Below the pieces are notes generated by a model that was not told where the DNA came from, did no database searches, and saw only the letters and a program-made list of their open reading frames with translations. This document shows positions 1-64,000 of a stretch of DNA of 64,000 nt, one piece after another. The translations under genes and the position numbers were made by a program. Positions within the stretch are counted from its first letter, which is position 1, and each line of letters opens with the position of its first letter. The stretch comes from Caldifarciminota bacterium (GTDB lineage: Bacteria; Hydrothermota; Hydrothermia; LBFQ01; DSFT01). The stretch lies in NCBI GenBank assembly GCA_025060695.1, contig JANXBH010000007.1, forward strand, positions 4,360 through 68,359. Direction: 5' to 3'.

Positions 1-2
1 TA

Positions 3-485
3 GATAGTGGTATAGGACAGCTTTGGGTGCCTCCACACTTTGAAGCATACGATACAGTTATCGCATATAACTTAGCGGAATTTGAGCAAGAAGAGGCTAT
101 AAGTGCTGAAACCTTAGATATAAAAGTTAAAAAACTATGGATAGAACTTTACACAAGGCACTCACTACCTATAAAGATCTTATCTCAAGTCTGGTTAAGA
201 GATACAGTTTTAAACGACTCAATTTTCATTACTAATGAATACTTTAAAAGTGCTCCTAAAGATATAAATACGGGCTATTCCACAGGATATATCTACGATA
301 CTATAATTATTACACTTGATACTAATCAAATTAAATACTATAACGAAAGAAGAGGAAAACTCAAATTCTCTCTAAAGGGTATTGCTCCAATATATACAAA
401 TTACCCTGAGAAAGCTTATATAAAAAGCATTGATTCACTTCAAATTTGGGGCGATATCAAAGCTATAATAGGTATAAATCAATAA
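3..485 (+). CDS. C-terminal part of an unrecognised protein, cut by the left window edge
   Basis: The frame is open from the first codon of the window to TAA at 483-485, so the true start lies outside; GTG at 27 is only the first start-like codon inside. About 160 residues are visible, rich in alternating hydrophobic and polar residues typical of beta-strands. The protein ends in a predicted strand about residues long enough for a sandwich-type domain. I recognise no family motif. The stop lies just before the OmpA-family gene, whose Shine-Dalgarno site begins next to this stop, so the two are probably co-transcribed. It may be a secreted or envelope protein like its neighbour; that is inference from context only. 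Confidence 0.6.
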   Translation, partial: DSGIGQLWVPPHFEAYDTVIAYNLAEFEQEEAISAETLDIKVKKLWIELYTRHSLPIKILSQVWLRDTVLNDSIFITNEYFKSAPKDINTGYSTGYIYDTIIITLDTNQIKYYNERRGKLKFSLKGIAPIYTNYPEKAYIKSIDSLQIWGDIKAIIGINQ

Positions 486-496
486 AGGAGACTACC

Positions 497-3346
497 ATGC
501 TAAGCTTCATTATAAACTACTTTAATCCTGCATATCCTGGTCTTTTATACTATCCTAATTTCTATTTCTCTCTTCCCTACTTAAAAACAGGCATTATCAA
601 CAATTGGATAAATCTAAACATATACAATACTTATGTAAATAGCTTTATAACTGATGACGATAAAAACTATTTACTTTCGCAAATAGATGGAAGGAATTAC
701 TTTTTATGGTGGTTTGGAGATGCAAGTATATTTTTGAATTATAAAGGTTTCTATTTTGGCATAGAAAACTCAGGTGGTTCTTATTTATCAACTAAGACTA
801 ATGACCCAATTGAATTTTTATTTAATGCTAATAGTAAAGTGGATAAAATTTATGACCTGTCAATTGAAAAAATACAAGCACTTAGTTATATTCAATATTT
901 TCTAGGTTATGCATTTAGATATAGAGATTTTATATTTGGACTAAGAATGAACTATTTACAAACCACGCCGTATATAGAAATCTCATCAAAAATAAACCTT
1001 GATAACCACAGACACTATATATCTAATATTGATACTATAAATATCAAATATTTTGCAGGAGGTGATGGTTTTTCAGGAGATTTAGGCATTCTTTATGAGC
1101 CAAAAGGTAAAGGATGGTTTGCAGGATTTAACCTTAGAAATTTAATCTCAAGCATAAACTTTTCCAATACTTGGAAATACCCATTTTATAAACCTGATTT
1201 TTCAGATAGTATATGGGTAATAAGGGGTTATTTCAGTAAAACATCGGACACAACCGCAGATTTTGTTAAAACTGATAGTTTCCTACTTTATATATACCCT
1301 GAGGAAGCATTTGAACTAAGTCTTATAGGACATTTAGATGAGGTTAATGTTTTAAGACTCTTATTTTCAGATACTTCAAGAAGGTTCTTTATTACTAATT
1401 CAGTGTATAGAAGAAACATTACTCAAAGTTATAGATTACCAACAATTTTATATATTGACTTTGGTTATAAGGACTTAACAGATAGATATGGTTTTAATTT
1501 TAGTTATATTCAAGGTTTTAATGAAACATTTATTTCCACAAGAAAACCAAAGTTTTTAGCAAGTGCATTTTATAAAGTTTTTAGATTTCTACCGCTTGGT
1601 TTTTCTATTTCCATTGGAGGAAGAGAGAAAATACAATTTGGATTTAATGGAGGGCTTGATTTTAATTATTGGTTTTTAAATGCAGGATGGGATTGGTCAA
1701 GAGGATTTACTTATTCCGCTAAAGGTCATACACTATATTTAGAAAGTGGATTTAAGTCTCCAATTAGAGGAAAACTTGAAATAAGAATTATTGACTCTTT
1801 GACAAATAATGTTATAGCAAATGCGGAAGTTAATATTCTTAGAGGGACAAAACAATTATTAAAACAATTTACAAATTATGAAGGAAAAGTAATAAGCAAC
1901 TTATCACCTGATAAATATAGAATTGAGGTTTCCGCAAGAAATTACATTCCAAAAGTTGACTCAGTTGAAGTTATACCAAAAATCTTAAATACAAAAGTAA
2001 TAAAATTATTACCTGCTGGAGGACTATTAAATATAGTAGTCTTAGACTCATTAAAAGGCGATACCTTAAAAAATGTTAGGGTCGTAGTAAATGATAGTGC
2101 ATATGAATATAATGGAGGAATTTTAAAAGTTTTTGCCAAAGAAGGTGATGCACAAATTAAGGCATATAAAGATAGATATAAAGATTACTATAGTGTAGTA
2201 AGCGTAAAAATAGGAGATAGTATAAATAAAACTATACTAATGTCTCCAAAATTTGCCAATTTAGTAGTAAAGGTATTTGACGAAAGGACAAAACAACCGT
2301 TAAGTGCAAGTATAAAACTTTTAAGAAATGACAGTATTATAAGAGATATAACAAGTGAAGTATTAAATGTTGAACTTGAGGATGGAAATTATAAATTACT
2401 TGTAAGCAAAGAAGGCTATTCGCAATACTCAGATGTACTTACAATGAAAGGAGGAGTAGATTTAACAAAGGAAGTTTATCTAAGAAGTGATATAGGCTAT
2501 TTACTGGTAGAAGTTATAGATAGAACAACAGGAGAACACTTAGCTAATGCCCAAGTTTCTATAGTTTCAGAAAAAGGTGATACACTTTCAAAAGCAATTA
2601 CTGACAATAGTGGTAAATATGAGACATCACTTGGTAAAGGACTATATAAAATTATAGCACAAAAAGAGGAATATTTACCAAACTCAGATTTTGTTCAAAT
2701 ACAAAAAGACTCAAGAAATAAAGTAGTAATACCACTAACACCAAAGTTTGCTATAATCTATGGACTTGTTCTTGATGCAGAAAAAGGATTTAGAGTGAAA
2801 GCGAAGATTGATGTAAAGAGAGATAATAATATTATTACTACCATAGAAGGAGATAGCTACTATCTTAAACTTGATGCGGGATATTATGTATTTGAAGTAA
2901 GGGCAAAAGACTATGCACCAAGAGTTGCTGACATTCAACTAAACAACGGAGAAAAATATAGAAGGGACTTTTTACTTACAAGAGTTGGACAAGTTTTCAC
3001 ATTTAGAAATATTTACTTTGATTTTAATAAAGCAACTATTAGAAGAGAATCCTATCCTGTTTTAGATTCCATATACGAGTTTCTTGCGGAAAATCCAACC
3101 ATAGTAGTTGAAGTTGCAGGACATGCGGATGAAAGGGGAGGATATGAATATAATATAAGATTAACACAAGCAAGAGCAAATGCTGTAGTAGATTACTTAG
3201 TAAGAAAAGGTATAAATCCAAATAGACTAATTCCGAAGGGATATGGTTGGACACAACCTGTAGTAAAGGGAGCAAAAACTGAAAGGGAGCATCAACTAAA
3301 TAGAAGAGTTGAATTTAGAATTATTAGAGAGTTAGAGGGGCAGTAG
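497..3346 (+). CDS. Outer-membrane OmpA-family protein with barrel-like N-terminus and repeated sandwich domains
   Basis: Start chosen at ATG 497, 8 bases after an AAAGGAG site (484-490); an in-frame codon at 446 would overlap the previous gene and adds a non-signal-like stretch. The 949-residue protein has three parts. Residues 1-410 are rich in aromatic, alternating strands and look like an outer-membrane beta-barrel. Residues 415-825 hold about four to five repeats resembling carboxypeptidase-regulatory-like sandwiches (motifs such as NAEVNI and NAQVSI followed by a GKY/GKV turn). Residues 833-945 are a clear OmpA C-terminal domain with YFDFNK, GHADERG and LTQARA, which in this family binds peptidoglycan through the conserved Asp and Arg. 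It probably ties the outer membrane to the wall. A hairpin terminator follows. Confidence 0.85.
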   Translation: MLSFIINYFNPAYPGLLYYPNFYFSLPYLKTGIINNWINLNIYNTYVNSFITDDDKNYLLSQIDGRNYFLWWFGDASIFLNYKGFYFGIENSGGSYLSTKTNDPIEFLFNANSKVDKIYDLSIEKIQALSYIQYFLGYAFRYRDFIFGLRMNYLQTTPYIEISSKINLDNHRHYISNIDTINIKYFAGGDGFSGDLGILYEPKGKGWFAGFNLRNLISSINFSNTWKYPFYKPDFSDSIWVIRGYFSKTSDTTADFVKTDSFLLYIYPEEAFELSLIGHLDEVNVLRLLFSDTSRRFFITNSVYRRNITQSYRLPTILYIDFGYKDLTDRYGFNFSYIQGFNETFISTRKPKFLASAFYKVFRFLPLGFSISIGGREKIQFGFNGGLDFNYWFLNAGWDWSRGFTYSAKGHTLYLESGFKSPIRGKLEIRIIDSLTNNVIANAEVNILRGTKQLLKQFTNYEGKVISNLSPDKYRIEVSARNYIPKVDSVEVIPKILNTKVIKLLPAGGLLNIVVLDSLKGDTLKNVRVVVNDSAYEYNGGILKVFAKEGDAQIKAYKDRYKDYYSVVSVKIGDSINKTILMSPKFANLVVKVFDERTKQPLSASIKLLRNDSIIRDITSEVLNVELEDGNYKLLVSKEGYSQYSDVLTMKGGVDLTKEVYLRSDIGYLLVEVIDRTTGEHLANAQVSIVSEKGDTLSKAITDNSGKYETSLGKGLYKIIAQKEEYLPNSDFVQIQKDSRNKVVIPLTPKFAIIYGLVLDAEKGFRVKAKIDVKRDNNIITTIEGDSYYLKLDAGYYVFEVRAKDYAPRVADIQLNNGEKYRRDFLLTRVGQVFTFRNIYFDFNKATIRRESYPVLDSIYEFLAENPTIVVEVAGHADERGGYEYNIRLTQARANAVVDYLVRKGINPNRLIPKGYGWTQPVVKGAKTEREHQLNRRVEFRIIRELEGQ

Positions 3347-3356
3347 CCCTGCCCTT
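3336..3356 (+). terminator. Intrinsic terminator of the OmpA-family gene
   Basis: Stem GGGCAG (3338-3343) pairs with CTGCCC (3349-3354) over a 5-base loop that begins with the last two bases of the TAG stop region; A-G/T-T flanks can extend it. An AT-rich TTAAAATTTT tract follows, which also contains the -10 box of the next gene. Confidence 0.7.
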
Positions 3357-3361
3357 AAAAT
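3356..3361 (+). promoter_or_regulatory. TAAAAT -10 box for the V-ATPase D operon
   Basis: TAAAAT ends 9 bases before ATG 3371. A transcript starting 6-9 bases after the box would have little or no leader. No Shine-Dalgarno site is present before this start. The same box precedes most transcription units in this window. Confidence 0.55.
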
Positions 3362-3370
3362 TTTATTACT

Positions 3371-4006
3371 ATGCAACAAATTAGTCCAACAAGAATGAAC
3401 TTATTGAATTTAAGAAGACAAATACAAATGGCCATACAAGGTGCAAACCTTCTAAAAAATAAAAGAGACGCACTAATGAATGAGTTTAGAAAATTAATAA
3501 CTATTATAGTAAGAGAAAGAAAAGCATTAGATGAAGAACTAAGGAAAAGTATAAATATGCTAACTATTGCAATGAGTATAGACGGTAAAGAATCTCTTGA
3601 ATCAGTTGCACTAAGTTCAGGGAAAAAATTAGAAATAGAAATGATACCAAGAAAAGCATGGGGTGTAAAAGTTACTGAATTTAGATACGGAGATATAGTA
3701 AAAAGTGCTATAAATAGAGGTTTTTCTCCTGTTAGCATTACTTCAAGAGTCCAACTTACAGCACAGTCTTTTGAAAAAAGTATAGATGCCATATTAAGAG
3801 TTGTTCCATTAGAGTACAAACTTAGAAAGTTTGGAGAAGAAATAAGAAAAACCAATAGAAGAGTAAATGCATTAGAGCAAAAATTAATACCGGAGATGAG
3901 AGAACAATCCAAATTTATAAGACAAGTCTTAGAAGATAGAGAAAGAGAAGATAAATTCAGACTAAAAATTCTAAAGAAAAAAGCAGAAAAGAAAAAGTCT
4001 CAATGA
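3371..4006 (+). CDS. atpD: V/A-type ATP synthase subunit D
   Basis: The 211-residue product matches V/A-ATPase subunit D in length and pattern: N-terminal ISPTRMNLLNLRRQI, a long helix rich in K, R and L, and a C-terminal VNALEQKLIPEM helix with a charged tail. Subunit D is the central rotor shaft that carries torque between the V1/A1 head and the membrane ring. No other ATPase subunit gene is adjacent, so this one is detached from the usual ntp/atp cluster. It heads a run of overlapping genes (lipoprotein, PTPS, ruvC, ruvA) and shares ATGA with the next gene. The bare symbol follows V-type naming; ntpD is an equivalent. Confidence 0.9.
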   Translation: MQQISPTRMNLLNLRRQIQMAIQGANLLKNKRDALMNEFRKLITIIVRERKALDEELRKSINMLTIAMSIDGKESLESVALSSGKKLEIEMIPRKAWGVKVTEFRYGDIVKSAINRGFSPVSITSRVQLTAQSFEKSIDAILRVVPLEYKLRKFGEEIRKTNRRVNALEQKLIPEMREQSKFIRQVLEDREREDKFRLKILKKKAEKKKSQ

Positions 4007-4827
4007 AAAGGATTTTTATAATTTTAACTTTAATATCTTGTTCAAAAAAGACTACAACACCTGAAATTCCGCAAAATCCATACGATGCTTTCAACTTCTG
4101 GAATTTTAAACCATTTACAAAATTCACATATGAATATAGAGACTCCACAATATATAAATACAGCTTCTATATAACTATTTTAAACCCGCCAAATGCTGAT
4201 ACATTAGTTAGAAACTTTTTAGATACTTCGAACTTATCAATAAAACTAAAGGACTCTATATGGTCAATAGTAAATCCAGCAAAAGTAACTTATGATACTA
4301 TTAAACTTAATCAAAACTCAGTAATTTTTAAACACCTTGCATATGACATAAAAAAGGAAAAACACACTTATAAGAATTATCCATATCCTTTAATTCAAAG
4401 TTTTAAACCAATTCAGCAAACGTCGATATTACTAAATGATACGCTAAAAATAGGTAATTTTATGTGGAGTTGTTCACTAATAGTATTCATAGATACTCTA
4501 TATATAGATAGTTCAAGGGCAACTTCAAATAAAATAAACGACACATTCTATATAAAAGAGGAGGTATTCTCAAGAATAAAGTATAGGTATAAATTTGATA
4601 GAATAGTTTTGAATGAAGGATTAAAATGTGATGCGAGTGATACACTCATAAAAGAAAACTATGGTTATAAATACACTTTTGATAGTACAAAACTTGTTGC
4701 ATACAAAGGTATTAAATTTAGAGCATACTTTGACACAACATATGCATACATTAAGCATCATACAAATGCAGATGCAAGTTTTCAAATTTCAAAAAATATA
4801 AAGTGGTTTTTTATAAAGAATGAATGA
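4003..4827 (+). CDS. Predicted lipoprotein of unknown function
   Basis: The N-terminus is a short signal (MKRIFIILTL) followed by the lipobox LISC with Cys at residue 13, then a KKTTTP linker. The rest (274 residues in total) has many beta-strand-like stretches and no motif I recognise. Start ATG overlaps the preceding stop in ATGA, so it is probably translationally coupled to subunit D. Function is unknown. Confidence 0.65.
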   Translation: MKRIFIILTLISCSKKTTTPEIPQNPYDAFNFWNFKPFTKFTYEYRDSTIYKYSFYITILNPPNADTLVRNFLDTSNLSIKLKDSIWSIVNPAKVTYDTIKLNQNSVIFKHLAYDIKKEKHTYKNYPYPLIQSFKPIQQTSILLNDTLKIGNFMWSCSLIVFIDTLYIDSSRATSNKINDTFYIKEEVFSRIKYRYKFDRIVLNEGLKCDASDTLIKENYGYKYTFDSTKLVAYKGIKFRAYFDTTYAYIKHHTNADASFQISKNIKWFFIKNE

Positions 4828-5617
4828 AATTACTATTACAAGAAGATTCTACTTTTGTTCAAGTCATAGGTATTATTTAGAAAATTTAAGCTTTGACGAG
4901 AACTTAAGGTTATTCGGAAAAACAATATACGAACATGGGCATAACTATACACTTTTTGTATCTATTAGAGGAAATATAAATAAGACTACCAACATGGTAA
5001 TGAATATTTCAGAAATAAAAAACATAGTGAACGAAATAATAGAAAAATACTATGACCACAAAAACTTAAACTTAGATAATCCATTTTTTAAAAACAGACT
5101 ACCTACAACTGAAAATATTGCTCTATCGTTTTGGCACTTTTTAAGTGAAAAATTGAATTTATACAAAATTTTAGTTTATGAAGGAGATGAAATTTTTAGT
5201 GAGTACAAAGGAGAAAAAAACATGCTTTTTGGAAGAGTATATAAATTCTCCGCAGGTCATAGACTATATAATGAAAATTTAAGTGATGAGGAGAATAATA
5301 AACTATATGGAAAGTGCGCAAATAAAAATGGTCATGGACATGATTATAAACTTGAAATATACATAGAGGGAAAAGTTGATAAGGAAACAGGATTTATAGT
5401 AAATATAAATGAATTAGACAAAATAGTAAATGAAGTTTTAGAAAAAATTGATCACAAGTTTTTAAATTACGATGTTGAGTTTTTTAGGGAAAATTTACCT
5501 ACTACTGAAAATATCTTAATTTTTTTAAAAATGAGACTTTCTTCTAAAATAAAAGGACTAAAAAAACTTAGGATATATGAAACCGAAAATAATATTTTTG
5601 AAATTGAATGCGTATAG
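4820..5617 (+). CDS. Tandem 6-pyruvoyl-tetrahydropterin synthase / QueD-like protein
   Basis: Two PTPS-fold domains are fused in one 265-residue chain. Domain 2 (about 135-265) has the whole family set: zinc ligands in SAGHRL (His147) and GHGHDY (His172, His174), catalytic Cys166 in YGKC, a DHKF motif and TTEN. Domain 1 (1-130) keeps SSHRYY (His16), EHGHNY (His39, His41), DHKN and TTEN, but position 35, where the Cys should be, is Thr. Family members make 6-carboxy-tetrahydropterin for queuosine or pyruvoyl-tetrahydropterin. By inference domain 2 is the active half and domain 1 may be structural or differ in reaction. Overlaps the lipoprotein by 8 bases and ruvC by 10. Confidence 0.85.
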   Translation: MNEITITRRFYFCSSHRYYLENLSFDENLRLFGKTIYEHGHNYTLFVSIRGNINKTTNMVMNISEIKNIVNEIIEKYYDHKNLNLDNPFFKNRLPTTENIALSFWHFLSEKLNLYKILVYEGDEIFSEYKGEKNMLFGRVYKFSAGHRLYNENLSDEENNKLYGKCANKNGHGHDYKLEIYIEGKVDKETGFIVNINELDKIVNEVLEKIDHKFLNYDVEFFRENLPTTENILIFLKMRLSSKIKGLKKLRIYETENNIFEIECV

Positions 5618-6072
5618 TGGCTTTTGATATATCTATTAGAAATCTTGGCGTTGCTATTACAGAAGATTTAAACTATATCTTTAGCACCAATATTAAGACT
5701 TTAAAAGTAAAGAAGAATAGACTTTTATACATTTATGAAAAATCCGAAGAAATAGTAAGGGAGTTTCAGCCAAAAATTGCAGTAATTGAAGACGTTATAT
5801 ATCACAAAAATATAAAGACAGTGATATTACTTGGAAGTGTAAAAGGAATTATTCAACTACTATTAGAAAAGAATGACATAGGTATAGTTGAAATAAATCC
5901 AAAATCTTTAAAACTTTCTATATCAGGCTATGGAGCTTCAAAAAAGCATCAAATTCAATATATGGTAAAGAATGTATTTAAAATAGAAAAGGAGCTAAGT
6001 GATCATGAAAGTGATGCACTCGCTTTAATTTGGACTTACATATCCAAGTATGGTTTGGGGACTAAGAGGTAA
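5608..6072 (+). CDS. ruvC: Holliday junction endonuclease RuvC
   Basis: The 154-residue product has the RuvC acidic site: Asp7 in IVAFD, Glu61 in AVIED, and the C-terminal SDHESDALAL with Asp132/His133 and Asp136. RuvC is a dimeric resolvase that cuts Holliday junctions after RuvAB branch migration. Length is slightly below the usual 160-175 residues. It overlaps ruvA by 23 bases and sits in the subunit-D operon; ruvB lies 55 kb away in this window. Confidence 0.92.
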   Translation: MRIVAFDISIRNLGVAITEDLNYIFSTNIKTLKVKKNRLLYIYEKSEEIVREFQPKIAVIEDVIYHKNIKTVILLGSVKGIIQLLLEKNDIGIVEINPKSLKLSISGYGASKKHQIQYMVKNVFKIEKELSDHESDALALIWTYISKYGLGTKR

Positions 6073-6622
6073 AGTTCATAAAGTTCTTGGAAATAAACTA
6101 ATTCTAAATGTAGGTGATATTTACTTTGAAATAATAGTTCCATTTAAGCATAAGTTTGAGGTAAATTCGGAGATTTTTATACATATTCAAACAATATATA
6201 ATGAAAATGGTTTTTTTCTATATGGATTTTTAGATGAGAACGAAAAAGTTTGGTTTAATGAGTTAATCAAAATTCCAGGTATTGGTCCAAACCTTGCAAT
6301 TAACATAATTTCTCAACTAAACCTTTCCGAATTTAAGGAAATTGTAATAAAAGAGGATATAACTACTTTTTCAAAGCTAAAAGGGATAGGCAAGAAAATT
6401 GCACAGAAAATTATAAATGAAATGAAAGAAAAAGCACAAATATTACCATCGGATGAATCAAAATTTACACAAGATTTTATAGATGCTCTAAATATTCTAT
6501 TGAGCTTAGGTGTAGACTATAAAACTGCAAAAAACTCCCTTATTTCAATAATAAAAGAAAAGGGTAATTTAGGAATTGAAGAATTAGTTAAATCAACTTT
6601 AAGTAAAATCAAGTCGCTTTAA
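6050..6622 (+). CDS. ruvA: Holliday junction branch migration protein RuvA
   Basis: Start at ATG 6050 gives MVWGLRGKV, matching the family opening (M-x-x-x-LRGKV). The 190-residue protein shows the N-terminal OB domain, two helix-hairpin-helix motifs (IPGIGPNLAINI and LKGIGKKIAQKI) and the C-terminal RuvB-contacting domain (FIDALNILLSLGVDYKTAK). RuvA tetramers hold the four-way junction and recruit the RuvB motor. It overlaps ruvC, which favours co-translation. Confidence 0.93.
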   Translation: MVWGLRGKVHKVLGNKLILNVGDIYFEIIVPFKHKFEVNSEIFIHIQTIYNENGFFLYGFLDENEKVWFNELIKIPGIGPNLAINIISQLNLSEFKEIVIKEDITTFSKLKGIGKKIAQKIINEMKEKAQILPSDESKFTQDFIDALNILLSLGVDYKTAKNSLISIIKEKGNLGIEELVKSTLSKIKSL

Positions 6623-6625
6623 AAT
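6620..6625 (+). promoter_or_regulatory. TAAAAT -10 box before the TPR gene
   Basis: The core of GCTTTAAAATTT ends 7 bases before ATG 6633 and overlaps the ruvA stop. No ribosome binding site fits between box and start, consistent with a leaderless transcript. Confidence 0.6.
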
Positions 6626-6632
6626 TTAGCAC

Positions 6633-8153
6633 ATGCTTATTTTAATTAATCTATCACCAGAAGAAGCTTTTAACAGAGCAAATACACTTGTAAGTGAAAA
6701 TAAAAGTGATTCAGTTGGATACTATTTAAGTATAGCTTATAAAAAATATCCTTACGAAGTTGAAAATGTAATTTATTTAAAGTATCTACAAGATAGTATT
6801 ATAGGCGGTAAAATAGCAGTGGAGTTTTTAAAATATAACAAAACTTCACAAAAAATTTCTACAATAGCCCTTAATGAAATGATAAGAAGTAAGAACTACT
6901 TAAGTATTCCGGAACTATTAGAATTTCATTCTGATACAACAACTATTGGAAAAATTTCTAAATTTTATAGCTTTTTGTTAAGTAATAACTATGAAGATGC
7001 TATAAAAGTAGGTGATGAGATTTTAGATAACTTTATTAATCAAAGGCACTTTAAATTATTATTTGATGAGGATGAACCTTTAAATAAACTAATAAATAAT
7101 TTCCATGCTGACTTTGTAGAATTTTCTTGCTCGCATTTTTTCATGGAATCCTGCATAAAACATGTTAACTTTCTGAGTGAAAATGCTGCAAGAAATAAGG
7201 CATTGAACTTAATAATATACTACGGATATTTTAGACTAATAAGTGATAGTAAGAACTTTAATGAAAGCATTAGTAATTTAGAGAAATTTGCAAAAGTTTT
7301 AATACTAAATGAATGCAAAGACTACAATAAACTAACAACTATATTCTCCTCTGTATATTTTGAAACAGAAGCTTCATATGAATATGAAAAATTTCTATCC
7401 ATTTTGGATACACTAAGTAAATACTGTGGAAATTTTCTTGATAAAAAAATAAAAGTTTTAAAAGCCTTTGCTTTAAGAGGACTTGATAGAAACAAAGAAG
7501 CAATTGATATTCTAATTTCACTAAAAGACAGTTTAATAGAACCTCATAGAAGATATCTTGTCTTAAGTCTCGTTGATTATGGAAATATGGAATTAGCTAA
7601 GAAGTTATATAATGAGTTTAAACTAAACGACGTTTCAATAATAAAAATAAGACATTGTGAAACACTATATAGTCAAGGCAAATATAAAGAAGTTTTAAAA
7701 GAATGTGATGAAATGGATGCGGAAAGAGCATATGTATATTTTATGCAGTCTAAAAATAATTTAGCAAAAGAAATTATAGATAATTTACTAAATGACATTG
7801 AAAATTCTAATAAAAACTACACATACTATTGGAATAAGGGATGGTTTATGCTTCTACTTGGAAAAATAGATAGTAGTTATTATTATACAAAAATGGCATT
7901 AGATATGAAACCAAACAATTCATTTCTCATAATGAACTTAGGAAGTATATATCTATCTAATTCTCAAATTGATAGTGCCATTTACTACTACAAGAAAGCC
8001 TATGAAACTAACAAAAAATATGGAAACTACTATGAAAAATTATTCTTCAATACACTCAAAAATGATATTGAACTTATTGCAAATATCTATAAGATACCAA
8101 AATCAAAGATAAGGGAACTAAGAAATAATTTAAAAAGTTTGAATATACAATAA
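6633..8153 (+). CDS. TPR-repeat protein, probably exported
   Basis: A 506-residue protein with helical tetratricopeptide-like repeats; the clearest are near the C-terminus (YYWNKGWFMLLLGKIDSSYY, then NLGSIYLSNSQIDSAIYYYK). The N-terminus MLILINLS is a very short hydrophobic segment of the type on many exported proteins here. TPR arrays mediate protein contacts; partner unknown. It has its own promoter and is followed after 13 bases by the M14 peptidase, so the two may be one unit. Confidence 0.7.
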   Translation: MLILINLSPEEAFNRANTLVSENKSDSVGYYLSIAYKKYPYEVENVIYLKYLQDSIIGGKIAVEFLKYNKTSQKISTIALNEMIRSKNYLSIPELLEFHSDTTTIGKISKFYSFLLSNNYEDAIKVGDEILDNFINQRHFKLLFDEDEPLNKLINNFHADFVEFSCSHFFMESCIKHVNFLSENAARNKALNLIIYYGYFRLISDSKNFNESISNLEKFAKVLILNECKDYNKLTTIFSSVYFETEASYEYEKFLSILDTLSKYCGNFLDKKIKVLKAFALRGLDRNKEAIDILISLKDSLIEPHRRYLVLSLVDYGNMELAKKLYNEFKLNDVSIIKIRHCETLYSQGKYKEVLKECDEMDAERAYVYFMQSKNNLAKEIIDNLLNDIENSNKNYTYYWNKGWFMLLLGKIDSSYYYTKMALDMKPNNSFLIMNLGSIYLSNSQIDSAIYYYKKAYETNKKYGNYYEKLFFNTLKNDIELIANIYKIPKSKIRELRNNLKSLNIQ

Positions 8154-8166
8154 AAGTGGGGGAGTT

Positions 8167-10341
8167 ATGCTAATTACCTTACTGCTTATATCAAACTTTG
8201 ATGAAAAGATGGTTGTGAGATTTTACATAAAAAGCAAAAGTGATATAGAAAATATCATGAATATGGGAATGACTGATATTACATCGGTAAACCTTAAAAA
8301 AGGATATGCGGATTTTGTAATAAATAAGTTTCAATACGAAAAAGTAAAAAATCTATATTCTCACGAAGTTCTATTTGATGGTTCTGAGATGAAAACTTTA
8401 ATAAACTTTGGGCCATACTATACGTATAGTGAAGCCATGAATGAGATAAATAAGTTTCATTTAAACTATCCAAACTTAGTATCCCAACCCTTTATAGTGG
8501 GCTTAAGTTGGGAAAACAGGCAGATTAAGGGAATTAAAGTTAGTGCAAATAATAATATAAAACCTGCTATATGGTTTAATAGTGCTATACATGCAAGAGA
8601 GCCAGGAGGTGTTTCTGCACTTTTAGGTTTTACTTACTATCTTTTAAAAAACTATTACAAAAACTCTGAAATAAACTACCTTTTAAATAATAGAGATATC
8701 TATGTAATACCTGTTACAAACCCTGACGGATATGTCTTTAATGAAAGTTATGCAAGTGGTCTTTGGAGAAAAAACAAAAGGGATAATAATAACAATGGAG
8801 TATTTGAGACTAATTACGACGGAGTCGACCTAAATAGAAATTTTGGATATATGTGGGGATGTTGCAATGGTTCAAGCCCAAATCCTTCAAGTGAAACCTA
8901 TAGAGGACCATCTCCATTTTCAGAGCCAGAAACTCAATCTTATAGAAATTTCTTTAATCAAGTAAAACCGGTTATAGCAAATGATATTCATACCTATTCA
9001 AACTTAATAATATGGCCGTGGGGTTATACATCCACACCTACACCAGATGACAGTGCTTTTAGAGCGCTTGCTTGGAGAATGTTTAGATATAATGCATATA
9101 ATTCATTTCAGGCGTATTATCTTTACGTAACTGATGGGACTAGTGATGACTGGATATATGGTGCAACTAACGAACATCCAAAATCGCTTGGTTTTACCTT
9201 TGAAATCGGTGAGAGTTTTTATCAGCCTGACACTAACATTATTTTAGAACAAGTTGGAGAAAACATTTTTCCCTTTTTATATCTTGTAAAAGCGGGAGGT
9301 CCATTTATAGAAATAAGTAATTTTTCATATATTTTTAGTGGAGATACTGTAAAAATTTCAATTTCAGGTATAAATCTTGGATTTAATAGTCCTATAAGTG
9401 GTCTTTATGCAAAGTTAGAAATTCTTGATAATGTAAATGCAATAGGAATAGATACCATTGTATATATTGGCAATTTAGGAAGTCTTGGTTATGGGTTTTT
9501 TAATATACCAAATGCATTTAAATTTATATCGTTGAATAACTGCAAGAACTATAAAGTTAGAATTATATTTTATAATAACTCTGGTTTTATACAACCTGTA
9601 GAAAAATTCATTGCAGGTCAAAAAGTTATAGTTCTTGAGGATGATTTCAATAATAATTCAAATTGGCAAGTAAATGGAGGAACTTGGGTATTCTCAAACG
9701 GATATCTAAGAACAAATCAACAGGGAACTTTATATAACAATAACTTAAATACGGATGTAAGATTGTTAAATCCACTAAATACAAGTAGTTACGACTATTT
9801 AGAGGCAATTATTATACACAGATGGAGATTAGAGGGAAACTACAATGTTTTAAATGACGTTTATGATTTTGCAAGTTTAGACTTTTCAGACGACAATAGA
9901 CTATTTATTCCTGTAAAGAGGTTTTGGGGTAATAATATAAACTTTCGTTCAGATACTTTTGATATTACTCATTTAAAGACAAGTAGTTTATACATGAGAT
10001 TTAAGTTCTATTCAGATGGAGCAGATAGAGATAGTGGATGGGTTATTGATAAAATACAAATTCTCGGTGCAAATTCATGTAATATCTCTAAGAGAGAGGA
10101 GTATCTATTTTCGGACTTTTCTAAAATTAATTTTCATGTTAGTAAAGGAAAAGTTATATTGAATATTCCATATAAGTCAAGTGTTAAAGTAAGAATATAT
10201 ACTATTGATGGAAAGGTTATTTTTGATAGTGATTTCTTGAATAGGGAGAGAATTTATATAGACTTAAATAAAAAGGGTGTTTTCGTGTTATATGTAAAAA
10301 CACAGAAAGAAACAATTAGGGAAAGGATATTAGTATTTTAA
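8167..10341 (+). CDS. Secreted M14 zinc carboxypeptidase with C-terminal T9SS sorting domain
   Basis: A GGGGGAG site lies just before the start. After a short hydrophobic N-terminus (MLITLLLIS), the M14 catalytic domain (about 75-375) shows the zinc site SAIHAREPG, NPDGY, DLNRNF with the substrate-binding Asn-Arg, NDIHTYS for the third zinc ligand, and FTFEIG with the catalytic Glu. Beta-sandwich regions follow. The last 80 residues fit a Por/T9SS sorting domain: KVRIYTIDGKVI, then a strand pair ending in RERILVF. It should remove C-terminal residues from peptides outside the cell. The 724-residue length reflects the added domains. Confidence 0.88.
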   Translation: MLITLLLISNFDEKMVVRFYIKSKSDIENIMNMGMTDITSVNLKKGYADFVINKFQYEKVKNLYSHEVLFDGSEMKTLINFGPYYTYSEAMNEINKFHLNYPNLVSQPFIVGLSWENRQIKGIKVSANNNIKPAIWFNSAIHAREPGGVSALLGFTYYLLKNYYKNSEINYLLNNRDIYVIPVTNPDGYVFNESYASGLWRKNKRDNNNNGVFETNYDGVDLNRNFGYMWGCCNGSSPNPSSETYRGPSPFSEPETQSYRNFFNQVKPVIANDIHTYSNLIIWPWGYTSTPTPDDSAFRALAWRMFRYNAYNSFQAYYLYVTDGTSDDWIYGATNEHPKSLGFTFEIGESFYQPDTNIILEQVGENIFPFLYLVKAGGPFIEISNFSYIFSGDTVKISISGINLGFNSPISGLYAKLEILDNVNAIGIDTIVYIGNLGSLGYGFFNIPNAFKFISLNNCKNYKVRIIFYNNSGFIQPVEKFIAGQKVIVLEDDFNNNSNWQVNGGTWVFSNGYLRTNQQGTLYNNNLNTDVRLLNPLNTSSYDYLEAIIIHRWRLEGNYNVLNDVYDFASLDFSDDNRLFIPVKRFWGNNINFRSDTFDITHLKTSSLYMRFKFYSDGADRDSGWVIDKIQILGANSCNISKREEYLFSDFSKINFHVSKGKVILNIPYKSSVKVRIYTIDGKVIFDSDFLNRERIYIDLNKKGVFVLYVKTQKETIRERILVF

Positions 10342-10356
10342 TTAAACGAAATGCTT

Positions 10357-10362
10357 TAAAAT
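10357..10362 (+). promoter_or_regulatory. TAAAAT -10 box with leadered start
   Basis: Here the box is followed by AGGAGG at 10369-10374 and ATG at 10381, so this transcript should have a short leader with a strong Shine-Dalgarno site. It contrasts with the leaderless pattern elsewhere and shows that the box is a promoter element, not part of the start signal. Confidence 0.6.
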
Positions 10363-10380
10363 TTTCATAGGAGGTAAAAT

Positions 10381-12189
10381 ATGATGTGGTTGTTTGGATA
10401 TTTTCTATCTAACTACCAAAATTTACCAACAACTCAAGGTCAAGGCGGACCTGATGCATATGGATATAGATGGAAGGACCAAACTGATGCACCACAGTAT
10501 AATTGGATAGACCCAGTTGCTAATAACCATCAACTTGTAAACGGCTTATCCGACGATAACTCGGTAGGACCATTACTTCTAAACTTTAAGTTTAAATTCT
10601 ACTGGTACTCTACAAATAAAATATGGATACACTCCAATGGTGCTATAAGTTTTTCACAACCAAGCGCTCATTATCATCCTCAAAATTCTGGGACTAATTT
10701 CCCTTCACCTGCTTCGCCTAATGACATAGCAGTATTTATGGGAGCAGACTTGGATTTTTCTGTTGCAGGAAGTAAGGCATACTTTTGGACAAATAACAAA
10801 GATAGTGCAATTATTACGTTTTTAGATGTTAGAGAGTGGTGTCCTACACAAAATAATAATACTTCTCACACTGCACAGGTTATTTTATGGAATCAAATTG
10901 TAGGAAATGATACAAATAGTCATATAACTATACAGTATGGTAATCAGGTAGGGGGATTTACTAACTGTGGACAAAGTCAAGGATTACTTGGGGTTGGTAT
11001 TGAAGCTATAACAGGTAATGTAGGTCTAACTTATACTACTCAACCTTCACAACTAACAAATGGTCTAGTTGTTCTATTTGAAAGACCCGTGTCCTCAAAC
11101 TATCAATTTAAGGATTTAGCACTATCTCAAATATTGGATGGATATGGAATATTTTTACACAAAAATGTAAGTCCAACCTATAATCCATACATAGTAGTAT
11201 ATAATCAGGGAACTCAAAACATTGACACATTTAGAGCAATAATAATTATGAGAAATAGGAATAATCAGATAGTATATGCGGACACCTTCTTTTATAAAAC
11301 CTCATTCGGTCCTATATTACCATTAAATTCATATACAGTTAACTTTTCAAAACCTATAAATGTAAGTTCATTACAAAATGGATACTATTCACTAAACTCT
11401 AATATTTTTGTTCCAGGAGACCAGTTAACCTTAAATAACACATTTAACAACTTTGAAGTAAGAATTATAGATAATTCTACTACTTATTTAGCTTGGGATA
11501 CTGCTACTGTTTCAAATCCTAATGCAGGTTTTACGTGGTGGATTGGTGGCTCTAATGGAAATGCAGGATTTGGAAATAGATTTTTCCTAAGCTTTCCATA
11601 TAAATTAGATTCAGTTAGAGCACTCGTTGGCTCACAAAAATCAGGGGGAGGTCAAATAAGAATAGCTCTTTTAGATGCTCAATTTAATCCTATAGTTACG
11701 TCCAATATAATAAATGTTCCTTATAATCAACTTACCTGGGTTTCACTTCCAATTAACCAAACATTCAATGCTAATACCACTTTATATGCTGCGGTATATC
11801 AATGGACTGATTCAACAGGTGTAGCAGTTGACAACGCAGTACCTTTCTCATATAATGCGTTTGAATATACAGGTTCTTGGGTTCAATATAGAGATGCAGG
11901 AAGTGCAGACTTCTACATTAGGCTATATGGTTCTCCACAAGTTTCAGTTTCTGAAAATCAATTACGAAACCAATTTAAAGTTATCTCAATAGTAAAAGGT
12001 AATTTGAGTATCATTTCTAATGCCAAAATAAATAGTAAAATAGAAGTTTTTGATATATCTGGAAAAGTTATATTTTCAAGGAATGTGGAATTAAAGGAAG
12101 GATTAAATACTATAAAATTAGGCAAAGTGCCAAAAGGCATTTATCTAATCAAAATAGGAGACAATATTAGTAAAGTAATAGGAAACTAA
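10381..12189 (+). CDS. Secreted T9SS-sorted protein of unknown function
   Basis: A 602-residue protein that opens with a short hydrophobic stretch (MMWLFGYFLS). The N-terminal 230 residues resemble a sandwich domain with a repeated GYRWKD/WIHSNGAIS style found in large secreted proteins of FCB bacteria. A further sandwich at about 365-520 is followed by a T9SS sorting domain (KIEVFDISGKVIFS, GLNTIKLGKVPKGIYLIKI). No catalytic motif was found. It has its own promoter and a strong ribosome site, and its stop overlaps the lpxB stop by 4 bases. Confidence 0.75.
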   Translation: MMWLFGYFLSNYQNLPTTQGQGGPDAYGYRWKDQTDAPQYNWIDPVANNHQLVNGLSDDNSVGPLLLNFKFKFYWYSTNKIWIHSNGAISFSQPSAHYHPQNSGTNFPSPASPNDIAVFMGADLDFSVAGSKAYFWTNNKDSAIITFLDVREWCPTQNNNTSHTAQVILWNQIVGNDTNSHITIQYGNQVGGFTNCGQSQGLLGVGIEAITGNVGLTYTTQPSQLTNGLVVLFERPVSSNYQFKDLALSQILDGYGIFLHKNVSPTYNPYIVVYNQGTQNIDTFRAIIIMRNRNNQIVYADTFFYKTSFGPILPLNSYTVNFSKPINVSSLQNGYYSLNSNIFVPGDQLTLNNTFNNFEVRIIDNSTTYLAWDTATVSNPNAGFTWWIGGSNGNAGFGNRFFLSFPYKLDSVRALVGSQKSGGGQIRIALLDAQFNPIVTSNIINVPYNQLTWVSLPINQTFNANTTLYAAVYQWTDSTGVAVDNAVPFSYNAFEYTGSWVQYRDAGSADFYIRLYGSPQVSVSENQLRNQFKVISIVKGNLSIISNAKINSKIEVFDISGKVIFSRNVELKEGLNTIKLGKVPKGIYLIKIGDNISKVIGN

Positions 12190-13259
12190 GGGGTCGTCTT
12201 GACCCCTTCTAAAATATCTATAGCTATTTTATCTGTAGGATTATCAATACCAAGTAGCTCTTCTATCCTTTGAACTTTATTTATAATTCTATCTGGATTT
12301 TCAAGTACTTCAGTCATTTTTTTTACTATTTCTTTCGGTTTTATATGTTGTATAAACTCAGGATATACCATTTCATTTAGTATTAAATTAGTTAAACTAA
12401 TGTATGGAACTTTAACAATTAGTTTTCCTATAAGCCAAGTTATTTCACTTGTTGCATAAACAACAATGGCAGGTTTTTTAAGAATTGCGGCTTCAAGACT
12501 TGCAGTGCCAGACGCTACTATAAGTATATCAGATGAGTTAATTATTTCCAAAGATTTTCCTCTAAATATTCTTAAATTTTCTTCATCACTTATAGGATAA
12601 TCTTTTAAGAGCGAAAGTAAAAAAGTTGCATCTTTATATACTTTTTCAATTTCTTTTTTTATTTTCAAGAATCTTGGGACAAGTCTTCTAATCTCGTCCT
12701 TTCTTGAACCTGCTAAGAGTCCAACTATAGGAAAACCACTTACTTCAATCTTACCAATGCTTTTTTTTAAAATACTCTTCAGCGGATGACCAAAAAACTT
12801 TACATTTATTCCTAATTTCTTGAAAAATTCAAATTCGAAAGGTAGAATGGAATAAAGATATTTTATTTTCCTCAAAGTTTCAATCCTAAATAAACCCCAT
12901 GCCCAAACTTGAGGAAGTATATAATAGTAAATATTTTTTTTATTTGCTCTTAATAAGTCATTAGCTAACTTTAAATGAAAGCCCGGATAGTCTACGAGAA
13001 TTACTACATCACTATTTATTGCATTTCTGTATATGGTTCTATAAACATTAAAGATATTTCTTATTTGAATAATAGCCTCTTGAATGCCTAAGATTGAATT
13101 ATCCTTAAAATCATATATAATGTTTACACCTTCGCTTCTTAAATAATCACTACCCATTCCATAAAATTCAATATCACTCTTGTACTTTTTCAAAGAACTT
13201 ACAAGTTCGCTAGCTCTAATATCTCCTGAAGTTTCACCTGCGGATATAAAAACTTTCAC
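12186..13259 (-). CDS. lpxB: Lipid-A-disaccharide synthase
   Basis: The 357-residue product opens with [10 protein letters not shown], the signature of LpxB, and carries [25 protein letters not shown] and [11 protein letters not shown], plus a C-terminal [13 protein letters not shown] motif. LpxB joins UDP-2,3-diacylglucosamine and lipid X into the lipid A disaccharide at the inner membrane, so the cell should make an LPS-type outer membrane. Start GTG overlaps the fusA stop as GTGA, so translation is probably coupled. No other lpx gene is in the window. Confidence 0.93.
12188..12208. terminator. Bidirectional hairpin at a convergent gene end, inside lpxB coding DNA
   Basis: AAGGGGTC (12188-12195) pairs perfectly with GACCCCTT (12201-12208) over GTCTT. 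On the plus strand it follows the T9SS gene stop and runs into CTAAAATA; on the minus strand it forms the last codons of lpxB. One hairpin can serve both converging genes. Confidence 0.65.
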
Positions 13260-15349
13260 TTACCAATTTTTGCTAATTTCTCTTGTCTTTCTTTTATAAT
13301 CTTTTCAGAAATACTTGTTGGGACAATATCATACCTTTCAAAAATCATGCTATAGTATGCCCTACCTTGTGTTAAAGATCTTAAAGTAGTTGCGTAATTT
13401 AGCATTTCTGAAAGCGGGACAAGTGCTATTATAACTTTTGAATTACTTCTATCTTCAATAGCTGTAATATGTCCTCTTCTACTATTTAGATCACCAATTA
13501 CTTCACCCATATACTCAGGTGGAGTAACTACTTCCACTTTCATTATTGGTTCTAATAAAACTGGTTTTGCATTTTTCATAGCGTCCTTAAAAGCTTGACT
13601 AGCTGCTATTTGAAATGCAATATCAGATGAGTCAACCTCGTGAAATGAACCATCAAATAGCTTAACCCTTACATCTACAACAGGATAACCTGCTAATATA
13701 CCTTTCTTCATTGCTTCTTTAACACCTTTCTCAACTGACGGTATAAATTCTTTTGGTATTCTTCCACCTACTATTAGATTTACAAATTCAAAACCCTTAC
13801 CTCTTTCAATTGGCTCTATTTCTATCCATACATGACCGTATTGACCTCTTCCACCTGTTTGCCTAATATATTTTCCTTCTTGCTTTGCAACAGCTGTTAT
13901 TGTTTCCTTATATGCAACTTGAGGCAAGCCAACTTGGACATCTATCTTATGCTCTCTTTTCATTCTATCTACAATTATCTCCAAGTGTAATTCTCCCATA
14001 CCCGCTATTATGGTATCCCCTGTTTCCTCATCTGTCCAAGCTCTAAAAGAAGGGTCTTCTTCCATAAATTTAGATAAAGCGTGCGCTAATTTTTCCCTCT
14101 CTTCTTTAGTTTTAACAAATATAGCCTGTGCTATTACAGGGTCAGGAACTTGTAATGACTCTAATATTATTGGATCGTTCTCATCACATATACTATCTCC
14201 TGTGGTAGCACTCCTTAGACCAATAATAGCACCAATATCACCAGCACTCAATTCTTCTATATCTTCTTTTTTATTTGCATGCATTCTAACTATCCTTGAA
14301 ACCCTTTCCTTAATACCTTTAGTTGCATTATAAACATATGTCCCTGCATTAATTTTCCCACTATAAACTCTTACATAAGTTAGCTTTCCAAGGTACGGAT
14401 CAGTCATTATTTTAAATGCAAGAGCTGTTAATGGTTGATTTTCATCACTTTTTCTAAGTTCTTCAAGGTTAGTATTTGGATTTATACCCTTAATAGGAGG
14501 AAGGTCAATCGGAGATGGCAAAAAGTCAACAACAGCATCAAGCAATGGTTGAATACCTTTATTTTTAAAAGAAGAACCACAGATAACAGGAACAACTTCA
14601 AATGCTAATGTAGATTTTCTTATTGCTCTTAAAATCTCACTTTCAGTAATTTCATGACCCTCAATGTATTTAATCATAATATCCTCATTAAATTCAGCAA
14701 GTATTTCTATCATTTTTTCTCTATAGTCCTTCGCCTGCTCTAATAAATCCTCTGGAATATCTAAAATTTCATACTTTGCACCAAGGGTTTCTTCAAGCCA
14801 AATAATCGCTTTCATCCTTATTAAATCAACCACCCCTCTAAATGAACTTTCTGAACCTATTGGAATTTGTATAGGAAGTGGTATAGCGGATAATCTTTCT
14901 TCCATCATTTCTATTACGTTAAAGAAGTTTGCACCAATCTTATCCATTTTATTTACATAAGCTATTCTTGGAACTTTATATTTATCAGCTTGTCTCCACA
15001 CAGTTTCACTTTGTGGCTCTACACCTGCTTCCGCATCAAATATTATAACAGCACCATCTAATACCCTCAATGCCCTTTCAACTTCTATAGTAAAATCAAC
15101 ATGTCCAGGAGTATCAATAATATTTATCATACAATCTTTCCAAAATACACTTGTAGAAGCTGCAGTAATAGTTATACCTCTTTCCCTTTCTTGCTCCATC
15201 CAATCCATTTCTGCCTGACCTTCATGAACCTCACCTATTTTATGCTTTCTACCAGTATAAAATAATATCCTCTCCGTAGTGGTAGTCTTACCCGCATCAA
15301 TGTGTGCAATTATACCTATATTTCTTAATTTTTCTATTGGATACTTCAT
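13256..15349 (-). CDS. fusA: Translation elongation factor G
   Basis: A full-length EF-G (697 residues) with G1 [11 protein letters not shown], switch [10 protein letters not shown] and NKMDK at G4, then domains II-V including GQYGHVWIE and the [19 protein letters not shown] segment of domain V. EF-G moves tRNAs and mRNA through the ribosome. It is not next to rpsL, rpsG or tuf as in many bacteria but heads a pair with lpxB. A CTTTAAAAT box lies upstream, 11 bases from the ATG. Confidence 0.96.
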
Positions 15350-15360
15350 AAATTACCATA

Positions 15361-15366
15361 ATTTTA
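15361..15366 (-). promoter_or_regulatory. TAAAAT -10 box for fusA-lpxB
   Basis: Read on the minus strand, GGCTTTAAAAT ends 11 bases before ATG at 15349, one of the wider spacings. No Shine-Dalgarno site is evident in between. Confidence 0.45.
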
Positions 15367-15374
15367 AAGCCTTT

Positions 15375-16046
15375 CTAAATATAGCTTTTTGAAATAATAA
15401 CCACAAACTCACCCTTTTGCTTAATTTTATCTAATATATCGCTAATATTTCCATAAATGTATTCCTCATGAATTTTAGTCATTTCCCTTGCTACAAATAC
15501 TTTCCTATTGCCAAAAATTTCATATATTTCATTCAATATATCATTTATTTTATGAACAGAAACAAATATTACTATTGAACCCTCAAAATCTTTGTATTTC
15601 TCTAATTCTCTCACTCTTTTACCTTTGATTCTTGGTAAAAACCCTAAAAATATGAATTTGTCAGTTTCAATACCACTTACACTTAAAGCACTAATAAGTG
15701 CGGATGGACCCGGAATTGGTATAACCTCGATACCTTCATCCCTACAAGCTTTTACTAATTTATATCCTGGGTCGGAAATAAGAGGTGTGCCTGCATCTGA
15801 AACAAGAGCTAAGTTTATACCCTTATTTAAAAGTTCAAGCACTTGCTTTATTCTCTTTGTTTCATTTCCCTCAAAGTATGAAATAAATTTTTTCCCTTTT
15901 ATGTTATAATAATTTAGAAGATTTTTTGTTCTTCTTGTATCTTCGCATAAGATTATACTCACTTCATTTAATATCTCTAATGCCCTCAGTGTAATATCCT
16001 TTAGATTACCTATTGGAGTTGCAACCACATATAGCTTTCCTTTCAA
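15375..16046 (-). CDS. rsmI: 16S rRNA (cytidine-2'-O)-methyltransferase RsmI
   Basis: The 223-residue product has the RsmI/YraL opening LYVVATPIGNLKDITLRALE, then CEDTRRTKNLL, LVSDAGTPLISDPG and PIPGPSALISALS, all typical of this SAM-dependent tetrapyrrole-methylase fold. RsmI methylates C1402 of 16S rRNA. The protein is shorter than the usual 270-290 residues at the C-terminus, lacking the small accessory domain. Start is TTG at 16046, placed 7 bases after a TAAAAT box. Confidence 0.92.
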   Translation of the reverse strand: MKGKLYVVATPIGNLKDITLRALEILNEVSIILCEDTRRTKNLLNYYNIKGKKFISYFEGNETKRIKQVLELLNKGINLALVSDAGTPLISDPGYKLVKACRDEGIEVIPIPGPSALISALSVSGIETDKFIFLGFLPRIKGKRVRELEKYKDFEGSIVIFVSVHKINDILNEIYEIFGNRKVFVAREMTKIHEEYIYGNISDILDKIKQKGEFVVIISKSYI

Positions 16047-16053
16047 TTGAGAA

Positions 16054-16080
16054 ATTTTATAGGTGAAAGTGCTTTAAAAT
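16054..16080. promoter_or_regulatory. Divergent leaderless promoters of rsmI and a secreted-protein operon
   Basis: The minus-strand TAAAAT (16059-16054) ends 7 bases before TTG of rsmI. The plus-strand TAAAAT (16075-16080) ends 6 bases before ATG 16087. Neither start has a ribosome binding site. Confidence 0.6.
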
Positions 16081-16086
16081 TTAGTT

Positions 16087-16584
16087 ATGTTTGTTTTTAT
16101 TACTTTACAACAAACTTTAATGAGTCCATCTATAACAATAAAAGATGCTCCTAAAAATAAATGGATATATAACAAAGATTACATAGCATCTCCTATTAAC
16201 TGGTCATACTCTCAGAGCACGAATGAAAAAGTATTCGGAAGTCCATATTTCTTTAAGGGCAACTGCCAGTCAGCAAGTGAAAAGACTATTACAAATGAAA
16301 TATGCGAATTCTACTATGCATCGGATATTTACGAATTATCAGAAAACCATCTTAAGTTTTATATAAAAGGTAAGGGTAAGTTTAGAATTAGTGTCAATTC
16401 ATCAAAAGGTCATATCTCACAGGAGGTTAACTTAAATGATGAGTGGCAAGAAATAATCATTGATCTATCAAAATCTGTTCATATTACTCAACATGGAAGT
16501 AAGTTTAAACCTAATTTAAAGGTTGTATTTTCACCCCTTACTCAAAATTTTGAGATATATATTTCGTCATTTATCTTAGAATAG
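16087..16584 (+). CDS. Small secreted protein of unknown function
   Basis: 165 residues, opening with a short hydrophobic segment (MFVFITLQQTLM). The rest reads as a beta-sandwich resembling carbohydrate-binding jelly-roll modules (LKFYIKGKGKFRISV, then EWQEIIIDLSK), but I see no defining motif. Its stop is 10 bases before the Asp-box protein with AGGAGG between, so they are likely one operon and may act together outside the cell. Confidence 0.6.
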   Translation: MFVFITLQQTLMSPSITIKDAPKNKWIYNKDYIASPINWSYSQSTNEKVFGSPYFFKGNCQSASEKTITNEICEFYYASDIYELSENHLKFYIKGKGKFRISVNSSKGHISQEVNLNDEWQEIIIDLSKSVHITQHGSKFKPNLKVVFSPLTQNFEIYISSFILE

Positions 16585-16596
16585 GAGGTAATAAAA

Positions 16597-18063
16597 ATGC
16601 TAACATATATATTCTTAGATGCTCCCTTTACAGCAGAGGTAAAACTAAATACTTGGAATGCCACAAATTGTAGTCAAAATTCAGAAACTGATATTAAAAA
16701 AGTAGGAAATACTGTTTTAGCTACGTGGATTAGGAGTGATGGTGTTTTAAATGTTGATGGAAACTATCTGAGAATGAGTTTTGATGGTGGCAATACATGG
16801 TCCGCACCTTTAAATTACTCCTCAAATAACCCTCAGTGTTGGATAGGCGACCCTGCTATAGCAATACAACCTGATAATCCCAATGTCATGCTTTTTGCTG
16901 GAATGATATACTGTCAAGGTCAAAATCCTAACGATGTAAGAGGAGAGGTTTACTTTTGTAGATGTACAGCAGGGACAGGGTGTACCAATGCTGGTAATTG
17001 GAGTTGTGGTATATTAGGTCCAAATGATAATTGGGCATATTTTAAAGATAAACCTTGGTTATTAGCTATTGGAAATAATACAGTTTTGGCAAATTATACA
17101 ACTGATAAATATGGAAATCCTTCACTGGTAATTTACAGAAGTACAAACAATGGTGCAAATTGGACAGAAATAGGTCGCACTAATTGGCCCGCAACAGTTG
17201 GATATTGGACAAAAGATGGAAATACGATATATATGTCATATAATGATTTTACGAATGTGAACAATGGTCAGATTGGTGTTGGATTTTTAAGGAGCACTAA
17301 TAATGGTAATAGTTTCCAGGATGTAGCTTGGACATTTTTCAATTTTGGTCAAAGTACGTCCTGCCCAAACTATCAAAGACCTGCAAAGATTCACGACAAT
17401 ATTACTGCAAGCAATAATAAAGTCGCAATTGCTTTTGTAGATGGAAATTGCAAAGCTAGAATTGGGGTATGGACAGGAAGTGGCAATAATTTAAATGTAT
17501 ACCAAATTGCTCCAACTGGAGGTGGTTCTCAACAGGTTCTACCAATGGTAGCAAGTTCAGGAAATAAAATTTTTGCACAATGGCAAGGTAGAATAAGTAG
17601 TTATGGTTCATGTGGCAACTTCAATGTTGGTACTTGGTCAACTTATTGGGCAGTTTCTAATGATTGGGGGCAAACTTGGTCAAGTCCACAAAGAGTAAGC
17701 TCATCTGATCATCCATTTACTGAAAACCCACTGGGACATGACTATAACGGTTGGATTATTGAAGGTGGAAGGATATATACAACGTGGTCAAACGACTATA
17801 GGGGTTCCCAAGCAGGTACAAACGTCTACTATAGCTATACATCAACTACTTCACTTGAAGAAGTAGCATTTAAAAAGAAACCATTTAGTATAAGTTATAA
17901 AGAAGGTTTTGTAATAATAAACGCATTTAAACCATTTAGCATTTACAGTATAGATGGAAAAGTAGTTAACTCATATGGTAGTGGAATTTACAAGCTCAAA
18001 AACAAGCAAGGACTATATTTTATAGTATCAGAAGGATATAAAGAAAAAGTTATATTTAAGTAG
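16597..18063 (+). CDS. Secreted Asp-box (BNR) beta-propeller protein with T9SS sorting domain
   Basis: A 488-residue protein preceded by AGGAGG. It has four or more Asp-box turns: SFDGGNTWS, STNNGANWT, STNNGNSFQ and SNDWGQTWSS, as in sialidase-type propellers. The C-terminus (about 425-488) fits a T9SS sorting domain (FSIYSIDGKVV, then GIYKLKNKQGLYFIVSEG). The arginine triad of true sialidases is not evident, so a glycan-binding or unknown hydrolase role is as likely. The N-terminus MLTYIFLDA is a very short hydrophobic segment. Confidence 0.75.
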   Translation: MLTYIFLDAPFTAEVKLNTWNATNCSQNSETDIKKVGNTVLATWIRSDGVLNVDGNYLRMSFDGGNTWSAPLNYSSNNPQCWIGDPAIAIQPDNPNVMLFAGMIYCQGQNPNDVRGEVYFCRCTAGTGCTNAGNWSCGILGPNDNWAYFKDKPWLLAIGNNTVLANYTTDKYGNPSLVIYRSTNNGANWTEIGRTNWPATVGYWTKDGNTIYMSYNDFTNVNNGQIGVGFLRSTNNGNSFQDVAWTFFNFGQSTSCPNYQRPAKIHDNITASNNKVAIAFVDGNCKARIGVWTGSGNNLNVYQIAPTGGGSQQVLPMVASSGNKIFAQWQGRISSYGSCGNFNVGTWSTYWAVSNDWGQTWSSPQRVSSSDHPFTENPLGHDYNGWIIEGGRIYTTWSNDYRGSQAGTNVYYSYTSTTSLEEVAFKKKPFSISYKEGFVIINAFKPFSIYSIDGKVVNSYGSGIYKLKNKQGLYFIVSEGYKEKVIFK

Positions 18064-18065
18064 TT

Positions 18066-18413
18066 ATGCTTTGGTTGATAAATTTTCAATCCATTGATGT
18101 AGAATGGCTAAACAAATACATAAACAACAGCAAAGGGAAAGCCATTATCATAGACGTAAGGACAGAGCAGGAACACAAAGCTGGATATATTCCAAAGACA
18201 AAATACAATATACCCCATGACCAAATAGCAGATAGAATAGGAAAACTCAAGATTGATTCTGAAAAAGATACAATCATAGTTTACTGCCGTTCTGGGAATA
18301 GGTCTAAAATAGCCGCAACAATTTTAGAAAATAAGGGGTATAAAAATGTGTTAAATTTAGATGGAGGAATAAAGGCTTGGACATTAAAAGGATATAAACT
18401 TGAAACTAAATAG
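18066..18413 (+). CDS. Rhodanese-domain protein, probably exported
   Basis: A single rhodanese domain of 115 residues with IIDVRTEQEHKAGYIP and the active loop VYCRSGNRS, in which Cys74 would carry the persulfide. Such proteins move sulfane sulfur to acceptors. The N-terminus MLWLINFQS matches the short export-type starts of its neighbours, so a periplasmic place is possible. It begins 2 bases after the Asp-box gene and is in the same operon. Confidence 0.85.
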   Translation: MLWLINFQSIDVEWLNKYINNSKGKAIIIDVRTEQEHKAGYIPKTKYNIPHDQIADRIGKLKIDSEKDTIIVYCRSGNRSKIAATILENKGYKNVLNLDGGIKAWTLKGYKLETK

Positions 18414-18417
18414 GACT

Positions 18418-18723
18418 ATGAGAAAGTTTGTAACTATCTTAACCTTGATATTTGTGCTTGATGGGTGCTCCACTATTGTAGTTTCTGGAAATGCGGAACT
18501 CGCTCCAAAAACGGCTAAATGCTCCAAGACTACGGAGAAAAGGGTATTCTATGCACTATGGGGACTTGTTCCAATAACGGACAATACTCTTGATAATGAT
18601 ATTCCACAGGGTAAAAAAATAAGGGTAGAGACGAAATATACGTTTATTGACTATCTCATAAACTTGATACTGTCTAATATAACCATAGTATCAAAAAGTG
18701 CTGAAATATACACCTGTGAATAG
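18418..18723 (+). CDS. Small lipoprotein, possibly Bor-like
   Basis: ATG 18418 is preferred to an in-frame TTG at 18400 because it begins a proper signal (MRKFVTILTLIFVL) 4 bases after the previous stop. The lipobox is LDGC. The 101-residue protein carries ALWGLVPI, a motif I associate with Bor/Iss-type lipoproteins; this is a weak match. It is the last gene of the operon and ends on a terminator. Confidence 0.6.
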   Translation: MRKFVTILTLIFVLDGCSTIVVSGNAELAPKTAKCSKTTEKRVFYALWGLVPITDNTLDNDIPQGKKIRVETKYTFIDYLINLILSNITIVSKSAEIYTCE

Positions 18724-18739
18724 GGACCTTAGGGTCCCT
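18722..18739. terminator. Terminator between convergent genes
   Basis: AGGGACC (18722-18728) pairs with GGTCCCT (18733-18739) over TTAG, followed by TAATTAAAT. It overlaps the stop of the lipoprotein gene and the end of the converging glycosyltransferase, so it can act on both strands. Confidence 0.7.
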
Positions 18740-19847
18740 TAATTAAATATCCTTTCAAAATCACTTTTTATTTTTGAAGGATGAAAGTTTTTTATAGCAA
18801 ATAATTTTGCATTTTCAGATATCTTGGTCCTTAGTTCTTTGTTTTTTAATAGTAAAATAATGGCTTCTTTTAATTGCTTTAGATTTCCTGGTTCTATTAA
18901 TATACCATTTTCGTAGTTTTTTATTATGTCTCTATTTGCACCAACAGGAGTAGTAATAATTGCAAGACCACTAACCATAGCTTCTAAAATAGATAAAGAA
19001 AATCCCTCAGAATAACTTGGTAAAACAAAAATATCAGAAATTTCAAAAATTCTTAGTTTATCCTCATCATATACACTTCCTATGTATTTAACCCTTGGAT
19101 GTTCTAACTTAATAAATGGTTCTTCTTTTATCTTTTCACCAGTTAACTGATTATAGAATACATTGGTCTCTCTTTCCATTCTCTCTCCTACTATGATAAA
19201 TTCAATATTTTCAAATTCCTCCAAGATTTCGCTTGCTACTTTTATTAGGTCATTATAACCTTTTGCATAAGTTAGAAGTCCCAAAAATAGTATCTTATTT
19301 CCTTCTCTTCTTGGTTTAATATTTAAAAACGCTTCATCAAATGGATTTGCTAAAACTTCAATTTTTTCTTTATCTACTATAAAATCAAATTGTTTTTTTA
19401 AACTCTCGCTTTGAACAATAATCTTATATGCTTTTTTTAAGGAGAAGTCTATTAAATTTTTAAAAATTTTAGAATTTAGATTTTCATAAAATATTCTAAA
19501 ATGACCTCCTCTCATATGAAGAACGACTTTCTTCCTTAAAAATATAGCAGGAAAAATTATAAGAAAATCCCTTATCCACCCGAGCTTAGTAGCAGTTATG
19601 CAGTGATATACAAAATTGGGATTGAAAAGAAAGATTGAAATTGTATATTTTAAATACACTTTTATAAACTTTAGAAATGCACTTAAAGTAAATTGTCCCC
19701 TTTTGAGTTTACTTTGCTTTACGCTAATGTTTATAATTAATACCTTTAAACTATTAAAAGGAGATGAAAATAGTATTTTACTTGATATTTCTGGACCTGA
19801 GTATGGAGGAGGAAGAGGAATGAGAGCTAATAGTTTTTTTTATTCAT
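18739..19847 (-). CDS. GT4-type glycosyltransferase, probably frameshifted near its start
   Basis: The uninterrupted part from GTG 19659 lacks the N-terminal strand of a GT-B fold. The same frame stays open further upstream and encodes LPLPPPYSGPEISSK-like sequence, which is typical of GT4 N-termini, but it has no normal start. ATG 19847 lies in another frame, 6 bases after a leaderless TAAAAT box, and reads MNKK into a run of eight A (plus-strand T 19834-19841); one more A would join it to the main frame. The C-terminal half has the GT4 donor site (YSEGFSLSILEAMVSG). It may add sugars to surface glycans. Either a pseudogene, a slippage-corrected gene or a sequencing error. Confidence 0.75.
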
Positions 19848-19853
19848 TAGTAA

Positions 19854-19859
19854 ATTTTA
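19854..19859 (-). promoter_or_regulatory. TAAAAT -10 box marking the true glycosyltransferase start
   Basis: On the minus strand CTTTAAAAT is followed by six bases and ATG 19847. This geometry, shared with many genes here, supports 19847 as the original start of the broken glycosyltransferase. Confidence 0.6.
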
Positions 19860-19863
19860 AAGA

Positions 19864-19883
19864 AGGGGGAGGAAACCCCCCCT
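19864..19883 (-). terminator. Terminator of pstS
   Basis: A G-run (19865-19869) pairs with a C-run (19876-19882) around AGGAAA; on the minus strand a TTCTTTAAAATTT tract follows. It overlaps the pstS stop codon and precedes the promoter of the next gene. Confidence 0.6.
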
Positions 19884-20889
19884 ATTTTAAAATATATTCA
19901 TTCCAATAAGAACTAACCAATTCCTTAGTTTCCTTTGGAAGCGGGACGTAGTCAAGACTAATAGCTGTGCTATCACCCTTTTCAAAACTCCACTTATAAA
20001 ATTCTATAACATCTTTGTTTTTCTCCTTCTTTTCCCTTGGGACTAACACAAATACTGCACCAGTAATGGGATATGCACTATCACCTTCCGCATAAGTTAT
20101 AACTTCATAGAAGTGATTCTCTTTGACCCAATTAGCATACTTGCTTGCTTCCTGAAATGTTTTTAAACTTGGTTCTAAAAATATACCTTTTTTACTTGGA
20201 AGTAATACGTATACTAAGTTATTCTCTTTTGCATATGCATATTCTACATATCCTATTGTCCCTTCATTTTGTTTTACATAATTGCTAACCCCTTCATTCC
20301 CCTTTGCTCCTATTCCAACGGGCCAATTTACGCTCGTGCCAAAACCAACTTTCTCCTTCCATTCATTACAAGCCTTAGATAGATAATTAGTAAATAGAAA
20401 TGTAGTTCCTGAACCATCTGACCTTCTTACAATAGTTATTTTAGTATTTGGTAATTTTAGATTTGGATTAAGTTTTCTAATTCTTTCGTCATTCCAATTT
20501 TGAATTTTTCCAAGGAATATATCGCATAGGGTTTTTTCGTCTAACTTCATTTCGCCCGATTTTACATTAGGAAGATTAACAACAACTGCAACTCCTCCAA
20601 TTACAACAGGAAATTGAAATAGGCCTGCACTATCAAGTTCTTTGACATCCAATGGTCTATCTGTAGCTCCAAAATCTACAGTTCTTTCAGTAACCTGCTT
20701 TATTCCACCACCTGAACCTATAGACTGATAGTTTATCTGATTCTTAGTTTCATTATGGTAATTGTATGACCACTTTGAAAGTAAGGGATATATGAATGTT
20801 GAACCTGCACCATTTATTACAACAGGCTTCTTTTCTTCTACTTTTTGACAGGCAAGAATAAATAATGGTAAAATCATCAACCACTTCAT
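19882..20889 (-). CDS. pstS: Phosphate-binding lipoprotein PstS
   Basis: 335 residues with a lipoprotein signal (MKWLMILPLFILAC, Cys14). The PBP domain has the PstS phosphate-loop pattern: GAGSTFIYPL, IGSGGGIKQ, DFGATDRPL, and RRSDGSGTTFLF. It captures phosphate for a Pst ABC transporter. No pstC, pstA or pstB is adjacent; instead the gene follows a porin gene by 11 bases with GGAGG between, so the pair likely handles uptake across the outer membrane and capture in the periplasm. Confidence 0.93.
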   Translation of the reverse strand: MKWLMILPLFILACQKVEEKKPVVINGAGSTFIYPLLSKWSYNYHNETKNQINYQSIGSGGGIKQVTERTVDFGATDRPLDVKELDSAGLFQFPVVIGGVAVVVNLPNVKSGEMKLDEKTLCDIFLGKIQNWNDERIRKLNPNLKLPNTKITIVRRSDGSGTTFLFTNYLSKACNEWKEKVGFGTSVNWPVGIGAKGNEGVSNYVKQNEGTIGYVEYAYAKENNLVYVLLPSKKGIFLEPSLKTFQEASKYANWVKENHFYEVITYAEGDSAYPITGAVFVLVPREKKEKNKDVIEFYKWSFEKGDSTAISLDYVPLPKETKELVSSYWNEYILK

Positions 20890-20900
20890 AGCCCACCTCC

Positions 20901-21857
20901 TTAGAATTTAACTTCAGTTTGCAAGTTTAGTGTGCCTGTTTCTTTCAATTGCTTATAATTTAGAGATAGTCTAAAGTCTTTAACAAGTTTTAGCACAAAT
21001 CCTCCTAAAATGAAATTATCCTGTTCCTTATATCTATCAAATCTTGCAAATAATTCTAACATATTAATGGGTTTTATTACAACAAATCCAGAAATTAAGT
21101 TTGAACTAATAGTATCTCCGCTTGTAAGTGTTGAACCCTTAAATTGAGAGTATTCAACACCTAATCTAAAGTACTTTTGATTAATTGAAATTGCACCAAT
21201 ACCTCTTATCTTATCTTCCTCATTTTTATATTTACCGAAGTGTCCATATCCATGAATTCCTATTTCTAAATCTTCGTTATTTATTGGGTATATTGAAAGA
21301 ACTGCCTCAAAATCTTTAAATTTGTTGTCTTCTACTTTATTATATCCTTCACCATTGAAAACACCTAAGTTTAGTCTAAAGAGTTTAGAACTATACTCAA
21401 AAGCAATACCTAAATCTGCAGATGAAATTACAGAAAAGTAGTCATTAGAGGTTTTCTCTATAAATCTATAATCCCATATTCTATCCATAGTTCTTATCCA
21501 AAAATTATAAGTTTGACCAAAGTAGAGCTTGTAGTTCCTATATGTCGCCTCTAAAAACGCATATTTTGAGAATACATAGTATGCACCCACAATAGATGAC
21601 TTAGGAACCTCTATAGTACTATCTTTACCTTCTTTGTATCTCCCTGCTTTTCCTACATCCCTTATTTGACCTATGTCTGGAGTGAACCTGAAGCTAAGTT
21701 TAAAAACATCCGTCTTGAAGATATCTCCTTTGAAGTTTACATACATTCTATCTATATGAAAGGTATTATATAGTGTACTATCAAGTGTGATGGAGTATCT
21801 AAGATACGAAAGGGCATCAACTTTAAGGTCCGATACAATTAAATTTAGCATTAACAT
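20901..21857 (-). CDS. Outer-membrane porin-like protein, probably phosphate-related
   Basis: 318 residues of alternating aromatic strands ending in a terminal strand with Phe (LQTEVKF), as in outer-membrane barrels; the style (FKTDVFKLSFRFTPDIGQ, then LGVFNGEG) is like OprO/OprP-type porins. The N-terminus MLMLNLIVS is a short hydrophobic segment. It is first in an operon with pstS, which suggests phosphate or polyphosphate passage; that substrate is inference. Confidence 0.7.
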   Translation of the reverse strand: MLMLNLIVSDLKVDALSYLRYSITLDSTLYNTFHIDRMYVNFKGDIFKTDVFKLSFRFTPDIGQIRDVGKAGRYKEGKDSTIEVPKSSIVGAYYVFSKYAFLEATYRNYKLYFGQTYNFWIRTMDRIWDYRFIEKTSNDYFSVISSADLGIAFEYSSKLFRLNLGVFNGEGYNKVEDNKFKDFEAVLSIYPINNEDLEIGIHGYGHFGKYKNEEDKIRGIGAISINQKYFRLGVEYSQFKGSTLTSGDTISSNLISGFVVIKPINMLELFARFDRYKEQDNFILGGFVLKLVKDFRLSLNYKQLKETGTLNLQTEVKF

Positions 21858-21865
21858 AGTTGAAA

Positions 21866-21879
21866 AGTTTAAAATTTTA
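21866..21879 (-). promoter_or_regulatory. Promoter of the porin-pstS operon
   Basis: TAAACT (21871-21866) ends 8 bases before ATG 21857; a second box, TAAAAT (21879-21874), lies 16 bases away. The nearer box would give a leaderless mRNA. Confidence 0.4.
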
Positions 21880-21945
21880 AAAAAATTTGTTAGTAAAGCC
21901 TAAAATTTACCTTTTCTTTATTACTTTAAAATTTAAGTTTTTCAG

Positions 21946-22842
21946 TCATTTTCTTCTATTCTCTTCATAATAAACCAATAGTTCTGCGATAAAACCCATT
22001 GATATTAATAAAAGTCCTGAAAGTATTAATAAAATCACCAAATACACAAGAGGTCTATAACCCATATCAAAATAAAATCTCAATATAACAGCGACAATAC
22101 CTATAATTATACCTAAAAATAGAAACAAAAAACCTATAGTTCCAAAAAGAAGTAAGGGCTTTTCTTTAAATGTTAGTAAAAACTTCACACTTAGTAAATC
22201 AAAAAGCCCAACCAATATTCTAAGTTTTCCTCTATACTTGCTCTGACCTGCTCTTCTTGGATAGAGCTTTACAGGAATTTCGGTAATTTTAAATTTATAA
22301 TGGTGTGCTATAGGAATAATGTATCTATGCCATTCTTTTAGTAGTGGAATAATTTCTAAAACTTCTCTTCGCATTCCTTTTAGTGCATTCATATCTCTCA
22401 CTTTTACTCCAAAGAAAACTCTTGCTAGAAAATTGTATATATAAGAAACTAATTTTTTTTCATATTTCCCAACTTTATATCCAGCAACCAGATCCCATCC
22501 TTCCTCAATTTTTTTTACTATATTAAGACAGTCTTCAAACGAAAACTGCAAATCAGCATCAAAAATTATAATAATCTTACCACTTGAATATTTCAACCCT
22601 TCCTTTATAGCATGAGTTTTTCCTTTATTATAAATAAGCCTTATAACTTTTATATCTCGCCTATCCTTTGCATACTCTATAGAAACTAAATAAGTTTTAT
22701 CAATGCTTCCATCATCTACTATAATAAGCTCCCAGTCATCTATATTATACAAATTTTTAAACTTATCAAACTCTTCGACTAAATAAGGTATATTCTCCTC
22801 TTCATTGTATGCTGGAGAAATTACTGAAACTTTTACGTTCAT
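21946..22842 (-). CDS. Membrane-anchored GT2 glycosyltransferase, polyprenyl-phosphate sugar type
   Basis: The 298-residue protein opens with VSVISPAYNEEENIPYL and has the metal-binding DADLQFS, then RDMNALKGMRRE in the acceptor region. Two transmembrane segments fill about 225-290. This layout matches dolichol- or undecaprenyl-phosphate mannosyl/glucosyl transferases of the DPM1 type, which load a sugar on a lipid carrier. It overlaps folP by 4 bases and is the last gene of the rpmD-secY operon. Confidence 0.87.
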   Translation of the reverse strand: MNVKVSVISPAYNEEENIPYLVEEFDKFKNLYNIDDWELIIVDDGSIDKTYLVSIEYAKDRRDIKVIRLIYNKGKTHAIKEGLKYSSGKIIIIFDADLQFSFEDCLNIVKKIEEGWDLVAGYKVGKYEKKLVSYIYNFLARVFFGVKVRDMNALKGMRREVLEIIPLLKEWHRYIIPIAHHYKFKITEIPVKLYPRRAGQSKYRGKLRILVGLFDLLSVKFLLTFKEKPLLLFGTIGFLFLFLGIIIGIVAVILRFYFDMGYRPLVYLVILLILSGLLLISMGFIAELLVYYEENRRK

Positions 22843-23693
22843 AAATATTCTTCAGGATAAATGATAGAATAAATCATATCTACTACTTGCTTTGTTTCCT
22901 TAACGTCGTGAGTTCTAATGATATTTATACCTTTTAGGCTTAAATATGCACTAACCGCAAGTGAACCAAATAGCCTATCATCAGGATTCTCTAACTTTAA
23001 TACTTTTCCAATAAATGATTTTCTTGAATGACCAATTAAAACGGGATAACCCATTTCCATAAATTCGTCTATGTATTTTAGTATTAAGAGATTATCATAA
23101 ACTCTTTTTCCAAATCCTATACCAGGGTCAATCACTATTTGCTCACTTTTTATTCCTTTTGACCTTGCATACTCTATCCTTTGGAAAAGTTCTCTCTTTA
23201 TTTCATTTATAGTATCATTATAATATGGATTTTCTTGCATATTTTTTGGCTTTCCTCTTATATGCATTATTACTATACCGCAACCATAGTCCCTAATTAA
23301 TTCTACCATATTTTCATCAAACATTAAGCCAGATATATCATTTACTATATGAGCACCACTTTCAAGAGCAAGCCTCGCTACTTTTGACCTATATGTATCA
23401 ATTGATATATAAACATCTTTTGGAATCTCCTTTGATAATACACTAATTACAGGAATAACCCTATTTATCTCTTCTTCTTCAGAAATTTCATCTGAAAATG
23501 GTCTTGTAGATTGCCCCCCAATATCGATAATCTTTGCTCCATATTCTATAAATTCTAATGCTTTATCTATTGCGGACTTTATATCCATAAACCTACTTTT
23601 CTCATAAAATGAGTCAGGAGTAATATTTAAAATACCCATTATTATTGGTTTATCACTAAGCTCAATGTTATTGTCCTTTATCTTCCAATTCAT
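22839..23693 (-). CDS. folP: Dihydropteroate synthase
   Basis: 284 residues with PIIMGILNITPDSF, the GGQSTRP motif, SIDTYRSKVA, NDISGL and a C-terminal IRTHDV, the standard FolP set. The enzyme joins p-aminobenzoate to dihydropterin pyrophosphate. One base separates it from yggT, so it is translated in the same operon. No other folate gene is adjacent, though the tandem PTPS protein elsewhere also acts on pterins. Confidence 0.95.
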   Translation of the reverse strand: MNWKIKDNNIELSDKPIIMGILNITPDSFYEKSRFMDIKSAIDKALEFIEYGAKIIDIGGQSTRPFSDEISEEEEINRVIPVISVLSKEIPKDVYISIDTYRSKVARLALESGAHIVNDISGLMFDENMVELIRDYGCGIVIMHIRGKPKNMQENPYYNDTINEIKRELFQRIEYARSKGIKSEQIVIDPGIGFGKRVYDNLLILKYIDEFMEMGYPVLIGHSRKSFIGKVLKLENPDDRLFGSLAVSAYLSLKGINIIRTHDVKETKQVVDMIYSIIYPEEYL

Positions 23694-23694
23694 G

Positions 23695-23946
23695 TTATGA
23701 TAATCTTATAATTGAACTTAGAATTTGAAGAAGAATAATGGCAATAATCGGAGAAATATCAATGGGTAAGCTCCAATTCAATTTTTCAAAAATTAGTTTT
23801 CTTATTGGATTTAAAATAATATCCGCAAGGTCATTTATTGTTTTTACAACTTTATTAGTTCTATCTACTTCAAACCAACTTAAAATTGCACTAACAAGTA
23901 TAACAAATGAATACAGGTCTATAAAAAAAACTAGGATGTTCTCCAT
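23695..23946 (-). CDS. YggT-family membrane protein
   Basis: 83 residues with two transmembrane segments (VFFIDLYSFVILVSAILSWF and ISPIIAIILLQILSSII) around the conserved NPIRKLI segment. YggT proteins are linked to membrane-protein biogenesis, osmotic shock and division in various bacteria; the precise role is unclear. It overlaps the secY end by 16 bases. Confidence 0.85.
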   Translation of the reverse strand: MENILVFFIDLYSFVILVSAILSWFEVDRTNKVVKTINDLADIILNPIRKLIFEKLNWSLPIDISPIIAIILLQILSSIIRLS

Positions 23947-25247
23947 CCCCTAATTTTGCCTTTTTTGATTAGAGCATCGTACTGCTTCATAAGAAGGTAA
24001 GAATTTATTTGATTTACTAAATCAAGAATAACTCCGACAATTATCAAAATTCTTGTCCCACCAAAGTAAAATGGAACATTCAAAAGCTTTGATACATGAT
24101 ATGGAACTATTGCTATGAATATAAAAATTATTGACGCAGGTAATAGTATTCTTGACATTACACTATCTATATACTGTGCTGTTGCATCGCCGGGCCTAAT
24201 TCCAGGAATAAATCCACCATTTCTTTGCAAATTGTCAGCAATATCCTTAGGATTTAGAACTATAGATGTATAGAAGTATGCAAAGAAAAGTATTAAAAGA
24301 GCAAATAGAGTGTCATATAACCATGTCCCTGGCTGAAAATAAGTTTGAAAAATACTTTGAATTTGTGGGGATGGAGCAATAGTAGATAGTGTCTGAGGGA
24401 AAATTAAAACACTTTGAGCAAATATAATAGGAATTACACCTGCTACATTTACTGTTAGAGGTAAGTACGTGGTTTGACCACCTACTACCGCTTTTCCAAC
24501 TACTCTCTTAGCATAATGTATTGGTATTCTTCTTTGAACTTCAGTTATTATAACAACTATGGAAGTAACTAAGACAAAGAACACAAAAAATACGAGTACA
24601 TTTAACCAAGTTATTGTACCAGAAGATATTAAGTTAGCTATTGCTCTTGCCTCGGCAGGGAAAGTATCCAAAGAACCAATAAGAATTAACATAGATGAGC
24701 CTCTACCAATACCTCTTTCATCAATTTGCTCACCAAGCCACATTACAAAAATAGCACCGCCAACAAGTGTTATTACCGTTGTTATTGTAAATAAAATTCC
24801 AGGATTTGGCACAACCGCTATACCCGTTTGAGTTTTCAATGTTTGCAAAAATGAAGTTATACCAAATGCTTGAACTGTTGCAATGAGTATAGTAAGTAGT
24901 CTTGCATATTGATTTATAATTCTCCTACCATGTTCTCCTTCTCTTTGTAGTCTTTGCAAATTTGGAAGTGTATTGGAAAGCAATTGCATAATAATAGATG
25001 CAGAAATATATGGCATTATACCAAGAGAGAAAATAGATGCCCTTGAAAGAGCACCCCCTACAAATATGTCGTATATACCAAAAACCGTGCCTCTTAGTGT
25101 TTCAAAGAACTGAGCGAGTGCGGACGCATCTATTCCTGGAACAGGAATATGAGTTCCTATTCTAAAAACCAATATTATAAAAATCGTAAATAAAATTTTT
25201 TCCCTTAGCTCCTGTATTCTAAAGATATTAGTAATAGAGGACCACAT
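23931..25247 (-). CDS. secY: Preprotein translocase subunit SecY
   Basis: 438 residues with ten hydrophobic segments and family motifs: GTHIPVPGID, LGIMPYISASIIMQLL, GRGSSMLI and the pore-forming NPKDIADNLQRNGGFIPGIRPG loop. SecY is the protein-conducting channel of the inner membrane. It follows rplO by 2 bases. The usual downstream adk, map and infA are replaced by yggT, folP and a glycosyltransferase. Confidence 0.97.
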   Translation of the reverse strand: MWSSITNIFRIQELREKILFTIFIILVFRIGTHIPVPGIDASALAQFFETLRGTVFGIYDIFVGGALSRASIFSLGIMPYISASIIMQLLSNTLPNLQRLQREGEHGRRIINQYARLLTILIATVQAFGITSFLQTLKTQTGIAVVPNPGILFTITTVITLVGGAIFVMWLGEQIDERGIGRGSSMLILIGSLDTFPAEARAIANLISSGTITWLNVLVFFVFFVLVTSIVVIITEVQRRIPIHYAKRVVGKAVVGGQTTYLPLTVNVAGVIPIIFAQSVLIFPQTLSTIAPSPQIQSIFQTYFQPGTWLYDTLFALLILFFAYFYTSIVLNPKDIADNLQRNGGFIPGIRPGDATAQYIDSVMSRILLPASIIFIFIAIVPYHVSKLLNVPFYFGGTRILIIVGVILDLVNQINSYLLMKQYDALIKKGKIRGWRTS

Positions 25248-25249
25248 AG

Positions 25250-25696
25250 TTATACCTTAATTTCTGAACCTGACAAATTTATTAATTCTATAGCCTTCTT
25301 AGAAAACTTATCTATACCTTCAAAAACCAGTTTTTTACTAAGATTCCCTTTAGCTAATATCTTAACGGGTTTTCTTAAACTTCTTATTAATTTCCTTTCA
25401 TATAGTGTTTGCTTATTTACTACTTCTCCGTCATTAAATTTTTCATTTATTCTATTTAAGTTAACCTCTTGATATCTAATAGAAAAAGGATTATTAAAAC
25501 CTCTTTTTGGAAGTCTTCTATATATAGGAGTTTGACCACCCTCAAACCAAGGCTCTTTTGGGTCTCCCTCTCTCGATTTTTGACCCTTTTGACCTCTACC
25601 CGCAGTCTTACCTAAACCTGAACCTATACCCCTTCCTACCCTTGTCTTTTTAGTATTCGCACCCCTTTTTGGTTTTAAATTACTTAAAGTTATCAT
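25250..25696 (-). CDS. rplO: 50S ribosomal protein L15
   Basis: 148 residues with the L15 N-terminus (NLKPKRGANTKKTRVGRGIG) and GQKSREG, and a C-terminal VEVLAKG-like segment (VKILAKGNLSKKLVF). It overlaps rpmD by 4 bases, the normal order L30-L15-SecY of the spc operon. Confidence 0.95.
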   Translation of the reverse strand: MITLSNLKPKRGANTKKTRVGRGIGSGLGKTAGRGQKGQKSREGDPKEPWFEGGQTPIYRRLPKRGFNNPFSIRYQEVNLNRINEKFNDGEVVNKQTLYERKLIRSLRKPVKILAKGNLSKKLVFEGIDKFSKKAIELINLSGSEIKV

Positions 25697-25878
25697 GACA
25701 CCACTTCCTCCACTTTTATATATTGTCTTATTTTTTCAATCATCCCTCTTATTGCAGGATTATCAGTTTTTATTACTGCTTGATTTATTTTCCTTAAACC
25801 CAAACTTTTTATAATTTCCTTATTTTTTCCATGAACACCTATAAGACTTCTTGTAAGGGTAATTTTTAACTTTTTCAT
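25693..25878 (-). CDS. rpmD: 50S ribosomal protein L30
   Basis: 61 residues: KKLKITLTRSLIGV followed by SLGLRKINQAVIKTDNPAIRGMI, the compact L30 fold. It is the first gene after its own promoter here, so the spc ribosomal operon is split upstream of it: rpsE and the earlier genes are not adjacent. Confidence 0.93.
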   Translation of the reverse strand: MKKLKITLTRSLIGVHGKNKEIIKSLGLRKINQAVIKTDNPAIRGMIEKIRQYIKVEEVVS

Positions 25879-25886
25879 AACTGAAA

Positions 25887-25911
25887 ATTTTAAAGCAAAA
25901 TGCTTTAAAAT
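25887..25911. promoter_or_regulatory. Divergent leaderless promoters of rpmD operon and rrf2 gene
   Basis: Minus-strand TAAAAT (25892-25887) ends 8 bases before ATG of rpmD. Plus-strand TAAAAT (25906-25911) ends 7 bases before ATG 25919. The two CTTTAAAATTT boxes face each other as a dyad. Confidence 0.6.
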
Positions 25912-25918
25912 TTATTTT

Positions 25919-26329
25919 ATGTTTAGACTGAGTAGTAAAGTAGAATATGGAATAAGATCTCTTATTAGACTATATCTCAATGGTCCTCTAACAACGAAAG
26001 AATTGTCAAGAATTGAATTAATACCGGAGGCATTTTTAGAAAGGATTATGTCAGAATTAAAATATGCAGGTATTATAGAGGGTAAAAGAGGTCCTCAAGG
26101 AGGATATGAGTTAGTAAAAGACATAGAAGAAATTAGGATAATAGAAATAATTCAAGCACTTGAAGGAAAACCTTCAATTGTAAAGTGTGTAGAAAATGAA
26201 AATAGCTGTAGCTTTGTATCATTATGTTTAATGAAAGCATTCTGGAAAAAAGCTAATTTAGAATTTCAGGAATTCCTTTCAAGAATATCATTAAAAGACA
26301 TTATTGATGAATTAGAAAGAAGTTCATAG
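25919..26329 (+). CDS. Rrf2-family transcriptional regulator
   Basis: 136 residues with the Rrf2 winged helix: RLSSKVEYGIRSLIRL, TTKELSRIELIPEAFLERIM, and the wing GKRGPQGGYEL. Three cysteines at VKCVENENSCSFVSLCLMK fit the iron-sulfur ligand loop seen in IscR and NsrR. It may sense iron-sulfur or redox state; no isc or suf genes are nearby. Its 3' end overlaps the converging glycosyltransferase by 64 bases. Confidence 0.9.
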   Translation: MFRLSSKVEYGIRSLIRLYLNGPLTTKELSRIELIPEAFLERIMSELKYAGIIEGKRGPQGGYELVKDIEEIRIIEIIQALEGKPSIVKCVENENSCSFVSLCLMKAFWKKANLEFQEFLSRISLKDIIDELERSS

Positions 26330-27438
26330 TAATAGTTTTCAATTTTCTTTGAAACAACTTCCCAGCTATATTTTTCTAAAACTTCAATATATGCTTTCTC
26401 CACTACTCTATTTACAAGTGTTCTATTTTTTAAAACCATAATAATCTTATTTGCTAAGTCTTTATAATTTTTATTTTCAAAGAGAAAACCATTTATCTCA
26501 TCCTTTATAACTTGTCTATATCCTTCAATATTAGATGCAATAACCGGGATTTTAGAAGCCATAGCTTCAAGTAATACTATACCAAAACTTTCCTTTTCAG
26601 TTGCAGGAGAAACAAATACATCGCAACTTGCGTAATACTTAGGAAGCTCTTCATAACCGACCCTACCTACAAAAATTACCTTGTCCTTTATATCTTTGCT
26701 TATATATTGCTTATATAAAGCCTTAAACGGGCTATCACCTACAATAACAAGCTTTACATTAGGAATAAATTTAATTACCTCATTTAATGCTAATATTAGA
26801 TACTTAAGTCCTTTGCGAGGTTCTATTCTTCCTACAAAAAGTATTTTCTTAGAATCATCATTAGCTAAAAAACTAATTTTTTGATTATGTAGATTAAATC
26901 TTTGAACATCTATTCCATTAGGAATAATCCTATAATTACTATCAAAATATCTGCTAATACTCCTTTTTGCAAGTTCTGAAACCGCTATTTTTCCATGAAG
27001 TTTTTCAAAATACATTTTAATATAGCCTTTAAAAATTTTATACAATAACATCTCTTCATGAGCGGAATGAAAAGTGGCAACATTTATTGATCTTGAATAT
27101 AAAAGTGCTAAGGACGGAAGACCAACAGCAATAGGTCCATGAACATGAACAATATGAAAATGATTATTTGACATAAACTTCTTTACAAGCTTATTTAGTC
27201 TAATAGAAACTGTTATAGAACCTAAGGACTTATTTATTGGAATTTTAATTGACCTTCCCATCCTTATTACATAATCTGGATCATTATATTCAATACCCGA
27301 TTTAAAATTTGCAGTTAGAATGAATGTTTCATGCCCCCTTTTTCTTAAGAACCTTGCTAAATTATCAATATGCTCACTAACACCACCGGGATAAGGATAG
27401 AATATATCAGAAACATATAAAATTCTTAAAGGTTTCAT
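26266..27438 (-). CDS. GT4 glycosyltransferase, PimA-like
   Basis: 390 residues with the GT-B opening ILYVSDIFYPYPGGVSEHI, then FHIVHVHGP, an acceptor loop ATFHSAHEE, IPNGIDVQRF, and the donor site KESFGIVLLEAMASKIPV. This closely fits phosphatidylinositol or related lipid mannosyltransferases, but the acceptor cannot be read from sequence. It overlaps the lgt start by 4 bases, so it belongs to the lgt operon. Confidence 0.88.
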   Translation of the reverse strand: MKPLRILYVSDIFYPYPGGVSEHIDNLARFLRKRGHETFILTANFKSGIEYNDPDYVIRMGRSIKIPINKSLGSITVSIRLNKLVKKFMSNNHFHIVHVHGPIAVGLPSLALLYSRSINVATFHSAHEEMLLYKIFKGYIKMYFEKLHGKIAVSELAKRSISRYFDSNYRIIPNGIDVQRFNLHNQKISFLANDDSKKILFVGRIEPRKGLKYLILALNEVIKFIPNVKLVIVGDSPFKALYKQYISKDIKDKVIFVGRVGYEELPKYYASCDVFVSPATEKESFGIVLLEAMASKIPVIASNIEGYRQVIKDEINGFLFENKNYKDLANKIIMVLKNRTLVNRVVEKAYIEVLEKYSWEVVSKKIENYYYELLSNSSIMSFNDILERNS

Positions 27439-28274
27439 TTTTTTCTACTAAATACAACAAGTCCTAAAATACCAAGAAAAATAGCAACAATTGAAAATAT
27501 ATGTGCAAATTTTATACCAAATACAACATCTGTATCAATTCTTTGAAACTCCATAAAAAATCTGATAATACCGTAGTTTAGAATATAAATACTTAAAACT
27601 TGCCCACTATTTGTATAAAACTTAGAGTTTCTAAAATAAATTAAAAATACAAAATTTAAATAATTTAAAATACTTTCATACCAAAATGTAGGATGAAAAT
27701 ATTCATAATTTTCAAAACTTCTTATTCTATTTTCAGGTGGTATATAAATAGCCCAAAACACGTCAGTTGGAGGACCATATGCTTCTTTATTAAAAAAGTT
27801 TCCCCATCTTCCTATTGCTTGACCAAGTGCAAGATAAGGTATTGTTATATCTGCCATTTTTAGAAAATTCCAATTTTTTATTCTTGAAATAATATAACCT
27901 CCAATTAAGCCTCCAATAATTCCACCATATATAGCAAGACCACCGTGCCACACAGCAATAATTTCAAATGGATTTTTTGAATAGTAATCCCAATTGGGAA
28001 TAACATGGTATATCCTCGCACCTAATATACCTGATATCACTACCCAAAATATAGCATTTTCAAGTTCCTTATAACTAACATTTAATTTAAATCTTTCAAT
28101 GTCCCTTTTTATAAAAAATAATGCAAGAGCAATAGCTACTATGTACATTAGTCCATAGTATCTAATCTGAAAATCACCAATTCTAACTATAGCAGGGTCA
28201 ATGCTTAAATCCTTTAATGTAAAATATAAAACAAACTCAAGAACAAGCCCTACAACTAAAATTAATATATACAA
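27435..28274 (-). CDS. lgt: Prolipoprotein diacylglyceryl transferase
   Basis: 279 residues with seven hydrophobic segments and the Lgt motifs RYYGLMYIVAIALAL, GARIYHV, WHGGLAIYGG, and GQAIGRWGNFFNKEAYG, which holds the key Arg and Asn-Phe. Lgt attaches diacylglycerol to the lipobox Cys of lipoproteins such as PstS here. Start is TTG at 28274, 7 bases after a TAAAAT box. Confidence 0.95.
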   Translation of the reverse strand: MYILILVVGLVLEFVLYFTLKDLSIDPAIVRIGDFQIRYYGLMYIVAIALALFFIKRDIERFKLNVSYKELENAIFWVVISGILGARIYHVIPNWDYYSKNPFEIIAVWHGGLAIYGGIIGGLIGGYIISRIKNWNFLKMADITIPYLALGQAIGRWGNFFNKEAYGPPTDVFWAIYIPPENRIRSFENYEYFHPTFWYESILNYLNFVFLIYFRNSKFYTNSGQVLSIYILNYGIIRFFMEFQRIDTDVVFGIKFAHIFSIVAIFLGILGLVVFSRKK

Positions 28275-28277
28275 CTT

Positions 28278-28287
28278 TAAAATTTTA
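28278..28287. promoter_or_regulatory. Shared palindromic promoter of lgt and pgeF
   Basis: CTTTAAAATTTTAAG (28275-28289) is nearly a perfect palindrome. It contains TAAAAT on the plus strand (28278-28283) and on the minus strand (28287-28282), and these overlap. Each lies 7-8 bases before its own start codon, so one 15-base element appears to fire both ways. Confidence 0.6.
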
Positions 28288-28291
28288 AGGG

Positions 28292-28921
28292 ATGTGGCTT
28301 TTTAAGGACGGTTTTTACGAGCTAAATATAGAAAATTTTAAAATAAAAGTTTCTACAAAACATTCAAATGATAAAGATATTACCTATGATGCTTGGCTAA
28401 ATCAAATTCATTCTAACATTATTTACATAGTAAAAGATAAAGATAAATTGCCAAAAGGTGAAATAAACGGAGACGGAATTATATTGAGTGTAAAAAATGT
28501 AAAAGCAAGAGTAAAAACAGCTGACTGCTACCCTGTGGTTTTAATAGATGTTAAAAATCAAATAGGTGCCATTTTACACATTGGTTGGAGAGGTTCATAT
28601 TTAAGAATTTTAGAAAGGTGTATAAAAATACTTATGAATGAATTTAATTCTAAAAATATATTGGCGGTTTTTGGTCCAGGGATATGTAAAAATTGCTATG
28701 AAGTAAAAGAGAATCTATTTAATTATTTTCCAAGAGAATACTTTGAATTTAAAAATAATAGGTTGTTTCTTGATATACTTTCATTTAATTTGGATATCCT
28801 AAAAAAGTATGGAATAAGTGATATTATATTACCAAATTCATGTACTTATGAAAGCGATATACTTTATTCACATAGAAAGGGTGAAAAAAGTAGAATATAC
28901 ACTATACTTGAGATACTTTAA
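28292..28921 (+). CDS. pgeF: YfiH/DUF152 laccase-domain purine nucleoside phosphorylase-like protein
   Basis: 209 residues with the zinc and active-site motifs of the YfiH family: NQIHS, TADCYPVVL, HIGWRGSY and a late YSHRKGEKSR. Members act on purine nucleosides (adenosine deamination and phosphorolysis) and have been linked to cell-wall editing; the older name is polyphenol oxidase. The stop TAA is part of the TAAAAT box that drives the following tRNA. Confidence 0.9.
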   Translation: MWLFKDGFYELNIENFKIKVSTKHSNDKDITYDAWLNQIHSNIIYIVKDKDKLPKGEINGDGIILSVKNVKARVKTADCYPVVLIDVKNQIGAILHIGWRGSYLRILERCIKILMNEFNSKNILAVFGPGICKNCYEVKENLFNYFPREYFEFKNNRLFLDILSFNLDILKKYGISDIILPNSCTYESDILYSHRKGEKSRIYTILEIL

Positions 28922-28924
28922 AAT
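28919..28924 (+). promoter_or_regulatory. TAAAAT -10 box for tRNA-Gln
   Basis: ACTTTAAAATTT overlaps the pgeF stop codon and ends 8 bases before the first base of the tRNA. A stable RNA with a box at this distance shows that transcription starts about 8 bases after the box, which supports the leaderless reading for protein genes. Confidence 0.6.
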
Positions 28925-28932
28925 TTAGTATT

Positions 28933-29003
28933 TGCGGGGTCGTCTAATGGTAGGACGGCAGACTCTGGATCTGCTTGTGGGGGTTCAAGTCCCTCCCCCG
29001 CAG
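28933..29003 (+). tRNA. tRNA-Gln (anticodon CTG)
   Basis: Acceptor TGCGGGG pairs with CCCCGCA. The anticodon arm GCAGA-CTCTGGA-TCTGC gives CTG at positions 34-36. The T arm has loop TTCAAGT with a G-T pair in its stem. Discriminator G; no encoded CCA. The next gene starts 8 bases after the 3' end, so the tRNA is probably cut from a shared transcript. Confidence 0.93.
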
Positions 29004-29010
29004 TTCTAAA

Positions 29011-29376
29011 ATGGTTTTATTTATATATCTTCAAATTTTTTCAGATAGTATAAGAAGTAATAATTTTGAATACGATAAAATCATAAATAAAATTTACTTT
29101 TCAGGACTAAAAAGTTATAGAATCAGTGAGGATAGTCTTGAGAAAACCAAGTTGAATGGTATAGTAAAAGGATATAAATTTAAAGTGTATAAGTTTGAGA
29201 ATATAGTTGAAACATTTAAAAGTAGCACGTTAGATGGGAAAACCATAATAGAACACTCCGACCCAAAGGATGTTGAAATTTACGAATTTTACGAAGATAA
29301 AAAATTCATATTTTACATAGTGAAAGAGGTTTACTTAGGCATAAATAGAAGAGTATATATTAATATGTATAAATAA
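29011..29376 (+). CDS. Small exported protein of unknown function
   Basis: ATG 29011 is preferred because the upstream in-frame extension runs through tRNA-Gln. The 121-residue product begins with a short hydrophobic segment (MVLFIYLQIFS) and continues with strand-rich sequence (NGIVKGYKFKVYKFENIVE). It faintly recalls LolA-type lipid or lipoprotein carriers but no motif supports this. Its end overlaps hisC by 17 bases on the opposite strand. Confidence 0.6.
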   Translation: MVLFIYLQIFSDSIRSNNFEYDKIINKIYFSGLKSYRISEDSLEKTKLNGIVKGYKFKVYKFENIVETFKSSTLDGKTIIEHSDPKDVEIYEFYEDKKFIFYIVKEVYLGINRRVYINMYK

Positions 29377-30397
29377 TATCTTGCAATGCTCTTATAAATA
29401 GTTCATTTTCCTCAGGTTTTCCAACAGTTACTCTCAAATAACTTTCAAGACCCTTCATATAGGATATATTTCTTATTCTTATGCCTTTTTCTAAGAGTTT
29501 GTCATAAACAAGGTTTGGGTCATTTACCTTGAATAATATAAAATTCGCATAGGACTTAACGTATTCTATGTTTAACTTATCAAATGCCATATAGATTTTT
29601 TCTTTTTCATTATTTACCATAATTATAGAACTTTCATATATATCCTTAAATAAATGAAAGTTCCTTAAAATTACTAATTGCAAAATACTTATGTGATAAG
29701 GCGTTGTTAAAACTTCCTCGCATAAATTTACAATTTCTTCGTCTGCAATAACCAAACCTATTCTTATACCCGCAAGCAAACTTTTAGATAAGCTTCTAAT
29801 AATATAAAGATTTCTAAAGTCGTATATTAGGTCCTTATATGTAATACCAGAGAAAGGATAATATGCTTCATCTATCACTATTAGGGCATTACATTCAAGT
29901 GCTTTATATATAATCTCTTTGTTTTGCAAATTACCCGTTGGATTATTCGGATTTACTATAGTAATAATGTTATGATTTTTAAAAGTATTAGGATCTATTT
30001 CATATTTTACACCAAGGTTTACTATATTTAAATTTGTCTGAGTAATCTTTCCTGCATGTTTAAAGATAGGATATGTAGGCTCATAGATTACAGCACTTTT
30101 GTCTTTACCACCTGCTATAAAGAAAGAAAGCCATATAGCTTGATCAGCTCCGACTGTAATTAAGAAGTTTTTTGGATTAATATCTATATAGGATGAAAAT
30201 ATTTCCTTTGTCTCATAGTAAAACTTAGGTTGTGGATATCTATTAAATTCTACTTTTTTAAACTCTTCAAATATTGCTTCTTTTATATTAAAAGGAATGT
30301 CAATAGGGCTTTCATTTTGGTCAAGCTTTGCAATAAATTTAATTTCAGAAACTGGCATTGCAGACTTAATAGGAATATCATTTCTCAATATACCCAT
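29360..30397 (-). CDS. hisC: Histidinol-phosphate aminotransferase
   Basis: 345 residues of a fold-type I PLP aminotransferase: DQNESPIDIP, NPNNPTGNLQN, VIDEAYYPFSG and SLSKSLLAGIRIG with the PLP-binding Lys. This matches HisC, which converts imidazole acetol phosphate to histidinol phosphate. A broader substrate range is possible as no other his gene is adjacent. It directly abuts speD and is last in the pdxS-speD-hisC operon. Confidence 0.88.
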   Translation of the reverse strand: MGILRNDIPIKSAMPVSEIKFIAKLDQNESPIDIPFNIKEAIFEEFKKVEFNRYPQPKFYYETKEIFSSYIDINPKNFLITVGADQAIWLSFFIAGGKDKSAVIYEPTYPIFKHAGKITQTNLNIVNLGVKYEIDPNTFKNHNIITIVNPNNPTGNLQNKEIIYKALECNALIVIDEAYYPFSGITYKDLIYDFRNLYIIRSLSKSLLAGIRIGLVIADEEIVNLCEEVLTTPYHISILQLVILRNFHLFKDIYESSIIMVNNEKEKIYMAFDKLNIEYVKSYANFILFKVNDPNLVYDKLLEKGIRIRNISYMKGLESYLRVTVGKPEENELFIRALQDIIYTY

Positions 30398-30814
30398 TTA
30401 TATTCCTTTACCTTCCTCCCAACTAATTATACTATGATAAAAAATCTTATCTCCGTCATCCAATCCTCTTGTGATTTCAGTTATATGAACATGTTTTGCC
30501 TTGAACTTTTCTACTGCATATTTTACAGCTTTTTCTGGCTCAGTATTTTCACCACAAGTGTATATATCCATTGCAACATAGCCGAATTCCGGCCACGTAT
30601 GAACTGAAAGATGTGATTCAGAAATTACTATAACTCCACTTACTCCATTTGGGGGGAATCTATTGAATGAGACTGACCATATTTCTACATTTGCTTCTTT
30701 TGCAGCATTAACCAAGATTTCCTGCATTAGATTTATATTACCTATAATTTCAGGATCACAGCCCGAGGCTTCTACTATATAGTGTTCACCTCTTGTTGCA
30801 TGAAATTTTTCCAA
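30398..30814 (-). CDS. speD: S-adenosylmethionine decarboxylase proenzyme
   Basis: 138 residues of the bacterial SpeD type. The self-cleavage site is SESHLSVHTWPE: the chain should split between Glu66 and Ser67 to make the pyruvoyl group, with His72 and the later TCGEN Cys in the active site. It supplies decarboxylated SAM for spermidine, and polyamines are often abundant in thermophiles. Start is TTG at 30814 behind a strong GGAGGTGA site. No speE is nearby. Confidence 0.95.
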   Translation of the reverse strand: MEKFHATRGEHYIVEASGCDPEIIGNINLMQEILVNAAKEANVEIWSVSFNRFPPNGVSGVIVISESHLSVHTWPEFGYVAMDIYTCGENTEPEKAVKYAVEKFKAKHVHITEITRGLDDGDKIFYHSIISWEEGKGI

Positions 30815-30830
30815 TTCTCACCTCCTTCAT

Positions 30831-31715
30831 CTATACTCCCCTTGTTTGTAAAAGCTCCTCTTCTTTTAGTTTACCTATATCTATACCCTTCATAGGCTCT
30901 CCCAAACTCATTGAAATCCTTGCTAATACTTTTGGATTATCATAATATGCAACCGCTTCAACTATTGCACTTGCGTACTTTTCAGGATTAGAAGATTTAA
31001 ATATACCACTTCCTACAAATACTGACTCTGCACCGAGTTGCATCATAAGCGCTGCATCAGCAGGAGTTGCAATACCTCCAGCTGCAAAATTAGGAACTGG
31101 TAGCTTACCATTCTCCCAAATATATCTTACTAAGTTATAATCTACTTGTAATTCCTTTGCTTTTCTAAATAGTTCATCTTCTCTTAAACTCGCAATTTGA
31201 GATATCTCTCTTTGAATAAGTCTCATATGCCTCACCGCTTCTACTACATTCCCTGTCCCTGCCTCTCCTTTTGTCCTAATAAGTGCTGCACCTTCATTGA
31301 TTCTTCTTAATGCCTCCGATAGATTTCTCGCACCGCATACGAATGGCACTTTAAATTTGTGCTTGTCTATATGATGCTCTTCATCTGCAGGCGTTAAAAC
31401 TTCACTTTCATCAATAAAGTCTATTCCAATTTCTTCTAATATTTGAGCTTCTACAAAATGACCAATTCTTACTTTTGCCATTACAGGAATACTTACAGCA
31501 TCCATTATTCTTAATATTATCTCAGGGTCTGCCATTCTTGCTACCCCTCCCTCTTTTCTTATATCTGCGGGAACTTTCTCTAAAGCCATTACAGCTACAG
31601 CACCTGCTTTTTCAGCTATTTTTGCTTGCTCAGGATTAGTAACGTCCATAATTACTCCACCTCTTAACATTTTGGCAAGACCTACTTTTATTTCCCAATT
31701 TTCATTAAAAAACAT
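30831..31715 (-). CDS. pdxS: Pyridoxal 5'-phosphate synthase subunit PdxS
   Basis: 294 residues, one of the most conserved barrels: [18 protein letters not shown] with Asp24, [10 protein letters not shown] with Lys81, [12 protein letters not shown] and [17 protein letters not shown]. PdxS builds PLP from ribose 5-phosphate, glyceraldehyde 3-phosphate and ammonia from the PdxT glutaminase. pdxT is not adjacent; speD follows instead. Confidence 0.96.
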
Positions 31716-31722
31716 AATGAAA

Positions 31723-31728
31723 ATTTTA
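31723..31728 (-). promoter_or_regulatory. TAAAAT -10 box for pdxS-speD-hisC
   Basis: AACTTTAAAAT on the minus strand ends 7 bases before ATG 31715. There is no Shine-Dalgarno site for pdxS, unlike speD downstream, which has one. Confidence 0.6.
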
Positions 31729-31732
31729 AAGT

Positions 31733-32713
31733 TTATTGAATACCGCTGTTTATTCTATAAACTTCCCAGTTATATGCGGTCTTTAGTATAAGTTCTAAAT
31801 CGTCATACTTAGGTTCAAATTTTAATATACTTTTGATTTTTCTATTATCGCATATAAGTACTTCTGGGTCTCCTAATCTTCTTTCTGTAAACTCGTATTT
31901 AAATGGTTTCAAAATCTTATTTGCAAGTTCTACAACTTCAAGAACACTATAGCCCTTACCATAACCTAAATTAAATATATTACTCTGCTTTGTTTCTAAT
32001 AGGTATTCAAGTGCTAATCTATGCAATCTTGCTAAATCAAGTATGTGAATATAGTCTCTAATTGCAGTACCATCCTTCGTGCTGTAGTCTTTGCCGTATA
32101 TATATAGTTTTTCGTAAAAACCTAAAATAGTCCTAACTATTCTTGAAATTAAATGAGTTGGCTGTTTTTTATATTGACCCAACTTACTATCTAAGCTTGC
32201 ACCTGCTGCGTTAAAGTATCTTAAAATTACATACTCAAAATTGTATTTATTTTTTAAATCCATGATTGCTCTCTCAAAGAAAAACTTTGACCAACCATAT
32301 GGATTTAGTGGTTCTATGGGATGATTTTCATCAACCGGAATAATCTTAGGATTACCATATACAGCTGCAGTTGAGGAGAATATAAAGAACTTTAGATTTC
32401 TGTCTAAGAAGAACTTTAGCATTTTTAGAGCTTTGTAAAAGTTATTTTCATAATATTTAAAGGGATTTTCAACAGACTCAGGTGCAACTATATATGCAGC
32501 GCAGTGAATAATTATATCAGGTTTAAAGTTTTCGTAAATATCGTAAAGAATCTTTTCATTAGCAATATCACCTACTACTAACTTATGATTTCCAACTGCC
32601 CACTTATGACCTTCTTCAAGTGAATCAAGAACAAGCAATTCATAGTCTTTAGATAATTCATTTAGAATAAAACTACCAACATAACCTGCACCACCAGTAA
32701 TAAGGACTTTCAT
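31733..32713 (-). CDS. galE: UDP-glucose 4-epimerase
   Basis: 326 residues of the short-chain dehydrogenase type: [11 protein letters not shown] for [14 protein letters not shown], the catalytic NPYGWSKFF (Tyr-x3-Lys), and [15 protein letters not shown], which is typical of GalE. It converts UDP-glucose and UDP-galactose, supplying surface glycan precursors. Start overlaps the aminotransferase stop by 4 bases. Confidence 0.93.
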
Positions 32714-33534
32714 AAAATTCTTTCTTTAAATACTCTATAAATTTTCAGTGTCCTTTCACCAACTTTATAGTTAAAATTATCTATTGACTTTACTGGCAAA
32801 ATCTCCGTAGTCGTACCAGTAATAAAGCACTCTTCTATCCTTTCCAATTCATAAACATATATAGGTCTTTCAATAACTTCAAAGTTTAAGGATTTTGCTA
32901 TGTTTAATACCTCATTTCTTGTTATACCAGCTAAAATTTCATTTGTCAAGGGATGAGTAATGAGCTTATCGTCAATAAATGCAAAAAATGAACTAGAGGC
33001 ACATTCTGTGATTTTTGAATTTTTTATAAAAAGAGCTTCAAATCCACCTTTCCTTTTTGAGTATTCCTTCGCTAATACGTTAGGCAATAGATTTAAACTC
33101 TTAATATCGCACCTTTCCCATCTAATATCAGGGTAAGTAAAGAGTTTAACACCATTAAATCTAATACTTTCTTCAATAGGTTTAAATAGTCTAAATATAA
33201 TAAAAAAATTAGACTCAACTTCATTTGGTGGAAATTCGTGCATCCTTTCATATGAACCTCTAGAAACTTGGACATAAATTTTCACGTAGTCAATATTTAA
33301 AATCCTAATACCTTCATAAACAATATTTTCTATTTCCTCCTTACTATATGGAATTTTTAGGAAGATATTACTTGCACTATAAAATAGTCTGTTTAAGTGT
33401 TCATCCAATTTAAAAGGTTTATTATAATACGATAAGACTACTTCATAAACACCATCTCCAAAATTAACTGCCCTTTCCTCTATTGGTAAATATGCGTCTT
33501 TACAAAACTTATCTTTAAAAAAATATAAATACAC
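32710..33534 (-). CDS. Class IV PLP aminotransferase (IlvE/DAAT/PabC family)
   Basis: 274 residues of fold-type IV: EERAVNFGDGVYEVVLSYY, IKSLNLLPNVLAKEYSKRKGGFEALF with the PLP-binding Lys in the NLLPNVLAK-type motif, ECASSSFFAF and EECFITGTTTEILPV. Branched-chain aminotransferase, D-alanine aminotransferase and aminodeoxychorismate lyase all share this pattern; sequence alone does not decide. Start is GTG at 33534, 8 bases after a TAAAAT box. Its first codons lie in the left 74-bp repeat. Confidence 0.87.
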   Translation of the reverse strand: MYLYFFKDKFCKDAYLPIEERAVNFGDGVYEVVLSYYNKPFKLDEHLNRLFYSASNIFLKIPYSKEEIENIVYEGIRILNIDYVKIYVQVSRGSYERMHEFPPNEVESNFFIIFRLFKPIEESIRFNGVKLFTYPDIRWERCDIKSLNLLPNVLAKEYSKRKGGFEALFIKNSKITECASSSFFAFIDDKLITHPLTNEILAGITRNEVLNIAKSLNFEVIERPIYVYELERIEECFITGTTTEILPVKSIDNFNYKVGERTLKIYRVFKERIL

Positions 33535-33582
33535 GATTGAAAATTTTAAAGTAAGTGCTTTAAAATTCTAAAAATTAAAAAG
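33509..33582. repeat. Left 74-bp direct repeat flanking the R-M cassette
   Basis: This copy aligns without gaps to 36021-36094 with 3 mismatches in 74. It contains the first eight to nine codons of the class IV aminotransferase (minus strand), its TAAAAT box, and a plus-strand GCTTTAAAATT box. It is the intact junction for the aminotransferase side. Confidence 0.85.
33561..33566 (+). promoter_or_regulatory. TAAAAT box available to the R-M methyltransferase
   Basis: TAAAAT inside the left repeat lies 23 bases before ATG 33590. Its counterpart in the right repeat drives the secreted protein at 36105, so the methyltransferase appears to use a duplicated host promoter. No Shine-Dalgarno site precedes the methyltransferase start. 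Confidence 0.5.
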
Positions 33583-33589
33583 TTTTAAA

Positions 33590-35026
33590 ATGACTCAATT
33601 TATTGGGTCTAAACGCCAGCGTGCTTTTGGTGAATATCTAACTCCTACTACCTTACTTCAAGAATATATATTGCCCGAAATTACTCCTCTGCTTACAAAG
33701 TACATCTGGGTGGATTTGTTTGCTGGTGAAGGAAACTTGATTTTACCTTTGCTTGAACTTTTCCCACTTCCTGAAAGAAAAGACTTTTTTGAAAAACACA
33801 TTTTCTTGTATGACATTCAACCTGAAATGGTTGAAAAGAGTATCCAGCGTGCTATCAAGATGGGCATTCCTGAAGCACTAGCACGTCAAAACATCAAATG
33901 TCAAGACACACTTGCTAACTATCCTATAGAAATATTTAAAAGCCATTTACCTGTATTCCATATTACAAATCCGCCCTACCTCTATATTGGCTACATCGTA
34001 AAGCATCTTGATACACACTACTATCTTGAGTATTTCAAAGGTGATAATGAAGGCTACCAAGATCTTTACCAAATAGCGCTTATGAACGACCTAAGACATA
34101 ACATTCCACGTATGGTTTATATAATTCCCACAAACTTCCTGTTTGGTTTTTCCAACTCAAATAAGATACGCGATGACTTTTTAAAGTTTTACAGAATTGA
34201 AAAAGCGGTTATTTTTGAAAAAGAACTTTTCAAGCATACTGGAGTTCATGTAGCAATCTGCTTTTTTAATCGCAAAGAGTTTCCCGCCATTGAAGTGCAA
34301 GAGTTTGAAGGCTTGAAGATTAACTACACAGTTCAAAAGCGATTTTATCGCCTATTGCCTAAACTTCACTATAGAGCTGGTACCGAGTTTGAGGAATTTA
34401 CAGCAAGATTTCGTGCTCCTAATCCGCTCAAGGTTAAGTACTATCTAAACCTATTTACTTTGGAAAACCATAAAGGTAGCTATTCACTCCGTCTCGTTAA
34501 CGCAAATAAATACGCGAGCAACAAATATCACAAATTTATAGCACAAGTTAGCGAAGAGCTATATAGGCTTGTAAAAGCTAATCCGCTGTTCTTGCGAACG
34601 CTAGATACAGGAAACCATAGTGGGCGTGCTGGGCTATATTTAATTCCTGAAGAGTTTAATGCAGACGGGATTGTAGTAACTAAGTCGCCCTATCGCACTC
34701 ATCCAATTCAGGTCTTTTTAGAACCTTCCTTACCCCACGAAGACATTTTGCTCTTGAAAGATTACTTTAACTTACTACTGGAGCACTTTCGTAAGCTTAC
34801 GGACAGCGAATTTATGACTACTTACAAGTATTCAAATAGTAAGTACACTCGCAAGTATCTTGGCTTAACTCAGGCAAAAGCACTCATTGAAACCTTTCCC
34901 TATAAAAACATTTCAGAAGCACAGCGCGAAGAACTAAGGGAATTAGTCCGAAGCAAGGATACTAATGGTATTTTGCGCTTTCTTGAATCCATTCGTACAG
35001 GAGGCAGATTAAATTATGGGGCTTAA
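33590..35026 (+). CDS. Type II N6-adenine DNA methyltransferase, gamma class
   Basis: 478 residues with motifs in gamma order: motif X-like AFGEYLTP, motif I VDLFAGEGNL for SAM, and motif IV NPPYLYIG with the catalytic NPPY. The C-terminal 250 residues hold the target-recognition part, as in M.TaqI-type enzymes. It would methylate adenine in the site cut by the partner endonuclease and protect the host. Codon use differs strongly from neighbours. It overlaps the endonuclease frame by 11 bases. The recognition site cannot be read from sequence. Confidence 0.9.
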   Translation: MTQFIGSKRQRAFGEYLTPTTLLQEYILPEITPLLTKYIWVDLFAGEGNLILPLLELFPLPERKDFFEKHIFLYDIQPEMVEKSIQRAIKMGIPEALARQNIKCQDTLANYPIEIFKSHLPVFHITNPPYLYIGYIVKHLDTHYYLEYFKGDNEGYQDLYQIALMNDLRHNIPRMVYIIPTNFLFGFSNSNKIRDDFLKFYRIEKAVIFEKELFKHTGVHVAICFFNRKEFPAIEVQEFEGLKINYTVQKRFYRLLPKLHYRAGTEFEEFTARFRAPNPLKVKYYLNLFTLENHKGSYSLRLVNANKYASNKYHKFIAQVSEELYRLVKANPLFLRTLDTGNHSGRAGLYLIPEEFNADGIVVTKSPYRTHPIQVFLEPSLPHEDILLLKDYFNLLLEHFRKLTDSEFMTTYKYSNSKYTRKYLGLTQAKALIETFPYKNISEAQREELRELVRSKDTNGILRFLESIRTGGRLNYGA

Positions 35027-35654
35027 AAAAAACATAGAGTACTGGAACATATCTTTGCAACATCCGGAGTTAATCGGCGAAGAATTTTACAAGCGTGATG
35101 AGATTATTATTGAAGATAATTCGTACCTTGACGATGTAGCTCGTCTACGCGAATTAATTATTGCTTATTGTACTTTGAAAGAGATGGAGTTAAACTATGA
35201 TGTATATAATCATATCATCGTTAGTATAGACGATATATTGAGAAATAGAGAAAATATTCAATACACTGAGTTCGTTGCCTACTGGAAATGTCTAGATATG
35301 ACTTTTAGTGTTTACAATGCAATTCAGGAAGATAGATTGCGGCTTCAGATACTTACTGAAGCTTTAAATGAATACTGTCTGCAACGACGTAAGTTATATG
35401 ACAGATTGGGATATAGCCATATAGTACAACAAGCGCTTTATGACAATTCTAGCTCTCGCTCGCAAGGTACATCTGGAATGAATAAACTCCAAGCAATTCT
35501 CTATGAGGCAACAGGACAGAAAATTCCAGAAGTGAGTAAAATTAATGAATTTCATGCTTTACCTATCTGCCAAATAATTCCCAAAAAAGGCTCGTTTAAA
35601 GAGTTAATGCAAAGCCTCAAAGCGAATTATAGTTTTGGGGAGAACCGACAGTGA
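35016..35654 (+). CDS. N-terminal part of a type II restriction endonuclease, probably frameshifted
   Basis: 212 residues, mostly helical, with no motif of its own; linkage to the methyltransferase and to the next frame gives the call. The frame ends after ANYSFGENRQ. At TTTTGGGG (35633-35640) a one-base change would pass into the next frame as SFWGEPTVIEAKH and extend the strand that carries the catalytic Glu and Lys. The start is ATG 35016 within the methyltransferase 3' end. Confidence 0.7.
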   Translation: MGLKKNIEYWNISLQHPELIGEEFYKRDEIIIEDNSYLDDVARLRELIIAYCTLKEMELNYDVYNHIIVSIDDILRNRENIQYTEFVAYWKCLDMTFSVYNAIQEDRLRLQILTEALNEYCLQRRKLYDRLGYSHIVQQALYDNSSSRSQGTSGMNKLQAILYEATGQKIPEVSKINEFHALPICQIIPKKGSFKELMQSLKANYSFGENRQ

Positions 35655-35956
35655 TTGAAGCAAAACACATTAAAGAGTCAGGTGGAAGTCAAGACAAACA
35701 GCTTAATGAATTAATCGCTTATATCAGTTATCAAGAACAGCAAAACTCACCTGTGAGGTATGTAGCATTTCTTGATGGTTTTTACTTTCATCTAATGGCA
35801 TCAGCAACACAGGGAACTAAGCCCTACAGGCAACGTAGAGACATAGAGAATGCGCTAAAACAAAATCCTCGCAACTATTTTGTCAACACAAGAGGTTTAC
35901 GCGAATTACTGAGCGATGCTTATGAATATGCAACAAAAGTTAACCCAAAGCTTTAA
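35651..35956 (+). CDS. C-terminal catalytic part of the type II restriction endonuclease
   Basis: This frame reads V-IEAKHIKESGGSQDKQ with the E-x-K of a PD-(D/E)xK nuclease, followed by a helix and the strand YVAFLDGFYF. The order EAKH, a G-x-QD turn and a FL-x-G strand recalls EcoRI-like enzymes from memory; that is tentative. GTG 35651 overlaps the previous stop as GTGA, so separate translation is possible, but the frame starts inside the core strand, which makes a split or frameshifted gene more likely. Together the two parts total about 315 residues, a normal endonuclease length. Confidence 0.7.
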   Translation: MIEAKHIKESGGSQDKQLNELIAYISYQEQQNSPVRYVAFLDGFYFHLMASATQGTKPYRQRRDIENALKQNPRNYFVNTRGLRELLSDAYEYATKVNPKL

Positions 35957-36020
35957 TAGACAAAAACCCAGTGTGAAAGTTTTAGAAACAGCAAAAATAA
36001 AAACTTAAAGGAAACTTCAT

Positions 36021-36094
36021 TTATCTTTAAAAAAATATAAACACACGATTGAAAATTTTAAAGTAAGTGCTTTAAAATTTTAAGAATTAAAAAG
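36021..36094. repeat. Right 74-bp direct repeat flanking the R-M cassette
   Basis: Pairs with 33509-33582 (3 mismatches). It still contains a dead copy of the aminotransferase start on the minus strand (GTG then codons for CLYFFKD) with its TAAAAT box, and on the plus strand the TAAAAT box (36073-36078) of the gene at 36105. The 64 bases before it (35957-36020) hold no gene I can see. Confidence 0.85.
36073..36078 (+). promoter_or_regulatory. TAAAAT -10 box for the secreted protein at 36105
   Basis: Box in the right repeat, followed by AAGGGGG (36092-36098) and ATG at 36105. The transcript would have a leader of about 20 bases with a Shine-Dalgarno site, as at 10381. Confidence 0.55.
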
Positions 36095-36104
36095 GGGGTT
36101 AAAG

Positions 36105-37919
36105 ATGGTGTGGGTAATGCTTTATATTAGTGAAATGAAATACTTAGAGAAATCAGGAGGTGAATGGGTATACATCTCATCTTCAGATAGTGGTATATTA
36201 AAAAAGGTTCATAACTACACTCATCCATATCCAATTGTAGAGAAAAAAGTAAACCCCTATCAAAATAAAGTATACAGAAAACCTGTAAGTACCAATCATA
36301 TATCCGATAGTTTGTCGCAAGAATTTCAAATAACTTACTCAGGGACAGTAAGGGACGTAAAAGCAGCATATTCAAGAAGAATAGGTAGAGTAGTATATAC
36401 TTGGAGTGAACAAGATCCAAGCTGCAACAATACATATTGTCTTCATGTCTGGAGAGAAGGTTATCCATATATTTACGTATTTGCATGGCCCGGTACATCA
36501 GATCCTGATATAGCTATTGGTGATACAAATAGATGGGCACTTATAAGTTTTAACGATGCGGCTGATGATAGCTTGTATTGGATATACTACGACCTTATAG
36601 CAGATACATTTTCTTATTACTACTGGGCATATGAACCATTAGATATTAGAATTGGAAATACCTGTGAACATTGGGAGAGCTTCTCTGTATTTCAAGAACC
36701 ATTACCAAATGGTAATTATGCAACATTCTTTAGTGAAGTTTCAAGATGGTGGAATACTAATAATCAGTGCAACTATTCACCAGGTCAAGATATAGACTCA
36801 TCTGGAGCATATATAGGAAGTTTTCTATTTGGAGGAAGGCCCCAAGTAGGCTTAATATCTGGAAGCTATAGGAATATTTTAGGATTTATGCACTTCTATG
36901 AAAATCCTTCTAGTGATAGAGCAAGGAGAATTTCTATTAACTTTGGTAGGGATTATCTCTATCATCCAATTGCTAAAAATAATAACAATATTTACTTTAT
37001 TGCCTATGAGCTTCAAGTTTGGAGACCTCCAAGAAATGTAGTAAATAAACAGCAATGGATAGATTTTGTAGTAATAAATCAAAATAGAGATACAATAAAC
37101 ACAGGAAGGGTCGCAAATAGACTAATATCAGGAGCAAGCAATTATATATCTATGTCAGAAGATACATTTCCTGCAAAGCATCCTGATATTGCAAGCAACG
37201 GAAATACTTTCACAGTTGCATTTACAAGAGTCTATACAAATTTAAATAATTGGGATGTATCTACGGGTGATTATGACATTGGAAGAAGATTTGTAGCTTT
37301 TGGAACTAATGGCTGTAATACTAATAGATGGTGTGTTTATGGTGGAAACTATGCAGCAAGAAGTTCAAGAAGAGAATATCATCCAAGAATAGAATTTGAT
37401 AGACAGAATTACATTTTAGCGTATGGGGATTCTATGTTTTCTTTACCGTCATCAAAACTTAGATGGAGAGAAGTTAGCAACATAGATGGAAGCTATTCTG
37501 ATACCACAGGAAGAGCAGTCACAAACAATCTATTTAGATATAGTTGGGGAACAATTACAAGTTCATTTGATTTAGTTCCTACTCTTGATACTGTAAGGTG
37601 TCAGGATAATACTTGGAGAAGGGTAATGAGATTTGTATACATAAAAACAACAAATGGAACAAATAGGGATGTATATTATAGAAGAATGCTATTTACAGGA
37701 TGTATAACACCTGTTAATATTGTTGAAGCTGAAAACAAACCATTTTATTTTGATTATAACACTAAGAACATTATATTAAATAGAGACGAACCTTTAAAGA
37801 TTTACGACGTTTCAGGAAAACTAATTATGGTTATAAGCAAAAGGGGAAAATATGAACTAAATCATCTTAATAAGGGGATTTACTTTATAAACAGAAACTA
37901 CAAGATAGTTATAAATTAG
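36105..37919 (+). CDS. Secreted T9SS-sorted protein of unknown function
   Basis: 604 residues. A short hydrophobic start (MVWVMLYIS) is followed by a long strand-rich region with repeated Trp/Tyr-rich blades (DIAIGDTNRWALISFND, HPDIASNGNTFTVAFTR, HPRIEFDRQNYILAYGD) that suggest a beta-propeller. The last 70 residues are a T9SS sorting domain (EPLKIYDVSGKLIMV, then LNKGIYFINRNYKIVI). No catalytic residues can be assigned. Its end overlaps tadA by 11 bases on the other strand. Confidence 0.72.
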   Translation: MVWVMLYISEMKYLEKSGGEWVYISSSDSGILKKVHNYTHPYPIVEKKVNPYQNKVYRKPVSTNHISDSLSQEFQITYSGTVRDVKAAYSRRIGRVVYTWSEQDPSCNNTYCLHVWREGYPYIYVFAWPGTSDPDIAIGDTNRWALISFNDAADDSLYWIYYDLIADTFSYYYWAYEPLDIRIGNTCEHWESFSVFQEPLPNGNYATFFSEVSRWWNTNNQCNYSPGQDIDSSGAYIGSFLFGGRPQVGLISGSYRNILGFMHFYENPSSDRARRISINFGRDYLYHPIAKNNNNIYFIAYELQVWRPPRNVVNKQQWIDFVVINQNRDTINTGRVANRLISGASNYISMSEDTFPAKHPDIASNGNTFTVAFTRVYTNLNNWDVSTGDYDIGRRFVAFGTNGCNTNRWCVYGGNYAARSSRREYHPRIEFDRQNYILAYGDSMFSLPSSKLRWREVSNIDGSYSDTTGRAVTNNLFRYSWGTITSSFDLVPTLDTVRCQDNTWRRVMRFVYIKTTNGTNRDVYYRRMLFTGCITPVNIVEAENKPFYFDYNTKNIILNRDEPLKIYDVSGKLIMVISKRGKYELNHLNKGIYFINRNYKIVIN

Positions 37920-38361
37920 AATTTTTAAAGAATTTTCTTAAGAGTTCTTTAAATTCTTCTTCAAAGTAGGAGGCTTTTCTTACAATAATTCTATGATTTA
38001 GCCTTATGTCAATTGGAATTTGATATAAGCTATAAACACCTCCAAACTTTTGATCTCTTAAAACATATACTATTTCAGATATTCGAGAAAGAACACATGC
38101 AAAAGCACACATTATACAAGGTTCTAAATTCACATAAATTTTGCAATTATAGAGATATCTACTTTTCAACTTTTTAGCAGCTTTTTTTATAGCTCTAATT
38201 TCCGCATGACCAAGTACATCCATTTTAGTTCTATTTATAGCCTTTGAAACTATAGAATTATTCTCATCCACTACTATTGCACATACAGGAATTTCATTTT
38301 GTTCTATTGCTTTTTTACAACCTGTCAAAATAGTTTTAAAGATTTGTTCTTCAGTTAGCAC
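37909..38361 (-). CDS. tadA: tRNA-specific adenosine deaminase-like protein
   Basis: 150 residues of the cytidine/deoxycytidylate deaminase fold with GHAEIRAIKKA (His52, Glu54) and NLEPCIMCAFACV (Cys82, Cys85) for zinc. TadA turns A34 of tRNA-Arg(ACG) to inosine. A guanine or cytosine deaminase role cannot be excluded, but the sequence around PCIMC and length fit TadA. It overlaps rimO by 7 bases. Confidence 0.87.
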   Translation of the reverse strand: MLTEEQIFKTILTGCKKAIEQNEIPVCAIVVDENNSIVSKAINRTKMDVLGHAEIRAIKKAAKKLKSRYLYNCKIYVNLEPCIMCAFACVLSRISEIVYVLRDQKFGGVYSLYQIPIDIRLNHRIIVRKASYFEEEFKELLRKFFKNSNL

Positions 38362-39650
38362 ACTAAATCACCTAATTCGTTCACTGAAGTTATATTTACT
38401 TTGTAAATTTCCCCGGGTTTATATACTCCTTTTAAAACAACACTTCCATCAACATTGGGTGCATCGTACACACTTCTACCATAAAAATAACCTTTTTCGT
38501 AATATTCTACAAGAACATCTAATTCCCTTCCAACAAGACTATTTTGAAATTCTAAAAACTTCCTAAAAGCAATTTCTCTTGCTATTTCGTACCTTTCATT
38601 TTTAGTCTCTTCATCAAGTTGTTCATCAATATAATAAGAACTCGTTCCTTCTTCTCTATAGTATGGAAAAACTCCTATTCTTGAAAACAGACTATTTTCA
38701 ATAAAATCCATTAGTTCTTCAAACTCACTATTTGTTTCAGATGGAAAACCTACTATAATTTCAGTCCTCAAAGTATAATCTTTAAAGTACTTGTCTATAA
38801 TCTCAAGCGCCTTTAAGATAGCTCTTTTTCCTCCACTTCTATTCATAAGTTTTAAAATTCTATCATTTATATGCTGAATTGGTAGTTCAAGATATGGAAC
38901 AAACTTAGAATTAGCTAAATTTTTAACGATTTCTTCATTTTTTGAAATTCCATATGGATGAACGTAAAGCAGTCTAAACCAACTAATATTGTCAATTTTA
39001 TTTATCTCTTCAATAAGCTCTAAAAGTGAAAATTTTCCATATAAGTCATAACCATATAGTGTAATATCTTGCGCAACTAATACAACTTCCTTTATATTCA
39101 ATCTGGCTAATTCCTTTATTTCACTTACTATATCCTCTATTGGTCTTGAACGAAAATTACCTCTAATTGATGGAATGACACAAAACGAGCACCTCCTTGA
39201 ACAACCTTCTCCAATCTTTACATATGCATAGTAATTAGTAGTTATTGCTCTTGGCAATTTTGAACTTGGAATATACCTTGGGTTTTCAAATATTCTTGGT
39301 TTTAATCTTCCTTCTATTAAATCTACTATATTTGGTATATCGTCATGTCCGATAAACAAGTCTACATCCTTTAATTCTTGTAATATTTCATTCTTCTTTC
39401 TTTGAACTAAACAACCAGCCACAACTACCTTTTCAACTTTGCCTTTTTTCTTTTTTTCTAAATAACTCAATATCTCCGCTTTACTCTCCTCTATTGCACT
39501 ACTAAGAAACCCACAAGTATTTATTATAACTATTTGTGGATTTTCTGAAAATTTATAATTAGCACCTTCCATTAAGCCCATAATAATCTCGCTATCTACT
39601 AAATTCTTTGGACAACCAAGATTTACTATTTTATACGTTTTTTTAGGCAC
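38355..39650 (-). CDS. rimO: Ribosomal protein S12 methylthiotransferase RimO
   Basis: 431 residues: N-terminal UPF0004 domain (NLGCPKNLVDSE with conserved Cys, INTCGFL, AGCLVQRK), radical SAM cluster GEGCSRRCSFCVIPSIRG, and a C-terminal TRAM domain (GRELDVLVEYYEKGYFYGRS). The LGCPKN and SRRCSFC details separate RimO from MiaB. It adds a methylthio group to an Asp of S12. Start GTG, 7 bases after a TAAAAT box. Confidence 0.93.
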   Translation of the reverse strand: MPKKTYKIVNLGCPKNLVDSEIIMGLMEGANYKFSENPQIVIINTCGFLSSAIEESKAEILSYLEKKKKGKVEKVVVAGCLVQRKKNEILQELKDVDLFIGHDDIPNIVDLIEGRLKPRIFENPRYIPSSKLPRAITTNYYAYVKIGEGCSRRCSFCVIPSIRGNFRSRPIEDIVSEIKELARLNIKEVVLVAQDITLYGYDLYGKFSLLELIEEINKIDNISWFRLLYVHPYGISKNEEIVKNLANSKFVPYLELPIQHINDRILKLMNRSGGKRAILKALEIIDKYFKDYTLRTEIIVGFPSETNSEFEELMDFIENSLFSRIGVFPYYREEGTSSYYIDEQLDEETKNERYEIAREIAFRKFLEFQNSLVGRELDVLVEYYEKGYFYGRSVYDAPNVDGSVVLKGVYKPGEIYKVNITSVNELGDLVC

Positions 39651-39657
39651 TCAGTAA

Positions 39658-39685
39658 ATTTTAAAGTTTTAAGAAGCTTTAAAAT
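39658..39685. promoter_or_regulatory. Divergent leaderless promoters of rimO and the HprK-linked operon
   Basis: Minus-strand TAAAAT (39663-39658) ends 7 bases before GTG of rimO. Plus-strand TAAAAT (39680-39685) ends 6 bases before ATG 39692. The two boxes form an AAATTTTAAAG...GCTTTAAAATTT dyad. Confidence 0.6.
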
Positions 39686-39691
39686 TTTTAT

Positions 39692-40432
39692 ATGAAAGAA
39701 TTTTTAAAAGAAATTAAAGAAAATCTATCTCAGGATAGTATAAAATCTAAGATAATTGAAATCGCAAAAAAAAGAAATATAAATGTAAGTTTTAAGACAT
39801 CAATTCACTTACATTCTGCAGCAGATTTAATATCAGATGGTAAATTAGAATTTTTTAAGGGAGAAAAGGGTGTTATATTAAACAAATTAGAAAAGGGTTA
39901 TTTGTTGAAGTTTGATTTGGTTGTAAAACTAAATGCCTTATTGGTTTCAATTATTTTAGAAGAAGAGTTTTCTTATGACTACTTAGACCCTTATGACATG
40001 ATATTTAGAATTACAGATAGAAATATAAATTACTTAGACCAGATTTCTGCCTTAGGAAGTTTACTAAATGTTATTTCCTTAGGAAATATTGCCCTATATA
40101 GAGGAGAAAGCGTTATTTTTGAGGACAATCTAAGTGAAGTAAATTATAACCTAAATAGTATTGCTATAGGAGAAGAAGTAGAGAGAACGATAAAAGATAC
40201 AAGTGGAAAAATTATTCCAGTTATTATGTCAAATATAGGGGTAGTATTTAGATACAGTTCAATTCCAATAATTTATGTAGATGAAGAGCTTTTAAAGTTT
40301 TCAACGGAAAGCCCTATAACAGGGCTTTTAAATATAAACTCTGAAATAAATAAATTCTTGCATAAAACCCAGAATGCAAAAACTCTTCCTGTTACTATTG
40401 AAGCACAGTTTCACAGCATTATATTAGATTGA
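39692..40432 (+). CDS. Unrecognised protein coupled to an HprK-like kinase
   Basis: 246 residues, not recognised. It begins with a charged helix, then SIHLHSAADLISDGKLEFFKG, and has many strands in the second half (GKIIPVIMSNIGVVFRYSSI). Its stop TGA shares its last base with the ATG of the kinase gene (TGATG), so the two should be translated together. It could stand in for the N-terminal domain of long HprK proteins, but I see no motif that proves it. A perfect hairpin with a T-tail lies inside the coding region at 40308-40329. Confidence 0.6.
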   Translation: MKEFLKEIKENLSQDSIKSKIIEIAKKRNINVSFKTSIHLHSAADLISDGKLEFFKGEKGVILNKLEKGYLLKFDLVVKLNALLVSIILEEEFSYDYLDPYDMIFRITDRNINYLDQISALGSLLNVISLGNIALYRGESVIFEDNLSEVNYNLNSIAIGEEVERTIKDTSGKIIPVIMSNIGVVFRYSSIPIIYVDEELLKFSTESPITGLLNINSEINKFLHKTQNAKTLPVTIEAQFHSIILD

Positions 40433-40863
40433 TGATTGGTTTGCATGGAAGTTTTGTAGAAGTTTTTGGTATTGGAGTATTTATAAAAGGAAAGAGTAAA
40501 ATTGGTAAAACGACTTTACTACTAAAACTTTTAAATAGAGAACATTTTTTTGTTTCAGATGACTTAGTGATATTTAAAAAAGATAATTTCTCAAGAGTTA
40601 TTGCATTTAATAATGGTAAATATATTGCACACTTAAGAGAATTTGGATTTATAGATATTATAAGAACTTTTGGCATTGAAAAAGTTAAGGAAAGCTCTAT
40701 TTTGAACTTAATATTAGAATTAAAAGATGAAGATTTTTCAATTTCTAATGAAGAAGTACTGGGACTTGAGTTTAGAAAGTATATAATCAATCCTAATATA
40801 GATATTGACATTTTAGAAAACCATATTAGAATTTATAAATCTGAAATTTACAGTAAGACTTAA
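40432..40863 (+). CDS. Minimal HPr kinase/phosphorylase-like protein
   Basis: 143 residues that match only the C-terminal kinase domain of HprK: LHGSFVEVFGIGVFIKG, the P-loop GKSKIGKT (residues 20-27) and HFFVSDD (residues 38-44) for the catalytic Asp pair. Alphaproteobacteria have similarly short HprK proteins. HprK phosphorylates a Ser on HPr to report carbon or nitrogen status. The P-loop differs from the usual G-x-SGIGKSE at two positions, so activity is uncertain. No ptsH is in the window. Confidence 0.7.
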   Translation: MIGLHGSFVEVFGIGVFIKGKSKIGKTTLLLKLLNREHFFVSDDLVIFKKDNFSRVIAFNNGKYIAHLREFGFIDIIRTFGIEKVKESSILNLILELKDEDFSISNEEVLGLEFRKYIINPNIDIDILENHIRIYKSEIYSKT

Positions 40864-42392
40864 CTTTCTTTGTATTCTTGATATAGCTCTTCTATTGGCA
40901 GTTTTAAGGCACTTTCTTTATCTAATTTAAAGAGTGATAAACCCCTTAAAATCCTCTCATCAATCAATAATTTTTCAGAATTAGCTTTTAATATATTCAT
41001 TATTGAATTTAACTCTCTTGTTATATTTTCTTTATAAATGAATCTAATAGACAAGGCTTCAGCCAATGCTTTTTCACTTATTAAGTCCAAAATATCCTTT
41101 ACGCGATTTTCAAAATTAAGACTTTTCGTTTTTTTCTCTAATAAAAGTGCAATTTTTATTGCATTTGCTCTCATATGTCCTATACCTTCAATTGAGCCAA
41201 GAGGAGAAAATTTATAGTCTAAACCATACCTTAATCCATGTGCTATCCTTAAAACATCCTCATTTGGAATAACTAAGTGTGTAATTTTAAATAAGGCTTT
41301 GCAAAGATGAAATATTTCATTATTAAAATATAGTTCTGATGGAGGATTGTGTATGTTTGGGATTTTAAATAAACCACCTTCTGTAAAGAAAACTAGCTCA
41401 TGAGAACCATCTTCCGGCTGACCAAATGGTATAAGATAACTTGTCATTTTGTAAAACTTTGCCAAGTCTTGCTCGCCTAAAAACGACTTTAAACAATCTC
41501 TTATTTTCTTTGTATATATCAATGGTCTTACCTTTACGAAAATATTACCTTCAACCTTTGACCTTCTTAAGAATTCTTCATACGCGGTAGGAGGAATACC
41601 TGTGCTTATACAAAAGTCCGCCTTATCTGTAATCTTCCCATTAATAATATAACGTTTATTTTCAAGAAAGCCCAAAATATCATTCAGTTTCTTAATATCT
41701 CTGAAATCCTTAAAGGTGTAAGTTTTATTGAAAAACTCTAATATATTACCTTTAGATATCTTATATGCTGAAAGTATAAACGAAGATAGGATAGCACTTT
41801 CTCCAAGATAGTTTTCAAGGAGATTAGAATTCGCCATATTTTCTAAAAGCTCAACTTGTTTATTGTTAAATGTTTGATCGTAGATTTTATCATAAGTACC
41901 CTCAGAAAGTCTATAAAGCAATTTATTTACGTATCCTACCTCCTTTATGCCAAACCTACCTGCTCTACCTTCCATTTGAACAATATCGGTAATTGAAGGA
42001 GTAGTTTTATATTTTTTCTTCTCCCTGTCATAGAATGAAGTAATAAGAATTATAACTCTATCCGCTGGTAAATTTATACCATATGCTAAAGTTTGCGTTG
42101 CAACAAGACACTTTAGAGTTCCGTTTCTAAACGCATTTTCTATTTCTTCCTTTTCTTCATACGGAATATCAGCATTATGAAAACCTATATCATAGTTTTC
42201 TATTTTTTCTCTATATTCTAACTTAAAGGGCAAAGTTTTGTTTATAATTTTATAATTTTTTTCGTAAGCCTTTTTTATAATTTCCCATCCTAATTCTTTT
42301 TTATATACAAATATTATAGTGCTTTCATTTTCATTTGAAAGTTCTTCGTATTTTTCTAATAGTAGTTCAGCTAATTTTTCTATATTTCTCAA
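40860..42392 (-). CDS. Ski2/Hel308-type helicase lacking its N-terminal ATPase half
   Basis: 510 residues that begin at the second RecA domain: motif IV STIIFVYKK, motif V ATQTLAYGINLPADR and motif VI QMEGRAGRFG, followed by a winged-helix and ratchet-like helical region. Motifs I (Walker A), Ia, II (DExH) and III are absent, and the only upstream DNA is tRNA-Pro and a 52-base gap. Start TTG 42392 is the base right after the tRNA discriminator; an in-frame stop lies within the tRNA. Alone it cannot be a normal ATPase. Either a truncated relic, or half of a split helicase encoded elsewhere. Confidence 0.8.
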   Translation of the reverse strand: MRNIEKLAELLLEKYEELSNENESTIIFVYKKELGWEIIKKAYEKNYKIINKTLPFKLEYREKIENYDIGFHNADIPYEEKEEIENAFRNGTLKCLVATQTLAYGINLPADRVIILITSFYDREKKKYKTTPSITDIVQMEGRAGRFGIKEVGYVNKLLYRLSEGTYDKIYDQTFNNKQVELLENMANSNLLENYLGESAILSSFILSAYKISKGNILEFFNKTYTFKDFRDIKKLNDILGFLENKRYIINGKITDKADFCISTGIPPTAYEEFLRRSKVEGNIFVKVRPLIYTKKIRDCLKSFLGEQDLAKFYKMTSYLIPFGQPEDGSHELVFFTEGGLFKIPNIHNPPSELYFNNEIFHLCKALFKITHLVIPNEDVLRIAHGLRYGLDYKFSPLGSIEGIGHMRANAIKIALLLEKKTKSLNFENRVKDILDLISEKALAEALSIRFIYKENITRELNSIMNILKANSEKLLIDERILRGLSLFKLDKESALKLPIEELYQEYKES

Positions 42393-42464
42393 TCGGGGTA
42401 ACCGGACTCGAACCGGTAACCTTTCGGTCCCGAACCGAACGCTCTACCTTTGAGCTATACCCCG
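42393..42464 (-). tRNA. tRNA-Pro (anticodon CGG)
   Basis: On the minus strand acceptor CGGGGTA pairs with TACCCCG, discriminator A. D arm GCTC...GAGC, anticodon arm TTCGG-TTCGGGA-CCGAA giving CGG, T arm ACCGG-TTCGAGT-CCGGT. No CCA is encoded. A TATAAT box lies 22 bases upstream. Confidence 0.93.
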
Positions 42465-42486
42465 AACCACATTTTGAAAGTTAAAA

Positions 42487-42492
42487 ATTATA
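42487..42492 (-). promoter_or_regulatory. TATAAT -10 box for tRNA-Pro
   Basis: GCTTTATAATTT on the minus strand ends 22 bases before the tRNA 5' end, giving a short 5' leader. It lies in the short gap after corA, so tRNA-Pro and the helicase half can be transcribed separately from dnaJ-corA. Confidence 0.5.
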
Positions 42493-42516
42493 AAGCTTTT
42501 ATGTATCAGTAAAGCT

Positions 42517-43278
42517 CTAAATCCAATGTCTTTTCTTAAAATATATAATTGATGAAACTATAAAAACAATAGTAAAGAGCCAAAAGAAGAAATAACTATA
42601 TTTCCATTTTAACTCAGGAAAATGTTCAAAGTTCATACCATATACTCCTGCTAAAAACGTAAGTGGTATAAAGATTGTTGCTATTACAGTTAAAAACTTC
42701 ATAATATCGTTGCTTATAGTTCCGATCATCTCAAGATATACACTAATCAATGTATTTACTGATTGAGAAAGTTTCTCAAGTGCAGTTCTAATTCTTCTAA
42801 CTTGAAATAAGACTCTCTTATCTACTATATAGTCTTCTATTAGATCCTCCTGTAAAAAGTAGTATCTACTTAAATTATCAACGACTTTTTTAAAATTGTA
42901 TAGCTTTTTTATAACTTCTCTATTGAACTTCATTTTTTCCATTTCACTAAATACTAATTCTTCAACTTTAGTTAGCTCATTCCTTAGTTCATCTAACTCA
43001 TTAGAACCAATGTCTTGAAAAACCTTAAATATTGTTTCGTTTATGTCCTTAGAAATGTAGTTTTCAATATCAAAACCAAAACTCCTATAAATTACTTGTC
43101 CTTTATTCATTAAAACAATAAACACTTTATCCATTGATACCACAAGTTTAAATAAAAGTACATTTTCAAACTTTTCAAACTTTACCCTTGGATTTCCATT
43201 TAGAAATTCCTGACTAAATAATTCTTTTAGCTTTAAATCTTCTAAGTCTTTCTCAGTTTTTATAACTTTAATAACCAA
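42517..43278 (-). CDS. CorA-family divalent metal ion transporter
   Basis: 253 residues ending in the CorA pore: TM1 [18 protein letters not shown], the selectivity motif GMNF, then TM2 and a basic tail (KKRHW). The long helical stalk precedes it. CorA pentamers move Mg2+, Co2+ or Ni2+. At 253 residues it is 60-100 shorter than usual, with a reduced cytosolic domain. It overlaps dnaJ by 11 bases. Confidence 0.88.
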
Positions 43279-44362
43279 TTTTCTTCAGTTCTTCAAATAA
43301 CTTTCTTGCTTTATCGTCCAATTTCTTTGGAATATCAATTATAACTTTTATTTTTAAATTACCTCTTTTTCCATAACTATTCGGCATACCTTTATTTTTT
43401 TCCTCTATAATCTCGCCCGATTTTATACCTTGTGGTATTTTTACCTTAAACTTCTCTCCAAGTATATCCTCAACTTCTATCTCTCCACCAAGAACAGCTG
43501 TTGAAATTTTTATCTCTTTTTCCATAATTAAATCATCACCAACTCTTTTAAATACTTTATGTGGTTTTTCAACGATTTCTACATAAAGATCGCCATAAGT
43601 CCCACCTCTTCTTCCCGCATCTCCCTTCCCCTTTAATATTATCCTTTGACCATTTTGAACCCCTTTAGGAATATCTATTTTAGTTCTTTCTTGCTTCTTT
43701 ACAATACCAGTACCATCGCAAAACCTACACTTGTCAAATATTTCATAACCTGTCCCCTGACAATTACTACAAGTTGACCGAGTTTGAAATATAATTCCAA
43801 AAGTTCTAACATCTTTATATACTTCACCAACTCCATTACACATTGTACATTTTCTTTGCTTTCCCCCAACACCTTCACAATGCTCGCACTTTACATATCT
43901 GTTATAAACTATTTCTTTAATTGCGCCTTTTGCTATTTCTTCAAGAGAAAGTTCAAGTCTATAGAGTATATTGCTTCCCTTTTCCTTATATTCTCTTTTT
44001 GACTTAGTAGTTTGAGCAAAGAAGTTTTCAAATATGTCCGAAAAGAAATCACCGAATAAATCTCTTAAATCGTCATAGTGTCTTGTATAGAAATCTTGAA
44101 AGTTAAAATCATAGTTTGAATAATCTGAAAAGTCCGAAGTTCCATATGTATCATAATTCCTTCTTTTTTCGGGATCAGATAAAACCTCGTATGCTTCAGA
44201 TATTTCTTTAAACTTTTCTTCAGCTTCCTTTTTTTTCTCGGGAGGAACCTTATCTGGATGATATTTTAAAACAAGTTTTCTATATGCATCTTTTATTTCC
44301 TCTTGAGTTGCATTTCTACTTACACCTAAAATTTCATAATAATCTCTTTTTTTTGTTGCCAT
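43268..44362 (-). CDS. dnaJ: Chaperone protein DnaJ
   Basis: 364 residues: J domain with [22 protein letters not shown] (HPD motif), a Phe/Tyr/Asp-rich linker, four zinc repeats ([32 protein letters not shown]) and the C-terminal substrate domains. DnaJ delivers clients to DnaK. No dnaK or grpE is adjacent. Two possible -10 boxes lie upstream. Confidence 0.95.
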
Positions 44363-44370
44363 AAAAGTTT

Positions 44371-44401
44371 AGTATAAAATTTTAAAGCTTTACTTTAAAA
44401 T
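44371..44401. promoter_or_regulatory. Divergent promoters of dnaJ-corA and a membrane-protein operon
   Basis: Minus strand: TATACT (44376-44371) ends 8 bases before ATG of dnaJ; a TAAAAT lies 8 bases further up. Plus strand: TAAAAT (44396-44401) ends 8 bases before ATG 44410. Both are leaderless in geometry. Confidence 0.55.
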
Positions 44402-44409
44402 TTTTAGTT

Positions 44410-45126
44410 ATGAACTTTACAATCTTTGTAATTATTATCAGTATTCTGATTTGGTTTATGTTAGGTTTTTACTACTTGTTTCTAAATCCATATAATGAAA
44501 TATATTCACTTACCATTCCCTCTGTATTATTTACCATTTTCTTCCTTGTCTCGGTAAGAAGAGCTTTTATCACTATTGGAATAAACACAGCAAGAGGAAA
44601 ACTAACTTTACTTCTTGGTATAGGCGGCTTTCTATTAGCCATAGGTTTCTTCCTTTTTCAGTTTGAGGCTAAAGACTACATAGTATATCCATTACTATAT
44701 ATTGGTCATTTATCTCTTGTTTCATCTGTTGTGTATATGTTTATTACTCTTCTTAGAAGTGGATATAGTCTTACTTTAGAGGAAAGCTTACAGGTTATTG
44801 GAATATTCATAATACTATTGATTGTTGGCTATTCATTGCTTGTAAATAATTACAAGTTTGATGAGAGATTTATTTATAATTTAGTTTTGATAATTTTGGG
44901 TTATATACTTGCTATTTTTGCTATTATAGATTTGAGAATATTTTGGGGTAGTGATTTAGGTAAAAGGTGGATAGTTGGCTCAATTTCAGGAATAATATTT
45001 TTACTTGCAGACATATTTTTTGTAGTATATCTTTCGAATGGAAGACCTGAATTCATTCATGCATCGTCTTTGCTCTGGGGTATAAGCGGTATTTTGATGA
45101 ATTCAATATTTTCTCTACCTGATTAA
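44410..45126 (+). CDS. Multi-pass membrane protein of unknown function
   Basis: 238 residues with about seven to eight hydrophobic segments and few charged loops. The layout resembles the 7TM sensory modules of histidine kinases, but no signalling domain follows. The gene shares its stop with the start of the hydrolase (TAATG), so they are coupled. Function not assigned. Confidence 0.7.
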   Translation: MNFTIFVIIISILIWFMLGFYYLFLNPYNEIYSLTIPSVLFTIFFLVSVRRAFITIGINTARGKLTLLLGIGGFLLAIGFFLFQFEAKDYIVYPLLYIGHLSLVSSVVYMFITLLRSGYSLTLEESLQVIGIFIILLIVGYSLLVNNYKFDERFIYNLVLIILGYILAIFAIIDLRIFWGSDLGKRWIVGSISGIIFLLADIFFVVYLSNGRPEFIHASSLLWGISGILMNSIFSLPD

Positions 45127-45761
45127 TGAAACTAATATTTATTCATGGTGCAGGTGGTTCACACTTAAATTGGCTACTTATTACAAGAGAACTAAAACAG
45201 TTTCACGTTATAAATTTTGATTTTCCTACATTAGAAAGTATTGAAGAATATGAAAATTTTTATGGTAAATTTATAGACCAAGAAAGTATTATCATTGCTC
45301 ATTCTATGGGCGGAGCAATTGGTTATTATCTGAGTATAGTAAATAATTATATTAAGTCTTTAGTTCTTGTAAATAGCGCAATATTTGAAAAGTTCAATGT
45401 GGAATTAGAAAAGGAGAAAATATGCGAAAGACTATACTTCTCTAAGGAGCTTGTAGAAGACTGCAAGAAAAGAAATTATCTTATTTTTAAAAATTTTCAG
45501 ACATTACAAAAACATATTGAAATTTTAAATAAATTTGATGCATTTTTTTATTTAGAAAAGTTTAGAGAAAGAAAAATTCCTGCATTTCATATAATTGGAA
45601 AAAGTGATAAGGTTGTCTCATTTGAAGTATTAAAGAAAACAAGTAATTTGTTAAGTGTTAAGAAAAACTATATAATTGAAAATTGTGGACATATGCCTCA
45701 TATTGAAAAACCAAAGGAATTTTTACATGCCCTCAAAGATATCCTTATAAATCTCACTTAG
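45126..45761 (+). CDS. Alpha/beta hydrolase
   Basis: 211 residues with FIHGAGGSHLNW (oxyanion loop), nucleophile elbow IAHSMGGAIGYY with Ser, GKSDKVVS with the Asp, and NCGHMPHIEKP with the His. This is close to small MenH/BioH-like esterases, but the substrate is open. The last 39 bases overlap the converging radA gene. Confidence 0.85.
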   Translation: MKLIFIHGAGGSHLNWLLITRELKQFHVINFDFPTLESIEEYENFYGKFIDQESIIIAHSMGGAIGYYLSIVNNYIKSLVLVNSAIFEKFNVELEKEKICERLYFSKELVEDCKKRNYLIFKNFQTLQKHIEILNKFDAFFYLEKFRERKIPAFHIIGKSDKVVSFEVLKKTSNLLSVKKNYIIENCGHMPHIEKPKEFLHALKDILINLT

Positions 45762-46976
45762 TGTCTTTTTATTTTCGTATACTTCAAAGCCTAATCTCCT
45801 TGCTTCATTTTTTCTTATCTCAGGTAAATATACCCTATATATATCTCCTGTTAAACCAATTTCTCCAATAAATACAAGTTTTGGATCTAGTGGAAAGTTC
45901 TTATAGCTTGAAATAATAGAAAGTGCAACCGCTAAGTCTATAGACTGGTCAAAAACCTTAATACCACCTACTATATTTAATTGAATATCATAGTTTCTGA
46001 GTTTGATATTTAGATATTTTTCAATTACTACAAGTATCATATTTAATCTTCTAATGTCATATCCTGTTGAATTTCTTATTGGTGTTGGATAGTAAGTTTT
46101 ACTAATTAGACTCTGAACTTCTATTATTAATGGTCTTAAACCTTCTAAAACTATACTTCTTGCAATAGATGGCTTTGCATAATTTATATCGGAAATGAAG
46201 TAGTTTTCGGGCTTATTTACCTCAATCAATCCTGCTTCTGTCATCTCAAATATACCAATTTCATTAGTAGGACCAAATCTATTTTTATAACTTCTTAAAA
46301 TTCTTAAATTTGTCTCATTCGTTTCCATATATAAAACAACATCTACTATATGTTCTAATGACTTTGGACCAGAGATTTCGCCCTCTTTTGTAATTTGTGC
46401 TATAATTATAATAGAAATGCTATTTTCTTTTGCTAATTTAAGTAATTTATATGAGCAAGTTCTAATTTGGGATAATGTGCCTGCAAGTGATGGAATTTCA
46501 CTTGAGTAAATTGTTTGTATTGAATCAACTACTATAAGGTCAAAGTTATCGTTCATACTATTTAAAACACTATCTAAATTACTTTCTGAAACTACATATA
46601 AATCTTTTGAATTTATACCTATCCTTTTTGCCCTGCTTATAATTTGATTTAAAGTTTCCTCTGAACTAATGTATAGAGATTTAAAATTACTTGCTATTTT
46701 TAGTGCTAATGTAGATTTTCCTACACCAGGATCTCCTCCAATCAGTATAACACTTCCTTTCATAATACCTCCGCCAACTACTCTATCAAATTCACTTATA
46801 CCTGTCTTTAGTCTTTCCTCTTTTATAAGTTTTACCTCGTCAAATCTCTTTATTTCTACTTTTTTATAACCCCTATCAGACAGTTCTTCTTTTGAAAATG
46901 TATCCCATTCATTACAATTTGGACACTTTCCAAGCCACTTTAATGACTTATAGCCACAACTTAAACATATGTACAT
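45723..46976 (-). CDS. radA: DNA repair protein RadA
   Basis: 417 residues: N-terminal zinc finger (CLSCGYKSLKWLGKCPNC), RecA-like core with IGGDPGVGKSTLA, the RadA-specific KNRFGPTNEIGIFEM (KNRFG motif) and a Lon-like C-terminal domain (VGGIKVFDQSIDLAVALSI). RadA helps branch migration in recombination. Function here goes with ruvABC. It starts at ATG 46976, 9 bases after a TAAAAT box. Confidence 0.95.
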   Translation of the reverse strand: MYICLSCGYKSLKWLGKCPNCNEWDTFSKEELSDRGYKKVEIKRFDEVKLIKEERLKTGISEFDRVVGGGIMKGSVILIGGDPGVGKSTLALKIASNFKSLYISSEETLNQIISRAKRIGINSKDLYVVSESNLDSVLNSMNDNFDLIVVDSIQTIYSSEIPSLAGTLSQIRTCSYKLLKLAKENSISIIIIAQITKEGEISGPKSLEHIVDVVLYMETNETNLRILRSYKNRFGPTNEIGIFEMTEAGLIEVNKPENYFISDINYAKPSIARSIVLEGLRPLIIEVQSLISKTYYPTPIRNSTGYDIRRLNMILVVIEKYLNIKLRNYDIQLNIVGGIKVFDQSIDLAVALSIISSYKNFPLDPKLVFIGEIGLTGDIYRVYLPEIRKNEARRLGFEVYENKKTLSEIYKDIFEGM

Positions 46977-46985
46977 ATTTATTAA

Positions 46986-46991
46986 ATTTTA
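46986..46991 (-). promoter_or_regulatory. TAAAAT -10 box for radA
   Basis: CTTTAAAATTT on the minus strand, between the glycosyltransferase stop and radA, ends 9 bases before ATG. Confidence 0.55.
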
Positions 46992-47004
46992 AAGAGAAGA
47001 TTTT

Positions 47005-48057
47005 TCACAAAATAGAAGAAAACTTTTCTACCCATATCTCAGGCGTTGCTTTACTAAAAACTAAATTTTTTGAATACTTTACAAGCTCGTTTCTTAAATT
47101 TTCATCCCTTAGCCTTTGCAGTTTTTCTCTTAAGGCACGTATATCTCCAACTTTAAAGTGAAAATCTTCTCTTATAAAGTCCTTTGCACCAACTTGAGCT
47201 GAAACCACGGGAACAACAGATGACATAATAGCTTCTAATACTACATAACCAAACGTTTCACTTTCTGATGAGAGAATAAGAGCATCGTAGTTTTTGTAAA
47301 TTTGAGGCATTTGGTCATAATCTACATTATTCAAAAAATTTACATTCAGTTTTCTTTTTTCACTATAGCTCCTTAACTTACTATAAAGTTCCCCCTCTCC
47401 AATGATATCAAGCCTATAGTTATCTAAATTCTCAACAGCTTTTAAAATATCAAATATCCTCTTCATTTTTATAAGTCTTCCTACATATACTAAGTTCAAA
47501 AAACTTCCCTTGTGTTCTTTATCATATTGAAACTTGTAAATATTAAAAGTTGTATAGTTTAAAACAATGTTTTTTCCTCCAAGCCTTCTTGCATGATTAA
47601 GTGACATAGAATTTCCACAAACAACAATGCTTGCATTTGATATAAGGAATTTTCTAAAAATATATCTTAAAGGAGCAAAAATAATATTCCCTTCTTTTAA
47701 ATTAAAACTCTCCATCCAAATAATATAGGGTATTCCTAACTTTAGTAATTTCCTTGCTATTTTAATTTCTAAAAGATTTAAGTTTCCACTAATTATTACT
47801 TTTTTAAACTTTTGAAAGTTAGGTAATTTCTTCGGAATAACTATAGAACCAACATCCTTAGAGAACTTATTTTCTATTACTTTACTTTCAATTACTTCAT
47901 ATGGAAAGTCAATGTCTTTTATGTATTTTTGCCAAGTGCTTCTTTTTGAAGATACTAAGTGAGAAAATATAAAGACTATGTCTTTTCTTTTTTCGTATAG
48001 TAATTTAAATAAATAATTTTTTTGCGGTGTTGGTATATTTGTTATGAAAGCTATCAA
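47005..48057 (-). CDS. GT4 glycosyltransferase
   Basis: 350 residues of GT-B fold: AFITNIPTPQKNYLFKLL at the N-terminus, LVYVGRLIKMKRIFDIL, and the donor site SSESETFGYVVLEAIMSSVVP with the paired Glu. It resembles surface-polysaccharide mannosyl or galactosyl transferases; the acceptor is unknown. It follows nrdJ by 3 bases, an unusual pairing. Confidence 0.85.
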   Translation of the reverse strand: MIAFITNIPTPQKNYLFKLLYEKRKDIVFIFSHLVSSKRSTWQKYIKDIDFPYEVIESKVIENKFSKDVGSIVIPKKLPNFQKFKKVIISGNLNLLEIKIARKLLKLGIPYIIWMESFNLKEGNIIFAPLRYIFRKFLISNASIVVCGNSMSLNHARRLGGKNIVLNYTTFNIYKFQYDKEHKGSFLNLVYVGRLIKMKRIFDILKAVENLDNYRLDIIGEGELYSKLRSYSEKRKLNVNFLNNVDYDQMPQIYKNYDALILSSESETFGYVVLEAIMSSVVPVVSAQVGAKDFIREDFHFKVGDIRALREKLQRLRDENLRNELVKYSKNLVFSKATPEIWVEKFSSIL

Positions 48058-48060
48058 AAT

Positions 48061-50643
48061 TTAATCACATTTTGAAAATCCACAATTTAAGCAATATTGA
48101 GAACAATCCGCAAACTTCTTTGCATACGAACCTTTTAATAATGTTTTATTTGAACAGTTAGGACAAAATTCCGCATTCTGAAATATTTCAGTTTCTATCT
48201 CAGATTTTATATTTCCCTCCTCATCAATAGTTGTTAATGTTGGACTTGTAATCTCTCCTCTTGCGTCTAACTGGCCGTTTCTTACCCCTTCTAAGAATAG
48301 TCTTAGTGCAAGACCTAAAACCGCAGGCTCAGATGGCAAATAAAAGCCCTTATACACATAGCCCTGACCCTGTATTTCCTTTACTTTAAACAGGTTCTCT
48401 ACTATAAACTTTGGGTCGTCATTTTCTGAGAGCTTCCTTAAGACTGCTGAAATCATCATAGATAGTGCAGTGCTCCACTCAAGCCCAACCATATCTGAAC
48501 TATGTGCAAATATTTCAATTGGCATATTTTTCTCGTCAGCATTAACAGTTACATACCATTTTCTTCCTTTATACTTAATTTTATACGTAACACCACTTAC
48601 TGCAAATGGTCTAGCTTTTTTCTCAGACCTTAGTTGATTGTCCAATTTATTAGCTATAGGCTTACTTTCTTCAGTAATCAAAACACCTTCCCTACTACCC
48701 TCTCTATATATTGTAATACCCTTACAACCTTCTTTCCATGCTAAAAAGTATAGTTTCTTAACAGTTTCTACATCCGTATCGTGCGGTAAGTTTATTGTAG
48801 AGCTAATCGCGCTATCTACATATTTTTGAATTAATCCCTGCAGTTTTACTCTATATTCCCAATTTATCTGATGTGCAGTTATAAAGTAATCAGGAAGATT
48901 TCTTAAATCCTCATCTGTAATCTCTTCATCTTTCTTATTTAAATATTTCTTTACAAGTGGATGATATACATAGTAAAATTTTCCAAGTGAATATCTTGTA
49001 TATTTAAGGGAAAATATGGGTTCAATACCTGAAGAAACATTTCCAGCAAGTATTGAGATAGAGCCCGTTGGTGCGATTGATAGTATTTCTGAATTTCTTA
49101 TGCCATATAGTTTTATCTCTTCAAGTATTTCTTTTGGCAACCTTTGAACAAATTCGCTTTTTGACCATTTTTCAAAATCAAACATCTCAAAAGAGCCTTT
49201 TTCTTTTGCAAGCTCTATGCTTGATTTATAACTTGTATCTCTAATAAATCTCATTAGATTTTCTACTTTCTTAAGTGCCTCGTCTGAATCATATCTTACT
49301 TTCATCATAGCAAGTGCATCTCCAAGACCAAGAATTCCAAGACCAAGTCTTCTTGCTTGTTTACTTGCATTTTCTTGTTCCTTTAGTGGATATTTTGATA
49401 CATCAATTACATTATCTAAAAATCTAACTGCAATCGGAATTACTTCAGCAAGTAGTTCATAGTTCCAATCATTATCTTTTACAAACTTTGTAAGATTTAA
49501 AGAGCCCAAATCACAATTTCCATAGCTTGGTAGGGGCTTTTCTGAACAAGGGTTAGTTGATAGAACTGGCTGAAAATATTGTGGATTGTGATTCTTTATA
49601 ATAGTATCCCAAAATATTAAACCCGGCTCAGCGGAAGACCAAGCAGATTTTACAATTTTATCCCAAAGTTCTCTTGCTCTAACTAATTTATAAACTCTCT
49701 TCCTTCTAAGTTCAAATCTTCTGTTTTTATATTCAATTTCTCCACTTCTTGATTCAAACAGCATATATTCATCTTTGTATAGGTTTATATCATAAGGGCT
49801 TAATACTCTATCATAAACAATTGCACAATTTCCACTTAACATTTCTTCTAATTCGCTTTCTGATATTTTTGGGTTTCTTACTATGTCAGGATACCAAAGT
49901 TCCCAAATATCATCATTTTCAACAGCTCTCATAAAGTTATCTCTTATTTTTATAGATACATTTGCGAACTTTACCTGTTGTCTAACTAATATCTCCTCAA
50001 TAATTTTTAGTTGTTCTTCACTATATCTATGTGAGTTTTGCTTTATTACTTCCATAGTAAAGAAGTCAGGCTTAGATTTTGCATCTACAAATAGTTCTAC
50101 GTCGGGATGAGATACATCTATTGTTATCATTAATGCTCCTCTTCTACCTTCCTGTCCAATTAGTCCTGTTGTTAGTGAAAAAAGATGCATGAACGATACT
50201 GCACCTGTTGAATATTTTGCACTATTTAGAACATGTGAATTAGTTGGTCTTAGTATTGATATGTCAGTACCACAACCTCCTCCCCAAGAATATGTTCTTG
50301 CCATCTCCTTTGCACAATCGTATATGCCTTCAATTGAATCCTCTTTAATTGGAATTACATAGCAGTTTAATAGAGTATTTTTTGGAATTATATGGTTTCC
50401 TGCACCGAAAAGTATTCTACCTGCCGGGACAAACTTAAAGTCATTTAATATATAGTAGAATTTTTCCTCCCAATATTCTTTATCCTTCTCCATAGTAGCT
50501 ATAGCTTTTGCTATTCTTCTGAAGAATTCCTGAGGTGTCTTTTCAAGAAGATTCCCCTTTTGATCCTTTAGAGCATACTTTTTTATAAACACATCTGCCC
50601 TTAGAGTATCATTATCAAAATAAGTCAAGATTTTTTCTTCCAT
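48061..50643 (-). CDS. nrdJ: Vitamin B12-dependent (class II) ribonucleotide reductase
   Basis: 860 residues with the reductase core: PAGRILFGAGN, LLNCYVIPI (first redox Cys), SWGGGCGTDIS, NPCSEKPLPSYGNCDLGSLN (thiyl Cys region), APTGSISILAGN and a C-terminal Cys-rich tail (CPNCSNK...CLNCGFSKCD) for electron transfer. It makes deoxynucleotides without oxygen, using adenosylcobalamin. I see no cobalamin riboswitch in the 213 bases upstream. A glycosyltransferase is directly downstream. Confidence 0.95.
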   Translation of the reverse strand: MEEKILTYFDNDTLRADVFIKKYALKDQKGNLLEKTPQEFFRRIAKAIATMEKDKEYWEEKFYYILNDFKFVPAGRILFGAGNHIIPKNTLLNCYVIPIKEDSIEGIYDCAKEMARTYSWGGGCGTDISILRPTNSHVLNSAKYSTGAVSFMHLFSLTTGLIGQEGRRGALMITIDVSHPDVELFVDAKSKPDFFTMEVIKQNSHRYSEEQLKIIEEILVRQQVKFANVSIKIRDNFMRAVENDDIWELWYPDIVRNPKISESELEEMLSGNCAIVYDRVLSPYDINLYKDEYMLFESRSGEIEYKNRRFELRRKRVYKLVRARELWDKIVKSAWSSAEPGLIFWDTIIKNHNPQYFQPVLSTNPCSEKPLPSYGNCDLGSLNLTKFVKDNDWNYELLAEVIPIAVRFLDNVIDVSKYPLKEQENASKQARRLGLGILGLGDALAMMKVRYDSDEALKKVENLMRFIRDTSYKSSIELAKEKGSFEMFDFEKWSKSEFVQRLPKEILEEIKLYGIRNSEILSIAPTGSISILAGNVSSGIEPIFSLKYTRYSLGKFYYVYHPLVKKYLNKKDEEITDEDLRNLPDYFITAHQINWEYRVKLQGLIQKYVDSAISSTINLPHDTDVETVKKLYFLAWKEGCKGITIYREGSREGVLITEESKPIANKLDNQLRSEKKARPFAVSGVTYKIKYKGRKWYVTVNADEKNMPIEIFAHSSDMVGLEWSTALSMMISAVLRKLSENDDPKFIVENLFKVKEIQGQGYVYKGFYLPSEPAVLGLALRLFLEGVRNGQLDARGEITSPTLTTIDEEGNIKSEIETEIFQNAEFCPNCSNKTLLKGSYAKKFADCSQYCLNCGFSKCD

Positions 50644-50879
50644 AGTTTGGAAATGTTAAGGTAAACTAATTTGTTATATTTAAATTCCCTATAAATAAGA
50701 ATAAGCATATTTACTTACAACAAATTATCAAAATGGCATTTTAAAGCAAATTTTAAAAAGCGAGTATTTAGGAAGAATAAATATATTTGTCAGATTAAAA
50801 AATTCCACCTTATTAAAAATTTTTCTAAAATTAAAAAAAAATTCACACATCGCTAAATGAATTCTCTACAAAAGTCCCT
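50644..50879. other. AT-rich intergenic region between nrdJ and E1-alpha
   Basis: The longest gap in the window. It holds a 9-base inverted repeat, TAATTTGTT (50667-50675) and AACAAATTA (50719-50727), 43 bases apart, which could be an operator for nrdJ. A possible minus-strand -10, TATAAC, lies about 32 bases before nrdJ. No RNA gene, cobalamin riboswitch or clear NrdR box was seen. Confidence 0.4.
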
Positions 50880-50885
50880 TATAAT
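50880..50885 (+). promoter_or_regulatory. TATAAT -10 box defining the E1-alpha start
   Basis: TATAAT ends 7 bases before ATG 50893, the leaderless spacing seen across the window. It lies inside the extension that would begin at ATG 50857, so the later start is preferred. Confidence 0.55.
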
Positions 50886-50892
50886 TATCAAT

Positions 50893-52011
50893 ATGACAGA
50901 AAAAACTTTAAATCATATAAGACCATTTACAGATGAACCTATAAGGTTTATTGGAAGTGAAGGAGAACCACTTTTTGATTTCAAACCAGAAGACTTATCA
51001 CTTAATGAAGAAGACTTAAAAACATTATATTACTACATGAAACTAACAAGAGCATTTGATAGAAAGGGTATGTTTCTTACAAGGTCAGGAAAAGCACTAT
51101 TTTATGTAGAGGTTGCAGGTCAGGAAGCATCAACTGTAGCGAGTGGATATGCAATACCTGAAAATGATTGGATATTCCCAGCACATAGGGAACATGGGGT
51201 TTTAATAGTAAGAGGTTATCCTCTAACTGAAATGTTTGCACAAATTATGGGAAGGATGGAGGTAAATAAAGCAAGACAAATGCCAGTGCATTGGGGAATG
51301 AGAAAACTTAGAATTTTAACAATCTCAAGTCCTGTTGGAAATCAGCTGCCACAAGCGGTAGGCATAGGTATGGCTATAAACTATTTAAAAAAGGATGAAG
51401 CTATAATAGTATATACAGGTGATGGAGGTTCATCTACGGGAGATTTTCATAGTGCTTTAACTTTTGCAAGTGTTTTTAAAACTCCTGTAATATTCTTTGT
51501 TCAAAATAACCACTGGTCAATATCTGTGCCAATAAAAAGACAATATGGCTCAAAAAATATAGCAATAAAAGCTACTGCCTACGGTATGGAAGGATATTAT
51601 ATAGATGGAAATGATTTTTTAGCAGTTTATGCAACTACAAAATTAGCATTTGAAAAGGCTCACAACAAAGAGCCAGTTCTTATTGAAGCATTAACTTATA
51701 GATATGGCTCTCATTCAACTGCGGACCAAGCGGATAGATACAGAGATATTAAGGAACTTGAATACTGGCAAAAAACTTGGGATCCAATTAAGAGAGCAAA
51801 ATTGTATTTACAAGGGCTTGGTATTTGGAATGAAAATTGGGAGAAAGAGCTTGACGAACAAATTGAACATGAGTTAAATGAAGCTATAGATGAAGCAGAA
51901 AAAAGACCTGAGCCACCACCTGAGACTACACTTGAAGATGTATATGCACAAATGCCTTGGCATATAGAGGAACAAATGAGAGAGCTATTAGATGAAATAA
52001 AGGGCGCGTAG
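50893..52011 (+). CDS. 2-oxoacid dehydrogenase E1 component, alpha subunit
   Basis: 372 residues from ATG 50893. The thiamine diphosphate motif is GDGGSSTGDFHSAL ending in NNHWSIS; HREHG and the phosphorylation-loop-like YRYGSHSTAD are typical of E1-alpha of pyruvate or branched-chain dehydrogenase. It decarboxylates a 2-oxoacid together with a beta subunit, but no E1-beta, E2 or E3 gene is adjacent. The last three codons, including the stop, lie inside tRNA-Val. Confidence 0.88.
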   Translation: MTEKTLNHIRPFTDEPIRFIGSEGEPLFDFKPEDLSLNEEDLKTLYYYMKLTRAFDRKGMFLTRSGKALFYVEVAGQEASTVASGYAIPENDWIFPAHREHGVLIVRGYPLTEMFAQIMGRMEVNKARQMPVHWGMRKLRILTISSPVGNQLPQAVGIGMAINYLKKDEAIIVYTGDGGSSTGDFHSALTFASVFKTPVIFFVQNNHWSISVPIKRQYGSKNIAIKATAYGMEGYYIDGNDFLAVYATTKLAFEKAHNKEPVLIEALTYRYGSHSTADQADRYRDIKELEYWQKTWDPIKRAKLYLQGLGIWNENWEKELDEQIEHELNEAIDEAEKRPEPPPETTLEDVYAQMPWHIEEQMRELLDEIKGA

Positions 52012-52075
52012 CTCAGTTGGTTAGAGCGCCATCCTCACACGATGGAGGTCCCCTGTTCGAATCAGGGCGCGCCCA
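52002..52075 (+). tRNA. tRNA-Val (anticodon CAC)
   Basis: Acceptor GGGCGCG pairs with CGCGCCC, discriminator A. D arm GCTC...GAGC, anticodon arm CCATC-CTCACAC-GATGG giving CAC, T arm CCCTG-TTCGAAT-CAGGG. No CCA is encoded and no promoter box is adjacent. The 5' end overlaps the E1-alpha 3' end by 10 bases and the next CDS starts on the base after the discriminator. Confidence 0.95.
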
Positions 52076-52978
52076 TTGATAGATAGTTTAAGTGCGTATG
52101 AAAGAATAAAAAAATACATAAGAAAAACGCCTGTTATTGAATATGAAAACTTTCTATTTAAGTTAGAAAACTTACAAAAATCAGGTTCATTTAAACCAAG
52201 AGGAGCATATAATAAAATTCTAAAAAATTTAAATAGTGCAAATGGTGTAGTCTGTGCATCAAGTGGAAATCATGCACAAGCGGTAGCAAAAGTATGCTCA
52301 GATTTAAATATAAAAAATGTAAAAATTGTAGTTCCAAATAACACACCATTAATTAAAATTAACAAAATAAAAAACTACGGATATGAACCAATATTTTATG
52401 GTAATCATTTAAATGAAAGCTTAAATTATGCAAGAGAAATTGCTAAAATGGAAAACTTTCTTTTTGTTCATCCATACGACGATGAGGACATTATTGAGGG
52501 ACAAGGAACAATAGCAGTAGAAATATCTAACTACGAATTTGAATATCTTTTTATACCTATTGGAGGAGGAGGATTGGCAAGCGGAATATCGCTATACATA
52601 AAGAAAGTAAAACCAAACACAAAAATCTTTGGAGTAGTTTCAGAAAATGCACCTAGTTTTTATTATTCATTTAAGCAAAATAAAATAGTTGAAATTGAGC
52701 CAAAATATACTTTGGCTGATGGTATAAGACTAAAATATCCAAGTAAATTAACCTTTTCTATTTTGAAGGAACTTCTTGAAGATGTAATACTTGTAAGTGA
52801 AGATGAAATAAAATATAGCATAAAGTGGGCTTATTACTATTTAAACCAAATAGTGGAAGGAGCAGGAGCAATCACTTTGGCAGTGTTTTTATTTAATAAG
52901 GTCAAAATAGAAGGAAAGGCTATGTTTATAATAAGTGGTGGAAATATAGATGAAAGCATTTTAGATAATATACTTTAA
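52076..52978 (+). CDS. Threonine/serine dehydratase-like PLP enzyme
   Basis: 300 residues of fold-type II: SGSFKPRGAYNK with Lys40 for PLP, ASSGNHAQAVA, the phosphate loop PIGGGGLASG, and ISGGN near the end. This matches catabolic threonine ammonia-lyase or serine racemase-like enzymes; the regulatory ACT domain of biosynthetic IlvA is absent. Start TTG directly follows tRNA-Val. Confidence 0.87.
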   Translation: MIDSLSAYERIKKYIRKTPVIEYENFLFKLENLQKSGSFKPRGAYNKILKNLNSANGVVCASSGNHAQAVAKVCSDLNIKNVKIVVPNNTPLIKINKIKNYGYEPIFYGNHLNESLNYAREIAKMENFLFVHPYDDEDIIEGQGTIAVEISNYEFEYLFIPIGGGGLASGISLYIKKVKPNTKIFGVVSENAPSFYYSFKQNKIVEIEPKYTLADGIRLKYPSKLTFSILKELLEDVILVSEDEIKYSIKWAYYYLNQIVEGAGAITLAVFLFNKVKIEGKAMFIISGGNIDESILDNIL

Positions 52979-52982
52979 ACTT

Positions 52983-54389
52983 TTGCTCTTGGTAAGAGTT
53001 AGATTTGCACCATCCCCAACAGGAGAGTTACATGTAGGAGGTGCAAGAACCGCTCTATATAACTATTTATTTGCAAGACATAATAAAGGAAAGTTCCTTT
53101 TGAGAATTGAAGATACTGATAGAGAAAGAAGTAAAGAAGAATTTGTAGTTAGTATAAAGGAAGGTTTAAAGTGGCTAAAAATAGACTGGGATGAGGATAT
53201 AGTATATCAGTCAGAAAGACTGCAATTATATAAACAATATGCATATTCGTTGCTTGAAAAAAATAAGGCATATGTTGACTACTACTATCCTGAAGAATGG
53301 GAGGAAATAGTAAAGAAATACATACCTGAGCATCTTCCAATAGATAAAAAAAAACATATTGAAAGAAGTTTAATATTAGAACCACCAAATGGATATAAAC
53401 ATGTTAAACAAAGAGCAAAAGGAGCAATTAGACTATTCGTGGAAGATAACATTAATATTTCTTTTGTAGATAAAATTAGAGGAAAGATAGAGATTTTAAG
53501 TAATAACATAAATGATATTGTTTTACTTAGGACGGATGAAACACCTACTTATAACTTTGCGGTCGTAATTGATGATTACTTAATGGAAATTACTCACATT
53601 ATAAGAGGAGACGACCACATTTCAAATACACCAAAGCAAATATTAATTTATAATGCTTTTAATTGGAATATCCCTGAGTTTGCACATCTTCCGATGATAC
53701 TCGGACCAGATAAGAAAAAGCTTTCTAAAAGACATGGTTCTCTTAGTGTTATTGAATATAAAAAAATGGGAATATTAAGCGATGCTCTATTTAACTTCTT
53801 AGCACTACTTGGATGGTCCCCAAAGGACAATAGAGAAATTATTTCAAGAGAGGAAATGATTAGGATTTTTAAAATAGAAGAAGTAAATAGTTCTCCCGCA
53901 GTTTTTGATATAAATAAACTGCTTTGGATGAATTCGGAATATATTAAGACGAAAGAAAATAGGGAAATTTTAGAATTAGTGAAAGAAATATCAAGTGATA
54001 AATATGATGAGAGGAAACTTTTAACTTGTATAGAACTATTAAAGACAAGAACTAAGACATTAAGGGATTTTCTTGAGTTCGGTGATTACTTTTTAACTGA
54101 GGACTATAAATTTGAAAAAGAGGCAATAGAAAAGATAAATGAAAAGTCATTGGAGTATTTAAAACTACTGCATGATAAATATCTTAAAGTAGAAGAATGG
54201 AATAAGAAAAATTTAGAGGAGATACTTAGGGATTTATCAAATAAGCTTGGTATTAAGGCCTCAGAAATAATACATCCCCTTAGGGCAATTGTTAGTGGAA
54301 AGACTGTTGGTCCAGGACTTTTTGAGATTTTAGAGGCATTAGGTAAAGAAGTAGTAATAAGGAGATTAGGAAAATTTATATTTAGATAA
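52983..54389 (+). CDS. gltX: Glutamyl-tRNA synthetase
   Basis: 468 residues of class I: RFAPSPTGELHVGGARTALY (HIGH-type motif), IEDTDRERS, HIIRGDDHISNTPKQ, and KKLSKRHGS (KMSKS-type). It charges tRNA-Glu, and in organisms without GlnRS also tRNA-Gln for amidation. The start is TTG at 52983 or 52989, 4-10 bases after the dehydratase stop. Its end overlaps plsX by 24 bases. Confidence 0.94.
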   Translation: MLLVRVRFAPSPTGELHVGGARTALYNYLFARHNKGKFLLRIEDTDRERSKEEFVVSIKEGLKWLKIDWDEDIVYQSERLQLYKQYAYSLLEKNKAYVDYYYPEEWEEIVKKYIPEHLPIDKKKHIERSLILEPPNGYKHVKQRAKGAIRLFVEDNINISFVDKIRGKIEILSNNINDIVLLRTDETPTYNFAVVIDDYLMEITHIIRGDDHISNTPKQILIYNAFNWNIPEFAHLPMILGPDKKKLSKRHGSLSVIEYKKMGILSDALFNFLALLGWSPKDNREIISREEMIRIFKIEEVNSSPAVFDINKLLWMNSEYIKTKENREILELVKEISSDKYDERKLLTCIELLKTRTKTLRDFLEFGDYFLTEDYKFEKEAIEKINEKSLEYLKLLHDKYLKVEEWNKKNLEEILRDLSNKLGIKASEIIHPLRAIVSGKTVGPGLFEILEALGKEVVIRRLGKFIFR

Positions 54390-55379
54390 CTTTTCTAATA
54401 TTTTTTCAGTAAGTCTATTTTCATATAGTTTTCTTGAAACATTTATAGCATTATAAATTGCTCTATGTGAAGACCTTCCATGACAAATAATAACATTTCC
54501 ATTTACACCAAGAAGTGGTGCACCACCATATTCCTCAAAGTCAGCGTGTTTTTTAACATTTTCAAAAGCGCCTTTCATAAAATATGCACCAAGCAAATAT
54601 AAAAAGTTCTTCTTTACCTCATTTTTTATCATATTCACAAGTGAAAAAAACACACTCTCTCCAAACTTCAATAGTGTATTTCCTACAAAACCATCCATTA
54701 CTATTACATCAGCTTTATTCGAAAGTATTTCATGCCCCTCTACAAAACCAATAAAATTTAAATCACTGCTTTCAAATAGTTTTCTTGCATCAATTACTAC
54801 CTGATTTCCCTTCACTTCCTCTTCTCCAATTGATAGTATTCCTACTTTAGGTCTTGGATTATTAAAGAGTATTGAATAAAATACACTACCAAGAATACCA
54901 AATTGAAATAAAACTTGTGGAGAAATATCCACATTAGCACCTACATCAAGAACTAAATTATTACCTTCAGTTGTAGGAAAAAGAGCACCAATTGCAGGCC
55001 GCTTTACATTCTGAATTCTACCTATGGTAAATATAGAAAATGCCATTATTGCACCTGTATGACCTGCAGAAATAAATGAGTTTACTATCCCTTCTTTATG
55101 TAAGTTTAAACCAACTGAAATGCTTGAATCTTTTTTGTACTTTAGAGCATCCGATGGTTTTTCATTTGTTTTTACGACTTCCTTTGCATCTACTATGTGC
55201 AAATTTTCCACTTTTGTATTACTATACATCCTCTTAATTTCAGATTCTAATAAATCCTTCTGACCTACTAAGTATATCTCTACATTTTTGTTATTTTTTA
55301 AATATTCAATAGAGCCCTTAATTTCAGGTATAGGGGCATTATCTGAGCCCATTGCATCAACAGCTACTTTGAATATCAT
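54366..55379 (-). CDS. plsX: Phosphate acyltransferase PlsX
   Basis: 337 residues with VAVDAMGSDNAP at the start, SAGHTGAIMA, DVGANVDISP, GFVGNTLLKFGE and GGAPLLGVNG. PlsX makes acyl-phosphate from acyl-ACP for glycerolipid synthesis, and its partner plsY is three genes upstream in the same run. It overlaps rpmF by 4 bases. Confidence 0.95.
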   Translation of the reverse strand: MIFKVAVDAMGSDNAPIPEIKGSIEYLKNNKNVEIYLVGQKDLLESEIKRMYSNTKVENLHIVDAKEVVKTNEKPSDALKYKKDSSISVGLNLHKEGIVNSFISAGHTGAIMAFSIFTIGRIQNVKRPAIGALFPTTEGNNLVLDVGANVDISPQVLFQFGILGSVFYSILFNNPRPKVGILSIGEEEVKGNQVVIDARKLFESSDLNFIGFVEGHEILSNKADVIVMDGFVGNTLLKFGESVFFSLVNMIKNEVKKNFLYLLGAYFMKGAFENVKKHADFEEYGGAPLLGVNGNVIICHGRSSHRAIYNAINVSRKLYENRLTEKILEKLSKYKFS

Positions 55380-55585
55380 TTAGACATTTCTTTTTCTAAT
55401 TCTTTCTCCTCTTTTGTAATTATTAATTTCTTCCCTTTATAGTATCCACAATTTTGACAAACACTGTGAGCAAGAATAGGTTCATTACATCTTGGACAAA
55501 ATGTCCATGTTGCTATAAACGGCTTCCAGTGGCTTCTCCTTGCTCTTCGCCCACTTCTTGCAGTTTTCCTTTTTGGAACAGGCAT
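55376..55585 (-). CDS. rpmF: 50S ribosomal protein L32
   Basis: 69 residues: PVPKRKTARSGRRARRSHWK and the zinc ribbon CPRC...CQNCGYYKG. The rpmF-plsX pairing is the common order in bacteria. Confidence 0.95.
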   Translation of the reverse strand: MPVPKRKTARSGRRARRSHWKPFIATWTFCPRCNEPILAHSVCQNCGYYKGKKLIITKEEKELEKEMSK

Positions 55586-55587
55586 GG

Positions 55588-56235
55588 CTATACCTCCACA
55601 GACTTTAGAACATAATTTAAAAAGTGCTCATCAGGTAAGGCTCCCTCAAAGTTAATTTTTTCATTTATTACAATTTTTGGAACTGCATGAACGAAGTAGC
55701 TATCTGCTAAATCTGGAAACTCAATAGCTTCTATCATATCAGATATTATGTTTGGATTTTCAAGTGCAAATTTGTGTGCAGTTCTTACCGCCCTTGGACA
55801 ATATGGACATGTCGGAGTAACAAAAACCAAAATATGAACTTTTTGATTTATTTCTGAAAGTCTTTCCCTTATACTTTGAGATAAACCTGAATCCTTATTT
55901 GAAACCATAATTATATCTTCTATTAAAGAAGAAAATTCATAACCTGCAGGAATTCCAAAATACCTAACACCTCTAATACTTTCATCTTCATCAGTCAAAA
56001 TAATAGCAGGTACCTTTGAAACATCCCATTTTTTAGCAACCTCTTCATCGCTTATTAAATTATACTTTTCCAATTTTATCTTTTCAGATAGTTCTGATAT
56101 TTCATTTAATAGCCTTTCAGTATCATAGCAATATTCACAATTTAGATTTTGCATAAAGAAAATAATCTTTACATTATCCTTTAGTTTTTCATCAAAGAGC
56201 TTTTTTATAGTTTTCTTATCCTCTTCTCTTATCAT
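55588..56235 (-). CDS. Protein disulfide oxidoreductase with two glutaredoxin-like domains
   Basis: 215 residues made of two thioredoxin folds, each with a CxxC: CEYC in the first half and CPYC (after TPT) in the second, plus cis-Pro turns VPAIIL and VPKIVI. This is the PDO type, which is mostly found in thermophilic archaea and bacteria and makes or shuffles disulfides in the cytoplasm. A strong AAAGGAGG site precedes ATG. It sits between plsY and rpmF. Confidence 0.9.
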   Translation of the reverse strand: MIREEDKKTIKKLFDEKLKDNVKIIFFMQNLNCEYCYDTERLLNEISELSEKIKLEKYNLISDEEVAKKWDVSKVPAIILTDEDESIRGVRYFGIPAGYEFSSLIEDIIMVSNKDSGLSQSIRERLSEINQKVHILVFVTPTCPYCPRAVRTAHKFALENPNIISDMIEAIEFPDLADSYFVHAVPKIVINEKINFEGALPDEHFLNYVLKSVEV

Positions 56236-56240
56236 ATTCT

Positions 56241-56831
56241 TTACCTCCTTTCAAAAAAATAAAACTTAGGTTCTTGACCCTTCATAATCCTTTCTATATT
56301 TGACCTGTGCCTTATAACTATCAAAATAGCTAATATACCCGCTACTATCTTAATTAAAAGACTTTTTTGAAGTAGTAAAACTAATGCAAAAACACTTATT
56401 GCTGAAATTATAGATGCAATAGCCATAATTTTAGTAATATATAGAACTAAGAACCATACTAAAAATCCTAAAAGTGTTTCAATCGGAATTAAAGCTAAAC
56501 TAATACCAAGTCCTGTAGCAACACCCTTCCCACCTTTAAATTTCATAAAAATACTAAAACTATGCCCCAATACCGCAAACAAACCCGCAACTACACCATG
56601 TTCTATACCATATAATGTCTTAAATATCATAGCAGGAACAAAACCTTTAAGTGCATCTAAGAATAGAACTATAAAGAAGTATTTCTTTCCCAAATATCTA
56701 CCCACATTGGTCGCACCAATGTTTCCACTTCCAAGCTTAGTAATATCTATACCTTTTAACTTTGAAATGATATAACCAAATGGTATTGAACCTAAAACAT
56801 AACTAAAGAACGCACTAATAAAAAAATTCAT
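56241..56831 (-). CDS. plsY: Glycerol-3-phosphate acyltransferase PlsY
   Basis: 196 residues with several transmembrane segments and motifs SIPFGYIISK, GSGNIGATNVGR, GHSFSIFMKFKGGKGVATGLG and RHRSNIERI. PlsY moves the acyl group from acyl-phosphate (made by PlsX) to glycerol 3-phosphate. A TAAAAT box 11 bases upstream overlaps the end of the previous gene. Confidence 0.95.
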   Translation of the reverse strand: MNFFISAFFSYVLGSIPFGYIISKLKGIDITKLGSGNIGATNVGRYLGKKYFFIVLFLDALKGFVPAMIFKTLYGIEHGVVAGLFAVLGHSFSIFMKFKGGKGVATGLGISLALIPIETLLGFLVWFLVLYITKIMAIASIISAISVFALVLLLQKSLLIKIVAGILAILIVIRHRSNIERIMKGQEPKFYFFERR

Positions 56832-56842
56832 ACAGTCTCAAA

Positions 56843-56848
56843 ATTTTA
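56843..56848 (-). promoter_or_regulatory. TAAAAT box for plsY-PDO-rpmF-plsX
   Basis: CCTTAAAATTTT on the minus strand overlaps the stop of the upstream gene and ends 11 bases before the plsY ATG. Confidence 0.45.
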
Positions 56849-57745
56849 AGGCTTTATAATATATACATTTTTATCCTTATCTAAACCTCCACTTACAATA
56901 TAACTATTAGTACACAAAAGCCACTGAGTATTAAGTTTTAATTTACCCAACGTAATTCCCTTATAGTCAATCTTTACTAAGTTCTCACCATCAAGCAAGA
57001 TAATATAGTCCTTTAAAAGACATGCGGTATTATCTCCCTCCATATAGCTCATACCCTTTTTAAATACTATCTCAAAGTTATTTAAATCTAAAAGATTAAT
57101 ATATCCCCCTTCTTTAAAGTTATAGTGGGCAAAAAGTAAATATCTATTGTCAATTGCCAAAAGTGAAATATATTCCCAGTTTTTATTATATATCCTTTTT
57201 ATCTCATTTCCATTAGCATCAAAAATTATAACTTTATTTGAAAGGTCAGAAAATACACAATAGCTATTATTACATAAAAATTTTGCCATACCAAGTTCTG
57301 AAATATCCCTAATTCTTTTTTCTTCCTTGTTGTTATTTAAGTTATATACAAAAACAGTCCCATTTACGAATATATATGCTTTATCTTTTACAATACCAAA
57401 GTCTACAATATCACCACCAAGTGAAATTTTATTATCATTTAGTTTTACCTCATATCCTTCCCTCTCACAACCTACAATAAATCCTATTTTTTTATAGTCA
57501 TATGAAAGTTTTGCAATTGAGATACAATCTTCATTAGCTCCACCCTGAAACTCATATAGTGCATCCTTGTATACAATTGTCCAATTTAAATTGTTCTTTA
57601 GAATCTTTCCATCCTTGTTTAGAAAAATACTTCCTCCATTTCTAAAATTTATGATTATAGTATCTTTATAGATAAAATTATGAGCGGTAAGCTCACTTGT
57701 TAATGTGGTTTTTTTTAATATAGTAAAAGAAAATAGAAATATCAT
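56846..57745 (-). CDS. Exported protein of unknown function, possible beta-propeller
   Basis: 299 residues that open with a short hydrophobic segment (MIFLFSFTIL). The rest is a series of four-strand-like units with Asp/Asn turns (KVIIFDANGNEIKRIY, YINLLDLNNFEIVFKK), which suggests a propeller. No family motif is recognised. It overlaps mazG by 4 bases and plsY follows. Confidence 0.6.
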   Translation of the reverse strand: MIFLFSFTILKKTTLTSELTAHNFIYKDTIIINFRNGGSIFLNKDGKILKNNLNWTIVYKDALYEFQGGANEDCISIAKLSYDYKKIGFIVGCEREGYEVKLNDNKISLGGDIVDFGIVKDKAYIFVNGTVFVYNLNNNKEEKRIRDISELGMAKFLCNNSYCVFSDLSNKVIIFDANGNEIKRIYNKNWEYISLLAIDNRYLLFAHYNFKEGGYINLLDLNNFEIVFKKGMSYMEGDNTACLLKDYIILLDGENLVKIDYKGITLGKLKLNTQWLLCTNSYIVSGGLDKDKNVYIIKP

Positions 57746-58467
57746 TTTACTTTTTCCCAGATTTCATCAAGTTCCTTTAGTGTTAAATTCTCTAAATTTA
57801 ACCCATTTTCTTTTATGTATTCTAAGGTTCTATTTAACCTGTCCATAAATTTCATGGTTGCTTTCCTTAGTGCATCCTCAGGATTTATGTCATAGTGCCT
57901 TGAAAGATTTACAATAGTAAATAAAATATCTCCAATTTCTTCAAGTGCTTCCTCTTTACTTTTAGAACTTTTTAACTCCTTTATTTCTTCATCTAATTTG
58001 TCAAATACATCTTCTTTATTTTCCCAGTCAAAACCAATCTTTTGTGCCTTTTGAGTAATTCTATATGCTAAATATAGTGCAGGCATTGAAAAGTTAATAT
58101 TTCTAAATAGTTCTTCTCCTTTAGATTTTTCCCAGTATTCCAATACTTCATTAGCACTACTTAATTTTTTATCTGAAAATACATGTGGATGTCTTTTTAT
58201 TAACTTTTCAATTAATAAGTCTATTACCTCTTCTAAGCTTGTAATTTTATAATCTTGTGCAATCCTGATATGCATTAAAGCTACAAGAAGTATATCTCCT
58301 ACTTCTATTTTAAAATCATCCCAGTTTTTCTTGTCAATAGCATTCACTACTTCATAACTCTCCTCAATTAGTTTATATTTTAAACTTTCATTAGTCTGTT
58401 CTCTATCCCAAGGACACTTCTCTCTTAAGATATTAATTACTTTCCAAAGTTCTTCAAATTTTTGCAT
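57742..58467 (-). CDS. mazG: Nucleoside triphosphate pyrophosphohydrolase MazG
   Basis: 241 residues with LREKCPWDREQTNESLKYKL and two MazG domains, each with an EExxE/ExxD metal site (LIEESYEVVNAI...EVGDILL; LDEEIKELKSS...EIGDILFTIVNL). It hydrolyses NTPs to NMP and PPi, cleaning damaged nucleotides. First gene of its run, with a TAAAAT box 9 bases upstream. Confidence 0.94.
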   Translation of the reverse strand: MQKFEELWKVINILREKCPWDREQTNESLKYKLIEESYEVVNAIDKKNWDDFKIEVGDILLVALMHIRIAQDYKITSLEEVIDLLIEKLIKRHPHVFSDKKLSSANEVLEYWEKSKGEELFRNINFSMPALYLAYRITQKAQKIGFDWENKEDVFDKLDEEIKELKSSKSKEEALEEIGDILFTIVNLSRHYDINPEDALRKATMKFMDRLNRTLEYIKENGLNLENLTLKELDEIWEKVK

Positions 58468-58476
58468 GGGTGTAAA

Positions 58477-58514
58477 ATTTTAAAGTTTATAAATTACAGA
58501 AAATGCTTTAAAAT
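58477..58514. promoter_or_regulatory. Divergent leaderless promoters of mazG and sppA
   Basis: Minus-strand TAAAAT (58482-58477) ends 9 bases before the mazG ATG; plus-strand TAAAAT (58509-58514) ends 9 bases before the sppA ATG 58524. Confidence 0.55.
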
Positions 58515-58523
58515 TTCAAAACG

Positions 58524-60119
58524 ATGTTAAAAAATAAATTTGGAGTTTTTCTTTCTATAGTAATTTTTATATTTTTTGTTGCCATTCTACTTTACTTTAT
58601 AAAACTTCAAAATGAAAAAAAACCATATTACATTGAACTTGAATTAAATAATATAAAAGAAGAGAGAGTAAGAATAAAGAATTTGCCCATACAAATATTA
58701 AGTACTAATAATGAAACTTTTCCTACACTTCTTTTGAAATTATACAAGATAAAGGACGATGAAAAGTTCAAGCTACTGATATTGAATTTAAATGATTACA
58801 ACTTAAACTGGGAGCAAACTTATGAGCTTAGAAAATTGTTAAAGATTCTGAAGAAAAAGAGAGAAATTATTTGCTATGCGGATAAATATAGTCAAAGTGC
58901 ATATTACTTAGCTACTGCTTGTTCAAAAATATATAGTGCAAATGGAAGCATTGTAGAAATTCCGGGATTTTATAGCGAAATACTATTTTATAAGGAACTT
59001 TTAGATAGTTTAAACATTGATATTTACGCTGTTCAATTTGAGGAATATAAGGGAACATTGGAACCACTCACTCAAAGAGAACCAACCAAATACTATATAG
59101 AACAAAGAGAAAAAATACTAAATACTCAATATAATGAATTGTTAAATGCATTGAAGGAGCGAGGAATTTCTCATGCGGAAAGCTTAATAAATATTGGATA
59201 CTTTTATATTAAAGACGCAATAAAAAATAAACTTGTAGATGGCATAAAGTATTTGGATGAAATAAAGAAGGAGATTAAATATAAAAAAGGAAATCTCGGA
59301 AAGTTGAAAGAAGGTGGAGGTAAAAAGATTGTTGTAATTTCCGCAGAAGGAACAATAATAGATAGGGATTTATTTGACCCAGTAAACAGAACGACCACTA
59401 TTGGAAAAGGATTTGCGGAGATTATTGAAAAGATAAGGAAAGATAAAAGTGTAGTTGGTGTTCTAATTAGGATAAATAGTCCTGGTGGTTCATCTTTAAT
59501 TAGTGATATCATATCTAGGGAAATAAAGTTGTTAAGTAAAGAAAAAGAAGTTGTAGTTTCTATGGGAAGAGTTTGTGCAAGTGGTTGCTACTATATTAGT
59601 GCTTATGCGGATAAAATATTTTCAGAACCACTTACTATTACAGGTTCAATAGGTGTAATTTTTGCAAAATTTTCGCTTGAAGATTTTTATAGAAAAGAGC
59701 TATATATTAATCCATACATTATTAAAAAAGGAAAGCATGCGGATGTATTCTCTTCAAGGAAGTTAAGTAAAGAAGAAAAGGAAGGAATGAAAAATTTAGT
59801 TTACAATATATATGAAGATTTTTTAAATGTTGTAAGTGATGGTAGAAAAATGAATATAGATAGCGTAAAGAAAATTGCAAAAGGAAAAATATATTTAGGT
59901 TTAGAGGCTAAGGAAATAGGGCTTGTAGATAGTATTGGTGGATTTTTAGAAGCATTAAATTATCTAAAAAATAAATATAAGGATGCAAGAATAGAGTTTA
60001 TAGAAAGGGAAATGGAATTAAGTTTAGATTTATTTGGAGTTTCTACGATTTTCAAAGATGAAAGTTTTTTCTTTATTGAACCTTCATTTTTATTTCAAAG
60101 AGAAATAGTTAAGCCTTAA
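58524..60119 (+). CDS. sppA: Signal peptide peptidase SppA
   Basis: 531 residues: N-terminal transmembrane anchor (SIVIFIFFVAILLYFI), then two S49-type domains as in the long E. coli form. The general base is Lys176 in EEYKGTLEPL and the nucleophile Ser353 in VCASGCYYISA; SPGGSS and ITGSIGV also match. It degrades cleaved signal peptides in the membrane. The very short export signals in this genome make its substrates of interest. The stop overlaps gatD by 4 bases. Confidence 0.9.
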   Translation: MLKNKFGVFLSIVIFIFFVAILLYFIKLQNEKKPYYIELELNNIKEERVRIKNLPIQILSTNNETFPTLLLKLYKIKDDEKFKLLILNLNDYNLNWEQTYELRKLLKILKKKREIICYADKYSQSAYYLATACSKIYSANGSIVEIPGFYSEILFYKELLDSLNIDIYAVQFEEYKGTLEPLTQREPTKYYIEQREKILNTQYNELLNALKERGISHAESLINIGYFYIKDAIKNKLVDGIKYLDEIKKEIKYKKGNLGKLKEGGGKKIVVISAEGTIIDRDLFDPVNRTTTIGKGFAEIIEKIRKDKSVVGVLIRINSPGGSSLISDIISREIKLLSKEKEVVVSMGRVCASGCYYISAYADKIFSEPLTITGSIGVIFAKFSLEDFYRKELYINPYIIKKGKHADVFSSRKLSKEEKEGMKNLVYNIYEDFLNVVSDGRKMNIDSVKKIAKGKIYLGLEAKEIGLVDSIGGFLEALNYLKNKYKDARIEFIEREMELSLDLFGVSTIFKDESFFFIEPSFLFQREIVKP

Positions 60120-60814
60120 AATCTTCCCTCATTTAGTCTTTTAAATTGTAGTGTTTTTTGTTTAGCCTTTAGTTCAAGACTAAAGTCTAAATTCACTTCA
60201 TCTTTTATTATGCTTGAAATAATGTATTTTACTATTTCTGGATTTTTTGAAAGAAATGGTCCGTGCATATATGTTCCAATAGCACTTTTATAAATATAGC
60301 CTTCAGTTTTATCCTCTGAATTGTTTCCATCACCCATTATTACCTTTCCAAGTGCACTACCTTCTATATAGGTTTTTCCTGAGTGATTTTCAAATCCTAC
60401 AAGTTTTCCGAATCTACTTTCAACTATCAAATTTCCTACCATCCTTCTATTTCCAGAAACAGTGTATATGTTAAAAATATTTAATCCTTCAATAATTTTT
60501 CCATCTTGAGTTCTATAGTATTTTCCAAGTAGTTGATAACCCCCGCATATCGCAAGAAGTGGTTTTCCTTCTTCAATGTGCTCCAAAATATAATTTTTCA
60601 AATTCATAAAATCCCTATATATAATCTCTTGTTGCCAATCTTCACCCCCACCAATAAATATAAAATCACTTCTTGGAGGAATTTTATCACCAACAGTATA
60701 TCTAATTATTTGTGGATTTAAATTCATTTTTTCTGCAACTTCATAAAGAACAATCACATTTCCCCTATCTCCATAAGTATTCATTAGGTCATAATATAGA
60801 TGAAGTATTCTCAT
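60116..60814 (-). CDS. gatD: GatD-like glutamine amidotransferase (lipid II isoglutaminyl synthase subunit)
   Basis: 232 residues with LYYDLMNTYGDRGN at the start, LLAICGGYQLLG with the nucleophile Cys, and TYMHGPFLSKNP with the His. This is the CobB/CobQ-type amidotransferase called GatD in Gram-positives, where it feeds ammonia to MurT. No murT is adjacent, so the partner is elsewhere or the role differs. Confidence 0.8.
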   Translation of the reverse strand: MRILHLYYDLMNTYGDRGNVIVLYEVAEKMNLNPQIIRYTVGDKIPPRSDFIFIGGGEDWQQEIIYRDFMNLKNYILEHIEEGKPLLAICGGYQLLGKYYRTQDGKIIEGLNIFNIYTVSGNRRMVGNLIVESRFGKLVGFENHSGKTYIEGSALGKVIMGDGNNSEDKTEGYIYKSAIGTYMHGPFLSKNPEIVKYIISSIIKDEVNLDFSLELKAKQKTLQFKRLNEGRF

Positions 60815-60820
60815 AAGCTT

Positions 60821-60830
60821 TAAAATTTTA
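60821..60830. promoter_or_regulatory. Shared palindromic promoter of gatD and the ruvB operon
   Basis: CTTTAAAATTTTAA carries TAAAAT on both strands (60821-60826 plus, 60830-60825 minus). The plus box ends 6 bases before ATG 60833 and the minus box 10 bases before ATG 60814. Confidence 0.55.
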
Positions 60831-60832
60831 AT

Positions 60833-61105
60833 ATGTTTAATTTAATTTTGGTTTTTTTGAATTTAAATAGTGTAAATGGATTTGCAACGAGCTATGGAGC
60901 TTATGGATTTTCAACGAGTTTCAATATAATAAACAGACCAAACTATATACTTAATGCTGGTTTTTCCAATATATCCTATAATGGTCTAATTAGAAACTAT
61001 ATAAATTTTGATTTTCATTATAAAAGGGGAAGTTTTTCTTTTGAAATATATGGCAGTTTTATAGGTCATGAATCAAATTTTAGACGAGAAATTATCACTA
61101 AGTGA
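60833..61105 (+). CDS. Short exported barrel-like protein upstream of ruvB, possibly a stump
   Basis: 90 residues: short hydrophobic start (MFNLILVFLNL), then strand-rich sequence with Gly and aromatic residues (GFATSYGAYGFSTSF, FHYKRGSFSFEIYGSF) like the first strands of an outer-membrane barrel. It stops abruptly after reading 38 bases into ruvB. It is too short for a barrel, so it may be a truncated gene or a small leader-like gene that couples ruvB translation. Confidence 0.5.
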   Translation: MFNLILVFLNLNSVNGFATSYGAYGFSTSFNIINRPNYILNAGFSNISYNGLIRNYINFDFHYKRGSFSFEIYGSFIGHESNFRREIITK

Positions 61106-62069
61106 GTTAGAATACGAGAACTCTTTAAGACCAAAAAAATTATCCGAATTTATAGGGCAGGAGAAAGTAAAGGAAAATTTAGAAATTTTTATTAAATCAG
61201 CAAAAAAGAGAAATGACGTATTAGAGCATATTCTTATTTCTGGACCTCCGGGACTTGGAAAAACCACACTTGCAATATTAGTTGCAAATGAACTGGGCGT
61301 AAATATTAAAACCACTACTGGACCAGTTCTTGAAAGACCATTTGACCTTGTAGGTATATTAACATCATTAAAAAAAGGAGATATTCTATTTATAGATGAA
61401 ATCCATAGAGTTCCAAAGATTGTAGAGGAATACTTATACTCAGCAATGGAAGATTTTGTAATAGATGTAATATTAGATAAGGGACCCTCTGCAAAAACAT
61501 TTAGAATAAGACTTGAAAGATTTACACTAATTGGAGCTACTACAAGGATGGGGCTAATATCTCAACCACTTTTAGGAAGATTTGGCATAATATTTCATTT
61601 AGACTACTATGCAAACGAGGAAATTTTTAAAATTGTAATGAGGTCCTCAAAAATACTAAACATAAAAGTAGATGAAGAAAGTGCATACGAAATTGCAAGA
61701 AGAAGTAGAGGAACACCAAGAATAGCAAATAGACTACTAAGAAGAGTTAGAGATTTTGCAGAAGTAAAGAATAATGGAATTGTAAACTTAGAAATAACTA
61801 TACATGCATTGGAATCAATTGGAGTGGATAAATTTGGACTTGATGACTTAGATAAGAAAATTTTAAGAACTATTATAGAGAAATTTAGAGGAGGTCCTGT
61901 TGGAATAAAAACAATTAGCCTTGCAGTAAATGAAGATAGTGGAACGATAGAAGAAATATATGAACCATATCTTATTAGAGTAGGACTAATAGAAAGAACG
62001 AGTAGAGGAAGAATTGCAACCAAGCTTGCATATGAACATTTAGGATATGAATATAATAAATTGTTTTAA
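61068..62069 (+). CDS. ruvB: Holliday junction branch migration ATPase RuvB
   Basis: 333 residues: LRPKKLSEFIGQ, Walker A GPPGLGKTT (59-67), Walker B ILFIDEIHR (Asp110, Glu111), sensor IGATTRMGLIS, GTPRIANRLLRRVRDFA and a C-terminal winged helix. RuvB hexamers drive branch migration on RuvA-bound junctions. The gene is far from ruvC-ruvA. Its stop overlaps the box before the WD40-GTPase gene. Confidence 0.96.
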   Translation: MNQILDEKLSLSELEYENSLRPKKLSEFIGQEKVKENLEIFIKSAKKRNDVLEHILISGPPGLGKTTLAILVANELGVNIKTTTGPVLERPFDLVGILTSLKKGDILFIDEIHRVPKIVEEYLYSAMEDFVIDVILDKGPSAKTFRIRLERFTLIGATTRMGLISQPLLGRFGIIFHLDYYANEEIFKIVMRSSKILNIKVDEESAYEIARRSRGTPRIANRLLRRVRDFAEVKNNGIVNLEITIHALESIGVDKFGLDDLDKKILRTIIEKFRGGPVGIKTISLAVNEDSGTIEEIYEPYLIRVGLIERTSRGRIATKLAYEHLGYEYNKLF

Positions 62070-62072
62070 AAT
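62067..62072 (+). promoter_or_regulatory. TAAAAT box before the WD40-GTPase gene
   Basis: TTTTAAAATTT covers the ruvB stop and ends 10 bases before ATG 62083. No Shine-Dalgarno site is present, so a short-leader or leaderless mRNA is likely. Confidence 0.5.
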
Positions 62073-62082
62073 TTAAAATATC

Positions 62083-64000
62083 ATGACTCCTTATTTGCAT
62101 AGATTAGCAGTAGTAAAGCCTTTATATGATAATTTTGGAGAGGAAGCATTTAAAAAACCTGTTTTAGGATTTTTTGGAAAGAGAGACGAGCAAAAGTTAT
62201 CAATAATAAGAGAAATATTTGGCATAGATATAGAAGATGCAAAGATAAACATTTTAGCATATGGGGAAAATACGCATATTTCATACGGATTGCTTGATAT
62301 ATACAAGTTAGAAATTGAGGAATTGATGAATATTATAGTTTATGAAAGTGAAGATGAGGAATTTATGGAATATTGCAATAGAGTAGTTGTATATATAGAT
62401 TCAAGCTTGATTAATAAAATAGAAGAATACGCAAAGAAATCTTCCTTAATTATCATAGGGAAACTCTTGGATAGTAAATTAATAGATAAAATTGAAAAAG
62501 AGATATTACCTAAATACCCAGAATTAAAAATAAAGCCCTTCTTAGTAAAAAAGGAAGGCATTGACGATATGCTATATAAGGCTTGGCTGTATGATATTAG
62601 AGAGGAATTACTTAATAAAGAAGTTATCTCTGGAAATAGTGGTTTTATAGAATATGTTTATCTTAAAATAAGTATAAACAAAAAATACAAATCTAGCTAT
62701 ACTTCTAAAACTCTTGGAAAACATGATGATATTATCACTTCAATTTCATTTAGTCCAGATGGAAAGTACTTAGCTAGTGGAAGTAAAGATAAAACCATTA
62801 AAATATGGTCTGTAAGGGATTTAAAGGAAATTACTACCCTCAAAAGTCATAATGGTGCTGTTTACTCAGTCGCATTTAGTCCTAAAGGGAAATACTTAGC
62901 TAGTTCTGGAGAGGATGGAACTATTAAAATCTGGTCCGTAAACGATTGGAAAGAAATTGTCAACCTTCCTCATAACAAGCCTGTTGAAGCAGTTTCATTT
63001 AGTCCTGACGAGAAATACTTAGCTAGTATAGAGTATGGAGGAACTATCAGAGTATGGTCTGTAGATAACTGGAAAGAAGTTATTGCTTTTACTTTTAATC
63101 ATGACTTTCTTCCTGATATGTATAATATTCTATTTAACCCGAATGGGAAACTCTTAGCTATCATATACATATATACACTCATTAAAAAGAAACTCATTAG
63201 GATATTATCCTCAGAAAATATGGAAGTGATTAACTCAATGAGTTATGACTATTACCTTCTATATTCAATCTCATTTAGCCCAGATGGGAAATACTTCGCT
63301 GTCGCAAGTAAAGAAGGAGTAATTAAAATATGGTCCACTGAAAATTGGAAAGAAATTACCACCCTTAAAGAAGACAGAGATACTACCTATTCAATTTCAT
63401 TTAGTCCTGATGGAAAATACTTAGCCAGTGCAGGTAGTGATGCAATCATTAAAATATGGGATTTAGACAACAAAGAAGAAATTGCCACTCTTAAGGGACA
63501 TCAAGGAAGTGTTAAAGCAGTTTGCTTTAGCCCAGATGGAAAATACTTAGCCAGTGCAGGCGACGATAAAACTGTCAAAGTCTGGTTTATTGACCTATCA
63601 TATTTTGAGAAGAATTTACCAGAAATATTAAACGACTTAAAAGATATAGCTCTTTTATCTTCTTTACAGAAAATAACTGGAAAAAACATCCAAAATAGAA
63701 AGTCTATAGTATTTTTTGGAGAATTCAGTAGTGGAAAAACAACCATCATAAATAATCTTTTTGAACTTAATCTACCCATTGATATTCTACCTTCAACTGC
63801 AGTTCCAACTATAATAACTTATGGACAATCAAAAAAGCTTTATTTAATAAATACCTTCTTTGATATAGAAGAAATAGAAGAGGAAAATTTAGAAAAAATA
63901 TCTCACCAAAACAAGCAATATGCAAAAAGATACCTTTACAAGATTATTCTCTTAGATATGCCAGTATTAAAAGACTATATTATCATTGACACTCCTGGAT
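62083..64000 (+). CDS. WD40-repeat / dynamin-like GTPase fusion protein, cut by the right window edge
   Basis: At least 639 residues; no stop before the edge. Residues about 1-205 look like a worn GTPase fold: GFFGKRDEQKLSIIREIFG (29-47) keeps the spacing of a P-loop but lacks its key Gly and Ser/Thr, and IIIGKLLD and VKKEGID sit where G4 and G5 would be. Residues about 213-515 form seven WD40 blades, most with SFSPDGKYLAS and IKIW. A second GTPase domain has a good P-loop GEFSSGKTTIINNLF (from 546), PSTAVPT as switch I and IIIDTPG at the edge, as in bacterial dynamin-like proteins. Role unknown; membrane remodelling or defence sensing are guesses. Confidence 0.82.
   Translation, partial: MTPYLHRLAVVKPLYDNFGEEAFKKPVLGFFGKRDEQKLSIIREIFGIDIEDAKINILAYGENTHISYGLLDIYKLEIEELMNIIVYESEDEEFMEYCNRVVVYIDSSLINKIEEYAKKSSLIIIGKLLDSKLIDKIEKEILPKYPELKIKPFLVKKEGIDDMLYKAWLYDIREELLNKEVISGNSGFIEYVYLKISINKKYKSSYTSKTLGKHDDIITSISFSPDGKYLASGSKDKTIKIWSVRDLKEITTLKSHNGAVYSVAFSPKGKYLASSGEDGTIKIWSVNDWKEIVNLPHNKPVEAVSFSPDEKYLASIEYGGTIRVWSVDNWKEVIAFTFNHDFLPDMYNILFNPNGKLLAIIYIYTLIKKKLIRILSSENMEVINSMSYDYYLLYSISFSPDGKYFAVASKEGVIKIWSTENWKEITTLKEDRDTTYSISFSPDGKYLASAGSDAIIKIWDLDNKEEIATLKGHQGSVKAVCFSPDGKYLASAGDDKTVKVWFIDLSYFEKNLPEILNDLKDIALLSSLQKITGKNIQNRKSIVFFGEFSSGKTTIINNLFELNLPIDILPSTAVPTIITYGQSKKLYLINTFFDIEEIEEENLEKISHQNKQYAKRYLYKIILLDMPVLKDYIIIDTPG

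Follow-up and report, generated by a model that had tools for sequence, protein, structure and literature searches.

A WD40 propeller joined to a dynamin-family GTPase domain in two paralogous genes of a draft Caldifarciminota genome

Introduction

Dynamins have been described as GTPases that act through a stalk and through membrane contact, and a stalk is normal for the family. Bacterial genes for dynamin-like proteins mostly come as operon pairs, and heterotypic pairing is the presumed mode of action of their products (PMC6104087; PMC4159319). One bacterial member, DynA of B. subtilis, delays phage lysis (PMC8844932), and DO-GTPase systems consist of a member of the DO-GTPase family together with a GAP1 partner (PMC7159879). 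The words ‘dynamin’ and ‘GTPase’ are absent from the main text of PMC5587647, which deals with repetitive prokaryotic WD40 proteins, and our full-text literature searches returned no bacterial fusion of WD40 repeats with a dynamin.

Here we describe an unusual but real domain architecture in a dynamin-family GTPase, present in two copies in one draft genome (77 contigs). One copy closes the analysed window, a stretch of 64,000 nucleotides from contig C75. The anatomy of its WD40 and G domains is firm, and we tentatively favour, at less than even confidence, the reading that the protein is a soluble, stalkless switch or adaptor and not a self-sufficient membrane-remodelling dynamin.

Results

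The gene is cut by an assembly break and has a diverged paralog

The fusion gene is an open reading frame on the + strand (62083-63999) with an ATG start, 639 amino acids and an open 3′ end (Table 1). The window (C75:4360-68359) and its source contig (68,359 bases) end on the same base. Since C75 stops at the end of a 67-bp match to contig C66, the truncation, which a first-pass annotation had already recognised, is an assembly break at this repeat, explained by branching of the assembly graph at the match. The downstream sequence that the annotation had recommended obtaining is not to be had from C75, but the missing end is seen in a second copy at the start of C66 in the same genome (C66:1-1586, equal to L005:1-1586), which is complete at its 3′ end.

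Table 1 Features of the fusion gene and its surroundings in the window
Feature	Position	Strand	Basis or remark
ruvB	61068..62069	+	13 bp upstream of the fusion gene, same strand
Gene for pseudoG(?)-WD40-G protein	62083..64000	+	ORF; truncated by contig end after 639 codons; the C66 paralog predicts ~130 more
N-terminal alpha/beta domain, probably degenerate (pseudo) GTPase	62083..62697	+	Residues 1-205; self-alignment to G domain
Degenerate P-loop GFFGKRDEQKLS	62167..62202	+	Residues 29-40; alignments and inspection; GK[ST]: G to Q, T/S to L
Seven-bladed WD40 propeller, blade 4 degenerate	62701..63591	+	Residues 207-503; Pfam, AF2, Foldseek
Helical linker ahead of G domain (DLSYFEKNLPEILNDLKDIALLSS...)	63592..63702	+	Conserved in the C66 paralog
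Dynamin_N G domain, first 99 residues, up to G3	63703..63999	+	Pfam Dynamin_N 2.3e-13
G1 / P-loop GEFSSGKTT, dynamin-typical serine	63718..63744	+	Sequence; residues 546-554
G2 / switch I PSTAVPT	63790..63810	+	Sequence; residues 570-576
G3 / switch II DTPG	63988..63999	+	Sequence; residues 636-639
67-bp exact repeat at which contig C75 breaks	63934..64000	+	Equal to C66:1128-1194

In the C66 paralog an N-domain, two blades and a G domain lie in a single open frame, in the same domain order as on C75. The two proteins share 70% identity in the N-domain and 81% in the linker and the first part of the G domain, and the junction after the last blade (VWFIDLSYFEKNLPEIL / VKIWFIDLSSFEKNLPEML) is the same in both. 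An in silico join of propeller and GTPase, or a contaminating contig, could be suspected in a draft of 77 contigs where both genes sit at contig ends and a 67-bp repeat has caused a break; a join of this kind is what the first-pass annotation had named as grounds for giving up its reading. Such an artefact is highly improbable, given that the same domain order recurs in diverged sequence on another contig, which argues against a chimeric join, and that the only exact match of at least 30 bp between the two genes is the 67 bp ending C75, with none common to the domain junctions. Contamination is also unlikely because the ruvB gene of C75 has its closest match, at 68% identity, in a genome of the same family, which places C75 in this lineage.

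The C66 propeller keeps the first and last blade only, compared with seven on C75. This two-blade state may be an assembly collapse, since the two C66 blades have 36 identical bases in common. Given how the contigs are oriented, the two genes could lie side by side (ruvB - A - gap - B). Between the paralogs, dN and dS are 0.19 and about 1.5 in the N-domain and 0.10 and 0.46 in the linker and G domain; dN is far lower than dS in either comparison, and purifying selection acts on N-domain and G domain alike. The drop of dS toward the 3′ end, together with the 67 identical bases, suggests gene conversion between the copies.

A complete propeller precedes the GTPase domain

The first-pass annotation had read the chain as an N-terminal domain, a seven-bladed WD40 propeller and a GTPase with a dynamin-like motif pattern, and this description held throughout. 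Pfam WD40 matched the C75 protein at 1.5e-65 in six separate stretches, and an AF2 model built on the alignment of two sequences placed 28 strands at residues 207-502, seven blades of four strands each, with pLDDT mostly >80. The best PDB matches in Foldseek were seven-bladed WD40 structures, 5yzv and 7big (E ~1e-29), of which 5yzv, the top match, comes from a bacterial protein. The propeller thus has the seven four-stranded blades and the WD-type repeats of the WD40 family, six of the seven repeats being recognised by Pfam. Blade 4 shares 19-31% identity with the chain's other blades; the WD sequence pattern is gone from it but its place is kept, so that it is recognisable by position and predicted structure only; the remaining blades are 31-61% identical to one another. 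Within the genome, WD40 repeats were found only in these two fusion genes.

The G domain is of dynamin type

Dynamin_N was the best Pfam match of the G domain, at 2.3e-13 for the truncated C75 domain (last 138 residues) and 1.7e-16 for the complete C66 domain. All the hallmarks of the dynamin superfamily G domain are present, namely GxxxSGKS/T, the switch I threonine, DxPG and N/TKxD, the last as NKID in the paralog. The fusion protein accordingly appears, by its sequence, to carry every G motif of a working GTPase, with G4 (NKID) taken from the C66 copy. In a G-domain tree, otherwise without resolution, the C75 and C66 proteins form a lone deep branch, and AF2 confidence is low for both the N and the G domains, again with an alignment of two sequences.

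A regulatory GTPase on a propeller scaffold, unrelated to dynamins and membranes and serving for instance ruvB-linked DNA repair or ribosomes, was considered at this point. GTP_EFTU (7.6e-11) and MMR_HSR1 (7.9e-9) also match the G domain and the gene lies 13 bp behind ruvB, with which it is possibly co-transcribed. We consider this alternative quite unlikely, because Dynamin_N is the best match, the G1 serine and the PSTAVPT switch I are of dynamin type, and the relatives of this bacterium yield no match to the protein while their ruvB genes are otherwise flanked, so that it is not a housekeeping component.

LeoA was the best PADLOC match of the G domain (3e-11), and the PADLOC matches to the Leo proteins were confined to this domain with no tandem partner beside the gene, which falls short of a full LeoA/LeoBC system. 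The DO-GTPase2 profile scored 14.5 against a cut-off of 27, and no GAP1 partner was identified beside the gene. Other relatives of the G domain comprised one short, WD40-free protein from a Neomarinimicrobiota MAG, generic dynamin-family plasmid proteins and weak phage matches.

The complete paralog ends directly behind the G domain

Beyond G3 the C66 protein continues through NKID (G4) to its end at ...SIMSELLKKSKNSRFAEHYKKIYTDHREFFL and a stop, so that the chain finishes shortly after the G domain. The next 400 bp hold no sequence legible as a leftover dynamin stalk, and no helical stalk or trunk domain such as DLP_helical was matched by Pfam in the complete paralog, the end of C75 being unseen. 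Neither the C66 protein nor the C75 fragment contains a hydrophobic paddle or transmembrane segment by 19-residue hydropathy; the best values were 1.24 and 1.49, respectively, compared with 2.0-2.2 for the LeoBC and LeoA proteins of the same genome. The complete C66 paralog is, by prediction, stalkless and soluble. From the 81% identity we infer that the C75 copy ends in the same way, although that copy might run on further beyond the contig end.

These data bear on the possibility that the protein is a genuine dynamin-like remodeller of membranes, with the stalk and paddle of the C75 copy lying beyond the contig end and C66 representing a shortened paralog. The first-pass annotation had placed the membrane-binding part beyond the edge, and the unseen 3′ end of C75, the Dynamin_N match and the stalks that dynamins normally have speak for it. 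This reading is nevertheless improbable: the two copies are 81% identical over the common part of the G domain and identical in its last 67 bp, C66 has a clean stop with no decayed stalk behind it, and the N-terminus is occupied by other domains.

A probable degenerate G domain at the N-terminus

Searching each part of the protein separately, as the first-pass annotation had proposed, succeeded for the propeller and the G domain in Pfam, whereas residues 1-205 gave no Pfam, NCBIfam or PDB match. A new result of the present analysis is that this N-domain is probably a degenerate G domain. In local alignments the C66 N-domain matched its own G domain with Z 5.05 over shuffles, the highest value among 157 comparisons, made with proteins of the same genome and related ones. 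The C75 N-domain was weaker; three of its four best matches were GTPases, with the C66 G domain fourth at Z 3.1. An hhalign comparison of N-domain and G domain returned E 0.034, statistically weak as a single comparison, and HMMER in both directions gave E ~0.07-0.08, the first non-self match being a dynamin-family protein. The order of strands and helices in the AF2 model of the N-domain agrees with that of the G domain at low confidence.

Read by eye, the N-domain aligns in order with its own G domain from beta1 and the P-loop (KPVLGFFGKRDEQKLSIIREIFG) through beta3 (NIIVYES opposite YIIIDTPG), beta4 (RVVVYIDSS opposite KLVYVIDADTGS) and beta5 (SLIIIGKLLD opposite CVVILNKID) to beta6 and the last helix (LYKAWLYDIREELLNK opposite LIRNWKISIMSELLKK), a reading that agrees only partly with the computed alignments. 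Each of these tests is weak alone; judged together, they make a pseudo-GTPase a probable identity of the domain, in which we have good confidence. If this is right, the nucleotide-binding residues have been lost, with GKRDEQKLS in place of GxxxxGKS and with G3 and G4 gone. A CARF/Csx1-like sensor was also tried for the N-domain and provisionally rejected (PADLOC E 0.005 over 63 residues; other tests gave no support).

Distribution and gene neighbourhood

No relatives of the N-domain were found beyond the two copies themselves among 147 genomes of the phylum, nor in plasmids, the PDB, or scans of genome contigs and viral contigs by short peptide patterns, which reach close relatives only. The WD40-dynamin architecture was likewise absent from scans of the genomes of 84,980 species and of viral contigs, which used short peptide patterns and detect close relatives only. 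The earlier statement that no described system has this architecture therefore stands within the phylum genomes, these pattern-limited scans and the literature searches.

Upstream of the fusion gene the window holds housekeeping genes, e.g. ruvB, sppA, mazG and gltX, and the ruvB genes of the nearest relatives have other neighbours. Behind the C66 copy lie M1-type peptidase, cdsA-like and ndk-like genes, named by eye from translations. An ORF of ~74 codons (MTKIGKEQTYYGKTSVFEKD..., L005:1778-2002) immediately follows the C66 paralog. Neither copy has a partner gene next to it and, as far as the contigs reach, no defence genes or defence island were seen beside them. The partner genes that the first-pass annotation had expected past the edge are not supported by the ordinary-looking cellular genes downstream of the paralog, and its suggestion of a defence role drew no genomic support at either copy.

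The main rival to the switch or adaptor reading is nonetheless a sensor or effector of an immune or conflict system, with the propeller as a fast-changing recognition surface, as proposed for the repeat modules of STAND/NACHT-WD40-like proteins, and the G domain as a switch triggering the phage response. It would fit the variable blade number of the paralogs (seven against two), the 31-61% identity of the blades besides blade 4, close to the cut-off of 0.4 for the ‘moderately repetitive’ class (PMC5587647), the absence of matches from the phylum's other 146 genomes, which suggests gain or loss between lineages, the LeoA match of the G domain, and the effect of DynA on phage lysis. Set against this are the housekeeping neighbours at both copies, a chain with no nuclease, TIR, transmembrane or other effector domain, the restriction of the LeoA match to the G domain, and the possible assembly collapse behind the two-blade state of C66. 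On balance we regard a conflict-system role as unlikely.

Dynamin-family operons in this and other genomes

A second new observation is an ordinary LeoBC/LeoA pair elsewhere in the same genome. LeoBC (6.5e-68) and LeoA (6.5e-76; DLP_helical 3.3e-20) are encoded in tandem on contig C11, as in the LeoA/LeoBC systems, with hydrophobic segments in both proteins and a helical-domain match in the second. The pair (L076, C11:157000-167000, at 3748-7234) is located between V-type ATPase genes and a TetR/TolC-like pair.

In another genome (G059:C1:140000-154000, L077; 1448-6256, - strand), the gene that comes after a LeoBC/LeoA pair overlaps it by 8 bp and encodes a Card1-type CARF-PD(D/E)XK nuclease (PF09002 1.4e-8; PADLOC CARF4 4.5e-28), and a sigma-54-activator AAA protein and two HSR1-type GTPases are encoded nearby. 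To judge by its genes, the locus would combine bacterial dynamins with a nuclease activated by cyclic oligonucleotides. Trios of dynamin-family genes, the usual arrangement being pairs, were seen in two unrelated records, G033:C22:1-14000 (L019; 367-5914, - strand) and a Calditerrivibrio plasmid (L022; 202-6038), and a further trio is annotated on a Lysinibacillus plasmid (L084).

Discussion

In the switch or adaptor model, proposed by analogy with heterotypic pairs of dynamin-like proteins and with the Calditerrivibrio pCALNI01 trio, the C-terminal G domain would pair in its GTP state with another G domain. The partner could be the degenerate N-domain of its own chain or of its twin, or it could belong to a full dynamin-like protein, e.g. 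the LeoBC/LeoA encoded elsewhere in the genome. The propeller would hold the client or the site to be recruited, and GTP hydrolysis upon pairing would release the complex. The occurrence of the architecture in two paralogs on two contigs and a C-terminus with no stalk or hydrophobic segment speak for this model; the intact G motifs, the likeness of the N-domain to G domains and a dN well below dS are in keeping with it; and by analogy so are the Leo pair of the genome, the trio containing CALNI_RS10490 and the heterotypic pairing of bacterial dynamin-like proteins. Against it stand the location of the Leo pair on another contig, the lack of a partner gene adjoining either copy, the weak pseudo-GTPase statistics, the low AF2 confidence outside the propeller and the unseen 3′ end of C75.

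A more specific version, in which a stalkless chain of degenerate G domain, WD40 propeller and active G domain serves as an adaptor that recruits and times the separate LeoBC/LeoA membrane pair, seems to us rather unlikely. If true, the protein would parallel, in one bacterial chain, the partnership of WD40 adaptor and dynamin known from mitochondrial fission, and in acting on LeoBC/LeoA it would provide a bacterial dynamin with a regulator of its own. More generally, a dynamin-family G domain freed of stalk and membrane contact and tied to a propeller, and probably also to an inactive G domain, would imply that the family has also been recruited as a plain bacterial switch or adaptor, and the protein would offer a small soluble system for testing the pairing of active and inactive G domains.

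Compared with LeoA/LeoBC (PMC4159319) and Cj-DLP1/2 (PMC6104087), the fusion protein has in common a Dynamin_N G domain, dynamin-type P-loop and switch motifs and a helix ahead of the G domain, and its genome also has a LeoBC/LeoA pair. Unlike these systems, it has no helical stalk, paddle or transmembrane part, carries a WD40 propeller and an extra N-domain in front, and is not paired with a full dynamin. CALNI_RS10490 of Calditerrivibrio nitroreducens pCALNI01, which matched the G domain best among plasmid proteins (28.5% across residues 33-267 of 268, 88% of the query), similarly places an interaction region before a G domain near the C-terminus. It differs in that a coiled coil replaces the N-domain and propeller, ~100 more residues follow the G domain, and the gene is the third of its trio, directly after two other dynamin-family proteins. 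In B. subtilis DynA (PMC6104087, PMC8844932) two dynamin-like proteins are fused head to tail; if the N-domain is a pseudo-GTPase, both chains would contain two G-type domains, but the halves of DynA are complete and membrane-binding, whereas one half of the fusion protein would be degenerate and both stalkless. Yeast Mdv1/Caf4 and Dnm1 (PMC3534038) also combine a WD40 propeller with a dynamin GTPase, as separate eukaryotic proteins with Dnm1 being a full dynamin, which makes this a functional analogy, with homology claimed for the WD40 fold alone. Finally, the propeller resembles those of the moderately and highly repetitive prokaryotic WD40 proteins (PMC5587647) in being bacterial, seven-bladed and built of mutually similar blades.
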